This document shows positions 1 through 64,000 of a stretch of 64,000 nucleotides of DNA, piece by piece; position 1 is the first letter of the stretch, and the number at the start of each line of letters is the position of its first letter. Source of the DNA: Botryosphaeria dothidea. Its lineage: Eukaryota > Ascomycota > Dothideomycetes > Botryosphaeriales > Botryosphaeriaceae. The translations under genes were made by a program, and so were the position numbers. Under the pieces are notes generated by a model. The model was given only the letters and a program-made list of their open reading frames with translations, made no database searches and was not told where the DNA came from. The DNA lies in assembly GCA_011503125.2 (NCBI GenBank), contig WWBZ02000062.1, forward strand, positions 496,001 to 560,000, read 5' to 3'.

Positions 1-1089
1 AATGAGATGAAAGAGAAAGTAGGCGTGTGTTCAGCTCTTACATGCCAACAGATATGCAGTCAGCTGTATGGACCCCAAGCCATATCTTCGATTCATCGCA
101 TCGCTTGTGCTGATCCGGAACAACCCAGTGCACGCAGGCCCCACAGAGTTCCCGGTAGGACTACGAAATCGAACGAGGAAGGGCAACCATGCGATGATAG
201 GTTGCCAAGGAGGAGACCCAAAATTGATACAATTAGCACTTCGGCCTGGAAGATAGTGTGTAAAGGAGATCATTTCTTTTCGTGGTTCTTTTAGATACCA
301 CTGTCTACTCCGCTCAAGAACTCTTCCTAGTATCATACGAGCTCTGCCTTTCCACTGGTGGCACTGTCTACGTCTCTGACCGGGACAACTTAGCCGAAGA
401 AACCCGCTGGTCTTCAGTCCGCGTGTGCTATTCGTCTGTTTTGTTTTGTTGCACTGGGCTTACTATATCTACGCCAATCATAAAATAGCCTAGAGATCTC
501 TGCGTGATTCGTCAAGGTGAATTTGTACGCCACGGGATGTGCGTCTAGGGTACTCATTAAACGCTCATGCTATGAATGATAGTCAAGACTTTATGCAGCT
601 TCACAGAGAGCCTTAGAAAGGTCGATCTCGGCGTCGGCGAGTAGAAAATTAAGAGGAAAATCGTAATCACCAGATTCTGCACAATTCAGGTTGCGGCAAG
701 AACGCGTCACATTGGCACTCTGGAAAGGTCCGATAGTGCAGCCGTGTAATCAGTGCGAAAAATTCATCAAAGCAGCTCAATGCAGCATAGGTCTGAAATC
801 TGGCACACAGCTTACATATATCGCTTGAGTGTTTAGTGCTAATCCAGAACGTTGTAAAAATCTGGTATCCCGGGAGAACGTACTAATGCCCACCGGCACC
901 CAACGCCTATGGTCTTTCTAGTAGTAATGGGGCATCCGATCTTTTTCGACCCAATCAGATGAAGAAAAAGAGAATAGGGAAAAACACCTTGCTTACCAAC
1001 CACCCGATCCCGCCTTTTCCTTTGCTCCAAGTAATCCAATCGTACATGTACGGATATCGTCTATTGTTTATCTTCGATGAAGAGAAAAA
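1..1089. other. Intergenic region at left edge, no gene recognised
   Basis: No open frame here carries a recognisable domain, and the short frames overlap on both strands with no family resemblance. The segment lies downstream of the SWIB-domain gene on the minus strand, so its right part probably holds that gene's 3' untranslated region. The left part could belong to a gene outside the window, but nothing seen supports one. Confidence 0.5.
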
Positions 1090-2832
1090 TCAATGAGCTT
1101 TCCCAGCCTTCGCCAACCACAGTCCCACACTCTCCAGAGCCCGATCTCCACCCCAAACGCTCTCCTTGCCACCGCGCCTGAATTCCTCGCTATACACATC
1201 CTCATTACCACCCCGCGTAGCCTCACCCAGGATGACCTCCAGGTCGCGCTGCTGGGAGCTGATCCAGCGCTTAACAAAATTGACCGGATCGGTGCTGAAT
1301 GCAGAGTAGAAGGAGTGCTTGGCCTTGGAGTGTTGGATGGCCTGGACGGCGAGCGCGAGAGACTCGTCCAGCGACGCGATTTGGTTGAGCATCTGCGGGT
1401 TGGTCGTGATGCGGGACATGGCGATGCGGAGGGGGTCGTCGAGCGGGACGAGCACGTCGTAGATGGTCTGCTGCGAAGCCGGCGTCAAGCCGTCGTCGGG
1501 TGTAATATACGACTTGTCGACGCGGATGGTGTACGGGAGCTGGTAGGGCGGGAGCGGGGACAGGTGGGGGAGGATCAGCCGGGGGATGTCCGGGAAGGGG
1601 ACGAAATCCCTGTTGTCGAAGAGCTGGGGTGTGTCAGTAGCTGGGATTTCCCTCGGGGGAGATTCTTTAATATAGACGTACCGCCTTCAATTGAGCGTCA
1701 CACCGGATTTTCCGGCTGTCCTCATCCTCTTGCAGGTTGTTGGCCTTGACGTAGATCCAAATGCCCATCAGAATTCCACCGCGGTCATCCTCCTCCGTGC
1801 CCAGTAGTTCGGCCAAAGGCGGGCTGAGCTTAAAGCGCTCGGGGTTCTCGTCGCGGAATAGATTCACGGTCACGTTGATATTCTCGTCGCTCTTGCGCTC
1901 AAACTCTAGCGTGTCGAAATTTGCGGCGGAGTCGTTCGCGTTGGCTGAGTTTTCGGGCTTCTTCCATTCGATCGAGGTGTAGCCGTCAGGCTGAAGGGAT
2001 TGCGAGCGGTCGAAGTTGATGGTGATTTGCTTGAAGAAATGCGACAGCTTTGTGCGCTGGTTACCGGCAGGCTTCCCCGACTTTGTCTTCTTCGCAGCAT
2101 CGCCCTCGTCCTGCTCCATAGCATCCTCATTCTTCTTCTCCTCGGCTTGCTCCTTGTCGGCTTCCTCGTCCTTATCATCGTCGAGCAGGCGACCCTCAAT
2201 CTTTACGCGGTATGTGGCCTGACTCTCGCTGCCAAAGTCGAAGGCGTCTGGGTCCATGCTCGTGTTCTGCCAGGGCTGGTTCTCGGCGGTATTGCTGATC
2301 CACACACGCATGGTACGGTATCGAGTGAAGTTGCGGGCGCTGCTTTCGGTGATGTCGAGGCGCTTGCGCATCATGACGGCGTCGAGTTTGCGCTCGGCGT
2401 CGCGCAGCTGGCGGTAGCGCTGGACGCCATCGCCGACGACCAGCTCCTCAATGCCGTCGGGGATGTTCTTGTCGGTGGGCTTGCGCGATTGGCGCTTGGC
2501 CAGCTCGCGCTTCTGCATCTCAGCCTGCTGCTGGGCGTGCAGTTGCTGGGGGGTGATGGTGGGCTGGGGGTGTCCGGTCGACACCATGGGACCTATGCGG
2601 CGGCGCATCGTGGTGCTCAGATCAGTAAATTTGATCATGGGGCGATTGCAGTCGCGAGGGCGGAGGGCTGTTGCTGTGGCATGATAGGGCGTCGCTGCCT
2701 CTGTTCGCCGAGCCCAGTCTAGAGCGCGTGTTTCTTACCTGGACCTCGTCTGCCGGCAGCAGCGTGCGCCGGCGACGCGCGCTGGGCAGCAGCAGCCTGC
2801 GGCGGATAATTCCGGTATTGAGCCTGCATCAT
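1090..2832 (-). CDS. SWI/SNF and RSC complex subunit with SWIB domain (Snf12/Rsc6/Ssr3, BAF60 family)
   Basis: Nuclear chromatin-remodelling subunit of about 548 aa. Three exons join in frame: 2832-2739, 2700-1682 and 1623-1090. The first intron has donor GTAAGA and an acceptor near 2701; the second has GTACGT and CCCCAG. Exon 1 encodes the start MMQAQYRNYPPQ, typical of fungal members. The central part holds the RKPTDKNIPDG..VQRY segment and the MRVWISNT..NQPW block of BAF60 proteins, followed by an acidic lysine-rich linker. The SWIB fold (FKLSPPLAELLGT...GIWIYVKANNLQ) spans roughly residues 325-395 and crosses the second intron. The C-terminal helices are also as in the family. The first acceptor is uncertain, because CAG sites 27 and 30 nt further in (exon starts at 2673 and 2670) stay in frame. 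Assignment to SWI/SNF, RSC or both follows family knowledge, not this sequence. Confidence 0.9.
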
Positions 2833-3416
2833 GGACACCGCGCAGCAACAGACGATGGACTAGCGATGATGGAAGGGTCGAAGTGAGCGGCGGAGGGGAG
2901 GTGTGGACGACGCAGGGTGCGGCGCGCTGGTGCAGGACGCGTCGTTCAGAGTTCAGAAGGCGCTTTTTGATTCGCTGCACGGCCAAGGGGGCGGGGAAAG
3001 CACCTCCACGACCAGGCGGAAGAGCACCGCTACGCCACGCCTCACACATACCGCTTCTATAGGCGCTGTATCTGCTGCGCTGCCCGGCTCTTGCGGCTCT
3101 GGTTCCTGCCTTACTGCGCTCCAGCCCATTCGCATGACACACTCTGAGTCTCAGCCCAGCCTTCTCAAACTGCACTCCACTTTCTTTTTGATCCGTGATA
3201 AATAATCGCCTATCCCTCTTCATTCTGCTCTGTGTGCATTTTCTTCCGCTTTTGTTGCGTTGGTTTTTTCTCTGTTCGCGCTTTAGCGCTTGCTGTTTGA
3301 TACCCTTCTTTTTGTCTGTGGCGCCGCTTGGTCGGTCTTCCCGTAAATACTTCAATTCATCATCGTCATCGTCATCATCGACATCGCCATCACCATCACC
3401 GTCAACACCACCCAAA
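2833..3416. promoter_or_regulatory. Divergent promoter region with CAT/CGT-rich leader
   Basis: This 0.58 kb lies between the SWIB gene and the amidohydrolase gene, which point away from each other, so it should hold both promoters. At about 3357-3412, just before the amidohydrolase ATG, there is an imperfect trinucleotide run of CAT, CGT and CAC units. No clear TATA box was picked out. Confidence 0.5.
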
Positions 3417-4938
3417 ATGGCCGGCGCTTACCTCGCCTCGATGGGCATCAATTTGGACGCGGAAATGGAGAAGATCCAATTTTCCAATGAGAAACCTCCC
3501 CCACACGAGCTGGCCAGCACGGACGTCGCGAAGCCGAAATCCAAACCCCGCCACCAGCCTCCTCCGCGCTATTCAGACGTCTTCGCCCCCAAGCCCATCT
3601 CTAGGATCACTGCCGTACGCCTACCTGGCCAACCTTCTTCCGAGTTGTGGGACATTGGCATCACCGATGGCCGAATTTCGTCTATCGAGAGGCACAACGA
3701 CCGAGTTCCCCGTTTGAGCCATCTCCCAGGAGTCCTGGATGCTCAAGAACGGCTGGTCGCCCCCTCTCTCTGCCATGCGCATATCCACCTGGACAAGTGC
3801 TTTCTCCTTCAGGATCCTAAGTACAGTGATCTTGAGATCCTGAATGGAGACTTCCAAGAAGCCATGAGCCTGACCAGTCAGGCGAAGTCACGCTTCGAGG
3901 AAGAGGACCTACTCCGGCGCGGGAGGCAGTTGATTCAAGAGAGCATCCACCATGGCGTGACCGCGATGCGTGCCTTCGTCGAGGTCGATGCCGATGTGGA
4001 GTTCAAATGCCTCGATGCTGGTCTACTGTTGAAGGAGGAGTTTGCCGATAAGTGTGACGTGCAGATCTGTGCCTTTGCCCAGCTGCCGCTGTTCTCCGGC
4101 CTTGACGGAGGAGAGGTCATTCGGAAGCTCATGACTGCTGCCTCCAAGAGATATGGAGTGGATGTGCTCGGAAGCACGCCATACGTCGAGGCCGATGAGG
4201 TCAAGATGAAGATGAACGTGCGGTGGATCAGCTCGCTTGCTCTTGCTCAGGACAAGCTCTTGGATTTCCACATGGACTACAACCTCGAGAAGTCCAAGAA
4301 GCCCTTCATTTGGGATGCTTTGGATATCATTAAGGGAAGGTGTTGGGCGGACAGGGAGGGGAAGCTGATCACCATGGGTCATTGCACACGCTTGACCTAC
4401 TTCGATTCGCAGGATTGGAGGAGGCTAAAGGAAAAGATCGGAGATCTCCCGGTGTCTTTTGTGGGCCTGCCAACAAGTGATCTGTTCATGATGAGGACCA
4501 AGGAGAACGTCCGAGGGACGTTGAACGTGCCGAAGATGATCCAGGAACACGGGTTGCAGGCTGCTATCGCTGTCAACAATGTTGGCAATGCATTCACGCC
4601 GCAAGGGAACTGTGATCCTCTTGCAGTTGCCAGTATGGGTGTTGGCATCTATCAGGCCGCTACGAAGAAAGATACAGAAGTCTTATACGTAAGTGATGCA
4701 TGGAGATCTCTACTTTCTACACACTGACACTTTTCAGGAATGCGTGTCGAACCGGGCCAAGGCAGCTATTGGATTGGAAGCACCATCCTTCCAGCTGAAG
4801 CCTGGTGATCCAGCCGATCTGGTGATATTCGATGGTGCTGGTGTTGGCTGGAGGAGTAGAAAGAGTGTGGTGGAAGCAGTTTATGACCCTGGCAACATGA
4901 GAACAACGATGAAGGGCGGACGCATAACTACCAACTGA
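3417..4938 (+). CDS. Amidohydrolase-superfamily protein, cytosine deaminase (CodA)-like
   Basis: Metal-dependent hydrolase of the amidohydrolase superfamily, 490 aa, probably cytosolic (no signal peptide). Exons 3417-4688 and 4738-4938 join in phase 0 (GTAAGT donor, TTTTCAG acceptor). The ATG at 3417 sits in the good context CCAAAATGG; the longer open frame upstream is a CAT-rich leader. Metal motif CHAHIHLDK is at about residues 118-126, and a second histidine lies in MGHCTRL near residue 320. The C-terminus has the usual amidohydrolase strand, KPGDPADLVIFDG. Compared from memory with bacterial CodA, the HCDE stretch reads HMDY, and the catalytic aspartate block (D-D-V) reads N-N-V. The true substrate is therefore open and the protein may not be a cytosine deaminase. 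Confidence 0.85.
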
Positions 4939-6966
4939 GGGATTTAAAGTCGCCTAAGACCCATTTCTGACAATACTACTTCAAGCTTCATTTCAAGTAT
5001 GCTGTGCAGAGCCGTGTTCCGGTGATTCGAAAGGTATAGCTTGCGGGTTTCGTTTGGCGGAAGTGGTCGGACACGATGCCAATGTTCAAGACTCTGCCCA
5101 CATTCCGAGTCACCTTGTACACGTCACGATATTCTTGACTGTCGTGTTGCGGTAAGACAACCACAGCCTCGACACGCACGACGACCCCACCGATCATCTC
5201 TCACCGTAATAAGATACCCATGCGATGTAGACTTTTCTTTATTTTTCTATGCTGTGATGTTGATGTTTTTTTGGAATCCTACTTCAAAATATTGCAGTGT
5301 TGCAAATGACAAGTCAAGAACGCTGGTTGATGACATGACAGCAGAAAAACCGCAGCGTGAGGATGGTCAGAGTGGCGGAGCACGAGAGGAAGAAAAATTC
5401 GGATGGTGGAGCGAGAAAGGTTCTTGGTTTCAAGACAAGTAATTGGTCTTTCCTTTATCACCAACCAGGGGCCACTAGTGCAGAATCGGACTTACAATAC
5501 CAGTTTTTGGAGTCTTTGAGAGAAAATCAAACGCAGAAGCCCACAGATCAGCGCTGGCACTGCCTTGGCGGCGCCGATCAGTCCATGTACGCGCATCTTA
5601 CAGGCGGTAACCGGCACCCTTGAATCTCGGCATCGGTGGTGATGAGGCAGAATCAGGCGCAGCTGAATAACTTGGGGACCGCGTAGGTTAAGGTTGGCGA
5701 TGTGCTCCGCCACAGGAGGCCAGGCAGAGTATTATTATCGATATGGGCAGCCGGCAACCAGGCGATTGGCGCTTGATAAGGCTTCCAAAAATGGAGGTCG
5801 ATGATGCCCGCCCGCAGCGTTCCGGATCCGCGCGAAGCCGCTGGGTCGGAACAAGCCACACTGGGCCCAGCGTGGTTAACGCCCCTGCGAGAGTGACGTG
5901 AGGGCGAAAGCGTCGAAGCTTGACGAAAAGCTAGTCCTAACGTGCAGCGCTTGCCAGGCCAACGGTGACGGCGATTCCCAGGTCCAGGTGCAATTCTGGT
6001 GCTTGATCATGCAGCAGTTGGGAGTCGATGGGTCGATGCAGTGCAGCGTTGTTGACGTGTGAGGTTGGTGTGGGCCATGTGCGCGGCCAAGCTCAGCGGC
6101 GGGACGGTGCTCGCGCTTTGACGCTGCGGAAGGCTGCGTGCGGTGCTCATGCGGAGCTCTGGGCGGCGGAGGTAAGGTCTTGGGCAGCCTGCTTCCGGGC
6201 GCGAGGCAGAGAATTGCGATGCTCTTTGGATGCCGTCCAGCCGACAGCCAAGAGCGCGCCCGATCGCATGCTGGCAGTTGAGCAGCTTGGTCTCTGGGCG
6301 CGACGCGCGGACGGGCAGATGTGGAGTTAATTGCTTCGCCTTGTTAATACGCGCTGACGTTATGAGTGGCCCGGCGGGCGGACCCTTGATGTACGGCGGC
6401 CTCAGCCCTCAGCAGCGTGCCTGGCCTCTCTGTACCTGCAGGGAACCTCGCACGCCGCAACGATCAGCGCTGCTGTCCTTCGAAACACCGCCAGCCCTGG
6501 GCCATGCTACCATGCCCCGGCGCGCCCCGCTAGCTGCACCCCCAGACTCTCCTCCGACGCTTCTCGTGAACTTTAAGTGCGCGCGTGTAGGAATACGAGC
6601 AGGCACGACCACGACTGCCGTTTTCCTCAGCCACCAGCGCCCCGGCCTCAGTCACTCGTTTCCCTGCGACTCCTCCAGCCTGCCATCGCGCGCCTTCCTC
6701 GAGTCAGCAGGCCTCGCCCCGTCCACGCACCACCCTCGCGCAGGAAGCGGCGGCGGAGCACGGGACGTGTACGTGTACGTGTAGGAGCTCCACGCGCATC
6801 CGCTCGTGAGCTGCAGCTCCATCGCAGCTCTTTCACCCCTCACCGAGCAACCACAACGACACACCACCGCTCTGGCCTCTCACAGCATCGCTACCTCGCC
6901 GACCGAGACCCGTTAGTGCTACGCATATTCTTCATCCCTTGCCGCAAACCCCTTCCATGACTCCAG
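4939..6966. other. 2 kb intergenic region
   Basis: This holds the 3' region of the amidohydrolase gene and the promoter and leader of the HECT ligase gene. From about 6400 the DNA is C-rich and pyrimidine-rich, as in many fungal leaders. A short GTGTACGTGTACGTGTA repeat is near 6766-6783. No frame with family resemblance was seen. Confidence 0.5.
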
Positions 6967-9900
6967 ATGCCGTCCTTTGGCAGCAAGCAGCATAACCGGT
7001 CGATCAGCCACCCGTTTCCTTCCCTCTTCGGCGGCGGCAAGAAATCAAGACCAAACGGCTCCCCCAATGGCGACTACCTCGACGAGTCCGACCCCTACGT
7101 TCAGACCACGCCGTATGCCGACTATGGCGCCTCGAGGGGTCGCCCGGCCCCGAGCAGACGCGAAGAAGTGACCGGCAACTGCATGACCTGCGACTCCAAG
7201 GTCCGCTATCCGCGCGGCTTGACGACTTTCCGCTGCTCAGCATGTCTCATGGTCAACGACCTTGTTCCCGTATCCGACGACCGCCCCGGTCGCAATCAGC
7301 CGAGCACAGGACACCCGAGCAGGCCGATGCCCTTGACCGTGGATCGAGCAAACTACATAATAGGCCGCTGTTTGGAGTCATACCTGCACAACTTGGTGGA
7401 GAGACGCAGCAGGAGCAGCCAGGAAAGCCTTGACCGCCCGAGAGCGAGCCAAGACAGTGAAGGTCCCCCCAGAGGGAGTATTGACGGTGCCTGCCCCAGG
7501 GTGAGCGAGGACAAGGAACGATCCCACAACAGCCGTCTTGCGCCCATGCCCATCCGGCCGCGAGCGCACAGTGCAGGCCGGCCGATGATCTCTGTCTCTC
7601 CTCCTTCAGCTATGGAGAAACCCAACGGCTTCGATGCGTTAAAGGGAGGTAAGAATCCACCGATGCCGATTGGACCCTGCGGGCCTCCTACTCCCGACGA
7701 GATTCTTGCTCCTCCGCCGACCCTAAGGCATCCACCGCGGCCTGGAATGGCCCCCAGTCCGTCTAACCGCAGACCGCCCCCGCCACCACTTCATCCGCCT
7801 CCTCCCCCGCCTGGTCTTCCTGGCGGCCATGCCGGTCGTGGTTCGCCAAGAGAAATTCCTCCTCATGCGGGATCTCTTCCTCCCCATGGGGCTCCGCCGC
7901 TCTCCCCAGTCGAAATCGCGGAGAGGCGGCGTTATGAGCAAGTCAAGATGATATTCCGGCCGCTGGAAGACTACTTGATTGCAAGCTATGGAAATTTCGA
8001 TTGCTTGAACACCGCCTTTATGCTTGGAAGGGCTCGTCATACCCCGAGGACGCGGAGTGAGGGAGCTTCGACCAGGGAAAGGCCAGCCCCCAGACCCCAG
8101 GCCCCTGCTCCAACCGCAGCAGATGTAGAGTTCTTGGAAGCTGACGCCAGAATGCTCATGATTGGTGACATTGGTGAGAACGCTTCCTGGTGGCCAGGTC
8201 GTCCTGAAAAGGAATCACCAAAACAGGCCTCGAACTTGAACCCTGGAAAGCCGAGTTCAGATGCGATAATAGTGAATCATAAGTCACCACTCATCAACTG
8301 GACTGAAGCTCAGCACTGGTACGAAACCGTGAACGGAGCTGGAACGAACTGGAGGGAAAGAATGGAAGAGATGCCTAATCTGGATTTCCCGGACGAACTG
8401 ATTCGAAATGCGGATGAGGAGATTCGAGACGCTCGGATACACGTACAAAGAACGTTGCTCAAGGTCACAGAAAATTTCTTGAAGAGACCTGGGCGCCCGA
8501 TAGAGGACCCTGAGGATCTTCGCTTTCTGTTGATCATTCTTTACAACCCGATGCTTCATGGGAATGCAAGCTCAAGATCGCCGCCTCCAAGGCCCCCGCC
8601 AGTGGTGCGCCCGAGACAAGGATCCAACCCCAATCAACCCCCGGCACTTGGACCACCTCCTCCACTAGGAAGGCCACCTGGAAATGGGACGTCATCCCCT
8701 GCACCCAGACGCACTGTCAGCAACGCAAATCGGGAACCAGGCCAACATTCGGGCATCATCAAAAGAATTCTAGGTTTGCTGTCTAACCTGGACAACGAGT
8801 GTCACAGGTACCTTACCACGTGGTTCTCCAGATTTTCTGAAGACAACTTCCGTCGCATGGTTGATTTGGTGGGCAAGTTCGTGACGTATCGTCTCACCAG
8901 ACAGCCCAGAAGGCGAAGCAATTCCGGCAACCCGACTGCTGGGCTGATTCCAGAATTTGGGTCTCACGGGGCAACTTCGGCCCAACTGCATGCTGCGCTG
9001 GGTCTTTCAGGTTCTGGACCAAAGTCTGATGACCGCACAGGGGAAACCTCGTACAGCGAGGACTGGCAAATCAGAGCGGCTGCCAAGGTCATGGCTTTGC
9101 TTTTCGCAGCGAACAACACATACCACAACAGGAAGACCGACCCTGTCAATATCTCCCCCTCTCTGCATGGTCAACCTAGCGCAGGTCTCGCGGCCCGTGA
9201 GCGAGCGAGAGCACATGGTCAACTCCTGCCGACCTCTGACTTTTACAATACTCTCCTCGACTTTCACGACCTGATTGCAGACTTCGAAGCATGGGAGAAA
9301 CGGACTGCGAAGTTTTCCTTCTGCCAGTATCCGTTCTTCTTGTCTATCGGTGCCAAAATCAAGATTATGGAGCATGATGCTCGACGACAAATGGAGAACA
9401 AGGCCAGGGAGGCTTTCTTTGACAGCATTCTAGGCAACAAGAATTTGGAACAATACTTTAGTCTCCGTGTCCGGAGAGAATGCCTTGTAGAGGACAGCCT
9501 GCGCAGGATCAGTGAGGTCGTGGGTGGTGGAGGCGAGGACATTAAAAAGGGTCTGAGAGTCCACTTTGTTGGCGAAGAGGGTGTTGATGCTGGTGGTCTG
9601 CGGAAAGAATGGTTCCTCATGTTGGTCAGAGAGCTCTTTGACCCCAACCATGGTAAGTGCTTAAGTCCAGGCTCCGTTTACTCTCGAAGAAGAGTAGTCG
9701 GTGAGACTCTATTTTGAACAGGCATGGTAACGGATGCAGGAATGTTCGTATACGACGAGGACTCGCAATTCTGCTACTTCAACCCCAATACCTTTGAACA
9801 ATCCGACCAGTTCTTTCTTGTCGGTGCTGTTCTTGGGCTCGCCCTCTACAACTCTACTATCCTCGATGTAGCCTTACCTCCCTTCGCGTTCAAGAAGCTC

Positions 9901-10683
9901 CTTGCCTCTGCTCCTACGAAGAACGGCGTGGCGCCGGCGTCACGGAACAGGATCGACTACACCTTGGACGATCTTGCTGAATTCCGTCCACGACTCGCTA
10001 AGGGATTGCGACAATTGTTGGAGTTCGAAGGCGATGTTGAGGCAACCTTCTGTCGAGACTTTGTTGCCGAAATCGAGCGGTACGGTGTGGTGCATGAGGT
10101 CCCTCTTTGCAAAGATGGCGCAAATAGGCCTGTGACCAATGCGAATCGCAAGGAGTTCGTCGACTTGTACGTGCGGTATTTCCTCGATACCGCTGTTGCT
10201 CGTCAATTCGACCCTTTCCGCCGTGGCTTCTTCACTGTTTGTGGTGGCAATGCTCTGAGCCTGTTCCGCTCCGAGGAAATCGAGCTTATGGTCCGCGGTT
10301 CTGATGAGCCTCTTGACGTGGCCTCGGTCCGGGCTGTGGCGGTCTACGAGGGCTGGAGTGATCCAGCTCACGGCGGCCGGAAGGCCGACCGCCCTGGTGA
10401 GCAAATACTCGTCCTTCGCTGGTTCTGGGAGTTTTTCGAGAGCGCCTCTCCAGCCGATCAACGCAAGATTCTCTCCTTCATCACCGGCTCCGACCGCATC
10501 CCGGCCGTCGGCGCGACGAATCTGGTCATCAAGATCGGCTGCCTCGGGGACGACTGTGACAGGTTCCCCGTTGCGCGGACATGCTTCAACATGCTGCAAT
10601 TGTACAAATACAAGAGCAGACAGAAGCTCATAGATAAGCTGTGGCGCGCAGTTTTGGAGAGCGAGGGATTCGGCTTGAAGTAA
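6967..10683 (+). CDS. HECT-type E3 ubiquitin ligase, Hul4-like, with N-terminal LSD1-like zinc finger
   Basis: Forms a thioester with ubiquitin and passes it to substrates. The protein is 1215 aa. Exon 1 (6967-9652) and exon 2 (9722-10683) join in phase 1 (GTAAGT donor, TTGAACAG acceptor). Near residues 72-98 a CMTC..YPRG..RCSAC pattern matches the C-x2-C...C-x2-C LSD1-type zinc finger. Residues about 200-360 and 540-600 are proline-rich and probably disordered. The HECT domain fills the last 350 residues, with EEGVDAGGLRKEWF and the catalytic cysteine in PVARTCFNML (about Cys1183, 33 residues from the end). The terminal EGFGLK is the classic HECT tail. The start codon is the first ATG in this frame after a C-rich leader; another ATG at 6957 is out of frame. 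Confidence 0.93.
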
Positions 10684-11452
10684 CTTCCTACTACCCTAAA
10701 CCTCGCTATAACCACCTAACCGTGCGTGCGTGTGTGCGGCTTTTTCCTGCTAGCGAACATTCCTTAGACCTGGTTTCCTAATATTTTCCCAATGCCTCTT
10801 TTGCGCCTCTCTGATCTTATAACGGTTGGACACCGAGCATTAATCATCATCGAATCACTCACGTTTGGCGTTCCTTTTTTTTTTTATCCCATCAAGGACG
10901 GTGTCCGGTGCGGGTCAGGGTCAAGAGTGAAGCGCTTCATTCATTGGGTTGGCGTTCCTTTTTTAGCGGAGTTTTTCTCATCGTCCCTTCTTGGCAGTGA
11001 ACAAAACTGCGGGGCACATTTGATAGGGAAAGAGGATGTTTCATCTCTCTCTGAGCAATTGGGCACCAAAGATGCAGATGGGTCTTTGTTTTTGAGACTT
11101 TGAAAGTACTCGGGACCATCAGTGGTATTTTGTACGTAAGAGTGGGGCTGGCTGCTCCCGCGGTGTGTGCGGGCTGGATGGGACGGATCGCGGAAGGTAC
11201 TACTATAGAGAGCGTAGGCGTAGTGGGCTAGTCTTGAAAGCTTTCGCATGCGTGTGCTTTTGGAGATGCTCTGTGAGGATTGCATGGCGAATAGTGGGCA
11301 GTAAGCATTCTAATAGTATGTGACTCCCTGTCTCTTTTAGACAGCAGTTGTTGTGCACATTCAAAGGTTACCGCAGATTCTTCATGCTGAAGAGAAGTAT
11401 CTATTTGCCTTGTTCAACCCATGAAATTGTAGCCTGATCTGCAGTTTCCTTT
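10684..11452. other. Intergenic region between convergent genes
   Basis: Downstream sequence of the HECT ligase gene and of the BTB gene on the opposite strand. It has a T-run near 10877 and the phrase GGCGTTCCTTTTTT twice (about 10866 and 10951). No gene seen. Confidence 0.5.
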
Positions 11453-12350
11453 TCAAGCCTGCCATTGACACACCTCCTCTCCGTGGCCGCAGGCCCAGCA
11501 ATATAGCTTATCATCATAGTCCAAATCATCCAAATCGCAGGGGCCATCTGGCAAGTGCGTACTGCAGTCGGAGCAGGGGTTGAATCTCTTCATGATCGCC
11601 ACATCCAGCGTCTCCTTGTCCTTCTTCTGCTTGAGCTCCTTCTGAAGCGCCTCCGCCACGTCCAAGCTCAACTCTGAAATATTCCATGATGTCTCCACGA
11701 ATACTTTGTCATCCTTCAGCTCGTCCAAATGTTCGCTGGCGACCTTGACCACACATTCCCTCAGCCTATTGCTACTACTCAGTGCCGTGGAATAGGTGAA
11801 TTCGATCGCTCTGCGGAGTCGGCTACCCTTCCAGAAGTCCTTCCGCATGACTTCAGCCTCGAATCGCTCTCTCGCCAGCGTCTCTAGGCCACTGACCTGG
11901 AAGAAGTCTGCCGCAGCGCAGAGCTCGGCATGGATGAGGAACGTGCACGATTCGACTGTGTAGTTGTGACGATAAAAGTACTCGAGCAGTCGGCCGACGA
12001 CGGCGCTGCTTTCTTCGGTGAGGTCGATGATGCCATCCTGGGATTCCTGCGGCGAGTATGCTGTGAGTTGACGATGTTCATGTGCTGGATGGGTGAAGTG
12101 GACTTACCTTGAATCCGTGCTCGGGTTGACAGGCGTTGGCGAAGAAAGCGCTTTGGGAGCAGACGATACTCTTGTGGATGTTATAGACAGTGCCGTCCTT
12201 GCATCGGACCTTCAGGTCTGAGTAGAGAGGTGAGTCAAATAAGCTGCGTGTCTTCGGGTCAGCGGCTGGATGAGGTTTGGCGGGAGAAACAAGTGCTCAC
12301 TCTGATATGCCGGGAGACAAGCGCACCGGAGGTCCGTCGCCTAACGCCAT
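11453..12350 (-). CDS. BTB/POZ-domain protein with C-terminal Cys-pair (zinc-ribbon-like) tail
   Basis: 259 aa from three exons: 12350-12301, 12243-12108 and 12046-11453 (donors GTGAGC and GTAAGT, acceptors CGCAG and CGCAG). All junctions keep frame. The BTB fold begins DLFDSPLYSDLKVRCKDG and continues through the HKSIVCSQSAFF helix and the LLEYFYRHNY strand. BTB proteins dimerise and often recruit cullin 3. The C-terminus has CSDC and CWAC pairs about 29 residues apart, suggesting a bound metal. It is the divergent neighbour and evident paralogue of the gene starting at 12728: both have a short first exon ending in phase 2 just before the L-F-[DN]-S..LYSD block. Substrate or partner is unknown. 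Confidence 0.8.
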
Positions 12351-12727
12351 TGTGGCAGAGGTGTTGTCAGTTGTGAAGCTGAGTTGCGGAGGAATGAAAG
12401 TAGGAAGGAAGGAAGGAACAGTTCAAATAGTGATTCATTTTAGGTGAAAGCGTTTGACCAATGACGTAGTTACTTATGTAGATTCGCCTAAAGCAGTGCC
12501 TATTAGACTCGAATGTCTTAGCTTGAACATAAATTTTTGTTGCTGGATTCTAGGGAAATTGCTAGAATCGGCGAGTCTTTTGCGGTAGGTGAAAGTGAAC
12601 AGAGACGTCGGGCGGACACACTCTGTTGCCTGGGCAAACCTACATTCACCACGATATCTTCTTCTATAGATATACACACCTCCCGCCGTCTTTGCCGCAA
12701 GTTCTCTCTCACCCACATCCCATCGCA
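12351..12727. promoter_or_regulatory. Shared divergent promoter of the BTB gene pair
   Basis: These 377 bp separate the start codons of two head-to-head BTB paralogues, so regulatory sites are probably shared. GGAA-type repeats (ggaaggaaggaac) lie at about 12408-12421. No motif was recognised with certainty. Confidence 0.4.
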
Positions 12728-13551
12728 ATGGCCACAGAGACGGACGAACCCACAGCGCCCCTGCCAGCCGGCATGGCCAGGTCTGCCCGCCCTCTTACCA
12801 CACCACATCCACCATGCACACCACTAACACACAACGTGCCAGCCTCTTCAACTCCAACCTCTACTCCGACGTCGAGGTGCGCTGCAGCGACGGAACCACC
12901 TACCCGGCGCACAAGGCCATCATCTGCACGCAGAGCGCCGTCCTCGCCAACGCCTGCAACCCCAACCACGCATTCAAAGAGGCCCGCGAGAACGTCGTCG
13001 CGCTCGAGCAAGACGACCCGGCCACCGTGCACGCGCTGCTCGTGTTCCTCTACGACCACTGCTACACCGCGCCCGCCGACGGCGCGATGCTGTTCCACGC
13101 GCGCATGTACGCCATGGCCGAGTTCTACCAGGTGCCGGCGCTGAAGGAGCTGGCCAAGCGGTGCTTTCGGGAGGAGGTGGACGGGGAGGGCGGGTGGGCC
13201 GACCCGTCGTTCGCGCTTGCGGTCGAAGTCGTTTTCGAGTCGACGCCGGAGGGCGATCGCGGGCTGCGCGATCTGGTGGTCGAAGCGGCGTGCCGGCATT
13301 TCGGAGAGCTGAAGGAGCGGAAGGAGTTCGAGGAGGTGGCGCAGAGGATCGGGTCGTTCAGCTTCGATGTGGCCGAGGCTCTCCACCGGCGTCCGGTATT
13401 GACGGTCGAGTTGAAGTGCAAGGAATGCTCTGGGCAGGTCAAGTTTGACGTGGGAGACTGGGAGAAGGCCCGTGAAAAGCTGGACTGTGCGTGCGGTGCG
13501 TCGATCTCACTGAGTGCTTGGATGGCGCGATTCGAACAACAGAGCGAGTAA
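12728..13551 (+). CDS. BTB/POZ-domain protein, paralogue of the divergent neighbour
   Basis: 253 aa. Exon 1 is 12728-12780 (start MATETDEPTAPLPAGMA) and exon 2 is 12843-13551. The 62-nt intron has a weak GTCTGC donor but a clear CACTAAC branch site and GTGCCAG acceptor, and it splits a Ser codon in phase 2, exactly where the paralogue has its first intron. A simpler reading starts at the ATG at 12814 with no intron and would lose the conserved N-terminal exon. The BTB core reads SLFNSNLYSDVEVRCSDG and HKAIICTQSAVLANAC. The tail has CKEC and CAC pairs, again zinc-ribbon-like. Function is unknown beyond the BTB family's role in dimerisation and ubiquitin-ligase adaptors. Confidence 0.78.
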
Positions 13552-13720
13552 GCGGCAAGTTATTCTTTGCTGGAGAGAAGTTTCTATGGGGTCGTGGGAG
13601 GAGTTTGTCGCAGCTCAGAGGTTAGCGGCGTGGGTACGGTAATGAGAGTACTCTTTGAAACTAAATCTGCGTAATATCTCACTACACAGGAGTCACCGTT
13701 ACCCAAAGAGGATGTTTCTC

Positions 13721-15396
13721 CTATAGCGTAAAGCTCTTTTGGTTCAACCAGTCAGCGCTCTGCGGACAGAGCTTAGTGTCGAAGTTCAACAGAACTTTCG
13801 CCAAGAGGATGCGCATCCCGTAGTACGCAAGGCTGGATGGCTACGGTCAGCGCTACACATGAAGGAGTAGTAGGTGCAACTTACTTCTTACCAATGCAGT
13901 TCCGCGGCCCAAGCGAAAATGGCTGCAGGGCCTCCTTTTTGTCATCTTCATAGCCGGTTCCCGGTAACCAACGCTCCGGAACAAAAGACTCCGGGTCCTT
14001 GAAGTTGAGCGGCGAGCGGTACGCGGCGTGTTGAGCCACCGACACGCGAGTCTGCCAGCCATCAGCCAGGAAATCCGGCGAGACAACAACAATCAAAAGA
14101 CTCACCTTCCCCGGCACCCATTCCCCACAGATGACATTGCCGCCTTCACACACCTCCCTCGGCGGCCCAATCGGCAACGGCGGGTACAGCCTCAGCCCCT
14201 CCTCCAAACACGCATTCAAGTACGGCAGCCTCGCCAACGCCTCGGCGCTCACCTCCTCGCCCTTCTTGAACCTCTCCCTCACCTCCCCGCACAGCTTCCC
14301 CATCTTCTCCGGATTCGTGCACAGCAACCACGTCAGCCCGCTCAGCAGCAGCGTCGCCGTCGTCTCCGTCCCCGCCACCATAAAGACGCCCGCATTGATA
14401 TACATGTCCCGCCTCTCCAGCCCGGCATCCCCGCCCCCCTTCTCGCCCGCCTCAAGCACCAAGTTCCAGATGTCCGGATCCGCGCTGCCCACCTCCAGCC
14501 GGCGGTCGACGCGATCGCTGCTGTGCGCGAGGTGCATGCGCTCCAGCTCGACGAGGCTGGGCGGGGTGAGGTGTTTCGCCAGCCAGCCCAGCAGCGGATA
14601 CTCGAGCGCCATGCGCGACAGGTCGACGGCCTTGTTCCACGCGAAGACGGCGCGCACCCACGGCGTGAAGTCGCCGGCGGCGAGCGTGCCCAGCGGCTCG
14701 CCGAACGCCAGCTTGCCCATGACGTCGAAGGTTGCGCACGCCCAGAGCTTGCAGAGGTCGACGGGCCGCGTGCCGGACGCCGAGTCGCGGGATGTTGCGC
14801 CGGCCAGCGCGTCCGCGTGCCCCACGATCATGGCCTCCTGCCGCCGCAGCGCGCGGTCCGAGAAGGCGGGCGCGAAGATGTGGCGCACGCGCGCGTGGCG
14901 CTCGTCGTCGTGGATGGCGATCAGGCCGTACTTCTCCTCGATGTAGTGCATGCGGTCCTTGGGGTTGGTCTTGCCGCCGGCGCCGGCGGTGCCGGCGGCG
15001 TAGATGTCGCGCCAGGCCTGCGGCGCGATGAAGCTGAGCTTGTTGGGGCCGAGGCGCACGGCGGGCGAGCCGGGGTGCTGCGCGTGGATGCGCTGGATCC
15101 ATGGGAGGAGGTCGCCCGTCACGGAGACGGCCCAGTAGGATAGGCTGGAAGCGGCGGCGTAGGCCGGGCCCGGGTATTTGGCGAGCGGGTGGAAGTAGAG
15201 GTTGTAGATGACGGAGGTGACGATGTGGAGCACGATCTGGTGGTGGAGCGAGTCAGAACATTGGGGTCGACCTTCTTTTGGGAGGGGAAGCGGCGGAGGG
15301 ACAACTTACGAATCCAATTACGACGGACAAGAGAATCCAGGGAATGTCTCTTGGAGACACGGATTCCAAGAGCGAGTGCTGCGTTTCCGTGCCCAT
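13721..15396 (-). CDS. Cytochrome P450 monooxygenase, CYP65-like
   Basis: Membrane-anchored heme monooxygenase of 498 aa. Four exons: 15396-15310, 15236-14106, 14051-13885 and 13832-13721. Donors are GTAAGT, GTGAGT and GTAAGT; the total is 499 codons including the stop. Exon 1 plus the start of exon 2 form the hydrophobic ER anchor (WILLSVVIGFIVLHIVTSVIY), followed by the FHPLAKYPGP hinge. The oxygen-binding I-helix AGTETT is near residue 316, the EEGLR ExxR motif near 369, PERW follows, and the heme loop FSLGPRNCIGK is near 452-462. The layout resembles fungal CYP65-type hydroxylases of secondary metabolism. No biosynthetic core enzyme lies nearby, so the substrate cannot be inferred. Confidence 0.9.
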
Positions 15397-16888
15397 TGTT
15401 GCTACAATCGTCTTACATGCAGACGGGACAGTCCAGAATCAGACCGCTCTTCGAAGGTGGCTCGCATCTTATATAGTAACGGCGGGGTCGATTCTCCGAG
15501 GGATCTGCTCCTGCATGTTGACCACGATTGTTGAAACTGCGGCGGGGCAGTGATCTCTTTGGGCTCTACTTATGCCTGTTTTAGTGGTTTGCTGGCGGAT
15601 AGATCCCGTCATATGCCCTAAAGGGAAAGCCAAGCTTTTTGGGGGCCAAAGTAGAGAAGATATAGGGAAACATCGACGTCCCATTGGATCATTCGAGCGG
15701 CCAGACAGGGACCGGCAATTCTAAGCGCAACTCAAACCGGCCGAGTAAGGATGACCATGTCGAAGCGCATGGGTTAGGGCTACATGCGAGCTCCCTTTTC
15801 GATGCGGAGCTACTGGCTGACAGCAGGTGGCGACACTGCGGGCTCTTGCTGGTGGCGGTTTCGCTGCTGATGGTGTGGTTACTGGTTGCCTGCTGACGAG
15901 CGCTAAAAGTTTGCGCGGGCTACCGAATACGGTGACTACTTGATGAACATGTAAGTGGGTAAGTGGGCCAAAGGACGTTGGATTAGAGACGGTGGTTGGT
16001 CGACGTGTATAGACGCCCGTTGCCAAGCCTCGAATTCTTAGGCGATCCACTAAGCCTATCTAGGAACTTACTGTAGGTGGAGCGCTCATCGGGAAGGGTT
16101 ATTGCGCGCACATATCCACGGAACATCCGCTCAGGCGTTCCCGTGTCCATGGGAATTCCCGTTTGTAGCTAATCCTGCTGAGGCAATTCGGAAACGCTGA
16201 CAGCCCGCCCACGCGTCTCGGCCTTCCCGAGCGCTGCTCACTTACCGCGCATCCAAGCCTGCATGACAGCGCCCCATCTTTCGTAACGATTGCGCGCCGT
16301 TCGGAATAGCCGACAATGCTGGGAGATTTCAGCACACTAGTTGATCCGGAAACGGGTGGGCCCGTTGGCCGATGGCGGTGCCGAGGGTGTGGGTAGGCCT
16401 TGCGCGGAGTATTGTCTGATGGCCAAGGACCCTGGAAGCAATTTCGACGCGATCGGATTCGAAAGGGCCCACTGAGGGAAACCGAAGCAAACTGCTTTCA
16501 TGCGACCAACTTCATACCCTTGATGGAGCCGTTTGATGGGATGAGTGAGAGACATGGGGACTCACAATTCAGGGTTGCGTTGCCTTTTCCCTCTCCCTTT
16601 TCATGAAAGATTCCAAACTGTCTAGGTTGCTATATGGCATTTAGCTGGTGTAGAAGATTCGGATCGCAAGCATGGAGCAACCATACCACTTGTATTGCCT
16701 CTTTAGTAGCATTTGGACTGTCACTCTTGTAGCACCGCACGCGTATGATATTGGGAACACATGAAAGCAGCCAGTGTTCTTTGCAGTTCATGAATTTATT
16801 ATCATTGACCACGCATACGTTGATGAATACATCCTCAACCTAAATTCATAACAGAATCATGTTCCATCTCAATCCATCACCACCTTCC
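15397..16888. other. 1.5 kb intergenic region
   Basis: Holds the P450 promoter on its left side and the 3' end of the MFS transporter gene on its right. Short frames on both strands have no family resemblance. No repeat or RNA gene was recognised. Confidence 0.5.
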
Positions 16889-18570
16889 TCAAGGGCGCCA
16901 CCTGAAGGCCGGGTGCTTCCAGTCCAAATCCTGGATGATTCCCTCACTAAGACCAGCCAACTCCGCATCGACATCGCGTCTGTCGCGCTTCTTGTTATCC
17001 GCCATCATCCAGAAAAGCAGGATGATGGAGAGCATGAAGATGGTGCTCGAAGTCGCAAGGTTCAGGCCGTTGCCGATGTGGTAGTCCGGGCCGTCGAAGG
17101 GGAGGAACGACCAAGTCGAGACCAGGCCGCCGATGTTGCCCAGCATGACGTTCGTGCCGATGGCGGCGGAGCGGGCGGTGTCGGAGACGACGTTGGCCGA
17201 GACCTGAGCGTTGCAGAGAGCGCCGAAGGCGAAGGCGCCGCTGGCGATCAGGAAGGTGGCGCCGTAGCGGACCTTGGCGGCGTCAGTGGCCAGGAACATG
17301 ATGTAGCCCACCATCATGAAGGGGGCTGAGACGATGAAGAAGATGTTGCGCTTGTCGAAACGCCAGCTGAGGAAGGGGAAGAAGAGGGTGAAGAAGGCCC
17401 CGACGATGTATGGAGGCACGGTGTGCAGCTGCTGGGAGATGACCGTGTCCTTTGGGTAGATGGTCTTGACGATGGTGGGCAGGAAGAAGGCAAGACCCTG
17501 GACAGTAATGTTGTTGAGCATGAAGATGAAAGAGGTGGAGAGCGTGACTGGGCTGAAGATTCCGCGAAGGATCTTGGTGGTGTCGATCTTGTCCAGCACT
17601 TCCAGGGCGCCGACTCGCTCCGACTTCACACGGGCAATGGCCAGGTCCTTCTCTTCCTGAGTGAGCCATCTGGCTGTCTCAGGGCGGTCAGTCAGGGTGA
17701 CGAAGGAAACCAAAGACAAGCCAACGGTGATGATGCCCTCAATGGCGAAGATCATGCGCCACTGGTGAAGACCGCCGAAGTGGGGAAGCTTTAGGATGGC
17801 TGACGCCAGCAGGCCTCCGAATGCACCAGCAAGAGGGGCCATTACAATGTACTGAAGGATCAGTCAGTTCAGGACAGTAATAAGCAAGGGAATTTGGAGC
17901 ATACCAGGGAGAGGCGGAAAGCCAATTCGCTGCGGCGATACCAACGGGACAGGTAGTAGGCGATACCGGGCAGCATACCAGCCTCAAAGACGCCGAGCAG
18001 AAAACGTACACCGGAGGCACTGTGGATGTTGTCGACAAAAGCGGTGCAAATAGAGCAAATGCCGAAGCCCAGAGAAATGATGGGAATAAACCAGCCGGGA
18101 CCCATCCACTTGCAGCACATATTACTTGGAATCTCGAAAATAATGTAGGAAATGTAGAAGACGGTCAAGAGGCGGTTGTAGTCGTAGCCCTCGAGCTTGA
18201 GGTCCTTCTCCAAGCCTGCCAAGCGCGCATTGCTGCAAACCAGTCAGACGGTGCTGTGATAGATTGGAGCGGAGGATGCCATACCCGATGTTGGCGCGAT
18301 CGATGAAGCAGAACAGATACAAGAGGGCGACAGTGGGCACGATGTACAGATCGATTTTCCATCTCAGGCGCGACTCGGCCTTAGGATCGAAGGTTAGGAG
18401 GGCGTTGCCGTATCTAGCAAGCTAGTGAGCATGCGGCAGCGGATAAGGGCGGAAGTGGACGGGTAGTACCTGTCGGTGGCAGCATGGCCGCGTGCAGCAG
18501 CATCGTGGAAACCCTCATCTTTGAGGGTCTCGTGGTGCTCGACTTCCCGCTTCTCTTCGAGGAATGGCAT
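16889..18570 (-). CDS. MFS transporter, anion:cation symporter (Dal5/allantoate permease) family
   Basis: Plasma-membrane importer of 506 aa with 12 predicted membrane helices. Four exons: 18570-18470, 18413-18285, 18232-17905 and 17851-16889; all junctions keep frame. Diagnostic blocks of the family are CFIDRANIGNARL after helix 1, RFLLGVFEAGMLPG in helix 4, YLSRWYRR after it, and a cytoplasmic loop with PETARWLTQEEKDLA. Members carry carboxylate compounds such as allantoate, nicotinate, pantothenate or biotin precursors; the exact substrate cannot be read from sequence. The 35-residue charged N-terminus is cytoplasmic. Confidence 0.88.
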
Positions 18571-19657
18571 TGTCGGAGGGCGAAGCTTTGAGAGCGGAAG
18601 GTTAGGGTTTGACTTTGAGCGGCTCGAGGCGAGAGTTGTTCTTGTAGCACCAAGGGATGCTAGCGCCGAGCCTCGCCCAGACGCGAATCGTGGAGGAAAA
18701 GCTGGGCAAACAGCATGGGTGCTGCTTCCGACTGCGCGGTAGTTGTTGACGGAAGAAACGCCATGGGGGAGTCGGAGGCAGCAGATTGCAGACCCCATCC
18801 GTGCTCGGAAATGCCGATCCACCGTCCCCATCACGGCTGCGGAGAGCGCTCCACAAGCGTCGTCACCCGCATGGCCTGCGACAAATCAGGGCGCGGTGGA
18901 AGTAAGTTCAGCCAGCAACGGCGATAACGAATGGCCTAACTTGTAAGGTTAAAAATCGGGGACACTGGGCCTGCTGCGACATCTCAAATTCATCTGCATA
19001 TATGATCAGCACGCTGCGTTAATACACGCTGATAAGACGCGCCCCTGAACCGACCTCTGCGACGTCACTTGCGCAGCAATTCCGCAGAGGTAGCTGCACA
19101 TGGTGTTCTGCTGGCTCGCCTGCCTGGAACCTGCCTGCACTCTCCCGACGTGGCTTGTTGGCTGGCGCTCCCTCCCCCGCAATGGCCCGCGCGGAATCGC
19201 TGCCGCAACTCAACCCCGCAAACTGCGCGAACCTCGGCCACCGAGCCTCGGACATGCTGCCTTTTTCTGGAGCACAATTGGCCCTGTTTCACTGAACTGT
19301 TTCTGCTCTCCCGCTAACCCCCCCCCAACAGATAGATAGATAGGCGTACAGGCCAGGCGTGCGTCAGGGCGTGCCAGGGTATGTCGAGCCGATCCGATGT
19401 GCTGCCGTCCATTTCGACTTTGCGCGTCCGGTTGCACGACCATCTGGGTGCAAAAGCTGGATTGATGTCGCTCAACTCCAACGCCGCGCATCTCAGGATG
19501 GCGTCAATCGGGCCTTTCCCCGGACGAAGAGTCGGGCCGGGCGCAGGTCTCCACTGCGGTGGGGCTCGCGCGTGCCTGTTGACCGACGCCAACCTCCCCT
19601 TTCCTCGAGGTCCGAGCCACGATCTCCTCCGTCTGCTAATTCTTAGTTCCCATCGCT
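18571..19657. promoter_or_regulatory. Divergent promoter region, MFS and F-box-like genes
   Basis: About 1.1 kb between two genes pointing away from each other. It contains a C8 run (near 19318-19325) next to a short GATA repeat (19331-19343), a possible GATA-factor target. GATA factors control many nitrogen-source transporters of the Dal5 type, but this link is inference. Confidence 0.35.
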
Positions 19658-20806
19658 ATGACTAGCTCCTCCGGTTTGGTGAGCCAATCACGCCCCTCTC
19701 TGCCTGCTCCGACGCCCCTAGCTTACCAACGACAGCCCTACAAGACGGCCATTGACCCAACCTCAACACCCGACACCGCCGTCTCTTTCTTGGACCTGCC
19801 CGCCGAGATTCGCAATCAGATTTACGAGTATGCTTTGGTTGCTCCGTGGAACGACGACCTGCCGGGCGGCTGCTTCCCTCGCCCGCTGAACTTCATCGCC
19901 CACGACTGCCAGTTCGAAGGCCCGCGACACCGCCATTGGCTGGTCATTCGCTTCGCCGGCCGGGAGGAGCTCCGCCATCCGACCCTCGACCACACCGAGT
20001 CCGGGCCGCTCATCTCGCGGTGCTTGGCGAGCGAGGAGCACAAGTCTGGCTACCACATCCGCCGCATGCTGCGTTCCATCTGGCTATACAGATCTGCCTG
20101 CGGCCACCGCCTGTCCGTTGCCCTGCTGCGCACCTGCCGCCAAATACACCACGAGGCCACCTCCATCCTCTACGCCCAGAATGGCTTCTTCATGAACTTC
20201 ATCGAGCTCCCCCATTTCCTCGTTCAGATACGCTCCTCGGTGAAATACCTGCGCTATCTCTGGACCTGGAACGGCAAAGACTTCACTCCTGAGGCCCCAA
20301 GAGATGCCGCCTTCCTGTCAGGGCTGTACCCGCTCGAACGTGCCACCGATCTGGAATTGTTCCGTCTACAATGGTTGCGACCCTTCCCCTTCGCCGACAA
20401 CTTTGATGCTGAAGAGCAAGCCAAGGCCGTCTTTGATGGATGCCGTCATTGGATCGAGGCAATGACTGCCGTCCACGGTGATAAGTTGGCCGCTTACGAC
20501 CGCTTAGACATGACTGCCTGGGATGGTGAATCAAACCCTGACTACAAGGAGGACTGGGCTGCCCAGGAGAAATTCTACCGCCGGTTGCGGACTTTGATGC
20601 TGCACAGCCCTGAACCTGATTCAACGGACGCTCCTGCCGCGGAATCCCGTGAAGTTATCTGGCCAAGGGCAAAGGTCAGATCGCAGGGGAAGACGGCAAA
20701 GGCAACCGTGTACCCCGGACGTTGGAGGACCGTCGGACGCTTCGCGAACTCAACCAACTCTTGTCAAGTGGATCTTGACACCCATGGGTGGCATGTTGTG
20801 AAATGA
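19658..20806 (+). CDS. F-box/2EXR-like protein
   Basis: Uninterrupted frame of 382 aa. Residues about 47-62 read FLDLPAEIRNQIYEYAL, the helix of fungal F-box-like and 2EXR proteins, followed by a lineage-specific C-terminal region with LLRTCRQIHHEATSILYAQNGF, another hallmark of this large Pezizomycotina family. The role is not known; F-box proteins usually link substrates to SCF ubiquitin ligases, but many family members lack a shown Skp1 contact. The start ATG is the first in frame after a C/T-rich leader. Confidence 0.75.
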   Translation: MTSSSGLVSQSRPSLPAPTPLAYQRQPYKTAIDPTSTPDTAVSFLDLPAEIRNQIYEYALVAPWNDDLPGGCFPRPLNFIAHDCQFEGPRHRHWLVIRFAGREELRHPTLDHTESGPLISRCLASEEHKSGYHIRRMLRSIWLYRSACGHRLSVALLRTCRQIHHEATSILYAQNGFFMNFIELPHFLVQIRSSVKYLRYLWTWNGKDFTPEAPRDAAFLSGLYPLERATDLELFRLQWLRPFPFADNFDAEEQAKAVFDGCRHWIEAMTAVHGDKLAAYDRLDMTAWDGESNPDYKEDWAAQEKFYRRLRTLMLHSPEPDSTDAPAAESREVIWPRAKVRSQGKTAKATVYPGRWRTVGRFANSTNSCQVDLDTHGWHVVK

Positions 20807-21691
20807 TGTGTGTGCTACGGATGCACAATTTCTCACGAATTCTGTTGGATATACTTTCTCTTCCTACGGACTTTATGCCTCGAGCAACCGCGAAAGGCCA
20901 TTGGTAGGTCTGTTGCTGACATGACGTTATGACTATTGGCTATGAATAGACTTTCCGTATTCCTTCTAACCGCATGTCTCATCTTTTCGGATTGTCCAAT
21001 GTTTTCTTATTCACTTTGTTGTTCTACGAGAAATTGACGATGAATGCATTACAACATCCAGCCCTTCGAGCTGAACATGCGACTCGTTCACGGATCTGCA
21101 TCCTCATAGGCTTAACAGCCAATCATGTACTTTGTCATCTGTCTCTGCCCTAGGCTGACTGCAAGGTGCATCAAAGGCCCACTCCTCGAAGCGAGCTGAC
21201 CACACGAGAAGCTTATTCGATGATTTCCGTGCACTGCATGCGGTGCTTACGGTGGCTTTTTGGTAACTATCTGCCTATAAACATGCCACTTCCCATCGAT
21301 TCAGCCTTGCTTGAGCCAGTGTTTTCTCCGCTACACTCATAGCAGACTCGATTTCTTCGCCGCCGTCGCGAGGTCCTGCTAACAATGTTGTCCGTCCCAC
21401 CGCCTCGTTCTTTTGAATCCACCCACCGCCCGGAGGTTCTTTGCGATTCCTGTCGACAGATTGATTTCGGTTACTTGATCCGCCGTTCTGGCAGTACACA
21501 AGGCGACGCGTCTGGAAACAGTCAAGTTTGAGAAATTCAAATCAGTCCTTATGAAGAATCCAATGTCCCATCTGCCAACTCATCGTCCAAACTGTTGGAG
21601 ACATGCCCAGGCTCTTCGCAAAACAAATGCCGCACGAACAGAACGATCTGCCGTTGCAGCCTTGCCTGGGGAGGGGTAATATTCTACCCAG
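20807..21691. other. Intergenic region, lower GC
   Basis: Lower-GC sequence after the F-box-like gene, leading into the HET relic. No intact frame of note. It may contain more of the 5' end of the relic in decayed form, but I could not recognise the HET domain itself. Confidence 0.4.
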
Positions 21692-22750
21692 TCTGCTGAT
21701 AATCCCAAATGTAGGTCGACATTGTTCAACGGAGCCGATCCCATACCCCTGCAGGAGCCAATGTCGAAGCTTTCACGGAGGTTCTACAACTACTTTGCAG
21801 CTGTGCATCATAAAACATCACCGGCGGCACCTAAAGACAAGGGTTTTCTGAACCGTGCGATTGATTTATAGTCTTATATTTTCCAAGTATACTCAAACAT
21901 GCATGATCAGTACCAGAAGAGGCAGCTGAGTTTCCCTGAAGACAATATCAATGCGTTTTACGGAATATGTGCTGTCATGGGCTAAATATTCGACACAAAT
22001 TTTGTCTTCGACTTGCCATGCGATTACTTTGAGCGAGCTCTACTTTGGATACGTGGTGAACCTAACTTCAGTCGTCGAGAAGCTTTCAAGTACCGGTCCA
22101 ACAGAATGCAGGAAACGATGATCAAGATACCAAGCTGGTCTTGGCCAAGCTGGCATGGGAACATTCACAACCCAGATCCGCCATGGCGGGAGCCCTATTC
22201 CTGGGACGCAGACAGGTTCTTTGAAAGCTCTGCGAAGTTTCAGATTGAATCACAACGCTAAAAGCCCCGAGCGTTTCATCAGAGAAGTGAGCTTGACTGC
22301 CTCGCCTTAGACGACTTCCGTCTGTCACTAGATGATGCCAAGCTCGCGGGTGTTTCTCTTTACGACGCCCTTTTTGACGTACGCGATAACGGCCGCGAGA
22401 CCGTAAGTTCCAGAAAATCCTTTTTGTGTGAGATTCATCCCGCAAACCCTTACTGTGGCTAACTCCCCTATCTTCAGAAACAAGACGTACAAGTTCCGCT
22501 CAACGCGTGTATGTACCTTGAGCTCTCCAACGCCTTCTTCCGCCAGGTTGATGGACTGTACCAGCGCAAGTTCATATTCTGTGGCGGTGAACACAGGAAT
22601 CCAGAGAGACTCCAGGAGGCATTCAACGTCATGCTGGTAAAAATAAATAATGGTAATGGGCAACAGCTCCTTGCGGAGCGCGTGGCCGTCGGAGTCATGA
22701 GTGCAGATGCTTGGGTTACCTCGAGGACAGAGAAAATCGTCCTCGAATAA
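21692..22750 (+). pseudogene. Relic of a HET (heterokaryon incompatibility) family gene, C-terminal part
   Basis: A single reading frame carries the typical C-terminal half of HET proteins but is broken by four in-frame stops, at 21869-21871, 21983-21985, 22259-22261 and 22460-22462. Recognisable blocks in order are QLSFPEDNINAFYGI (about 21923), YFERALLW, IPSWSWPSWHG (about 22124), then FNVMLVKINN and LLAERVAVGVMSADAW near the end (22622-22707). The order and spacing match the family. The N-terminal HET signalling domain was not found upstream. HET proteins trigger cell death after fusion of unlike strains; this copy cannot make a full protein. The left limit is approximate. Confidence 0.7.
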
Positions 22751-23402
22751 GCGAGGATGCCACGATTCTTTACCGTCTTTAGGGTGGGCGTTGCCTGTTA
22801 TGAATTCTGACATCAGTTCTTCCCTCATTTTTCTGTCCCGCCGATGCGTCAAATATTGGCTGATTGCCTTCTGCTCTTAACCCCTATCGATCTTAACAAG
22901 CACTGCATAATCACTTCTGAAAATTTCCTCGAATGCCTTGTAAAGAGCTTTTCCTACTGTAATGTCATGCCAGTCGAAATCATCCTCGATACTAAGGCTC
23001 AACGATCCAAGCGCCATCCCAGCAAAAATCATGTTTACATATGCTCGCACCATTACCGCCTAACAGCAAACTCCACGTTGGAAATCGTGAACTACAAAGT
23101 CAATTTCGCGAAACCCACTATTGCAACGAGCTGGCAAATTCTCTTTCTCGAATGATGCAGAAGTTTCGCTGATCAAGGGAATTCGGCCGAGGTATCACGC
23201 TCACCACAACCATCCTCCCTGCCCACAGCAACCTATCGTACCGGCATTTCCATAGATTATATAGACTCGAATGAACTCCGGTAGTTATTTAAACCCCTCA
23301 GAGGCAACACTGCGACGCGCGTTATCGAATATTCACCGTGCTCCTGATTTTGACTTTCTAGATAAATGCAATAATCATTTCGCTTACTCATATTCACCCA
23401 TC
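22751..23402. other. Intergenic region between HET relic and tRNA gene
   Basis: AT-richer DNA. An open frame at 22844-23155 has no family resemblance and is not supported as a gene. The 5' flank of the tRNA (23340-23402) is AT-rich. Confidence 0.4.
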
Positions 23403-23432
23403 TCCGTTATGGTCTAGGGGTTAGGATTCTCC

Positions 23433-23489
23433 GTAAGTCACCACGCTTCAGCTATAACTATTCACAACTCATTCTAACAATCTCAACAG
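23433..23489 (+). other. 57-nt spliceosomal-type intron inside the tRNA anticodon stem
   Basis: Begins GTAAGT and ends CAACAG, with a CTAAC branch site at 23474-23478, 11 nt before the final AG. It interrupts the 5' strand of the anticodon stem between tRNA positions 30 and 31. These are the same signals as in the protein-gene introns of this window. Removing it restores both the stem and the loop. Confidence 0.7.
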
Positions 23490-23496
23490 GCTTTCA

Positions 23497-23511
23497 ACAT
23501 CATTGTACGAG
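23497..23511 (+). other. Canonical 15-nt tRNA intron between positions 37 and 38
   Basis: Lies directly after A37 of the anticodon loop and before C38, the standard site cut by the tRNA splicing endonuclease in eukaryotes. Its removal is needed to form the seven-base loop CTTTCAC. Confidence 0.7.
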
Positions 23512-23552
23512 CCGGAGCGGCCCGGGTTCGATTCCCGGTAACGGAAATTATC

Positions 23553-23565
23553 TTTTTCGTTTTTT
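23553..23565 (+). terminator. RNA polymerase III terminator of the tRNA-Glu gene
   Basis: Runs of five T (23553-23557) and six T (23560-23565) start seven bases after the discriminator base, the usual distance for a Pol III stop signal. Confidence 0.75.
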
Positions 23566-23640
23566 ATTTGCCTGACAGGCAAGCCGTCTTTTTGCGCGTA
23601 CGCTTTGGGCCTCTTTTCATTCGGTTGGTCAGAGGGAACT

Positions 23641-23664
23641 TTTCGGTTCGATTCTCGGTACCGG
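23641..23664 (+). pseudogene. Fragment resembling the 3' end of the tRNA-Glu gene
   Basis: The B-box GGTTCGATTC and a following CGGTA.CGG resemble the T-arm and acceptor end of the gene about 100 bp upstream, but the T-stem no longer pairs fully and no 5' half is visible. The differences are partly C to T. Probably a decayed partial duplicate. Confidence 0.45.
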
Positions 23665-26600
23665 TAGTCCTTGCTTGGCACGGATGCCTCTAGTTATTGA
23701 ACCAATTCAATCGAGTGTCCCCTTCTCCCTCGTTCATGTAGCGTTTCTCAACTGCTAGACATAGCAGTTTTCAGTGTGGTGATGGTGACATCGCTGCCGT
23801 GTTTGATCGAGAGAGTGTCTGGAGGAGTGGTGCTGGTGTATAGTGGCGACGGAACGATGAAGTGTAGAAAGCTTTCCTTGCAGACGGCTTCCTGCCAGAT
23901 ATCGTTGATGGTGCAGGCATGTAGTAGACCTTGGTGTCCTTTTGGGATATCTAGCGAACGATTTGTTATCCTCTGTACTTTCTGAGTGGCAACTGTGGGA
24001 GCAAACTGGGCCCGAGGAGGACCCTTTGTGTGATGAATGAACATGGTATGGATGAACGACAGTCCTGCGAGATTCGAAAAATCCGATACACACTCCCTTT
24101 GTTTTCCAATCTCACACAAGCTGCAACTTGATCAAGGGATTAGAAGTGCTGTAGCGCTGATGCTTCGAAGAAGCCTGCCAATTCCTTGAGCAAGACCATC
24201 GCAACCGTGACTGGACAAACAAACTGACTGAACGCTGCCCGACGCGCGGCTGGTAGTCAAGCGCCAGCCCGTTCCCTGTCCGCGTATCCTCCGCGCAGCT
24301 TGGCAAGTACGTTGCACTCTGCGGATCACAGTCGCCCTCAGCTACGCCCTCGCCGTGCCGTCCTAGACGCCCAAACGCCACTGACGCCGCAAATCTCCAA
24401 TCGATACGAAGGATGACCAGCCCAACGCAAGGAACGGCGTGTGCTCCTCATCGTCACCTCCTGCATACTCGAGAGACGTGCGGGTCGATGCTAAGGGCGA
24501 AGTGTTGATGATCACTGGGGTAAGTTTGAGACGCCCGGCCCAGCGAACGACTCCCCGTCGTGTATCGGAAAATCGACGATTGACGACGTGAGTGCATCAG
24601 GGAACTCTCGTATAGATGATCCTCGATCGGTCTTCCCCCATTTGGGTAGTGATGTATGGTTCCCCTCCTCATTTCTAGGACAGCGGGAAAGCAGGGAATC
24701 CAACCAACACCTGGGACACCCCGGGCAGCGAAACAGCAGCAAGACAGGGACCGTCTCGCCGAAGCTTCTTGCATGCCGCTGCATAGGCGTACAGGTCAGC
24801 ATGAATCTACACAGAGAGACATGGTGTGTCGTCCTCCCAGCCTCCGCGGAGACCCAATTGAAAATGAACCCGCGTCGGTGAACACAAGCGGCAGTCGGGA
24901 AGAAGTACTTGTCGATCCCTGGAAAACGCGCCTCGTCACTTTGTTCGATCACTTATTAGGGGTGCCCCTATTGGCTGCGAGGCAGATTTCCCCCATTGAT
25001 TGCACACGAACAATACGAGGTCGTCGACCCACGCAGAGACCACCCATGCCCAAAATGGTCGGCCCAACCTTTCCCAAAAATCAGTGCGGGCTCACCACGT
25101 CGGCGCCGAGAAAACATCGGGGGCGACGGTGTCTATCCACTCCCACCGGAAAGTGTGGTGGAGGTTCCACTGGACCCAAACTTCACCAGTTTCGATGATC
25201 CGCTATTTATGTCTATCTGCCACGAGTGGTGTAAACGATCCTGGCGGAGACCGCGGATTCCGTTCGACAGAGCGTGTGGTGCGCAAGTTAGCGGCGCAGT
25301 CTCGCTTCTTGCTGACGATCCTCTTTGCATTGACAATGTCGGCTACCCCGAACGATGGGTCCCTCGGGCCACGTCTTCTAGAAGAGCGGCACATGGCAGC
25401 GAGAATGCCGGTGCCTGGGCCAGCAATGGAGCAGGATTACGCCTCGCCCGTAGGTGCAAACCGCACAGATCGCAGCGTCGTATCGTGCGCGTAGGGCGAA
25501 GCTCTGAGCCAAGCTTTGTCTGGTGGAGATCCGCCCGGAAGTCTGCGCCCCTTCACGGCAGACCCGTATCGCTTCGGGCACTGGCCGAGGCAGACTGCCA
25601 TTACCGAAAACTCGCCGACTTTTGTCGAAACAATGGGGGGAGAAAAACGGAGCCCGTCTGCAAGATATTCTGCTGCATATAGCACGTGCAGGAGCGTGAA
25701 GGGAGATATACAATACGATAGTCGAGCCATGGTTTTAGACGGGCTGTCCGGCGCGAGCGCTACAAATCGACTAGCATTCGCTGGCCCTTACGCTTTGAAG
25801 CGGTTGATCAGCGTTTACGAAGGCAGTAGGGCTGGCCTAACGGTTTCGGCAGATTGCAATATGTCTTCTGGTTTTGCCGGTGATTGTGCATGGTGAGTGC
25901 AGTGACAGCATCTGCTGTTCGCGCGAATGCTGGCGGTACTGCCAATGCCTCGTGCCTCGTGCCTGGATGATGAGAAGCTTTTGCGGTTGGGTGAATTTGA
26001 ACGGCAATGGCCGAGAACGCACGACTAGCGGATTGTGTTGGTTGCGGGGGCTGGTTTTAGGCAGCGGAAGGAACCCTTCGTTGCGGACAGATCAACGGGA
26101 TTGGTGGGACGGCGGAAGCTTAAGTCGTCCGCTCCGCCTCGTCCGGCACCGAGAATAATGACAGGTGCGCCGCTGCTTGGCAGCAAGTTGCGTCGCCAAA
26201 GAGGCTAAGAATAGCCGGGGCGGCGATGCATGAACGCCGGCGGCCGCGGAGCAATTTGGAGTCAAGTACTGCCGTGATATGATTCCGAGTGGAACGCTAC
26301 GGCCGGACACGGTCGTGAGGCAAAGGGCCGAGGGGTGTAGCGATGGTTGCATCTTGAATGGAAAGGGACGTGACATGGCGTCGGTAGGGCGCGACGGGCT
26401 CTGCGGTGGGGTGGAATGTCGAATGTCGACCGCAGGGCAGCCGCGCATCGTTCGCGGTTGCCCAATCTCCGCCGCCGCTCTACCGTCAACCACATCACAG
26501 CGCGGCCCTTTGGCGTCACCACTCTGCGGTTGATCAGCCAGCCTCCAGCGACACCTCTGAGGCAGCAGTCTAGCGGCGGCGGCGGTCTGAGAAGCGTCTA

Positions 26601-27422
26601 AAAATACTGCGGTGCGGCGCAGGGGCCAGGCACAGCGAGCGAGCATTAGACTGAGAAATTGCTAGTGCGGAGAAACGCCACGGACCACGTCGTCCTCTAG
26701 GTCTATACAGTATACTACATGTCTCCGACTGACTCTTGCTGCAGCACATTCTAGGCGAGCGCGTGGACACCGCCTGGACCGCAGCGCTGCAAATGGGGCC
26801 AATGGCCGAGGGCTGAGCCGGCGCTCGCAGCGGCCTGACCTCAGCACTTGCGCACGCAGCCATTGGCGGTGTCCTGAAAGCAAGCAACTGACATCAGCAG
26901 CTTGGCTAGCCGAAGACCGTTGGCGGCCATTTCCACAATTCCGCGCGCGGTGTTGGGCGTGGGAGAGGCAGGCCCACGTGCGGACGCCGGGGCTGGTCGC
27001 GCGCACGTCAACGAGGCTCTGGCTGGCGCAAAACCGCGAGCGTTGGCGTGTGGGCCAGCATGGGCTAAGCCCGCAGCCAATCGCAGCCGTGCCAAGCCAT
27101 GACCAACGCCGCCCGAGTTGTGTTATGGCTGCCGCATGCAGCAAAAAAGGGGTGCGTTCGTATAAGCTTGACCGGCTTGGCTAGCGGATCGCCCCAGGAA
27201 TGATTGCCATCCCGGCCCTCCTACATCGCGCTAGCCGAGCACGCCCTCGTATGCCTGGGCTCTGCGGAGACGCTGCGATGCCGCCGCGGAAAATAAAGCC
27301 TCAGATGCTCGGCTCAACCATCTCGTAAGGCTACCACGCTCGCCCCCATTTCTTGCCTGTCCCTCCACGAGCTCTTTATCCTGTCGCTCCCTCGCTCGCT
27401 TCGCTCTCGCCAACCAGCAACA
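23665..27422. other. 3.8 kb region without recognisable genes
   Basis: Many overlapping short frames occur on both strands (for example 23748-24119 minus, 24996-25682 plus, 26092-26646 minus), none with domain-like sequence. A polynucleotide repeat or mobile element was not recognised. The right end, from about 27300, is the C/T-rich leader of the UstYa-like gene. Confidence 0.45.
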
Positions 27423-28427
27423 ATGACAACAGACAACATGCAAGAAAAGCACCTGTACACCACCGCCCTCGTCGACGAGGAAAAGATGGACCGCCCGCTC
27501 GTCGACCTCTGGGAGCCCGAGGAGCAATATCCTACCCCGTCCTTCACCTCACAGTCCTTCCAGCACGTCCTCATTTTCGCTCTCTTCTGCTCCAACATCT
27601 TCTTCGCCGCCCTGGCCGTTTTCTTCTACACCAACGCCCAGTGCCCCGTCCTGCCTCAGCGCCTGGACCCTTTCTCCATATCCGCCGCATCACGCGACGC
27701 CCGCGCCCACATCCGCTACGAGCAGCGCACCTTCACCGGCGCACTGAAGTACAACTCCACCACCGGCTCTCTCTACCGCTCCACGCCCGCCAGCATCAAC
27801 TCCACCGAGCCTTCCTACGTCGGCAACCCCCGCGAGACGCCCGGCCTCGACCGCGCCTGGAAGGACCTGCTCAGCGGCTCCAGGTTCCCGCTCTCCGACG
27901 ACGAAGTGGCGCCTTACCTCCAAAAGGGCCTGGCCGCCTCCGTCTCCGTCATCAAGAAGCCCTCGTCCACCGTCTTCGCCGAGCTGGACGTCTTCCACAG
28001 CCTGTCCTGCCTCAACGCCATCCGCCTGGCCCTCGACGACGACTTCTACGCCGAGCACGGCCCGCAGGACGGGCTCGGATGGCAGAGGACCACGCGCTCG
28101 GACCGGGAGCAGCTTGGTACGTATCTCGCCAGTTTCCCTCCTAAAAGAGTCTTCTTTACTGACTGTCACAAAGACTACTGCATCGACCACCTCCGCCAGT
28201 CCCTCCAGTGCTCCGCCGACCTCAGCGTCATGCCCCTGCTCCCGCGCACCAGCACCAGCGCCCTCGAGTTCGCCGCCCCGTCGCGCACCTGCAGGCGGTG
28301 GGACGACGTGCGCAGCTGGGTCGACCGGAGGCAGGAGCGCTCGAGGTTCAACTTCGGCGGCAGCACTGGAGGCGGCAGCGGCAGTGGCCTCCAGCAGCAG
28401 CAGCAACAGCAGTACAGCGGCGTGTGA
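27423..28427 (+). CDS. UstYa-like (DUF3328) membrane protein with altered HxxHC motifs
   Basis: 334 aa if unspliced, 315 aa if a 57-nt in-frame intron at 28117-28173 (GTACGT donor, CTGAC branch, CACAAAG acceptor) is removed. A single membrane helix is at about residues 46-70 (VLIFALFCSNIFFAALAVFF). The core then shows YVGNPRETPGLDRAW, and the family's two metal-motif positions. The first reads HSLSC instead of HxxHC. The second reads HKDYC, whose His and Lys lie inside the possible intron. UstYa-family proteins are oxidases or cyclases of fungal peptide and polyketide pathways, but the missing second histidines make this activity doubtful. The C-terminus ends in a Gly/Gln-rich tail. No RiPP precursor gene was seen nearby. 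Confidence 0.75.
   Translation: MTTDNMQEKHLYTTALVDEEKMDRPLVDLWEPEEQYPTPSFTSQSFQHVLIFALFCSNIFFAALAVFFYTNAQCPVLPQRLDPFSISAASRDARAHIRYEQRTFTGALKYNSTTGSLYRSTPASINSTEPSYVGNPRETPGLDRAWKDLLSGSRFPLSDDEVAPYLQKGLAASVSVIKKPSSTVFAELDVFHSLSCLNAIRLALDDDFYAEHGPQDGLGWQRTTRSDREQLGTYLASFPPKRVFFTDCHKDYCIDHLRQSLQCSADLSVMPLLPRTSTSALEFAAPSRTCRRWDDVRSWVDRRQERSRFNFGGSTGGGSGSGLQQQQQQQYSGV
28117..28173 (+). other. Possible in-frame intron in the UstYa-like gene
   Basis: 57 nt with a GTACGT donor, a TACTGAC branch site and a CACAAAG acceptor. Its length is a multiple of three and it has no stop codon, so both spliced and unspliced messages keep the frame. Confidence 0.55.
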
Positions 28428-30556
28428 TGATTCATTTCTACTTTTGCTTTTCACTTCCTGATTTTACGAAGCATCGACCAGCGTTCATTTTTTTTTTCCT
28501 CTATGTATTTTTCACTCTTCCATTGGCCGGCTTATACATTCAGATACCCCTGGCTGGTTAAAAAAGACTCGAATATCAAAACCAAGAATTCTCCGAATCC
28601 TCACCTGAGCGCGAAAAAGAAAAGAGCAGGGATAGAGCTGCATGTCATCTTCCACGACGTAGCGTCCGCGTCCCTCGTGTGTCTCGCGTATTCTGGCTCT
28701 GTACGACCACCACCTCAACAAGAGACATGGAGCAGCTAAGGATCGACAACAAGAGAGACACAGGCGAAAACAACGCCTGGCTCCTTTTTTGCGCAACAGG
28801 TCTTGGGTCCCACGCGAGCATGTTAGCGCAAGGACTGTCTCGACCTCGGTACCGACACCCCAATGGTTTCGGCGGGCAAGCCAGAGAGGCGCACGACGGG
28901 AAAGAAACGGTAGCACGAGGGGGAAAGGAAAACAAGAGGTGGTGTGTGCTGGTGGCCTTAGGGCGGAGGCGCTATCTAAGCACACACGGGAATTGCCATG
29001 GGACTTCTTTCAGCCGCACGAGCAAACGCCATCGGCCGCCCCGTCTTTTTGGTGATGACGTTTCCTTGCTTGATCATTCCACATTTGGAGAGCACGCGCT
29101 AGTGGAGCCACGTTCATACGGGCAACCGCAGGCTATCAGTACCGGTTCCTGGTTGTGGAGGAGAGCCAATGATGCTCCGGCGCTAACGAGGTATTTGGCG
29201 TACCGTTAAACATTTCCTCGTCCCGCCGTCGACGCTGGTGCTGATGGCCCAATTGGCGAAGCCACAATATCTGAGAGGGAGATCTGGGTTTATTTTGGCG
29301 CTGCTCTAGCTTGAGCGTGGCGGCGTCGTGATGCAGAAAGCCCTAGACGCAATTAGCGAATTGAAGAGAGATATCAAAAAGGAACAGAGAACTATCATGC
29401 GTATTCATGACATGGCTCCTTTCTTCTGCTCAACGCCTGTTATGTCTGCCTGAATCGCATTCCTTTCGATAAATCTCTCTCCAGGCCCATCGCACTGCGT
29501 ACGCTGCGTCTTGCAGCGCTACCGGCCTGCTTTACCCATTACAAGTGGCACCTTAATTACCACGGTTCCCTTCAAGGGCAAGATGTCTCTCACTCGACGG
29601 GGAGAAAAGCCCGTAGATGCTGGAACGGAGGTGGAGGCCGAGGAAGTGGCCTACTGGTGAAGGCTAAGCTGTAGGATTCTGCGGTCACTCAAGAACTAAA
29701 CGTGGCGGCTGATTCCAAGGTATACGAGCTCGAGATCTTGCAAATTCATTGGCAGGTCGCCTCGTCAACAAATTAATGGTCGTGAAATATTTGACCAATT
29801 GGAGTACATGGACGCACAGCCTCTCACTGAGGAAGCAAATGCATTCTTATCAGTTCTATACCCAGAAGACTATGAAGGATCAACTCACTCATTGAGCTAA
29901 CAGGTCAACTGAATGGTGAATGAAAAGGGGGTACAATCTTTATCGTGTCATACCTGAGTCCTCAGATGTGAAAGATTGCGTGGTCGCGTAGAACGACAAG
30001 CCTAGAAAATCCTCGAATCTGGCGCATAAAAAGCGGATCAAATGGGAAAGTTGACTAGAAGTTGAGGAAGTGAGGAAGATGAAGTGCATGTGCAGTCATG
30101 ACACCGGCCGGGCTCATTACCCACGACAAGCGACGCGACAAGGGTGACGACAACAGAGACCAATGGATGCGTGAAACCGTGTGGCTCACGAACACTCGGC
30201 CCAGGATGAGATGTTGAAGTAAATGACGAATAAGCGTATTCTCATCGAGTTCCGCCATTGCGGAGACCCCATGTCGGAGATCCGCCAGTCACCGCGCAGG
30301 ATACGAAAGCGATTGGCGAGCAGCAAGAAGGGATAATATTAACCTCAGCCCTCAGAAAAAAAGCTGCAGCCCAGAATCAGAAAATTACCACGCAAACCCA
30401 TGCTAGTACTGCAAAGAGAGCCTTCCCTTCTCAACGCCATGATGCCAATTCCCAAAAGAGACCCAGTATCCCCTCTCCTCTCTTCCCCCATCCCCAGGAT
30501 ATGCGCAGCGAAACGACACAAAAAAAAAAAAAAAAGCCCGAGCCAGCGCGCTTCGC
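28428..30556. other. 2.1 kb intergenic region between convergent genes
   Basis: 3' flank of the UstYa-like gene and of the SH3 gene. It contains T9 (near 28490) and, at about 30522-30535, a long A-run just past the end of the SH3 gene. No gene was recognised. Confidence 0.5.
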
Positions 30557-31475
30557 TCAGAGGATGCCATTCACAATGTTCGAACCGATCGTCGCGCCGG
30601 CGCCGAAAATGGCGGCATTGCCCAGCTTCTTGCCGAACTTCTTGCCCATCTCCTGGCCCTTGCCGGGCTGGCCGTTCTGCTGCGCGGGCTCGCCGCTGCT
30701 GTTCCCTTGCGACACGGCCATGGGCATGTTGCCGTAGCCCATGCTCTGCTGGGCGGGCGTGGGCCCGCCGGGGACCTTCGAGTCCTCGACGCGCACGTAC
30801 GAGCGCGGGAAGATGCCCTCCTGGCCGGTGCGCTCGCTGCGGCCCTTCCACCACTCGGCTGCGGGGTTGTTAGTTATCTGGGATTGAGTCGTTGGGGGGA
30901 GGAGGAGTCTCACCGTTCATATACTCGGTCACCTGGATGCGGTCGTTGGGCTGCAGGGCCAGGTCGCCGGCGTCGGTCGGCTGGTAGGCGTACAGCGCGG
31001 TGGCGGCGCAGAGAGAGGTCGGCGCGGGGGGCGCGGCGGCGTAGGCGGGCGGCGGCGGGGTGGGGTTGTTGGCGTAGTAGCCGACCTTCTCGTTGTTGGT
31101 GGTGGTGTTGGCGGGCTGCGGCGGCGGCGGCGGCGGCGGCGATGCGACGGTGCTGGTGGCCGGGGTGCCGTTGCGGATGGGCAGCGCGGGCTGGCCGGGT
31201 TGCTGGAACATGGGCTGCACCCGCTGCACCGGCTGCGGCGAGGCGACGGGGGCGACGGACGAGGTGCGGCTGGGGGCTGCGTCGGGCAGCTGCGACAGGA
31301 TGGTGTCGAGCTGCGCGGGCGTGATGTGGCCGGCGTCGGAGAGGAAGTCGAGCTCCTGGACAGGGAGGTCAGCTGGGGAGGCTCAAGGGCCGCGCAGGCG
31401 GAGGCGCGAGTGTGTACGTACGCTCCTGATGTTTCGCACGGAGCGGTTCATCATGGCGACGCTGAACTGCTCCAT
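30557..31475 (-). CDS. SH3-domain protein, Lsb1/Pin3-like
   Basis: 265 aa from three exons: 31475-31422, 31355-30914 and 30858-30557 (donors GTACGT and GTGAGA, acceptors GTCCAG and CGCAG), all in frame. The N-terminus (MEQFSVAMMNRSVRNIRSEL) matches yeast Lsb1/Pin3-type proteins, which bind the WASP homologue Las17 and regulate actin patches. A poly-proline stretch precedes the SH3 domain (about residues 135-190), which shows ALYAYQPTDAGDLAL, the AEWWKGR strand and GIFPRSYVRV. The C-terminal GKKFGKKLGNAAIFGAGATIGSN stretch is also characteristic of the group. Likely cytoplasmic, at sites of endocytosis. Confidence 0.85.
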
Positions 31476-31886
31476 TCTGGGTGGTGGTGGTGGTGGTGGT
31501 GGTTGGAGGTGGGCTGGTGGGGCGGTATGCGGGGTGTCAGAGCTTCGCAGGGCGGGTCTGAGAGTACAAGTATGAGCGATCGACGGGCCTGATCTCCCTG
31601 AGCGAGTGGTCTGGTGAGGGTTCGGGGTGGGAAGAGGTAGATGTCTGGTTTGCGGCGAGGGCAAGGGCGAGGCAGCTGTTTCAATAACGCGCACGAGAAG
31701 GCACTGGGGCTGTGCACTCCTCTCGGGCCCGCAATGCATCCGCCCCCCGGGCTCGTAATTACTCTCGGCCCATAATTTGAAGTCACTAGGGAACATCGCA
31801 ATGCTTTCTAGTCGTCAGTTCCATTTTTTGTTCTCGTACGGCTACAGCTACAGCTACAGCTACAAAGCACGCGCCTGCTCGCGCAC
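31476..31886. promoter_or_regulatory. Region between SH3 and SDR genes, with GGT/CCA repeat
   Basis: The leader of the SH3 gene contains a run of GGT units on the plus strand at 31480-31502 (CCA on the message strand). The right side is the 3' region of the SDR gene and has a short CTACAG repeat at about 31842-31864. Confidence 0.45.
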
Positions 31887-32699
31887 TCAGTGCGCGTAGA
31901 ATTTCTGGAGCATTCCCGCCATGGCCTCATTCGTCCCTTGGAACGCCTTCTGCCGGTCCTGCTCCCAGCTGTCAAATGACATGTGAGACGTGCCCACAGG
32001 AATCTGCTCCTTGCCGTTCGACAAGCCCTCCCACGTCTCCGAGAGAAAGTCGGCCAGCGGCATGCCGAGCTGGCGCCCGTTCTCGATGTAGGGCTGCTTG
32101 TCCGCATCGTGCAGCTCCGTCTGCACCGCCGGCGGGAAAACCTCAATCACCTTGAGGTTGTTGAAGCCGCCATCCTTCATCTGCTGGCGCAGCACCAGGA
32201 TGAAGTGGTGCAGCGCGGCCTTGGTGGCACAGTAGTTGGGGCAGAAGTTGATGGGCGCCAGGGCCAGCCCGGAAGTGGTGTAGATGATGCTGGTCGGCTT
32301 GCTCTGCTTCTGCAGGAACGGCAGGAAGTACTTGGTCAGGTGGATGAACGACGTGTAGTTGGTGGTAAGCTCCAGGTCGAACGTGTTCAGGTCAATCTTG
32401 TCCGGCTTGGTGAAGTTCATGCCGCGCTGGATGCCCGAGTTCAGGAAGACGCTGTCGATGTCCGGGTGCGCCTTGGTGACATCATCGTAGAACTTTGGGA
32501 TGCCCTTGAGGTCCGTGATGTCGAACACAACCGACGAGGCCTTGCCGCTGCCGTGCTTGGAGACGAATGCATCCAGGTTTTCCTTTCTGCGGCCGACAGC
32601 TACCACATGGACGCCCTCCTGCACGAGCTTGTCCGCCAGCCCAGCGCCAATGCCAGAAGTGGCGCCAACGAGGAGGACCTTCTTGTAGCCGAAACCCAT
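31887..32699 (-). CDS. Short-chain dehydrogenase/reductase
   Basis: Single-exon gene, 270 aa, the usual length of a classical SDR. The Rossmann fold binds NAD(P)(H): GATSGIG at residues 12-18, followed by the RRKENLD segment that often favours NADP. The NSG block after strand 4 is present, and the catalytic pair sits in YCATK with a Ser upstream in YTTSG. The C-terminal part (VFPPAVQTELH) belongs to the DltE-like branch. The substrate is unknown. Probably cytosolic. No clear pathway partner sits next to it. Confidence 0.9.
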   Translation of the reverse strand: MGFGYKKVLLVGATSGIGAGLADKLVQEGVHVVAVGRRKENLDAFVSKHGSGKASSVVFDITDLKGIPKFYDDVTKAHPDIDSVFLNSGIQRGMNFTKPDKIDLNTFDLELTTNYTSFIHLTKYFLPFLQKQSKPTSIIYTTSGLALAPINFCPNYCATKAALHHFILVLRQQMKDGGFNNLKVIEVFPPAVQTELHDADKQPYIENGRQLGMPLADFLSETWEGLSNGKEQIPVGTSHMSFDSWEQDRQKAFQGTNEAMAGMLQKFYAH

Positions 32700-34254
32700 T
32701 GCGACGGATAAGAGAGTTGAGTGAGATTGTTGGAGAGTGATGAGAGGTGATGTTGAAGACTAAAGATTGATGAGGAGACTAACCAGCTCCGCGGAAGCCG
32801 GCAAGGATTCTTATACTGATGAAATCATAGAAAATTCGGCATCCGCCACGGACTTAGTAGCCCCTTTCCTACCTCCATTTGTAAGCCTCGCTGAGAGAAA
32901 CTTGGTGTTGGAAACTAGTCGAAGTGTTGTCAGTCCATTGCTACGGCGTTTCTGCTCTCGCCCTCGGACCTCGAACCTTTGCCCGACCCCGAGCAACAAC
33001 TTCGCTCGCTGGTGTTTGTGCATTTGATTGCTGGCGCGCTTGTCGCTGAAGAATCTGTATCGGCCGATATGAGTCGGAGCGTCATGCGCAGCTTTTCCGA
33101 GCGAAAATGGTCAGTGGAAGTCTGAACAGAGTGAGCGAGAAGGTGGGAAGGTGAAATCTGACAAGTGAGCACATCCCGAGAGGTCAGTGCGAAATGTCCG
33201 AAGGCCCTCGGCTTTAAGCTCCGCCTAACCTTAAACATGCTGTTCGATCACAAAGGCGAGGATCAGTAAACTGTATTCTCACGTTGCCTCTCGTATGCTG
33301 CGACTTCACTTACAAGTCAACTGACCGACGGTGTGAGTTGTCCTCCGCAGATGCTGCGAACATTCGAGGGAACTGATCCACAAATACTACATGGGACGAG
33401 CTTGGGAACCCGCACACTCATTCCGTCTTCCTACAGCTTTCGCCATGGGAGGAACCTACCTCCCTCCTGATGCGCGAAAAATGGCAACGGATACGCATGG
33501 GGTTGGAGCATTCGTCCCATTGGCGTTGAAAACAATTTGCTGAGGTCTGTATCGGGGAAACCACTTCAACCCCCCGTGAGCAATGGTGAAATGATTAGTT
33601 CCTCTCGGTATCGTTTCACGCAGTAGCAGAAAGCGTCAATCAGCCTGCAGATGGACTATGGACCAGTTGAGACGCAGAAGACGGAATTTGTGGTACGAGC
33701 AATCCTCCGACGCAAGCAAGGTAGTAGCCCAGCAATTGTATTCGAAACAACAAGCTTACAGAAATTTCCGTACGGGCAGCGGTGACCTCATGTATCCCTG
33801 ATGATCCTCCATTACCCGCATACATATAGTGGGGTACTGTAGCCGCTGGTTAGCGCCTGATGCCATATTTCCGGAAACAGTCCCGGCAAGGGCAGATCAG
33901 AACTGCTACCGGGAGGACAAGCGATTATCTGGATGGGTTGTCTCAAAGATACTGGACAAATTCTTCTTTGCCGTGTCCATCTGTCTTGCATCTTCGCAGA
34001 CGGGCGAAGCGGGCAAGGCGCCCCTCGCTTGGGGCCCTCGGTTTTTATCCGTCGCCTTCGCTCTTTCGCAAGCCACCTCCACATCAGCGCAAGCTCGCCA
34101 TCGTCAGTCTAACCCCTCTTGTCCCTACGCTCGGCACGCGGAAATCTGACCGCATACATTATACATCCACCCTTTCCTCCCTCTCTCCCCCTCTCCTTCC
34201 CTTCGCCATGCTGTCAAGCCTCCGAGTTTCGCCTCTGCCCCGCGAGCCGGCACC
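32700..34254. promoter_or_regulatory. Divergent promoter region, SDR and MFS genes
   Basis: 1.55 kb between two genes that point away from each other. No repeat or domain-bearing frame was found. The right end has a C/T-rich leader before the transporter ATG. Confidence 0.4.
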
Positions 34255-36006
34255 ATGGATGTCGGCAACCCAGTGCTCGCGCCGAGCAGGCCCGCGTCCG
34301 CACGCTCCACCCGCAGTGAAATCGAGACTGTCAGTGTGAATGGCGCCAATTGCACCGCTGCCGATGAGAAAAAACAGCAAGCAACCGCAACCGACCAGGA
34401 AGACACGGCGCCAAGCAGCGACAGCGATATCGGCGGTGACGAAGAGCAAGCCGCAACCGCGCCATCGCAGGACGACCGGCCACAATTTTCGAACCTTCGC
34501 CTGCTGTCGTTGGTGCTGACGGTCACGGGAGCCGCGTTCCTCAATGTAAGCCGCGACCTTCCCGATGCGGTAATTTGGCTTCAAATCTGACTTGAACAGA
34601 CGGTGGGTGTGCAGGCGGCTGTCATCGTTCTGCCCACCATCGGTCGTGAACTCTCCATTCCAGACAGCCGACAGCAGTGGATCGTCTCCGCCTACTCTCT
34701 TACCTTTGGCTGTTTCCTGCTCCTATGGGGACGACTAGCCGATGTCTACGGCAAGCGCCTCATTTTCATCTGGGGCTCTGCTTGGCTGACCGTCATCACC
34801 ATCGTCCTACCTTTTGTCAAGAATGAGATCGGATTCGATGCCCTCCGAGGCCTGCAAGGACTGGGAGCCGCTGCAAATGTGCCTACCGCCATTGGAATTC
34901 TCGGCGTGACCTTTCCACCTGGAAGGGCCAAGAACTACGCCTTCTCCTGCTACGGAGCCGGAGCTCCTCTGGGCGCCGTCTTCGGAAATATAATGGGTGG
35001 AGTAATTGGAGAGTATCTCACATGGAAATGGGTATTCTGGATCCTGGGAATCCTCGCCGCGCTGGTGACGCTTGCTGGCATCTTCATCATCTCGCCTCCT
35101 CCCATCCAAAACCCGAACCTGGGCGTCAAAGCAGCCGTCGACTGGATTGGCGGCACCCTCGTCACTGTTGGCCTAATGGTCCTCATGTTCGCCCTGACCG
35201 AAGGCAACGTAGTCGGCTGGGCGACACCGTGGGTGCCCACTCTCATCGTCGCCTCCGTCGTCATCCTGCTCCTCTTCGTTCTCTGGCAGCACCACCTCGA
35301 GACCCGCACGACCCGCCGGCCCCTGATGAAAGTTTCCATCTTCCGCAACACGCGCTTCTCAGCCGCGATGCTTATAATGCTGTGTTTTTTTTCTAGCTTC
35401 AGTAACTTCCTAATCTTCGCTACGTACTTCTTCCAGGACTACCAAGGCCTCTCCGTCATCCAGACCACGCTCCGGTTCATCCCGACCGGCGTCTGCGGCT
35501 TCATGATTGCCTTCGCCACCGGCTTTTTTCTCTCGCGCGTCCGCGGCAACCACATCCTCATGTTCGGCACGCTCGCCTTCTCCGTGTCGGCGCTGCTCTT
35601 CGCCACGCCCATCCCGCCCACCACCACCTACTGGGCCTACGCCTTCCCGGCCATGATTCTCTCCGTCCTCGGCGCCGACACCGTCTACCCCTGCCTGACG
35701 CTCTTCACCGCCAAGAGTCTGCCGCAGGAGGACCAGGCGCTGGGCGGCGCGCTGATCAACGCCGTGGGCCAGATCGGCCGCGCCATCGGTCTCGCTATCG
35801 CGACGGCCGTCGAGACGGCCGTGATAGCATCGGAAAAGGGCGTGCCCGTCGATGCGGTGGGTGGGGAGGACCTGGGGAAGGGAGATCCGGCATTGCTGTC
35901 TGGGTTGCGCGCGGCCGAGTGGTCCACGTTCGGGATGGCGATTGCGGCGTTTGTGCTTGCGGCTGTGGCTTTTAGGGGAGCTGGTTATATCGGAAGGAAA
36001 CATTAG
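34255..36006 (+). CDS. MFS drug:H+ antiporter, DHA2 family (14 helices)
   Basis: Plasma-membrane exporter of 565 aa. Exons 34255-34545 and 34600-36006 join in phase 0 (GTAAGC donor, TTGAACAG acceptor). The ATG sits in CACCATGG. After a 75-residue charged N-terminus come 14 hydrophobic helices. The loop after helix 2 has GRLADVYGKRL, a variant of the MFS signature, and helix 5 has motif C-like GAPLGAVFGNIMGGVIG, seen in exporters. It resembles fungal efflux pumps for toxic compounds such as aminotriazole-resistance proteins. The cargo is unknown. Confidence 0.88.
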
Positions 36007-37677
36007 CGAGAGGGAGCTGAGGTAATAAGAAAGGATGGGAGTTGGCCATGTTGCAGGATAAAACATGATGTTATGAGCATGTCAGGGTTTTACGACTGCG
36101 TTGTATTGAGCTGGGATTCGAGGCATGGCCTTCGCTGCATAGACAGGCTTCATAGACCATTTAGCATTGGAAAACTTGGGGGGGGGGGAGAAACTTCGGT
36201 GTGGAGTATCAATACGGAGATTGAGGCTCGGTTTCGGTTCAATCCATCCACGGGTTGAAATGTCTGTCGTCACTAGTGCCTCCACCTACATCGTTCAAAA
36301 AGGAATCACCCTGCGCAGTGGAGGAAATGACTTTTGAGTGCAAAATCAGATCACCAGACAGCCGTGCGATCCAGCCCGACTATGTATGATGGCTGAGCCT
36401 TGCTCACAACAGGTCATGTCGAGTAGAAGAACGGAGGAATCCTTTCGCATAAATGTCCCACCGCTTCGGCCGTAGGACTCCCGCTACGTAACGGTTGCAG
36501 AGGAAGACAAGCTTAACCCAAAGCATTTGTATTGTGCGCGCCAATAGGCAGCGAGGAGGACAGCCGGTAGGCGACGACGTCATAACCTTACCGATCCTCC
36601 ACTGCCGTTCTGATACCAACAGACACATCGTCGCAGGAATAGAATGCACTCTTCAGTCTCAGCAGCAGTTCCATTGCCACATGACTGCAAAAGAGCTGCA
36701 CCGCATACACGCGAAACTCAAATGGCATATCTTGTATATCCGTTAAGCGTGGTCACTGTTTCTCCGCCCCCGCGCAAAGCTGCCTCCATAATAATATCAC
36801 ACCGCACGGCTGCTCGCCTAGAATCCAGACGCCCGGAAACCCAGCCCCCGCCGTCATTCACCGTTGCGGGAGCTGCCGTCCGCGTCGCAGAACGAAAAGG
36901 TTGGCCAATCAGTCCCCAACCGGCCACACTTTCGCCCGACAGCCAAACAAGCCACAAACGTGCATCATTTCAGGCAGACACTTGTAGAGAGGAAGCGACT
37001 GGACACGTTCCCGCATAAGCATGTGTATAATCTCGATTTCTATCTCTTAACCGTCTAGCTTACCCTGCATCGAGAAGGCTGGGGCGCATCATCGACTTTT
37101 AGCCGCGCACTCGATTTCCTTTTTGGGAAGGGGCTGAGCATGTTCGACCTATCAGCGCTCTTCGCTTCTTCCCGCGCACGCGTTCAGGGTATCTGCTGTT
37201 GTACATGCAGGCGGGCGGACCCAGGGGTGGAGCGTCTCGTGGGCGTCGAGGCCATGCGCCAACAACGCAGTCTGGGCTGTGCACACAATGTGCGGGAGGA
37301 ACATCTCTCCGCTGATACTTGGCAGTGATATCGGACGTAGCCTTAGTTTGTGAGATATGATATATATTCGTAGGCTCTGAAGCGTTCTTGCGTCTTTTTC
37401 TCCATCAAAATTCAGTAATTTCTTGCAAGTCGCCCTTTCTATTTCTCATTGTAGCCTTGTGTTGCGATCTCAACTCGTTGATATCCAATACTTTGGACAC
37501 AAAATATACTTTACAGACTCGGCTTGGTTTGAGAACTCCGCTGAGCCCATCGAAACTCAACCACCGCACGAAAATTCTCTCTTCTCATAGGAATACTCCT
37601 CCTCAAGCTGCACCAAAACTTAAGGATCACGCCAGATTCACCTCTTTCCGTAAACATCCCACGAGCAAGCATTCACA
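36007..37677. other. 1.7 kb intergenic region
   Basis: 3' flank of the MFS gene, then the promoter and leader of the RTA1-like gene. A G10 run is near 36179-36188. Frames on both strands show no domain resemblance. Confidence 0.5.
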
Positions 37678-38944
37678 ATGGATTGCACGGAACAGACCTG
37701 TCCGGCCAGCGAATCCATCTACGGATACCGGCCCAGCGTTCCTGCCAACGCCTTCTTCGTCGCCTTTTTTGGGACGGCAGCCATCATTCAGACCGCCCAG
37801 GGCTTCCGCTATGGCAAATGGACGTACTGCCTGACCATGGTATGCGGATGCATAACCGAATGTATCGGACATGCAGGCCGCATCATGCTTCACGATGATC
37901 CCTTTGGAGAAGCCGGGTTCAACCTCCAAATCTGCACGCTCACGCTCGCGCCAGCCTTTTTGGCTGCGGCTGTGTACTTGATGTTGAAGCACCTGTAAGT
38001 ATTTCTCCTCCCTTACCTGTTCATCGATACAAGAGCCTTCGTCCTCGACATATCAATGAGGTCCGAAATCACTGCAGCGGTACAAGCCCACGGGACGCAG
38101 TGGCATCGATAAATCCAAGGAACCAGATCCCGCTCTTCCCATCTTCTCATCGAGCCAGTGCTATCAATCCAAACCCCTAACAACCACACCACAGCGTCCT
38201 CGCAACCAGCCCCGCCCTCTCCTACTTCCCCGCGCGCTACTACACCTACATCTTCATAACCTGCGACTTCATCTCGCTCGTCCTGCAAGCCGGCGGCGGC
38301 GCCACCGCCGCGACGGTATCCTCCTCGGGCGCGCTCGACCTCTCGCAGCTGGCCAACGGCGAGCACATCATGATGGCCGGCCTCTCCTTCCAAGTCTGCA
38401 CGCTCCTCGTCTTCGCCGCGCTCGCCCTCTCCCACCTCGTCCGCGTCCGCCGCGCGGGTCCCGGGGCGCTCGAGCCCGCGACGGCGGCCGTCCGCGCGAG
38501 CGCGCCCTTCCGGCTCTTCGTCGCCGCGCTGGCGCTGGCGTTCGCCGCGATCCTGGCGCGCTGCGTCTACCGCGTCGCCGAGATGGCGGGTGGGTGGAAG
38601 AGCCCGATCATGCAGAACGAAGCCAGCTTCGTCGTGCTTGACTCGGCGTACGTCCCATCCGACCCCCGCCGCCCCTCTTCCGCAAAGACGACGCTGATCG
38701 AACGGCCGATGATAGCCTCTGCTCCCTCGCGACCCTCGCCCTCACCGCCGTCCACCCGGGCGCCTGCTTCAACTACCGCGTCGTCAACCGGGAGGAGCTG
38801 CTGCTCGAGCGGGAACGTCGTAGGAACAAGAAGGAGAAGAAGACGGAGAAGTGCGGGAGCGGCGACGGCGGCGTCCCAACGACGACGAAAGCGCTCTCCG
38901 GCGACGGCAGCAGCAGCAGCGATGCTGAGCTTGGCAAAGCGTAG
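37678..38944 (+). CDS. RTA1-family seven-helix membrane protein (lipid-translocating exporter family)
   Basis: 332 aa from three exons: 37678-37994, 38195-38647 and 38716-38944. The first intron is long for this window (200 nt, GTAAGT donor, CCCTAAC branch, CACAG acceptor); the second has GTACGT and GATAG. The frame closes at TAG 38942-38944. Family marks are YGYRPSVPANAFFVAFFG at the start, ECIGHAGRI in helix 3, YTYIFITCDFISLVLQAGGG in the centre, and the RCVYRVAEMAGG block before the last helices. After splicing, the last helix reads LCSLATLALTAVHPG as expected. The tail is lysine-rich. Family members are linked to resistance to toxic sterol- or lipid-active compounds and to sphingoid base transport. 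Confidence 0.85.
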
Positions 38945-40500
38945 AAGTTCACACGACGGATCCAAGTCCCTTCCGGCCCGACGGGCTCCAAGAGAGAAGA
39001 AAGAACGGAAAGGAAGAAAAAGAGAAGAAACCAAAATCACCGAGCGCTATTCCCCCCCCCGTCCCATCTCGTCCAACAACCATTTCGGATCTTCCGAGTA
39101 CCTGTCTCGCACGAGGTGGAAGAAAGGAAACCTCCGCGAAGTGCCGGAAGTGGTTTGTCGAAGAGAGAATGCGTGGCGTAGCAGTGAAGTCATCGTTACA
39201 TACGAACCAGGAATACGAAGGGGGAAAGGCGCCGGTCGGCGTGTCCTCCGGATATCCCCATTAGAGAAAGAGAGGATCTGCATTTCTAGGCGTTCCGGGC
39301 AAGGCGTGCTTTCGCTGTTTTTAGAAATTCCTCATCATCCGTGTTGGCCGATTTCTCGCGAATTTTAGCTCTTTCTGTTTTTGTTGACCGGTGGGCGCGT
39401 AAACGCCATACGGAATGAAAAAAAGCAAATCTAAAAATCGTGATGCCCGTCTTTGGCGCAGCTGAATTGAGATCAACGGACGAGACCGAAGTTCCGACAA
39501 GGGAAAGGCTCCGAAATTGAGGAACAGCTCTCCATTTGGGGTGACGGAACCCATTCCGAGATGCCAAAAGAAGCTGGAGTGAAACGGGCGAGACCTGGCC
39601 ATGAGTCGAGGAAGCGGTAGATCCTTGGCTGAGACTTACACCATGGTGGCTCAGTTGCACAATTACATACGAGAAATCACATGTCAAGACATCGAACACC
39701 ACGGGTTCATACCTATTGAACGTTCCATTTTTCCCTCGCTACCCTAATTTTGTAACCCAGAGCGTGTGAGCTCTGCTTCTCAGACAAGAAGCCCAGCCCA
39801 CCCAATGCATCTGCGCGATAGTCTTCATTTGGTCTTCCTTCAACAATCTCGGAGAAGAGACGGATGCAAAGATAGAGCAAAAATTCCAGGAAGAGCTACG
39901 CCGATGAGGAAAGAAGAAGAAAACCCCAGAAACAGCGATTTTCCTTTTCTTTGTCTTGTCATAAAGCTTTCGTTCTCAGAACTCGTAGCATTGTTTTTCG
40001 CCATGTCAACACGCGCCGCTCTATAATGCTTTCTTTCTCTTTCGCGAGGAAACAAACAGGAAACTTTGCACAAACACAATCAGAAACTCGGGAAATGGAA
40101 ACGAGACAAGAAACAGCTCCATGCATGCAGCACAAAAGACGATGCGAAGTTCCACACCCCTCGACTCCTGTAGGAAGAAGAAGACTGATACGCGAAAGAA
40201 CGCCCGTCGACTGTGCGATGGAAAGATAAAAACCGCCTGCGCCGCTGAAGATGCTCTGAATGACCATGATGAGGAGGGAGGGACTGGCCCGTCGGAACTC
40301 TTTCCGTGTCTATGAACTTTTTTGATTTTCGAAAGGAAACAGAAGAATCGAAGAAAATTTTGGAGGGTCCTGGGAACATCAGGAAAAACGCCGATCTCGT
40401 CTATGGATATTTTCATTCTTCAAATGCAATGTGCGGTCGTGAATTGGATCTACAGGTCAAGTGCCAACATGGGAGTGGACACATGCACCATGATCGTGCG
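38945..40500. other. 1.6 kb intergenic region between convergent genes
   Basis: 3' flanks of the RTA1-like gene and of the C2H2 regulator gene. Purine-rich, with a C9 run near 39052. No gene was recognised. Confidence 0.5.
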
Positions 40501-43500
40501 TCAGAAGCTGGCACGGTTCGGTGCTGTGCCATTGGGTATCCTCTGTGGCGGGGACATTGTGGACTGTTTGTCGACAGGTGCGAACAGAAGTTTCATGTCT
40601 GACAGTAAATCCTCCAGGGCGTAATTGTTGTCCATGTCGCTGACTGCACCTGGCTCCTGACCGGCCTTATTTTGCTCGGAATAGACCCAGTTCTTGATTT
40701 GCTTGAGAACGTGGATAGTGTGCTGGAACCGCTGGTCCGCGTTCATCTTCAGCCAGTCATTGCTACGGCGTCGCAGGATGGTGTTTGCGAGCCAGTAGTA
40801 GTGAATGCCATCTCTGCAGTAGCCTCGTCGCGGAGGCGCCGTCGGGCCATATTGCATTTCCATGTCGGTATCCCAGCTACGCTTCCACTTGTCAAGTGCG
40901 TTGCTGACGATCTTGAGAGCTTGTTGCGCGTTCTGAGCTGCCATACTATCGACTGGCGTAACGGAGCCGCTAGTATTGGCGCTGCTGCTCCCAGACTCGA
41001 AACCACTCCACTCGGGTTGCGATGATGGAGTGCTCGAGCCACTGGAAGCGAGACCGTTTGCCAAGCTGTTGGGAGTGGGAATAGAAGCGTACTGTGCCGC
41101 TTGACGAAGGACGCTCCACATGTGCACGTGGAGGGCGTGGATGAGGATGAACTTGGAATAGATGTTGGTCGAACGGGGCGGCAGCTCACTGTTGGACTGC
41201 ACCAGTATCCGCAAGACCTCGCCGATGTTGTACTGCTTAAATTGGCGGCTGCCAGTGACATTCCTCTTCTCTTGCATGGCACTGCCGTGAAGACCCAGCG
41301 CGTCCGCGCATTCGTTCGCGCTCCGAGACTCCCAAGCCGCATCATCAGCTGGTAGTGGCAGGCGAATTTCGAAGACGTCAAACTGTGCGCGAGCATTGCA
41401 GAACATGACCAGCGCAGCGTCGAGGAGGAAAGCCATGTACATGACTCTCGACCTCTTCTCTTGTAGGACCCAGTTGTCCCAGGTCCACTGCTGCAGATGG
41501 CCAGGCTCAGCCTCAGCACCGACGTTGTGCAGGATGCTGAAACCATCCTGGCCCTGTTTGATGGGGTTGAGCAGTTCGAGTTGACGCACAGCGAGCGCCA
41601 CCTTGGGGAACTCTTCCCTGGTCCTCTGACGTTGTTCCTGGTTCCCGTGCCACAAAAAGGCCATAGTAAGCAAAACGAGAGTCTGGAGCTCCTCGGTGTC
41701 GGCGATCGCGTTCGGGGTCGGGGAGGCGTTTTGATTCGGGCCGTCGACGAGGCTCCAGATACGGAAAGTACGTTGAATGGCAGACTTGACCAACTCCATG
41801 AGCGCCCTAACCTGCAAAATATTTTCATCCGTTGAGTAAACCGCGCCAATGCAAATGATAGTAGAAAGGAGACCGTTGTTGGCCTCGACCGGGTTGAAAG
41901 TCGGCATATGAATGATCGGCCAATGTTCCTGGAAGTTCTTGAACCCTTCCAAAAAGGACTTCATGTTCTCCAGCGATGAGGCTTTTCTCAGGACGTCGAG
42001 TGCTTGCACCTCGTTCGGTTGAAGGAGGGTCGTCCCGCCGGGGAAGCAGAAAGCGATCAAAGCTTCAGCTTTATTCTGCAGAGGATCAGAAGAGCTCAAG
42101 TCCCAAGATTCAAACACGGTTTCTGTGTTGGGGAAAGCCGACGCACTGGAATAAAGGTTGCTGAACATGCCGTCCGGCGTGGCTTCACCGGAGCCGTGGT
42201 TGAAGGTGTTGTTCTGGTTCAGATCTGTCTCGGCTTTTATAGCAACAGGATCCTGTGCGATGCTGGTCGGGATGCCGAATGCGTCCTGTTGTCCATTTTG
42301 CTGGTAAGGATTATCCCAACCCATGCCGTTTCCCTGGCCGTTCTGAGTGTTGTTCATGTCAGTCATGCCGTTGCGGTTGAACATGGCTGTGTTGTTGTCG
42401 TCAGCCTTCATCGCGAGATTTGAGTGCATGTTAGCTCCAGATACAGCTTGGTAGTTGTTGAACTGATGATTGAGCTGGTCGGAGTGGTTCATAGTGTAAC
42501 CAGGCATCTGTCCGGCGAGGGTGCCTGGAACGTTGTTGTTCGCCCTGAAGTCGTGAGCATTCGCGTCGTAGCTCATGCGATTGTGGTGGTGAGTGACGAG
42601 ATCGAGGTGCGAGACGCTCCTGCGTCCATGATCGGCGTGCATGCCATTGACACCATTGACCCCATTGGATTGGGGTTGCATGAGACTGTTCGCACGCGAG
42701 GTACGAGCCGACATGGAGGGCAGACTCTCGGCGTAGCTACCTGGAGACTCGGTGTTGAACGCCGAGTTACCGACCATGCTGTTTGTGTACCCGCCATTGG
42801 AGTATGCTGGCGGGGGAGCGTTCACAGCAGTGAGGTGACTGTAATCACCTGACCCCTGAGCGGAACGATTCTTCCTCAGGTGAGCCTGAGAATTCGCCAG
42901 GTGGTTCTGACCGGTGGGGTTTCCACGACGTATCGAGCACTTCTGGAAGTGGCGCTTAAGAATGTCGCTTCGCGAGAACGTGTCCTTGCAAAGATGGCAT
43001 TGATAAGGCCTCTCGCCAGTGTCTTCCGGCGGATTAGCAATGATAGAGTCCGTACAGAGAGATGATACTTACGTCGCAGGAGATGACGCTTGAGATGCTT
43101 GAGGTGGAGGTACGTCTTGTTGCAGTGCGGGCACTCGTACTTGTTGTCGGCGTTCTTGGTCAAGTTCTGGGTTGCTTTAGCGCTGCCTGGAGCCGGTCGA
43201 CCGTTGGCGGTGGGCAATACCCCGCGCCGACCCTGCTGACCAACAACGTGGATCGGTTCTGGTTCCTGGTTGGGCAAAATCGGAGGCTGCGAGAGAATGT
43301 GCGACGAGTTGTACGCCAGACCCATGCCGCCAGCGGGCATGGGGCGGATGTCCTGCAGCGAGGCCGTCATGCTCGAAGGAGCAATGGCATGCGGATTGCT
43401 GGCGTGAGCGCTCGAAGAGATGCCGCCCAGCGTCTGACCGTTCGACAGGGCGGTCGAGTGCGGCAGGAAGTAAGAGCTCGACGTGCTGGTGTGCAGCGGC

Positions 43501-43796
43501 GGGTGAGGCGCAATGGTGGGCAGTGCCCGGTTGTGCTGCAAGGCCGGGGCTGACGACGCTGGGGTTTGCGGAGTCAGCGGAGTCTGGGGTGCGCTCCCGT
43601 AGGTGTTTGTGGAGAACTGGGTCGCGTTGCCGAGTGGAGGCAGTGGGGGGAGCTGGTGCGTGGAAGCCGACTGCGCGCGGAAACGCTGGGGCGGCAGCGT
43701 CGCCGACTGGTGCGGAGTCAACGGCTGGGAGTGCGTCCCAGACGGCGTTGGGATTCCATGCAGGTAGCTGGAGGTTGAGTGAAAGGGATCGTCCAT
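40501..43796 (-). CDS. C2H2 zinc-finger transcription factor with fungal_trans domain (Klf1-like)
   Basis: 1081 aa, nuclear DNA-binding regulator. Exons 43796-43073 and 43022-40501, with a 50-nt intron (GTAAGT donor, GGAAG acceptor) that falls within the finger pair. The start MDDPF is the first ATG in the frame. Residues 1-215 are Ser/Pro/His-rich. Two classical C2H2 fingers follow: YECPHCNKTYLHLKHLKRH and, after the HTGERPYQ linker, CHLCKDTFSRSDILKRHFQKC. A long Asn/Gln-rich region leads into a fungal-specific transcription factor domain (about residues 560-850, with WPIIHMPTF and LLSTIICIGAVYS). The combination is that of fungal Klf1-like regulators of growth and stationary-phase survival. 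The target genes are unknown. Confidence 0.9.
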
Positions 43797-46700
43797 GATA
43801 TGGTGGATCAAGGACGAGTCGTCGAAGTGCGCACTATCGGAGACCGACCCTCAGTCCACATCCGTCGGGGGTGGAGGGCAAATTGCAGCTCGGCGTCGAT
43901 CGAGCTCAGACTAGGCGGGTGGCGGGCGCGGTGCGAGGCGTTGGAAATGAGAAGTGAGGTTTAGAGGCGCGGGTGGTGGAGATGGTGGAAGAGCAGCGCG
44001 GGAAGATGGTGGGGGTTTCGGTTTTGCGCTGGGCGCGGGACGTGTCGAAGTGGGATGATACTCGCTCGGCGCGCAGGCCGAGAGAAATTTTCGGAGTCGG
44101 ATTTGGCGAGCCTAGGGCGGTGGCAGCGGCAGCGGGCAGCAGGACACACGGCAGGGCAGCGCAACCACGCAGCAAGCGGCTCTCGCTGGTCTGGTCGGGT
44201 CGAGTCGCGGGCGCGATGGGTCTGCTGGCTCTGCGGGCGTTATGGTTCAACGCCTACGGGAAGGGATTGCGTGCAGATCAAGGACCCACTTCCGAAGAGC
44301 CTCTCTCAGCCTCAGCCTCAGCCGCCGGCAGAAAGTGGAGCGAGATGAGCTGGCGCTGGGGAGCTCGTGGGCGGACGGGAACGCGAGGGGTCTTGGTGGG
44401 TGGAGCCGGAGACTGCGGGCTTTGGGGGGGTCGATGGAGACGTGCTTGCGCCGGAGGAAGAAAATGGGGAGCTTTGCAGCGTGGGCGAGGGCGAAAAAGG
44501 ATTGCAGCAGCGTTCGCGTTGGTCTGGGTGACGTCCTCCCGCCGATTGCGCTAGGCTAAGGTGTGCCGCCGAGTCCGCGTCGAAGTGCCGCGGCGGGAAG
44601 GCCTCTCGAGATCAGGGAGCCCTGGCTGCGGCGGCGTGTGCGTGCGTGCGCTGGGGGCGTGCGTGCTTTGTGCAGGGGCGGCGCTGGATCTGAAGAGAGA
44701 TGCGATGAGATGCGGGCGACGGTGGAACTGCGCTGCGTCGTGGTGAGGCGCGTCGCCCGCGCAAAATAACACGGCGCACCGCGCCTGGTAAACGAAGCGC
44801 TCGAATCAATCACAACTGACCGCCACGTGATCGCCGTGCAGCGAGCGTTTTATTCACGCCGCGCGCGCATGCTGTGCAGCAGCTTGGGGCCCTTGGCTGC
44901 TGCACACACAGACCCAGGCCGGCGGCTACACGTCCAGGCTGCGATAGTGCCTGAGGCATGCGTGCAGCAGAAGTCATGCACGCCTCGGGACGTGGCTGCT
45001 GATCCGGGCCAACCAGCAGCTGGCAGTACCGCCCAGGGCAGCCAAGGCGCAGCGCGGCCAAGCGGTGCAGCCGCTGACCCTCGCCGCCGCCGCCGTCGCC
45101 CTCAGCAGTCGCCGCGAACTTTTTTTTGTTGAACGCGCTGCCCGCTTCCGCTTATCGATTGCGACGCCGCCACCATCGCCAAGCGCACTCGCCCGACTCT
45201 CGCTCGCTGACCGGCCGGCCGCAGCGCAGGCAGGGCACGGCGGCGCGCCGGTCGCAACGGGCAAGGCGCCTCCTGCGCGCGCATTTATCTCCGACGGTCG
45301 CCAGCGGGCGAACCTCTCCGTGCGTCGGCGGGCGCCGCGCGCGGCCGCCGGATATTGGCCTCGCGCGCCGTGATTGCGACGCTGCAACGCCTGCGACAGG
45401 CGCGCCGAACATCAACCGCGCAGTAGCTCAGCCGCGGGCGTAACGTCGCGAGAGAAACACGGAAAGTTCACCGAGCTCGATGCTGGAGGACCAAGGACCC
45501 CTGTCACGTCGGATGTCGGCAAGGAATCCTCGCTCGCGCCCGTGCGCGCCGACCGCCAGCATGCCCATCCATGCCATCCCTTCCTCCAAGCAAGCTCTGT
45601 GCAGGCGGGAGAGGCCACTTCCCATCCGCAACCTTCTTCGTAGGTCCCCGCCAGCACGTGGAAACACCCAACTTCAGCAAGGCCCAAGCAAGCAAGGCCC
45701 TCCGCGCTGCCGCTGCCGCCGCCGCTCCTTTTCTCGCTGCTGCTGCTGCTGCTGCCGCGCGCCAGGTCTCAATCCCGCGCCCCGACTCGTGGCTCGCACA
45801 CGTGTCCCGCGTGCCTGGGAGCGCTGTGGAAGAGAGACCCTTCCCGCCTGGTCCTTCAGGCCTGTCTCATCAGACCGCCAATGGCGATCCGCCGAGCGGG
45901 CTCCCCAGCGCAGCGCAGTGACGTCGGCACGCGCAGGCCAAGCGAACGGAATGCTGCGAACAATAAGCAGCGCCGACAAGCATCAAGGGAGCGGCCTGCA
46001 TACGTGGATGACGCCCGCGCTGCCCTGCCATGACCTGCTGCGGCCGTCTTCCGCCGGCCGCCGTCCAGACGTCAACACTAACTGCTGCTGTGACCGAAAT
46101 GCCAGCCGGCTCCCGTTTGGTTGTCGTGCGTGCAGCACCATTGGGTGATCAGCTATAATGCCGGCCGTCTTTGTGCTACCACATCACACGAGCCTTTCCT
46201 ATTCCTAGCTCTTTCGCGGCCCATCAGCGCCCATCCCGCCCATCACGTCCATCAACCTTTCTTATTCCCTATCGTCGTCGACGAGCCAGATTCTAGAATT
46301 GCCCTCTCGCCCGAGCCCGCGCCCGCGCGCTCACGCCATTCTAATACCCGTTATGTAATCCCCATGCACGCCTTCCGTTGGCTGCCCTCCACGGCCCGCT
46401 TGCAATGCTGGCCAGCGCGGACACGCGCCAAGGGCCTACACAATCCCATTACCCAAAAAGAGCCTGGACGGCGGACGACGTGGCGAACGGGCGACGCTCC
46501 TCTCGGCTTCCCGCCGGCGATACTCGCCGCGGCTCGCCCCCTCTCGCCTGCAGCAGCTGTCCGGAAGAGCAAAGTCCAGCGCAGGGTCCCGGTTGCGCAG
46601 CCCTCTCAAACGAGCAACGCTCCCGACGAGCCTTGCCAGAACCCTACCCCCCGATTCCCGCATCCGCAATCTCCAGGCATCGTCAGCCCATGGACCACCG

Positions 46701-48757
46701 CTATTCAACATGGTTCGTCGGCTCGCCGTGTGCCACATCGTGCACGCCCCAACCAACCGACCAACACGACCCCCGGCATCTCCGACTCTATCCGCAGCAA
46801 GCGCGCCTGCTTCTCGCTTCCTGTTCCAGCGCACCGTTCCCGTGTTCCGTTGGCTCTGGACGCAGGGCGCAGGGCCTGCGGATGCGGCACGCGCGTGCGG
46901 TGACCGGTCGACGTGAAGGAACAATAAAAAATGTGATAGACGAGACAGCTGGAAAAAAGCTTGTCCACTCGGACACCGCCCATCCCATGTCCCACGTCCG
47001 CCTGGAAGCGCGCAGAGCGGACCCGCACCAGATCTCGTGCGACTCGAATCACCATCTACCCGGTTCCGCGAGATGCGCTGCCTGGATTCGGCCGTGAAGA
47101 AGGGCAGCAAGGGAAGGATTTCCTGCCTACTTTCTTGTTTGCTTGCAGTAATGTACCAACACACAGGTGACCGTCAAAAGAGAAGCGCCGAGTACGGCGG
47201 CCGCATGCTGGGTAAGGCCGAGTGGCTAATGCAGGGCACTGAAGAGAGCACTGCACAGCACATCCGCAGCGGGAAAGCATGCGTTCGCGCTGTTCCCGAC
47301 TCACCCACCCACCAACTGACCATCGACGTGGCCGTGTGCTAGACAGGGTCCTTGCGTCCAGGGTTCGCGACTGGGGTGCGCAAGAGTCCAGATGAACAGA
47401 TGAGCGGCCGTTCGCCTCGCCCCATCCAGTGGCGCCGCATGCTGGCCTTGTTGTTCACGATAGATGCACGCAAGCCAGCTAGCTGAGCAAGCATGTGCCA
47501 CCTAGTGACCGCCATCGGAGCTGAGCAGGAGCTTGGGACGTGTGTCGTGTCCATGATGCGACATCGTTTGCAATCCTTCCCAGCTTTGTAATGGGATTTC
47601 GTACCACAGGTAGGTTTAGCCGCGTCTACGGCGGTTTAGGGCGCTCACCGGAGTTGGGCTGGGAATGCTCGGCGAGTTTTGAGCATGTTTGTTACGCCTT
47701 GATCGGAGGTAGAATGGGTTGTGCGTAGTTGCTGGATGTTGCGGATTTTTCTTGGAGCGAGACCTGCAGTGCTGTATGGAGGAGTTGTACGGGACGCGTC
47801 GTCTCCTGCCCAGATACGGTGCCCAGGCTACCCAAAGCACTCTCAGTTTCTTCCCAGTAGACTGGGGACTGGGTTCCGCGTGATATTGGCTTTCGTTCCG
47901 TTGCTGAAACTTGTTCTGTTTTGCGCTGTATCGAGTTTGGAGGTCAAGCCGACGCGGCCGTTCCGTGGTCTCGACGCGCCGCGTTCGAGACGCGTAGAGT
48001 CGTCGGGCTGAAGGCATTTCATGCATCTTGCAACCCTCCATCAGTGCTATATTGCCATTGAAATCTCTGTAAGACACCATCCCAGCGCGATGCGTTGAAT
48101 CTGCAACTAGTGTCTCAATTTTGCCAAGTTCGCATCTCAATAGAGGCGTTCGTGTTGTCCGGGCAAAAATAGCACATTCGGAAGCAGCTGGCGGCAGGAA
48201 AGAATCGGAGGCATGTCTTGAATCGGACCGTAGTATACGCCAGGCTCTTGGGTGAATTGGAAGTGTTGTATATTTGTGACGGCTGTTAAACTGGGCGGTG
48301 TTGAGGATGCGTTGAAGAAAGGGAACGTTGGGAGACTGTGGATCCTCCTTCAACAATAATAGTTTGATAGCGGCAGTGACCAGACTCATGATCATGGCCA
48401 TCGGGAACAGTGACGCATGATAAATCGATTTGAGGCGCTGTACGAGCCTGTGAGTGCCTGGGGCCTAGTGGTGAACCGGAGCTGGATCTCATCCAGACGC
48501 GTATTTGCAAGCCGAGATGGATTCCTCACAATCATACCTTCTGGTCTTGTGATAGCTGTAATATCACTTTCTCCTGTAACTTTTTGCCTGACAGCATCTC
48601 AGAGCCATCCATACATCAACGCCAACGTCAACGCTGCACCTTCACCAACGAACCCGCCATCAACTTTTGCTCCGAGGCCCTCCCATTGCCCTCCTCACAC
48701 GCGTCCAGTACGATCCCCTAGACCGTTCGTTATCCATCCGTCAGACCTCCAGGCAAC
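43797..48757. other. 5 kb gene-free region upstream of the C2H2 regulator
   Basis: GC-rich with many long overlapping frames on both strands that look like non-coding by-products of high GC (for example 45480-46148, 46121-46903, 47616-48401). A short CTG repeat is near 45736-45754. Nothing with family resemblance was recognised. It probably contains an extended promoter and leader of the C2H2 gene at the left; at the right lies the 3' flank of the Ibp1-like gene. Confidence 0.5.
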
Positions 48758-49390
48758 TCAATATCCATACTCCCAGATATCCTTCTTATACCCCTCCGTA
48801 ACCGTCTCGTCCATACCGTACCTACACCAATACCATTAGCACCACCAACCGCTCCAGCACCAACCCCACGCCCGCACACTCCAACAACAGAAACACAACA
48901 AAGGGAAGATCACTCACTTCTCCTGCCACCGCACGAACCCGCCCTCCAAAACGCAAACCTCCTGCCCCTCCTCGTCCCCCAACAACCTGCCCCTCTCCCT
49001 CAGATACCTCAGCGCCGCGCTCGGGCCTCTCTGCTGGCTCAACGCGCAGTGGAACACGACCGTCCGCGCGCCCTTCAACAGCCGCACCAGCTCCGGCAGC
49101 TTGTAGTCGAGCGCCTGCGTGGGCACGTTGGTGCAGCCGCGGATGTGCCCGCCGAAGAAGTCCGAGTCGCGCACGTCGATGACGGCGACCGACGGCTCGC
49201 TGCTCGCGCCAGAAGACGACGACGACGACGAAGCTTCCGCGGCGTCGGCGTCGGCGGGTGTGGAGGCGGGCGGCGCGGGCGCGCTGGCCGACGACGAGGA
49301 AAAGAGCGGTTTGGCGGGCGTCTGCTTGAGGATGGTGTAGAGGGCGTCGCGGTCGATGCGCTTGAGGGAGGCGATGGTGTAGGACGACAT
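48758..49390 (-). CDS. Cdc25-type/rhodanese phosphatase, Ibp1-like
   Basis: Small rhodanese-fold phosphatase of 178 aa. Exons 49390-48918 and 48821-48758 join in phase 2 (GTGAGT donor, GTGTAG acceptor). The second exon encodes KYGMDETVTEGYKKDIWEYGY, the typical Ibp1 C-terminus, which is missed if the intron is ignored. Family start MSSYTIASLKRIDRDAL and core VIDVRDSDFFGGHIRGCTNVP are present. The CX5R loop is HCALSQQR with the catalytic cysteine. An in-frame ATG at 49510 (MDAITLYAY) could give a 40-residue N-terminal extension, though family members normally start as chosen here. A Ser/Ala/Asp-rich insert of about 37 residues sits between the first helix and the core. Such enzymes are linked to arsenate reduction and cell-cycle phosphatase activity. 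Confidence 0.85.
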
Positions 49391-50396
49391 GCCGGGCGGC
49401 GGGGCGTCGATGCGGATGGGGCGGGAGGAAGTACTCGCAGTCGTCGAGGGCGCGGTCGTCGTGGTCTTGCGCGGTTTGTTCTGATAGGCGTAGAGGGTGA
49501 TGGCGTCCATGCAAGAGGTATGTAGGTGAGAGCAACTTGCAGGCATGCAAATCACCGCAAGCAAAAAGGGCTGCAGGAACAGCGCACACAGCAAACCCAC
49601 ACGCGTACTGTACGTCTCCCGGCGGCAGTGCAGCAAGCAGCAGCAGGCGGCGGCAGCAGCTCCACGCTCGCAGCACGTAAGATTAATTTTTTGTGGAGAT
49701 TTCCCGATCCCGTCGCAGGGCTGTTCAGAAGAAGATCTCTGTGCAGAGGAATGGATCCAGCGTCCCGCAAAAGGAGGGGTCTGCTCGCAGCTGTGGGGTA
49801 TGACGGCACCCTCAAGGAGGGGTAAGCCCTTATATACTAAGGCACGGAGGCCGGCAAAATCAAGGAAAGGTCTTGTGGATTAACCAACGGGAAGCCTAAA
49901 TCATGCTATCTCTATCTACATCCCCCGCACAAACCCCCATCGGCATGCGGCAGATGACCCAAGATATGCACAGGGCCTTAAAATAACTGTGGAGTAGCCC
50001 GCCTGCTAGTCGAAGCTTCTCGTCGTGACCATGCTCTTGGCTTTCAGCCTATCCATGTAGCGCCCAAACAGAGCTATATTAATGTGGAGCTGGCTGACTC
50101 TGCCTGGAACAATCTCACTTTGATGTATCGCTAGGATGGCGTCTCATGATGGACTGTGCTCTCATGCTGATATCTAGAAGGAAATAACCCAAAATAAGAA
50201 GCACTATGAAAATTTCATAACGACGACCCGTGACTGTAAAGTAGACAGAACGCCAAACGCAAAAGCCGGCGAGGTCCTTGAGCAGATGATACCTCCCACC
50301 CTTCCATACCAGACGAAAGATGAAACACGAAATATGCTACAAGACCCTCTGTAATTTCAATCCCACATGTTCTCGCATTAATCGCACGAGCGTTGA
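49391..50396. other. 1 kb intergenic region
   Basis: Promoter and leader of the Ibp1-like gene, then the 3' flank of the ER thioredoxin gene. The C-terminal region of the latter ends at 50397. No other gene was seen. Confidence 0.5.
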
Positions 50397-52636
50397 TTAA
50401 TCCGTCTTGGCTCCTCCTCCATTAACAGCTCCCAACAGGCCATCCTTCTCGTTTCCTGAAGGCAGCTGGAAGAAGCCACCAGCTGAGCCGAACGGCCGTC
50501 CACGCCTGAACTTGCCGCGACCAAAGTAGGTGGCAGCAAGGACGACGCCCAGGACGATACCAATAGAAAGGAAGGGATGGCCGGTCAAGAACTGCTTGAT
50601 CGTGAAGAAGAACATGGAGACCGCGCCAATGGTGGATTTGGGAGTAAGAGCCGGCGGGTCGCGCGTAACCTTGGACAGAGTCTCGAGGATTGAGGTACGA
50701 GAAGGAATGATCGGGTTACCGGTGAAGGTTTGATCCCAGTAGCGGTGGTTCTAGAGAAAAGTTAGAACTGATCACTTCATGTATGTATAAAAAGTGGAAC
50801 TTACGTCTTCGTCGTTGATAATGACCTTCTCACCATCCTTAACGTCAATACCGTAGGTGGTCCTGATCCAACGCTCCCAGAAGATACCGTCAACCCAGGC
50901 GAAAGCAACCTCCTTGCGCTCGATCTCATCCATGTTGATGCGAATGCTCTTGGCGGCGCGAAGTGCGCGCTGGTCATTGCGGTCCTCTGCTTCTTCTATG
51001 CGAAGCTGCTTTGCATCACGAAGCTCCTGCCTCTCAAGTTTGAACTGCTGAGTCTGCTTGTCGATCCACTCAATGGCAGCGTTCTTGATCTCACGCTTCG
51101 CACTTTCAAACTCATCGGACCTCTCCCGGTTCAAGATGCCGAGAACAACAAGCTTGCCGTCCATAACCTCGCGCGCGTTGGAAGAAGTAAGCTCCGGTAC
51201 GATAGGAAGCCAGACGGACTTCATCCATCCCAAGACCTTCCTGTAATCACGCATTTCCCTGGGCGAAATGGGAGTGTAGTAGCTAGGCTTTCCATCTCTG
51301 CTCACAAGCAACCTAGGCCACGTAGAAATCTTGAACTTCTCGTGCAGCTTAGGATCCTTAGTCTTGACTAGCTTCGCGTGTCCGATCAAGCTCAGCGTCA
51401 ATCTCTCCAGGGCCGCGAAATCCTCGCTAGTGGTCGCGTGATCGTAATTGTACAGGAAGATGACCTCTTCCTTTTTCTCCAACTCCGCGAAAGATGCGGC
51501 ATCCACGTCAGGAATACCCTCGCTGCTGTCAGAAGCACTATTGGCGTAGCTGATCAAGTCACCGACGCCACGGAGACCTTCGTATTCGACGCGCTCGCCT
51601 CCGCGGAAGAAGAGAATGGTGGGGTAACCCTTCACACGCGCATCCTTGCAAAGCCTCTTCTCAGCATCGCAGTTGACCTCGCCGACGTTGAGCTTGCCCT
51701 TCATCTCGCGAGCCATAGAAGCCCAGTTCGGCTGCATCGCCTGGCAATGATGACACCAGGGCGCGTAGAACTTGACAAACCACGGATCCTCGCTCATGGT
51801 CACAAGCTTCTGGAAGCTCTCCGCAGTAAGCGGAACGGATGTGCCCTGTGGGTTGTGGGTCGGCTTCTGCTTAGTCTTGGTACCAGTCTCCTTGGCGGCG
51901 GCGGTGGCGGCTGCCTTTGTAACGACCTCATTGTGCTTTTCTCCAGCAGCAGCACCCCCGGCGGGGTTCTTGTCCTTGTTCGCGGGCTTATCGGGCTTCG
52001 CATTGGACTCGACGCTCTTTGCGCCGACTTCGGGGAGCTTCAGGCCATCCGTGGGCCGGGATCCGGGCCTGATGGTTTCCAGGGACTCCTCAATCCAATC
52101 CGAGAAGAACTTGAGCTTATCGGCGCCTACGTGTCTCTTGACCTCTTTGCCGTCCTTAAATAGTATCGTAGTGGGGAACGAGTGGATATCCTTGGCGGCA
52201 CAGCCGTCACTAAAAGCGACACAGTCGAGCTGCGCGAAGTTAAAGTCATAGTAGCGCGAGAAGGTGTTGAGGTGGTCGCCGTCCTTGGAGTCGGAGCCTG
52301 GAAGCGGGTCTTGGGTATAGTAAAACTCGTAGAGAGTCTGCCAGGTGGGGGCGAATGCTTTGCAGTGGTGGCAGTAGGGCGAGAAGAACTCTACCAGCCT
52401 GGCGGTTCTGTGAGCTGATGTGCGGTGCATTAATGCGATAGGTATACGCACCAGTTGCCTTTGGCGATCTTGTCGTCGATGCCGTCGCTGCTCAGCTGCA
52501 GCATCGGCGGGACCTCCTTGCCATTGAAAACGGTGGCTTTCTTCTCCTCCTCCGGTGGCCTGGTATCCTTCGAAGGTGGCGAAGCGAAGGCGGTCGATAC
52601 CAGAGCGAGCGACAGGAATGAATGTAGGAGGCGCAT
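50397..52636 (-). CDS. ER membrane thioredoxin/PDI-related protein with two CHHC domains (Eps1-like)
   Basis: 710 aa from three exons: 52636-52452, 52398-50805 and 50750-50397, all in frame. The first acceptor is GCCAG at 52399; a CACAG acceptor upstream would put a stop in frame. A signal peptide (MRLLHSFLSLALVSTAFA) directs it to the ER. Two thioredoxin domains follow: FFSPYCHHC at residues 66-74 and FYAPWCHHC near 271-279, each followed by a cis-proline block (SFPTTILF, GYPTILFF). Between them is a charged Ala/Lys-rich linker. Near the C-terminus is one membrane helix (FLSIGIVLGVVLAATYF, about 640-665) and a basic cytoplasmic tail. It probably oxidises or isomerises disulphides in ER quality control. 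It is divergent from the complex I gene 351 bp away. Confidence 0.88.
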
Positions 52637-52987
52637 GATGGGCGACGTCGGAGGATGACAAGTAGCTAGATTGACGAGGCCGCTGGGGCCGTTCAGGTGG
52701 AGCGGTTAGGTCGAGGACAGATCGCGCATCTAAAGTTTGAGATCGAGTGTGGGAGCCCGCTGCGCAGGAGCGTGGTAGGCCGTGTTCCACACGGTCGTAC
52801 GTGAGATGGTCGCGAAAGGAGGCCGCTGCGCAGTTCCCCAGGGCGCAGTCCGGCCGCCAGATCGACAAAGCGCGGACCGAAGGCGTGCCAAGACCGCCCG
52901 AGACGCATTACACTTCCAACACCTCTCACTGGTCCGCCATCCATTGCGTCCCCATCACCACTCAACACCCTCCCACACATCGCCGCC
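52637..52987. promoter_or_regulatory. Divergent promoter region, ER thioredoxin and complex I genes
   Basis: 351 bp between head-to-head start codons. Probably both promoters are here. No clear motif was identified. Confidence 0.45.
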
Positions 52988-53823
52988 ATGAGACCAGCAC
53001 TGCGTCTCTTTGCCGCCGTCAAGCCCGTTGGCCGCGTCCTCGAGCCCGGCGCGCCCACCGGTCTCTGCGGCCTCCTCACCCACCCGGCGCCGCGCTCGAC
53101 CCTCGTCTACCTCTACAGCAAGACCCTCGACAAGCTCAAGCAGTTCCCCGAGTCGTCCGTCTACCGCCAGTCCACCGAGGCCCTGACCCGCCACCGCCTG
53201 AACATCATTGAGCGCATTGAGCCCGCCGGCCTGAAGGAGTGGCAGGAGCGCGTCGAGCAGCAGATTGCGGAGAACCCGGAGGCCTTCGAGAAGTTCGGCG
53301 TCGCTATTAGGCACACTGCCGATGGCAAGTCCTTTGTCACCGTCCGCGAGACCGCCGAGAAAGATGACCGCGAAGAGGAGTGGAACAACGAGCCTGTTTC
53401 GGAGCCGGAGCTTGAGGGCGTGCGCTCCTCCGAGGACAGGAAGGGACAGAAGTTCGCTCTTGGTTATGGTAGGCCCGGGACATTGGAGAAGGCTCAGGCT
53501 TTCCGCATCGAGAAGGAGCCCAGCTTGACTGCTGACCAGTATGTCGATCTCGCCTGAGCTCTTGCTCATATTGGGTGCGAAATGACTGACAAAAAATGTT
53601 ACAGGATCTCCGCCGCCGAGAAGGAGATCGGTGCTGGTCTGATTGAGGAGGTCATTGAGGTTGCCGAAGGCGAGCTCAGGCTCACTGAGACTTTGTTCGA
53701 GGCTAAGATGTACGTCTCCGTATCACTCAAGCTTGTATATCCTCTTACTGATCTCATACCAGTTGGGACGAGCTGGCCGAGAAGCCTGCAGAGGGTCAAT
53801 GGTCTTATTTCGAGAGGAAATAA
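52988..53823 (+). CDS. NADH:ubiquinone oxidoreductase (complex I) NDUFA5-type 29.9 kDa subunit
   Basis: Mitochondrial inner-membrane complex I accessory subunit, 238 aa. Exons 52988-53538, 53605-53709 and 53763-53823 (donors GTATGT and GTACGT, acceptors TTACAG and TACCAG) close at 239 codons with the stop. The N-terminus (MRPALRLFAAVKPVGRVL) is basic and Ser/Ala-rich, a probable matrix-targeting sequence. The NDUFA5 domain is in the first half, with LYSKTLDKLKQFPESSVYRQSTEALTRHRL and a long helix. The second half is a fungal extension ending EKPAEGQWSYFERK, which only appears after both introns are removed. Expected to be expressed in most conditions. Confidence 0.92.
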
Positions 53824-55553
53824 GCGGGCTTTAAATACCAATTGTACATTTCAGAATTTTAGAGAACATGGCTGCTCGACACTGCGTCGTACCGAAATAT
53901 GTGAACAATGCCGGTTGCAATTCGAAAGCCGTGAAAGCTGTACTAACTCGAAGTGCGAAGTCTTATACTAAACTGTTTTACGACAGCATGAGAGCTCAGG
54001 TTGGGAAAAACTGGACACAGATACTATCTCTATCAGTAGGCTAGAGCATGAAAACCACTTTGCGGGAACATATCGTTCTTCTTATGATTTGTTCGACTAC
54101 AAGTCTCGACTCGTTGCACAGCCAATGTTCGATTCCTCTCAGACTTTGATAACAACTATTGCAAGGCGAACGTCTGTTGTAAACAGGACTATGACGTCGA
54201 GCTGACTTGACGTTGACCTTATAGAGTTAGCATATCCTCAGATTTCAATATCTATACCAACATGCGACTCATAACAAAACTAGTTAATTATGTATAAAAC
54301 TCGCACTCTATGTAATGTTTACTTTCCTATGTTTTTTAAGAAGTATGGAATATGCGAATCCGTAAGACCAGCCGCAATTTATCGATTCGTTGACAATTAA
54401 TTTACTCATAGTCTTCATAGACATCGTCACCACTTGGGGCGCCTCCTTCATGTTCTCGTCTTCGCTTGCAGAGTGAGCTCAAAAATTGTTCTAATTGGAG
54501 GCTCAAGCATTCACTTACATATCTAAACGCTTGCTTGAAATACTCTTATCGTAGTAGACGGCGAATTATTCCACTTCCCACTGAAACGAAGCAGACAGCA
54601 CGACACCTCTTAGCTGCCCTAATACCCACCCTTAGTGCGCGGACGGCTGCAACATCATGGCTTAGACATGATGACGAGCACCCATGAAGACTTGAAGCAG
54701 TCGTTGGGACATAATTGCTCGAACTGACAGTCGCTATATCTGACGACTGCTTCAATACCACAAGCAGTGATGGGTTGGCGAATCCCTTCCTCTTCACACG
54801 GTAGCAATACAATTTACATCACTTCAAAGACTCCAGAACAGCTGAGATGACTTCTTCACTCCACTCGATTCAACTACTTAACTATACATCGACGACGCGA
54901 CGCGAACTTCGATCCAGCTTCATTTCGTTCATCCACCCGTCACAAAATTTCCTCTCCGCAGAATCAGTTAAAAAACCGGGGAGGAAAATAACTACCAAGC
55001 AATATGGCAGCAGGGAGAAGAGGGATAACCCCTTCTCGCGCAAACAATAACTCTTTTTCGCTAGAAACAGGGAAGAAAACAAAAAGGATGAGAGACCACA
55101 CACCAGTTGAAGAAGAGGTCGCTAGTAGTGTGACTGTGAGGGACAAAAAGAGTTGAGAAGTTGATAAAAAAGCCTCATCGACAAGTGAAGCATCAACCAG
55201 CTCGTAGGGGAGAGCAAAAGGGAAGAAGTGAAAAAGACCACAAATATCCCTACGCCATCACTCATCCGCTGAAAGAACCCCCATACGATTTTGGGAAAAA
55301 AGGGACAGTAGATCAATAATCCTGTCGTCCATCCGACCATACCTAAGACACATTTCCCAGAAGTGTAAGAACCCCCTTCGACCCCGTGAACCACCGGCCG
55401 TGCCACCCGTAAGAAAATGAAACCGTTGCAATCGTACAAATAGTAAAAACGCTTCGGTAACCACCAAATGAAGCCTCCTAAAGCCACCCGCGGTGGTTCT
55501 TGAAAAAAGAAAACCTAATTGGTAAGGTATCAAAGAAGAAAATATGGGTATCC
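53824..55553. other. 1.7 kb AT-richer intergenic region between convergent genes
   Basis: Lower GC than the flanking genes, with many short frames and no domain resemblance. It holds the 3' flanks of the complex I gene and the Set3-like gene. No tRNA or repeat was recognised. Confidence 0.5.
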
Positions 55554-58500
55554 TCATGCGCCTTCGCCGGTCGTAGTCTCTGGGTTGTCATCCTTCTTAT
55601 CAGAACTTCCAGGCCGCTCATCTTCATCCTTCGTTGAATCACCACCATCCCTATCCTTCTCCTTGTCGTCCCCCTTGTCGCCATCATGACTCTTGGCCTC
55701 GAGTTTCGCTTTCCGCTTTGCTGTCCAGTCGCTTAGGCTCATTTTCGCCTTGCGCTGGACAGGGCTGGGAGTAACTACTGTTGATGGGGGTGCCGCGTCT
55801 ACGGGAGATGATAAAGAAATGATAGGGGCAGACGGTGTCAAGAGAGCCGGTGTCTCCGTTACCACAGAGATCGAGGTGGAGGCGTCAGCAGTAGTGGGAG
55901 GAGGTGTTGTTGCTGAGGGATGAGATGTGGAGAGAGTTGGTTCAGACGGGAGTTCGACACGCAGCTCAGGCGATGTCGCCTTCGACTGCACAGTAGGTGC
56001 GGCCGAGGGCACTGCGGTATCAACTGATGATACCACTGGAGGGTGATGTTCTGAAGGGTGAGAAGGAGTTTCCAGGGCAGGATTATCGACAGGCGGCGCA
56101 TCTGTTCGAGGCGACACAGGTTCATTCTCGTGCTCGGGTGCTTTGACGAGTGCCACTGCGATCGCGTCGTGCATTTCAACGTCTTCCTCAGCCTTGAGCT
56201 GCGGCGACGCCTCCTTGAGTGACGCAGTCGGAGGTTCGGCGGTAGGCTGAGGCTCTGCAGCCGGTGCAGTAGCCGACGCAGCAGACTCATCCACATCCAT
56301 CTTGTCGCCTTGCGAACGCGACACGGATGGGCTGCGTTGCGCAGATCCCGAACGTTCCCGGCATACTCTGACGTCGTGTGTACGCTGCAGAAGCGATCGC
56401 AGAAAGGAGCCCTTCGGTCTCCGGCGCGCTACGGGAGAAGGCACCAGCGACGGGAACGCCTCGTCGGGCTCGGTCTGCATGCTCGAATCCTTGTATTCTG
56501 GCTTCTTCGGCGGTACTGGCTCTTTCGGCGCACGTGCGCCAGCCCGACGTTGGTGCGAGGCATTATTCGATCGACGGCCGTTCATGTTCTGCGAGCGAGA
56601 GTTCGAGTCTGCAGCCCGAGATTTGGATGCAACAGCCGGGGAGGGGAAGGATGACTCTGAATGGCCAAGTTGCTTCTGAGACGCGGGTTAGCCTTTCTCT
56701 GACTAGCTGAAAACGGCTGTCTTACTGATGTTGCCACGCTTGGTGTATTGAGGGTCGATCCAGCGCTGTTCCTTTTCCTCTTCTTCTGCGCATGTTGTTC
56801 ATCGTGCTCCAGCTGCTCGAAGAGCCTCTCTTGTTGCAACAGCTTTCTCTTTTCGCGATCCGACATCTCGACTCCCAGGCCGACGGCATTCTCATTCGAA
56901 ACATGCGTCATCGGGGTGATGTCGCGGCTGGTTGGCTTGCTGCGGGATGAGCCGGATACCGAACGGCTGTCAGCATTCTCGTCGTCATGCTCACCGCGAT
57001 TCCGCACTTCGCTGCCCGCGCGGCTGTTGGTTGCTTGGCCGGTGCTGAGTGGTGAGAGCTGGGTGCCATTCTTCCTGGACTTCTTGGGCTTTAGTGCCTG
57101 GCCACTCGAAGATGCAAGTATGGCGGGTGTGTTGCGACGGTCGGCAAGGGCGAGAGGACACTCCATGATGAGTAATTTACAAGCGCATCCGCCGAAATTA
57201 GAGAGCACGCCGGCAACCCAGTGCGACACACCTTCAACTTCTTGGATGCCACGCTCGTGGATATTCCCGTTCTGAAGAGACGCCTCTAATGCGTTCTTGA
57301 TGTCCTTGTCGATGTCCCAACCGATGCTGATTTCCTCGCCTGCGTAGATGGTTTCGGCCGCGATGAAGCAGAAATGGTACTCAGACTCGCCGGTGATGAG
57401 GATCTGCATGCGCACGTTAGGTCTGCAGCTGCGTCGGATGTACCTTAGAAGTGTCCCTTCGTGCCTGGTGTCGATGTAGAGCGGAAGAAACGGTGCGAAG
57501 AAGACGAATGGTTCAGGGTGTCGTAGCGTTTCCCAACGATTATTCGGGTTGGAGCAGTATTCTTCTTTCCTGCCAATCTGTCCCTTGAGCTCTCCGACGA
57601 AACCGCCGTACGGGACGTCAGATTCGACGGTGATCCATTTGAAAGTCGGGTGGGGTCCTTGTGCAGTTGCGATTGCCCCGATGCCAGTGTTTTCCTTGAG
57701 AACGGGACCGTGTTCCTCGAGGTCCTTCATCGTGCCCTCGTGTCGCTGGAAAATCTGCTCTCGAGCTTTCCCTCCAGAGGCGTGCTTTGTCGCTTCAGGG
57801 TCCCAGAGCCAAGTTTGTAGGCTGTTGGTCACAGCCAGGTCGTTGAAGGAATTGGCCTCGATCGGGGTGTAGTCGACATGCTGGTACAGCTGCAGAAATT
57901 CGTCCGAAAAGTAATCAGGTGCATAGCCGGTTGGAATGGGAAGTCCTGGCGACTTGACTGGGCTGTGAACGGGCTGTGCGGTAGACGTTGCTCGTTTTCG
58001 GGAGCCGCCAGTCGACTGATTGAGTGACGCAACGGAGCCAGACGCCTTGTGATTTGTCTTGGGTCGTTTGGAAGGAGGCTGCTGGTCTCTAGGGCTCCCG
58101 CTCTTGCGGTCCAGAGCAGGAAAGGCGTCGTCGGCGTGGCCGTTCGTGAGCGCAACGGCTGCGTTCACGTCCTTCAACTTCTTCTTGTGACTCTTGGCGG
58201 CCGGACGCTTCGGTTTTCGCTCGATCATGTAGGTCATATTCTTGAAAGCCTTCTGTCGCTCCTTGATGCGGGTTTGGTCGAGAGTTCGCGGTTGACAGTC
58301 AGCGCATTCGTGGATCCGAGGGATCTGGTCTTCATCATCGTAATAACAGAGGACGTGTTGCCATGTTCTGCACACCTCGCACAGGACACTGCTACCGTCA
58401 TCGGCCTCGTAGCCACAAATGCACTTGATGGTGTCGGAAACAGGCTCTTCGTCGGGCTGAGGAGCGTCTGCAACCGGTCGGCCATTGGGGACAGGGTAAG

Positions 58501-58573
58501 GAACGGGCGCAAAGGGAGCCCTGGGGCTTAGCTGAGGAACAGCATGCGTCTGCAGCAAGGGGATTTCTGTCAT
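55554..58573 (-). CDS. PHD finger and SET-domain protein, Set3-like
   Basis: 989 aa nuclear chromatin protein. Exons 58573-56726 and 56675-55554 join in phase 0 (50-nt intron, GTAAGA donor, GGCTAAC branch, CTCAG acceptor). The ATG at 58573 (MTEIPLLQ) is the first in frame; upstream frame hits a stop with no other ATG. PHD finger at about residues 50-96 has C4HC3 spacing (CICGYEADDGSSVLCEVC..WQHVLCYY). SET domain at about 305-415 has GGFVGELKG, RRSCRPNVRM and GEEISIGWD. Members such as yeast Set3 are scaffolds in a histone deacetylase complex and usually lack methyltransferase activity; the RSCRPN in place of NHxCxPN fits this. The C-terminal third is low-complexity and acidic. Confidence 0.9.
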
Positions 58574-60443
58574 AATCCGCCAGGTGTTGGGTGGAGATAG
58601 AGGCGGCTCAGTCTCTTCGTGCGTTGAATTGCATGACGGCCGTCGCGGCAGCGCAGGGACGTCAGGCAAGACCTCGGGCGAGTCGGCGTGCTCCAACAAT
58701 CGCTCTACGGCCCCCTTTGAGCGCTGGCAGGCTTTGTGCGATCGTGGCAGGAGTCAAGGCTACTGGGAGGCGACGCGACGAAGACGTTTGCGAGGGACGA
58801 TGGCGCGGTGGGCAGCGGCAGGAGACAGGGCGCAGGCAGGTGGGTGATTAGCAGCGCATGCGAGGTCGGCGTCTCCAGCAACACAGAGGCTCAGGTGGGC
58901 GGCGTGGAGGAGCGAGAGGTGCCGAGGGCGAGAGCGTGGGTCGGGTGGAGAGGTGGGCGGTGGATGGAGCGCGCGTGCGGCTGTGGGAGAAGAGGCGGGA
59001 ACGTGGGAGCGGGGGCGATTGAGATGCGACGGAGAGGGAGGAGGGAGGAGCGAGGCACAGGGACAGTGAGAAGCCAGCGGAGCGCGAGGAGGAGCAGGAC
59101 GGTGTTGAAGGCCGGGAGGGCCAGCGAGGGAACGCTCTCTGGCCCAGCACAGCCGTAACGGGTTTAGTGAGTTTCCGTTAGTGCGCAGGTCGCGCTTGTC
59201 TGGTAGGGTAGGGTGCCGGTGCCAGAGCCCTGACGCCTTCAGCGCGCAGGACGCATGCCCAGCAGCAGAACGCCGCAGCGGGCGCGGCGGGCAGCAACAA
59301 GGCCAGCGACGGCGGCCGCGTCGACTCGCTGCAGCCCTTCATCGTGCGACATTCGCGGCAGCAGGAGGGCGGCGGGCAGCAGGCAGCGGGCAGGGCGGGC
59401 GACTTTTGGCGGGCGACTCGCGAGCAAGCACCGACGGCGGCCGGGCGGGCGAGCGAGCGAGCAGAGAGCGCAGCAGAAGAGCGAGGAAAGGTTGCTGGGA
59501 AATGATGGGATTCACCTTCGCACAGGGAAACGTGCGGCAATTTGGGAAGGCACGGCAGCGCTGATTTGCGCCGCCTGCTCCACCGTGTCCGCCCAATCGA
59601 GTCTGAGACGGGCGTTACGTACCTCTGCCATCCCAGCGCAAGCGTGCAAAAATAGCTCTCGACCGCCTGCCACCCAGCCTGTTATCTCGCGGCCTCAGCC
59701 TGCTGCTGCCTGCCACCACCCGTGCCACTCTACCACCGCCCGCCACGCCGACCTCGCTGCGCGCGACAGGGCCACCCCCAAGTCCCGTCCGCCATGCACA
59801 GCCCAGGGGGTCTCAGCTCGCTGAAACACCGGCCATCGGGCACGTGATGCGCGTCCGTCCAGTCGACGGCCACGCGACGGAGCGCCCGCTTCCGGGCCAC
59901 CAGCACAGCCTCAGCAGCCGCGACGAGTCGTGCTCCGCTTGGCTAAATACATGAGCGAGGACGCCGTCATACCAGCGCGGTTTGCCTGACTTGCGCTGCA
60001 TTACCATGCCGTGCCGCCCGCCGACAACGCTTTGCGAGCCCCTCACCCCTCACCGGCTGCCGGCGTGCAACGCCACACACCTCGCGCTCCCGCGTGGTGC
60101 ACATGGCGGCATGGCTCCAGGCTGGCGGCTTCGCAGTGCTGTTGGTCTGATCCCCCCGGCCGCGGCGCATGGGGCGTCGACAGGCTTTCCCCGCGTCATA
60201 TCTGCCGGGTAATCTACAACGCCATGCGGTCACGGTACCTGTCCGGATATCTCGTTGATGCGAATGCTTAATTCATCCGGGGTCGGCCATTTAACCTAAT
60301 GATTTCCTTCTTGCCGGCTCGAGTGCTAGTAACGTGTCCGTTTCGTTCATATATCAGTCTCATTTCTTCTCCCAGCAACGATGCCTTGGCCTGTTGGGTT
60401 CGTGCCTGTTCTTCTTCTTGTCTCTTTACCCGGTCTCTGAGCC
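58574..60443. promoter_or_regulatory. Divergent promoter region, Set3-like and carboxylesterase genes
   Basis: 1.9 kb, with a strongly G/A-rich left half (58750-59500) that yields long shadow frames on both strands, and a C/T-rich leader before 60444. No gene was recognised. Confidence 0.45.
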
Positions 60444-62863
60444 ATGCGCTTTCTCGATCGGTTGGTCCCTGGCGTCTCCGCTTTGAGCTTACTGCCCGCA
60501 GCCCGAGCTACTCCATGCCCAAGCTCGATTGGTTCAGACCTAACCATCCTGGTTTACAATGACCTTTATGGTATGCTTTGCTGCATTTTGCATTGCTCAC
60601 ACCATCACTTGTGTCGGAACCGGCACTCAGCGGCCTGACAAGACCGGTGAAGGCAGTTTTGGAACATTTGACCCCCACGCATCCTATGACTCCTATCCAT
60701 TAAATGATCTACGCGTAGATCTAATCTGAGCACAGGCAACTTGAGCACCCATGACGCGGCGGCCATCGTACTTAGCACGCCCCAGACACTAGAGGAAGCT
60801 CGGTCGAATTGCGCCGCATTTGGGGAGCAGCTCTGGGCCCCACTCGCCAATTCAAGTAAGGGTGTCTCAGCCCTATCGCTGGGCTATCTCGGACATGCAC
60901 CACTTTACTGGATCGATGAAACTGCGGGTCAAACGGGACAAGCCATCAATCAAGTTGGCCTCATTTCAGCCGCAGACCGTCATGCCAAATTGCCTGCGCT
61001 CTGCACACAATCTGCCCAGCTCTCCACCATAAGTGACGCCAATACCTCTCGTCGGTGGCAGACCAGTGTGAAGACTGGCGGTCAACAAGTGACTGGCTAC
61101 CGTGTGAGAACGCTACGCTGCTGTCTGTCAGGCACCCCTGCTGATTATATCCCCTTCAGGACAAGTTGAGCTTCCGCTTCGAAGGCCTCCGCTACGCTCT
61201 GCGGCCAGAGCGATTCACTTATTCGTCTCTCTACGAAGGCTTTGGCAATGTCTCTGCTCTCTCCCCTGGAGCTCAATGCGTCCAATCAGGTTGCAATAGC
61301 TCGACTTGCAGCGAGGACTGCCTTTTTCTGAACGTCTGGTCGCCGTATCTGCCCAAGGACTCATCTTCAACACCAAAACAAAAGCTTAAGCCTGTCATGT
61401 TCTGGATTCACGGTGGTGCGTTCACTGGCGGAACTGGCAATGACCCAACCTTCGACGGCGGAAACTTGGCATCGCGCGGAGATATCGTGGTTGTAGCAAT
61501 CAACTACCGGCTTTCTACCTTGGGCTTCCTGGCTCTCGACGATGGTGAGTTGAACGGCAACTACGGCCTTGCAGACCAGATCATCGCTCTAGACTGGGTC
61601 CAAGCGCATATCAAAGACTTCGGCGGTGATCCTGAGCGCGTCACTATTTTTGGGCAGAGTGCGGGCGCGGCTAGTGTCAGAGCGCTTCTGGCGTCTCCCA
61701 AAGCAATAGGAAAGTACCATGCTGCCATTCCTCAGAGCAACTTGGCCGGAAGCAGTTATGCGACTACTTACTCACAGTACTATACTATTGAGCAAGAGGT
61801 GGCTGTTGCTGCAAACCCGATTTTGAACGAGACTGGATGTGCAGATGCAAGTGATCGAGTGCAATGTCTCAGGGACTACGATGCATTCGAACTGGTGGGA
61901 TTGACCGACGTCGCTCGGTAAGTGAATAAAATCAGAGTTGTGTGAACGTGCACCAGACTATGAGAGCAGTGCTCTCATGCCACTTCTGCATCTGAACAAA
62001 CAAGAAGTTTGATTCATTTGCGGCCTACTCCCTGAAGAACTCTGATACTAACATATACTAGTTACCTCGTTGTGGATGGCACGTACCTGACGACTACTTC
62101 TCTTACGCTCACCAGCGCCGGCCCAGCAGCTTCCGTTCCTCTCCTCATCGGTGTCATGCGTGACGACGCCGCAGCCTTCATCTCCTTCCCCTCCGCCAAC
62201 CAATCGCTCCCCTCCTTCCTGACCGCCGCCGGCCTCCCCTCCACGCCCAACGTCACCTCTCTGTTCCCGATCCCCTATGACCTTACCCCCACCAACACAT
62301 CTCTCGCCGTCTTCAACGCCTCTGCCCGCCTCGCCACCGACGCCGAGCTCCGCTGCCTCGACTACGCCACCGCCTTCTCCGGCGTCAAGAACGCCGTCTT
62401 CCCCCGCGCGTGGTTCTACGAGTTCGACCGCTCCTACCAGACGCCCGGCTACAGCCCCAACTACCCGACCTGCGAGGCACCCAAGACGCCCACCCACCCC
62501 AACGGCGACCCGCGGCTGGAATACTTCAAGTGCCATTCGGGCGAGCTGTACTACGTCTTCGGCAACATCGTTCGGAACGGCCTGCCGCTGCGGGACGACG
62601 GGGATGTTCCCTTCGCGCAGGTGGTGTTGGACGCGTGGGCGGCGTTCGCGCGGAATTTGGATCCTAATCCGGATAAGGCGTATCTGCTGGCGAGGGGGTA
62701 CGGGGATGCGCTGAGGGCGGCGGAGAGGAGTGGTGTGTGGAGGGAGGTGGATGCGGAGGAGCCGACATATAGGGGACTGAATTGGCCGGTTAGCGTAGAG
62801 ACAGGGTTTAGGGACCAAGCTCAGTGCGAGGGACTGGGGTTTCCGTTTGATTACTATGAGTAG
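60444..62863 (+). CDS. Secreted type-B carboxylesterase/lipase
   Basis: Alpha/beta-hydrolase of 684 aa that hydrolyses carboxylic esters. Four exons: 60444-60570, 60736-61103, 61160-61917 and 62062-62863; total 685 codons with stop. The introns have donors GTATGC, GTGAGA and GTAAGT, and the last has a perfect TACTAAC branch site. Signal peptide MRFLDRLVPGVSALSLLPAARA. Residues about 45-165 are an N-terminal extension not in most type-B esterases. The core has EDCLFLNVWSP, the oxyanion-hole WIHGGAFTGG and the nucleophile in FGQSAGAASV (about Ser332). The catalytic His is in KCHSGELYYVFG (about residue 575). The acid is probably Asp in the GVMRDDAAAF block, where family members have Glu or Asp. 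Probably extracellular or vacuolar. Confidence 0.88.
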
Positions 62864-63509
62864 ATGAGGCGGGAAGTGAGATGGTAGGAGTAGGGCTTGA
62901 ATGAGGACCACTGCCTTATATAAAATGTAAAAGCGAAGTGCCCTACAACGACGGTCAGTATACGGGGCAGGCTACGGCTCAATACCGTATCACCGGAACC
63001 TTAAAGATGTAAAACCCGCAGGTTCGTGATCAACTGGGTTACCTCTTCGGGTCGGATTGCCCCACGCAGACAAGCCCGAATCGCGCGGGTGTCATACTTT
63101 GTTCCTGCACCACAGCTCCATTTGGTGTGGTTGAATCTTCGGCAGCAGTTTCTTTTGCCGTCTTCCCCCCTCACTCCTCATCTTGGTGTGGTTAGCGTGA
63201 CTTCCTGTCCTTTTTGCAGGTACTAATTAGATCTTCGCTGACGCGACATTCTTCTCTCACTTTCTAAAATGATGGGGTCTACGTGATGATTGAGGTAAAT
63301 GTCTGACATAGTCAGAGTAAGTGCTTGGGTCTTTAAAACAGCGACAGAAGATACATATCGAATATTTTTGGCATGATTGCCATGAACTCTAAGACCTATC
63401 GTAATCCAAGATGATGTGCCTAAAACAAATAGTCAAAAATGAGCCACAAAATGCCTCCCTACCACACACTCCAGACACTTCTTAACTCCCAATGAAATAA
63501 GGCCCTGAC
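62864..63509. other. Intergenic region between convergent esterase genes
   Basis: 3' flanks of two esterase genes. The sequence has lower GC than the genes. No gene recognised. Confidence 0.5.
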
Positions 63510-64000
63510 TTACAGCTTCGCGCTCTCTTCAATATTCCTTCCTCCCGCCTCCGTCGCACCGACTGCCCGCAGCGCGTTCCAAACGCTCGTCCCCTCGTCC
63601 CACATCTCGTCCTCCCAAATGCTGAGCCTCCCCTGCGGATCGATCCTCCGCACCTGCTTGGGCCCCGTCGTACCCCACTCCTTCCGCAAGCTGTCCACCT
63701 CACCGTTCACAAACTTGACGTACGGCCCCGTCAGTGCCTCCCACGCAAGCTTCTTTTCGCGGTCCGTCAACTCCATCCCATTGCCCCACCACCAGATGGG
63801 CTTGTCAGCAGTGTGCGTAACGCCCCAGTCGGGCGGCAAGAAGCGATCGCAGCACTTCAAACGCCACTCGACACGGTACCTAAAAACGAGATCCCCCGCG
63901 CCGCCAGCGTGCAACTTATCCACGAACCCACGCTCGAGATGATGCACCTGCATGTCGGCGTACACGCGGCCGAAAGCGTCGCGCCAATCGGCACACGGCC
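63510..64000 (-). CDS. Type-B carboxylesterase, C-terminal part (runs off the window)
   Basis: The last 163 or so codons of an esterase gene on the minus strand, ending at the stop at 63510-63512; its 5' part lies beyond position 64000. The frame stays open to the edge (DAFGRVYADMQVHHLERGF). It shows the usual C-terminal blocks of type-B esterases: the catalytic His region THTADKPIWWWGNG, followed by the ALTGPYVKFVNGE stretch. Neighbouring and convergent with the esterase ending at 62863, but the C-termini differ clearly, so they are not a recent tandem copy. Substrate unknown. Confidence 0.75.
   Translation of the reverse strand, partial: PCADWRDAFGRVYADMQVHHLERGFVDKLHAGGAGDLVFRYRVEWRLKCCDRFLPPDWGVTHTADKPIWWWGNGMELTDREKKLAWEALTGPYVKFVNGEVDSLRKEWGTTGPKQVRRIDPQGRLSIWEDEMWDEGTSVWNALRAVGATEAGGRNIEESAKL

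Follow-up and report, generated by a model that had tools for sequence, protein, structure and literature searches.

Short inserts in at least 24 tRNA genes of Botryosphaeria dothidea, including every tRNA-Phe locus found, are candidate spliceosomal introns

We found that at least 24 nuclear tRNA genes of Botryosphaeria dothidea, from nine families, very likely carry a short U2-type spliceosomal intron that, judging from the gene sequences, would be removed by the spliceosome from RNA polymerase III (Pol III) pre-tRNAs. The inserts occupy seven cloverleaf positions (8/9, 17/18, 19/20, 24/25, 25/26, 30/31 and 57/58) and none lies at the canonical position 37/38. The genes are spread over nine contigs of the same genome (C1, C3, C8, C12, C18, C36, C47, C58 and C69). 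In the textbook picture, nuclear tRNA introns lie at 37/38 and a protein endonuclease excises them, and spliceosomal introns are found chiefly in RNA polymerase II (Pol II) RNAs. As an intron, the insert belongs to a known type with a precedent in U6 snRNA; what sets it apart is the tRNA gene as its host. We know of no comparable interruption of tRNA genes. Among the papers listed in searches of the open-access PMC library, none dealt with spliceosomal introns in tRNA genes, and the passages retrieved from PMC11782384, PMC4090602, PMC3978253 and PMC10484740 do not describe them.

The window we analyzed is a 64,000-nucleotide stretch (C58:496001-560000) of a 51.7-Mb genome in 78 contigs, and C numbers denote contigs of that assembly. 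Its tRNA-Glu(UUC) gene (window positions 23403-23546, forward strand, as are all features that follow) contains two interruptions, one of 57 nt at 30/31 and one of 15 nt at 37/38. Exon 1 (nt 1-30; 23403-23432) holds the 5' strand of the acceptor stem, the D arm and four nucleotides of the anticodon stem. The 57-nt insert (23433-23489) has the signals claimed for it in an earlier note, which we read directly: a 5' splice site GTAAGT (23433-23438), a branch-point motif CTAAC 11 nt from its end (23474-23478; CTAACAATCTCAACAG at C58:519474-519489) and the ending CAACAG, with the 3' splice site CAG at 23487-23489. Exon 2, GCTTTCA (nt 31-37; 23490-23496), contains the anticodon UUC and is followed by the canonical intron, ACATCATTGTACGAG (23497-23511), which ARAGORN recognized in the spliced form, and by exon 3 (nt 38-73; 23512-23546). 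The A box TGGTCTAGGGG (23410-23420), assigned by the A-box consensus, lies entirely within exon 1. The B box GGTTCGATTCC (23525-23535; pattern match at C58:519525-519535) and the Pol III terminator-like T runs (T5 at 23553-23557, T6 at 23560-23565) were also as the note had described. About 100 nt downstream of the gene, a fragment resembling a tRNA-Glu 3' end occupies 23645-23667 (87% over 23 nt, E 0.24). Elsewhere the window encodes a P450 (13884-15305), a UstYa-family protein (PF11807; 27297-28424) and an MFS transporter (34591-36003), possibly secondary-metabolite genes. It also has an open frame resembling protein disulfide isomerase that is 92% identical, over 75% of the query, to a protein of Lasiodiplodia theobromae, with Phyllosticta and Aplosporella proteins as the next matches; on the strength of this one protein the fungus would be a Botryosphaeriaceae-like Dothideomycete.

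Removing 23433-23489 and 23497-23511 by script left a 72-nt tRNA-Glu(TTC) with complete stems, as the earlier note had proposed, and ARAGORN called this product Glu(ttc) with a score of 114.4. Its call for the unspliced gene, Ser(aga) with a 72-nt intron, made no sense (score 109.0). Neither Rfam nor ARAGORN without introns detected a tRNA within the window. The predicted fold of the unspliced transcript was unremarkable (z -1.09); it kept the acceptor and T stems, and the D-arm region partly paired with the insert.

The count of intact tRNA-Glu(UUC) genes that the note had suggested yielded two further loci, C12:3030489-3030576 and C3:1331017, both interrupted only at 37/38. The C12 paralogue aligns to nt 1-31 and 88-144 of the window gene and lacks exactly the 57-nt insert, so the insert boundary is set by homology beyond the splice motifs, with a one-nucleotide slippage at a shared G. 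The note had placed the insert in the anticodon stem. This holds for the 30/31 placement but not if the shared G is assigned the other way, which puts the insert at the stem/loop border and makes a 5-bp anticodon stem possible even in the unspliced form. Seven tRNA-Glu(CTC) loci contain the canonical intron only. Because an uninterrupted paralogue exists, the window copy alone could be a casualty, hit by an intron and dead while the C12/C3 copy supplies the cell. We consider this unlikely. All three exons of the window gene are identical to the mature parts of the paralogues although the flanks and the canonical introns differ (the 15-nt intron has a diverged 16-nt counterpart at 37/38 in C12 and C3), its promoter boxes and terminator are intact, and the same class of insert recurs in 23 further genes, among them each of the tRNA-Phe loci found.

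The C12 and C3 tRNA-Glu loci show no difference in the stretches compared (3 kb, and 10 kb upstream), so the assembly holds duplicated sequence. That the inserts result from assembly error, contamination or an annotation illusion is nevertheless hardly credible, as the 24 inserts all differ, lie on nine contigs and are flanked by exons that match same-genome paralogues where these were found. The stretches shared by C3 and C12 represent either an assembly duplicate or a recent segmental duplication. U6, Ser(GCT) and Val(CAC) matches are nearly equally spaced on the two contigs, and a test stretch about 0.5 Mb away had no match at that offset. A transposase-like sequence, presumably of the Tc1/mariner type as judged by eye, lies beside both tRNA-Glu genes (about 2160-3058 of locus L002).

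The other interrupted genes were identified by several routes. When ARAGORN was run with introns on the fetched loci, two of its calls in regions flanking other tRNAs made no sense. Reading by eye showed these to be an initiator tRNA-Met (iMet) gene on C47 with a 56-nt insert (GTAAGT...CTAAC...TAG) in the D stem and a tRNA-Phe gene on C18 with a 58-nt insert (GTCAGT...CTAAC...CAG) at 30/31. Searching the genome with the shared insert end CTAACAAYCTCAAYAG led to a fourth gene, a tRNA-Leu(CAG) on C8; the three exact matches of the shared 3'-end motif all fell within tRNA genes, in the Glu, iMet and Leu introns. A joined-exon DNA query returned five tRNA-Phe loci, all split, and four iMet loci, three of them split. 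Querying with 14 joined tRNAs gave partial matches that, when read, proved to be split genes: for Asp the match covered the 5' part alone, and for Ser it lacked the first 17 nt. The final list came from these loci together with 60 B-box neighborhoods and 28 more that we scanned. Fifteen of the 24 genes (5 Phe, 3 iMet, 4 Asp and 3 Ser) were thus recovered by exon matches that made no use of splice signals, the first Phe and iMet having been noticed by eye beforehand. The other nine (3 Leu, 3 Ala, His, Val and the window Glu gene of the earlier note) surfaced partly through the insert signals.

The B-box searches behind these neighborhoods had variable backgrounds. The pattern GGTTCGANTCC gave 172 matches against 96 for its control, 100 of the 172 being among the matches listed. 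GGTTCGABTCC gave 86 against 85, of which 60 were fetched after excluding known or mitochondrial ones, and GGTTCGADCCC gave 39 against 79, of which 28 were fetched. Eight of 86 matches to GGTTCGAATCC were fetched, and six of these eight belonged to one dispersed repeat. In this SINE-like repeat (L164, L167-L171), a T tract comes after a B box of tRNA-like sequence (GGTTCGAATCCGGGTGGGGACTGTTGC). Another dispersed repeat, ending in GGTTCGAGCCCCGG, is represented by near-identical copies (L192-L196, and also L190) and by an apparently mutated, RIP-like copy (L197).

Interrupted genes make up most of the loci found in several tRNA families. All five tRNA-Phe loci found and all three Leu(CAG) loci are interrupted, as are three of four iMet, three of four Ser(AGA) and four of seven Asp loci. 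Three of four Ala(AGC) loci carry an insert; the fourth (L122, C36:2124308) is a 3' fragment without a 5' half, a true remnant beside intact interrupted genes. One His gene of three is interrupted, one Glu(UUC) of three (two of the three being identical copies) and, of two Val(CAC) loci, the one that was read, the second being its probable duplicate at C3:1438125. Seven families (Glu, Phe, Leu, Ala, Asp, Val and His) also have a canonical 37/38 intron; the interrupted iMet and Ser genes do not. Among the families whose loci, where read, had no insert of this type are Glu(CTC), Gly(GCC), Lys(CTT), Val(AAC), Arg(ACG), Thr(AGT), elongator Met, Gln, Ser(GCT), Pro(CGG) and Cys. These counts are lower bounds, with nuclear Tyr, Trp, Asn, Ile and other tRNAs outside the inventory. 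None of the 24 genes was among the 61 Rfam tRNA matches in this genome (of 63 scored, from 1497 first-look candidates). Ordinary genes were missed there as well, and because these include the uninterrupted Glu genes, the Rfam listing is no inventory. ARAGORN with introns mis-named or missed the unspliced forms.

The inserts share a consistent set of splice signals. They are 51-59 nt long (median 55, mean GC 0.42), and all begin with GT and end with AG. Each matches GTNNG at its 5' end and 17 match GTAAG, the individual starts being GTAAGT (7), GTAAGA (5), GTAAGC (4), GTCAGT (3), GTAGGT (2) and, once each, GTTCGT, GTAAGG and GTGAGT. Every insert has a CTRAY branch motif 9-11 nt from its end (15 CTAAC, 8 CTAAT, 1 CTGAC), and the 3' ends are CAG (13), TAG (10) or AAG (1). 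The deviants are one Phe gene on C69 (Phe_C69b), which starts GTTCGT, and the His gene, which ends AAG. The combination of GTNNG, CTRAY at 9-11 nt and AG occurred in 24 of 24 inserts and in 11 of 2,000,000 shuffled sequences, by a rule formulated after the inserts had been seen. The earlier note had described the window signals as the same as those of protein-gene introns here. Our comparison on this point was a rough one, made with 35 intron-like joins of open frames that were picked by those very signals. These joins are noisy: several are open to doubt, and overlap between loci caused some to be counted twice. The note's reading of a spliceosomal intron in a tRNA gene is strongly favored because the same type of insert recurs in 24 tRNA genes of nine families, including all five tRNA-Phe loci.

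We scanned 316,062 bases of fetched loci and window for candidate introns. This sequence was tRNA-rich by choice, and its overlapping loci caused genes to be counted more than once. There were 136 GT..G/CTRAY/AG candidates, and each one whose junction yielded a tRNA lay in one of the 24 genes. At a score cut of 108, 30 of the 136 made a tRNA, compared with 5/152, 0/167, 0/120, 1/82 and 0/108 for altered motifs; the five were ARAGORN artifacts in Phe genes and the one was the true junction of the Asp gene on C1.

Exact removal of the inserts restored the junctions of uninterrupted paralogues. The 16-mers across the junction matched in 3/3 iMet, 4/4 Asp and 3/3 Ser genes, with one mismatch in three of these ten (one Asp and two Ser). 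Restoration was judged by alignment for Glu and by the cloverleaf only, with the caveats of ARAGORN noted below, for Phe, Leu, Ala, Val and His. In the interrupted iMet genes the acceptor stem stays paired, with GCG/CGC in place of the GAA/TTC of the uninterrupted iMet, a compensated change. We also scored 1491 deletions per gene with ARAGORN. In 13 of the 24 genes no deletion outscored the GT-AG one, which gave the unique best product in eight (3 iMet, 4 Asp and His) and tied in five. Among the remaining 11, between 2 and 17 deletions scored higher in nine genes, and 225 and 209 did so in two Leu genes, because ARAGORN lets anticodon-loop introns absorb errors. ARAGORN by itself does not prove the insert boundaries. 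It also mis-named these two Leu genes Gly(ccc) and returned one Asp gene without an amino acid; the identity of the two Leu genes rests on the anticodon arm GCTAGTTTCAGG that they share with the Leu gene on C8.

Comparison within families suggested that the inserts are maintained. Same-family inserts are 0.53-0.81 identical, and since they share their position, each insertion probably predates the gene copies. We defined the core as the insert minus its first 6 nt and minus everything from the branch motif on. Core identity was 0.51-0.58 for Phe, iMet, Leu, Ala and Ser against 0.48-0.50 for shuffled sequence, and 0.67 against 0.48 for Asp. The 17 exon nucleotides preceding the insert are 0.96-1.00 identical within families, and the splice signals are also kept. 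In dead inserts the signals would be expected to be lost along with the core. The inserts of multi-copy families therefore look old, because their cores are near the shuffled level while their splice signals persist, and the note's alternative of a recent casualty is a poor fit for these families.

Introner-like elements are new spliceosomal introns that have been spreading in Dothideomycetes. Reminiscent of such elements, the Glu insert and the Leu insert on C8 share their last 16 nt exactly, and the iMet insert on C47 fits a degenerate form of the motif. The shared 3'-end pattern had six genome matches at up to one mismatch (three in the control), and the other three showed no tRNA by eye. 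The note had also raised introner-like copies of the 57-nt insert. We found no second whole copy: the window insert with short flanks (76 nt) is single-copy in the genome, and near-identical copies in unrelated genes are absent, in a search that covered this insert only. Patterns meant to find the genes in relatives had no matches in viral contigs. In genome contigs, one ill-suited pattern gave none, and another gave one bacterial match attributable to chance.

We compared the inserts to tRNA introns that are cut by endonucleases. Canonical 37/38 introns, processed by the tRNA splicing endonuclease (TSEN) and a ligase, likewise interrupt the anticodon arm, but the inserts differ from them in position, in their constant GT, branch and AG signals and in lacking a bulge-helix-bulge. 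The tRNA introns of nucleomorphs, Cyanidioschyzon and Crenarchaeota resemble the present case in that several occur per gene, also in the D and T arms. Those at non-canonical sites of Guillardia theta are 3-24 nt long; splicing endonucleases are credited in PMC4090602 and PMC3978253, and PMC4090602 contains no word beginning with "spliceosom". The inserts could by analogy be extra tRNA-type introns that the tRNA endonuclease cuts at unusual sites, as in nucleomorphs and red algae, with GT-AG ends by coincidence; non-canonical introns in the D and T arms, and more than one intron per gene, do occur in algae (passages of PMC4090602 and PMC3978253). Consistent with this, if each cut is allowed to slide by 1 nt, a central helix of 4 bp with exon 2 is possible for eight of the inserts (Glu, 4 Phe, 2 Ser and Val). 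By a simple pairing test, however, 0 of 24 had a flanking helix at a border of bulge-helix-bulge-like form, which is no enrichment over random cut pairs (83/4000) and an absence of the size expected by chance, and all three spliceosomal signals occur at tight spacing in all 24. We regard endonuclease cleavage of the inserts as very improbable.

The positions of the inserts bear on which polymerase transcribes these genes. By reading, the A and B boxes are intact in 16 of the 24, namely those with inserts at 19/20, 24/25, 25/26 and 30/31. In the three Ser genes (17/18) the first G of the intron replaces G18, in the His gene (8/9) the insert disturbs the start of the A box, and in the four Asp genes (57/58) it splits the B box. 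All four Asp inserts contain CGTTCGAA at insert nt 12-19. The blocks invariant among them are GTAAG, CGTTCGAA, ACTAA and the final AG, besides isolated single columns, and GTTCGA occurs in none of the other 20 inserts. We propose that CGTTCGAA is likely a replacement B box; this element would be the best sequence evidence that these genes are both transcribed by Pol III and spliced. Runs of at least four T follow 21 of the 24 genes, and three fetched Ala stretches stop about 30-40 nt past the gene. Spliceosomal splicing, including spliceosome assembly, is usually coupled to Pol II, and the spliceosome could act instead on Pol II read-through transcripts from which the tRNAs are made. The whole promoter boxes, the downstream T runs and the B-box-like element kept by the Asp introns all speak against this route, and Pol III-made U6 is spliced in fission yeast; we judge it quite improbable.

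We infer the excision itself, as well as the spliceosome as its agent, Pol III as the polymerase and the order of the steps. In the proposed route, Pol III would transcribe each gene from its internal A and B boxes, with CGTTCGAA inside the intron substituting for the split B box in Asp. The nuclear spliceosome would then recognize the 5' splice site, the CURAY branch site and the AG, and exon joining would restore the cloverleaf. TSEN and ligase would subsequently excise the 37/38 intron where present. The spliceosome is placed first because only its action creates the correct anticodon loop in Glu and Phe; TSEN acting first would yield a wrong loop in these tRNAs. TSEN would act later, which in yeasts happens in the cytoplasm. 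Removal is most simply pictured, by analogy with fission-yeast U6, as the work of the ordinary spliceosome on a Pol III transcript.

The U6 snRNA of Schizosaccharomyces is the closest precedent, a U2-type intron in a structural RNA made by Pol III. According to a title in the reference list of PMC10484740, these introns contain a B-box match, as the Asp introns do here. The Schizosaccharomyces case concerns one snRNA gene and is explained by reverse splicing near catalytic nucleotides, whereas here at least 24 tRNA genes of nine families are interrupted at seven positions, most with a second, endonuclease-type intron. Three full-length U6 matches in the B. dothidea genome had no insert. Fungal rRNA genes, whose host transcript is made by Pol I, offer a second likeness as mRNA-type introns in a structural RNA gene, but they involve no tRNA. 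Spliceosomal introns in these genes are reported in a title cited in PMC11782384.

The tRNA-Phe genes suggest that removal of the inserts matters to the cell. tRNA-Phe(GAA) is essential and reads both Phe codons. In this assembly all tRNA-Phe loci found are split at 30/31, and no uninterrupted nuclear tRNA-Phe was found. The Phe exon junction GAGAGCGCCAGACTGAAG had no copy in the genome at zero or one mismatch; at two mismatches it had two, against three in the reversed control. Because all five loci are interrupted and no uninterrupted one turned up, the sequences imply that insert removal is almost certainly required. It is probable that the spliceosome is an obligatory tRNA-processing machine in this lineage and that introns which landed in the promoter either carried a substitute B box with them or acquired one by evolution. 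If so, spliceosomal removal, in most cases with endonuclease splicing as the next step, would be needed for all tRNA-Phe and for a large share of the initiator tRNA-Met, Leu(CAG), Ala(AGC), Ser(AGA) and Asp supply, directly coupling translation to spliceosome activity. Essential tRNAs that need the spliceosome would break the division of labor between endonuclease and spliceosome. They would reveal how spliceosomal introns enter Pol III genes and last there, and would make intron gain testable in RNAs whose exons are unable to drift. They would also explain why such genes have gone unseen, since standard finders miss or mis-name the unspliced forms.

Some interrupted genes also have distinctive trailers. 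In the five tRNA-Phe genes (L145-L148 and L150), a conserved hairpin, CCAGUC-loop-GACUGG, stands ahead of the T run in a trailer of about 45 nt. Both sides are changed in the C18 gene (CCAGCC/GGCUGG), and one C69 gene (C69b) has a single mismatch. This hairpin is independent of the insert, because trailers are short in the iMet, Asp and Glu genes that are interrupted. Among 39 uninterrupted tRNAs checked, a T run lies within 20 nt in 34 and a hairpin of at least 5 bp occurs in two. Three tRNA-Ala genes (L086, L130 and L138) keep the elements CUGG...CCAG downstream.
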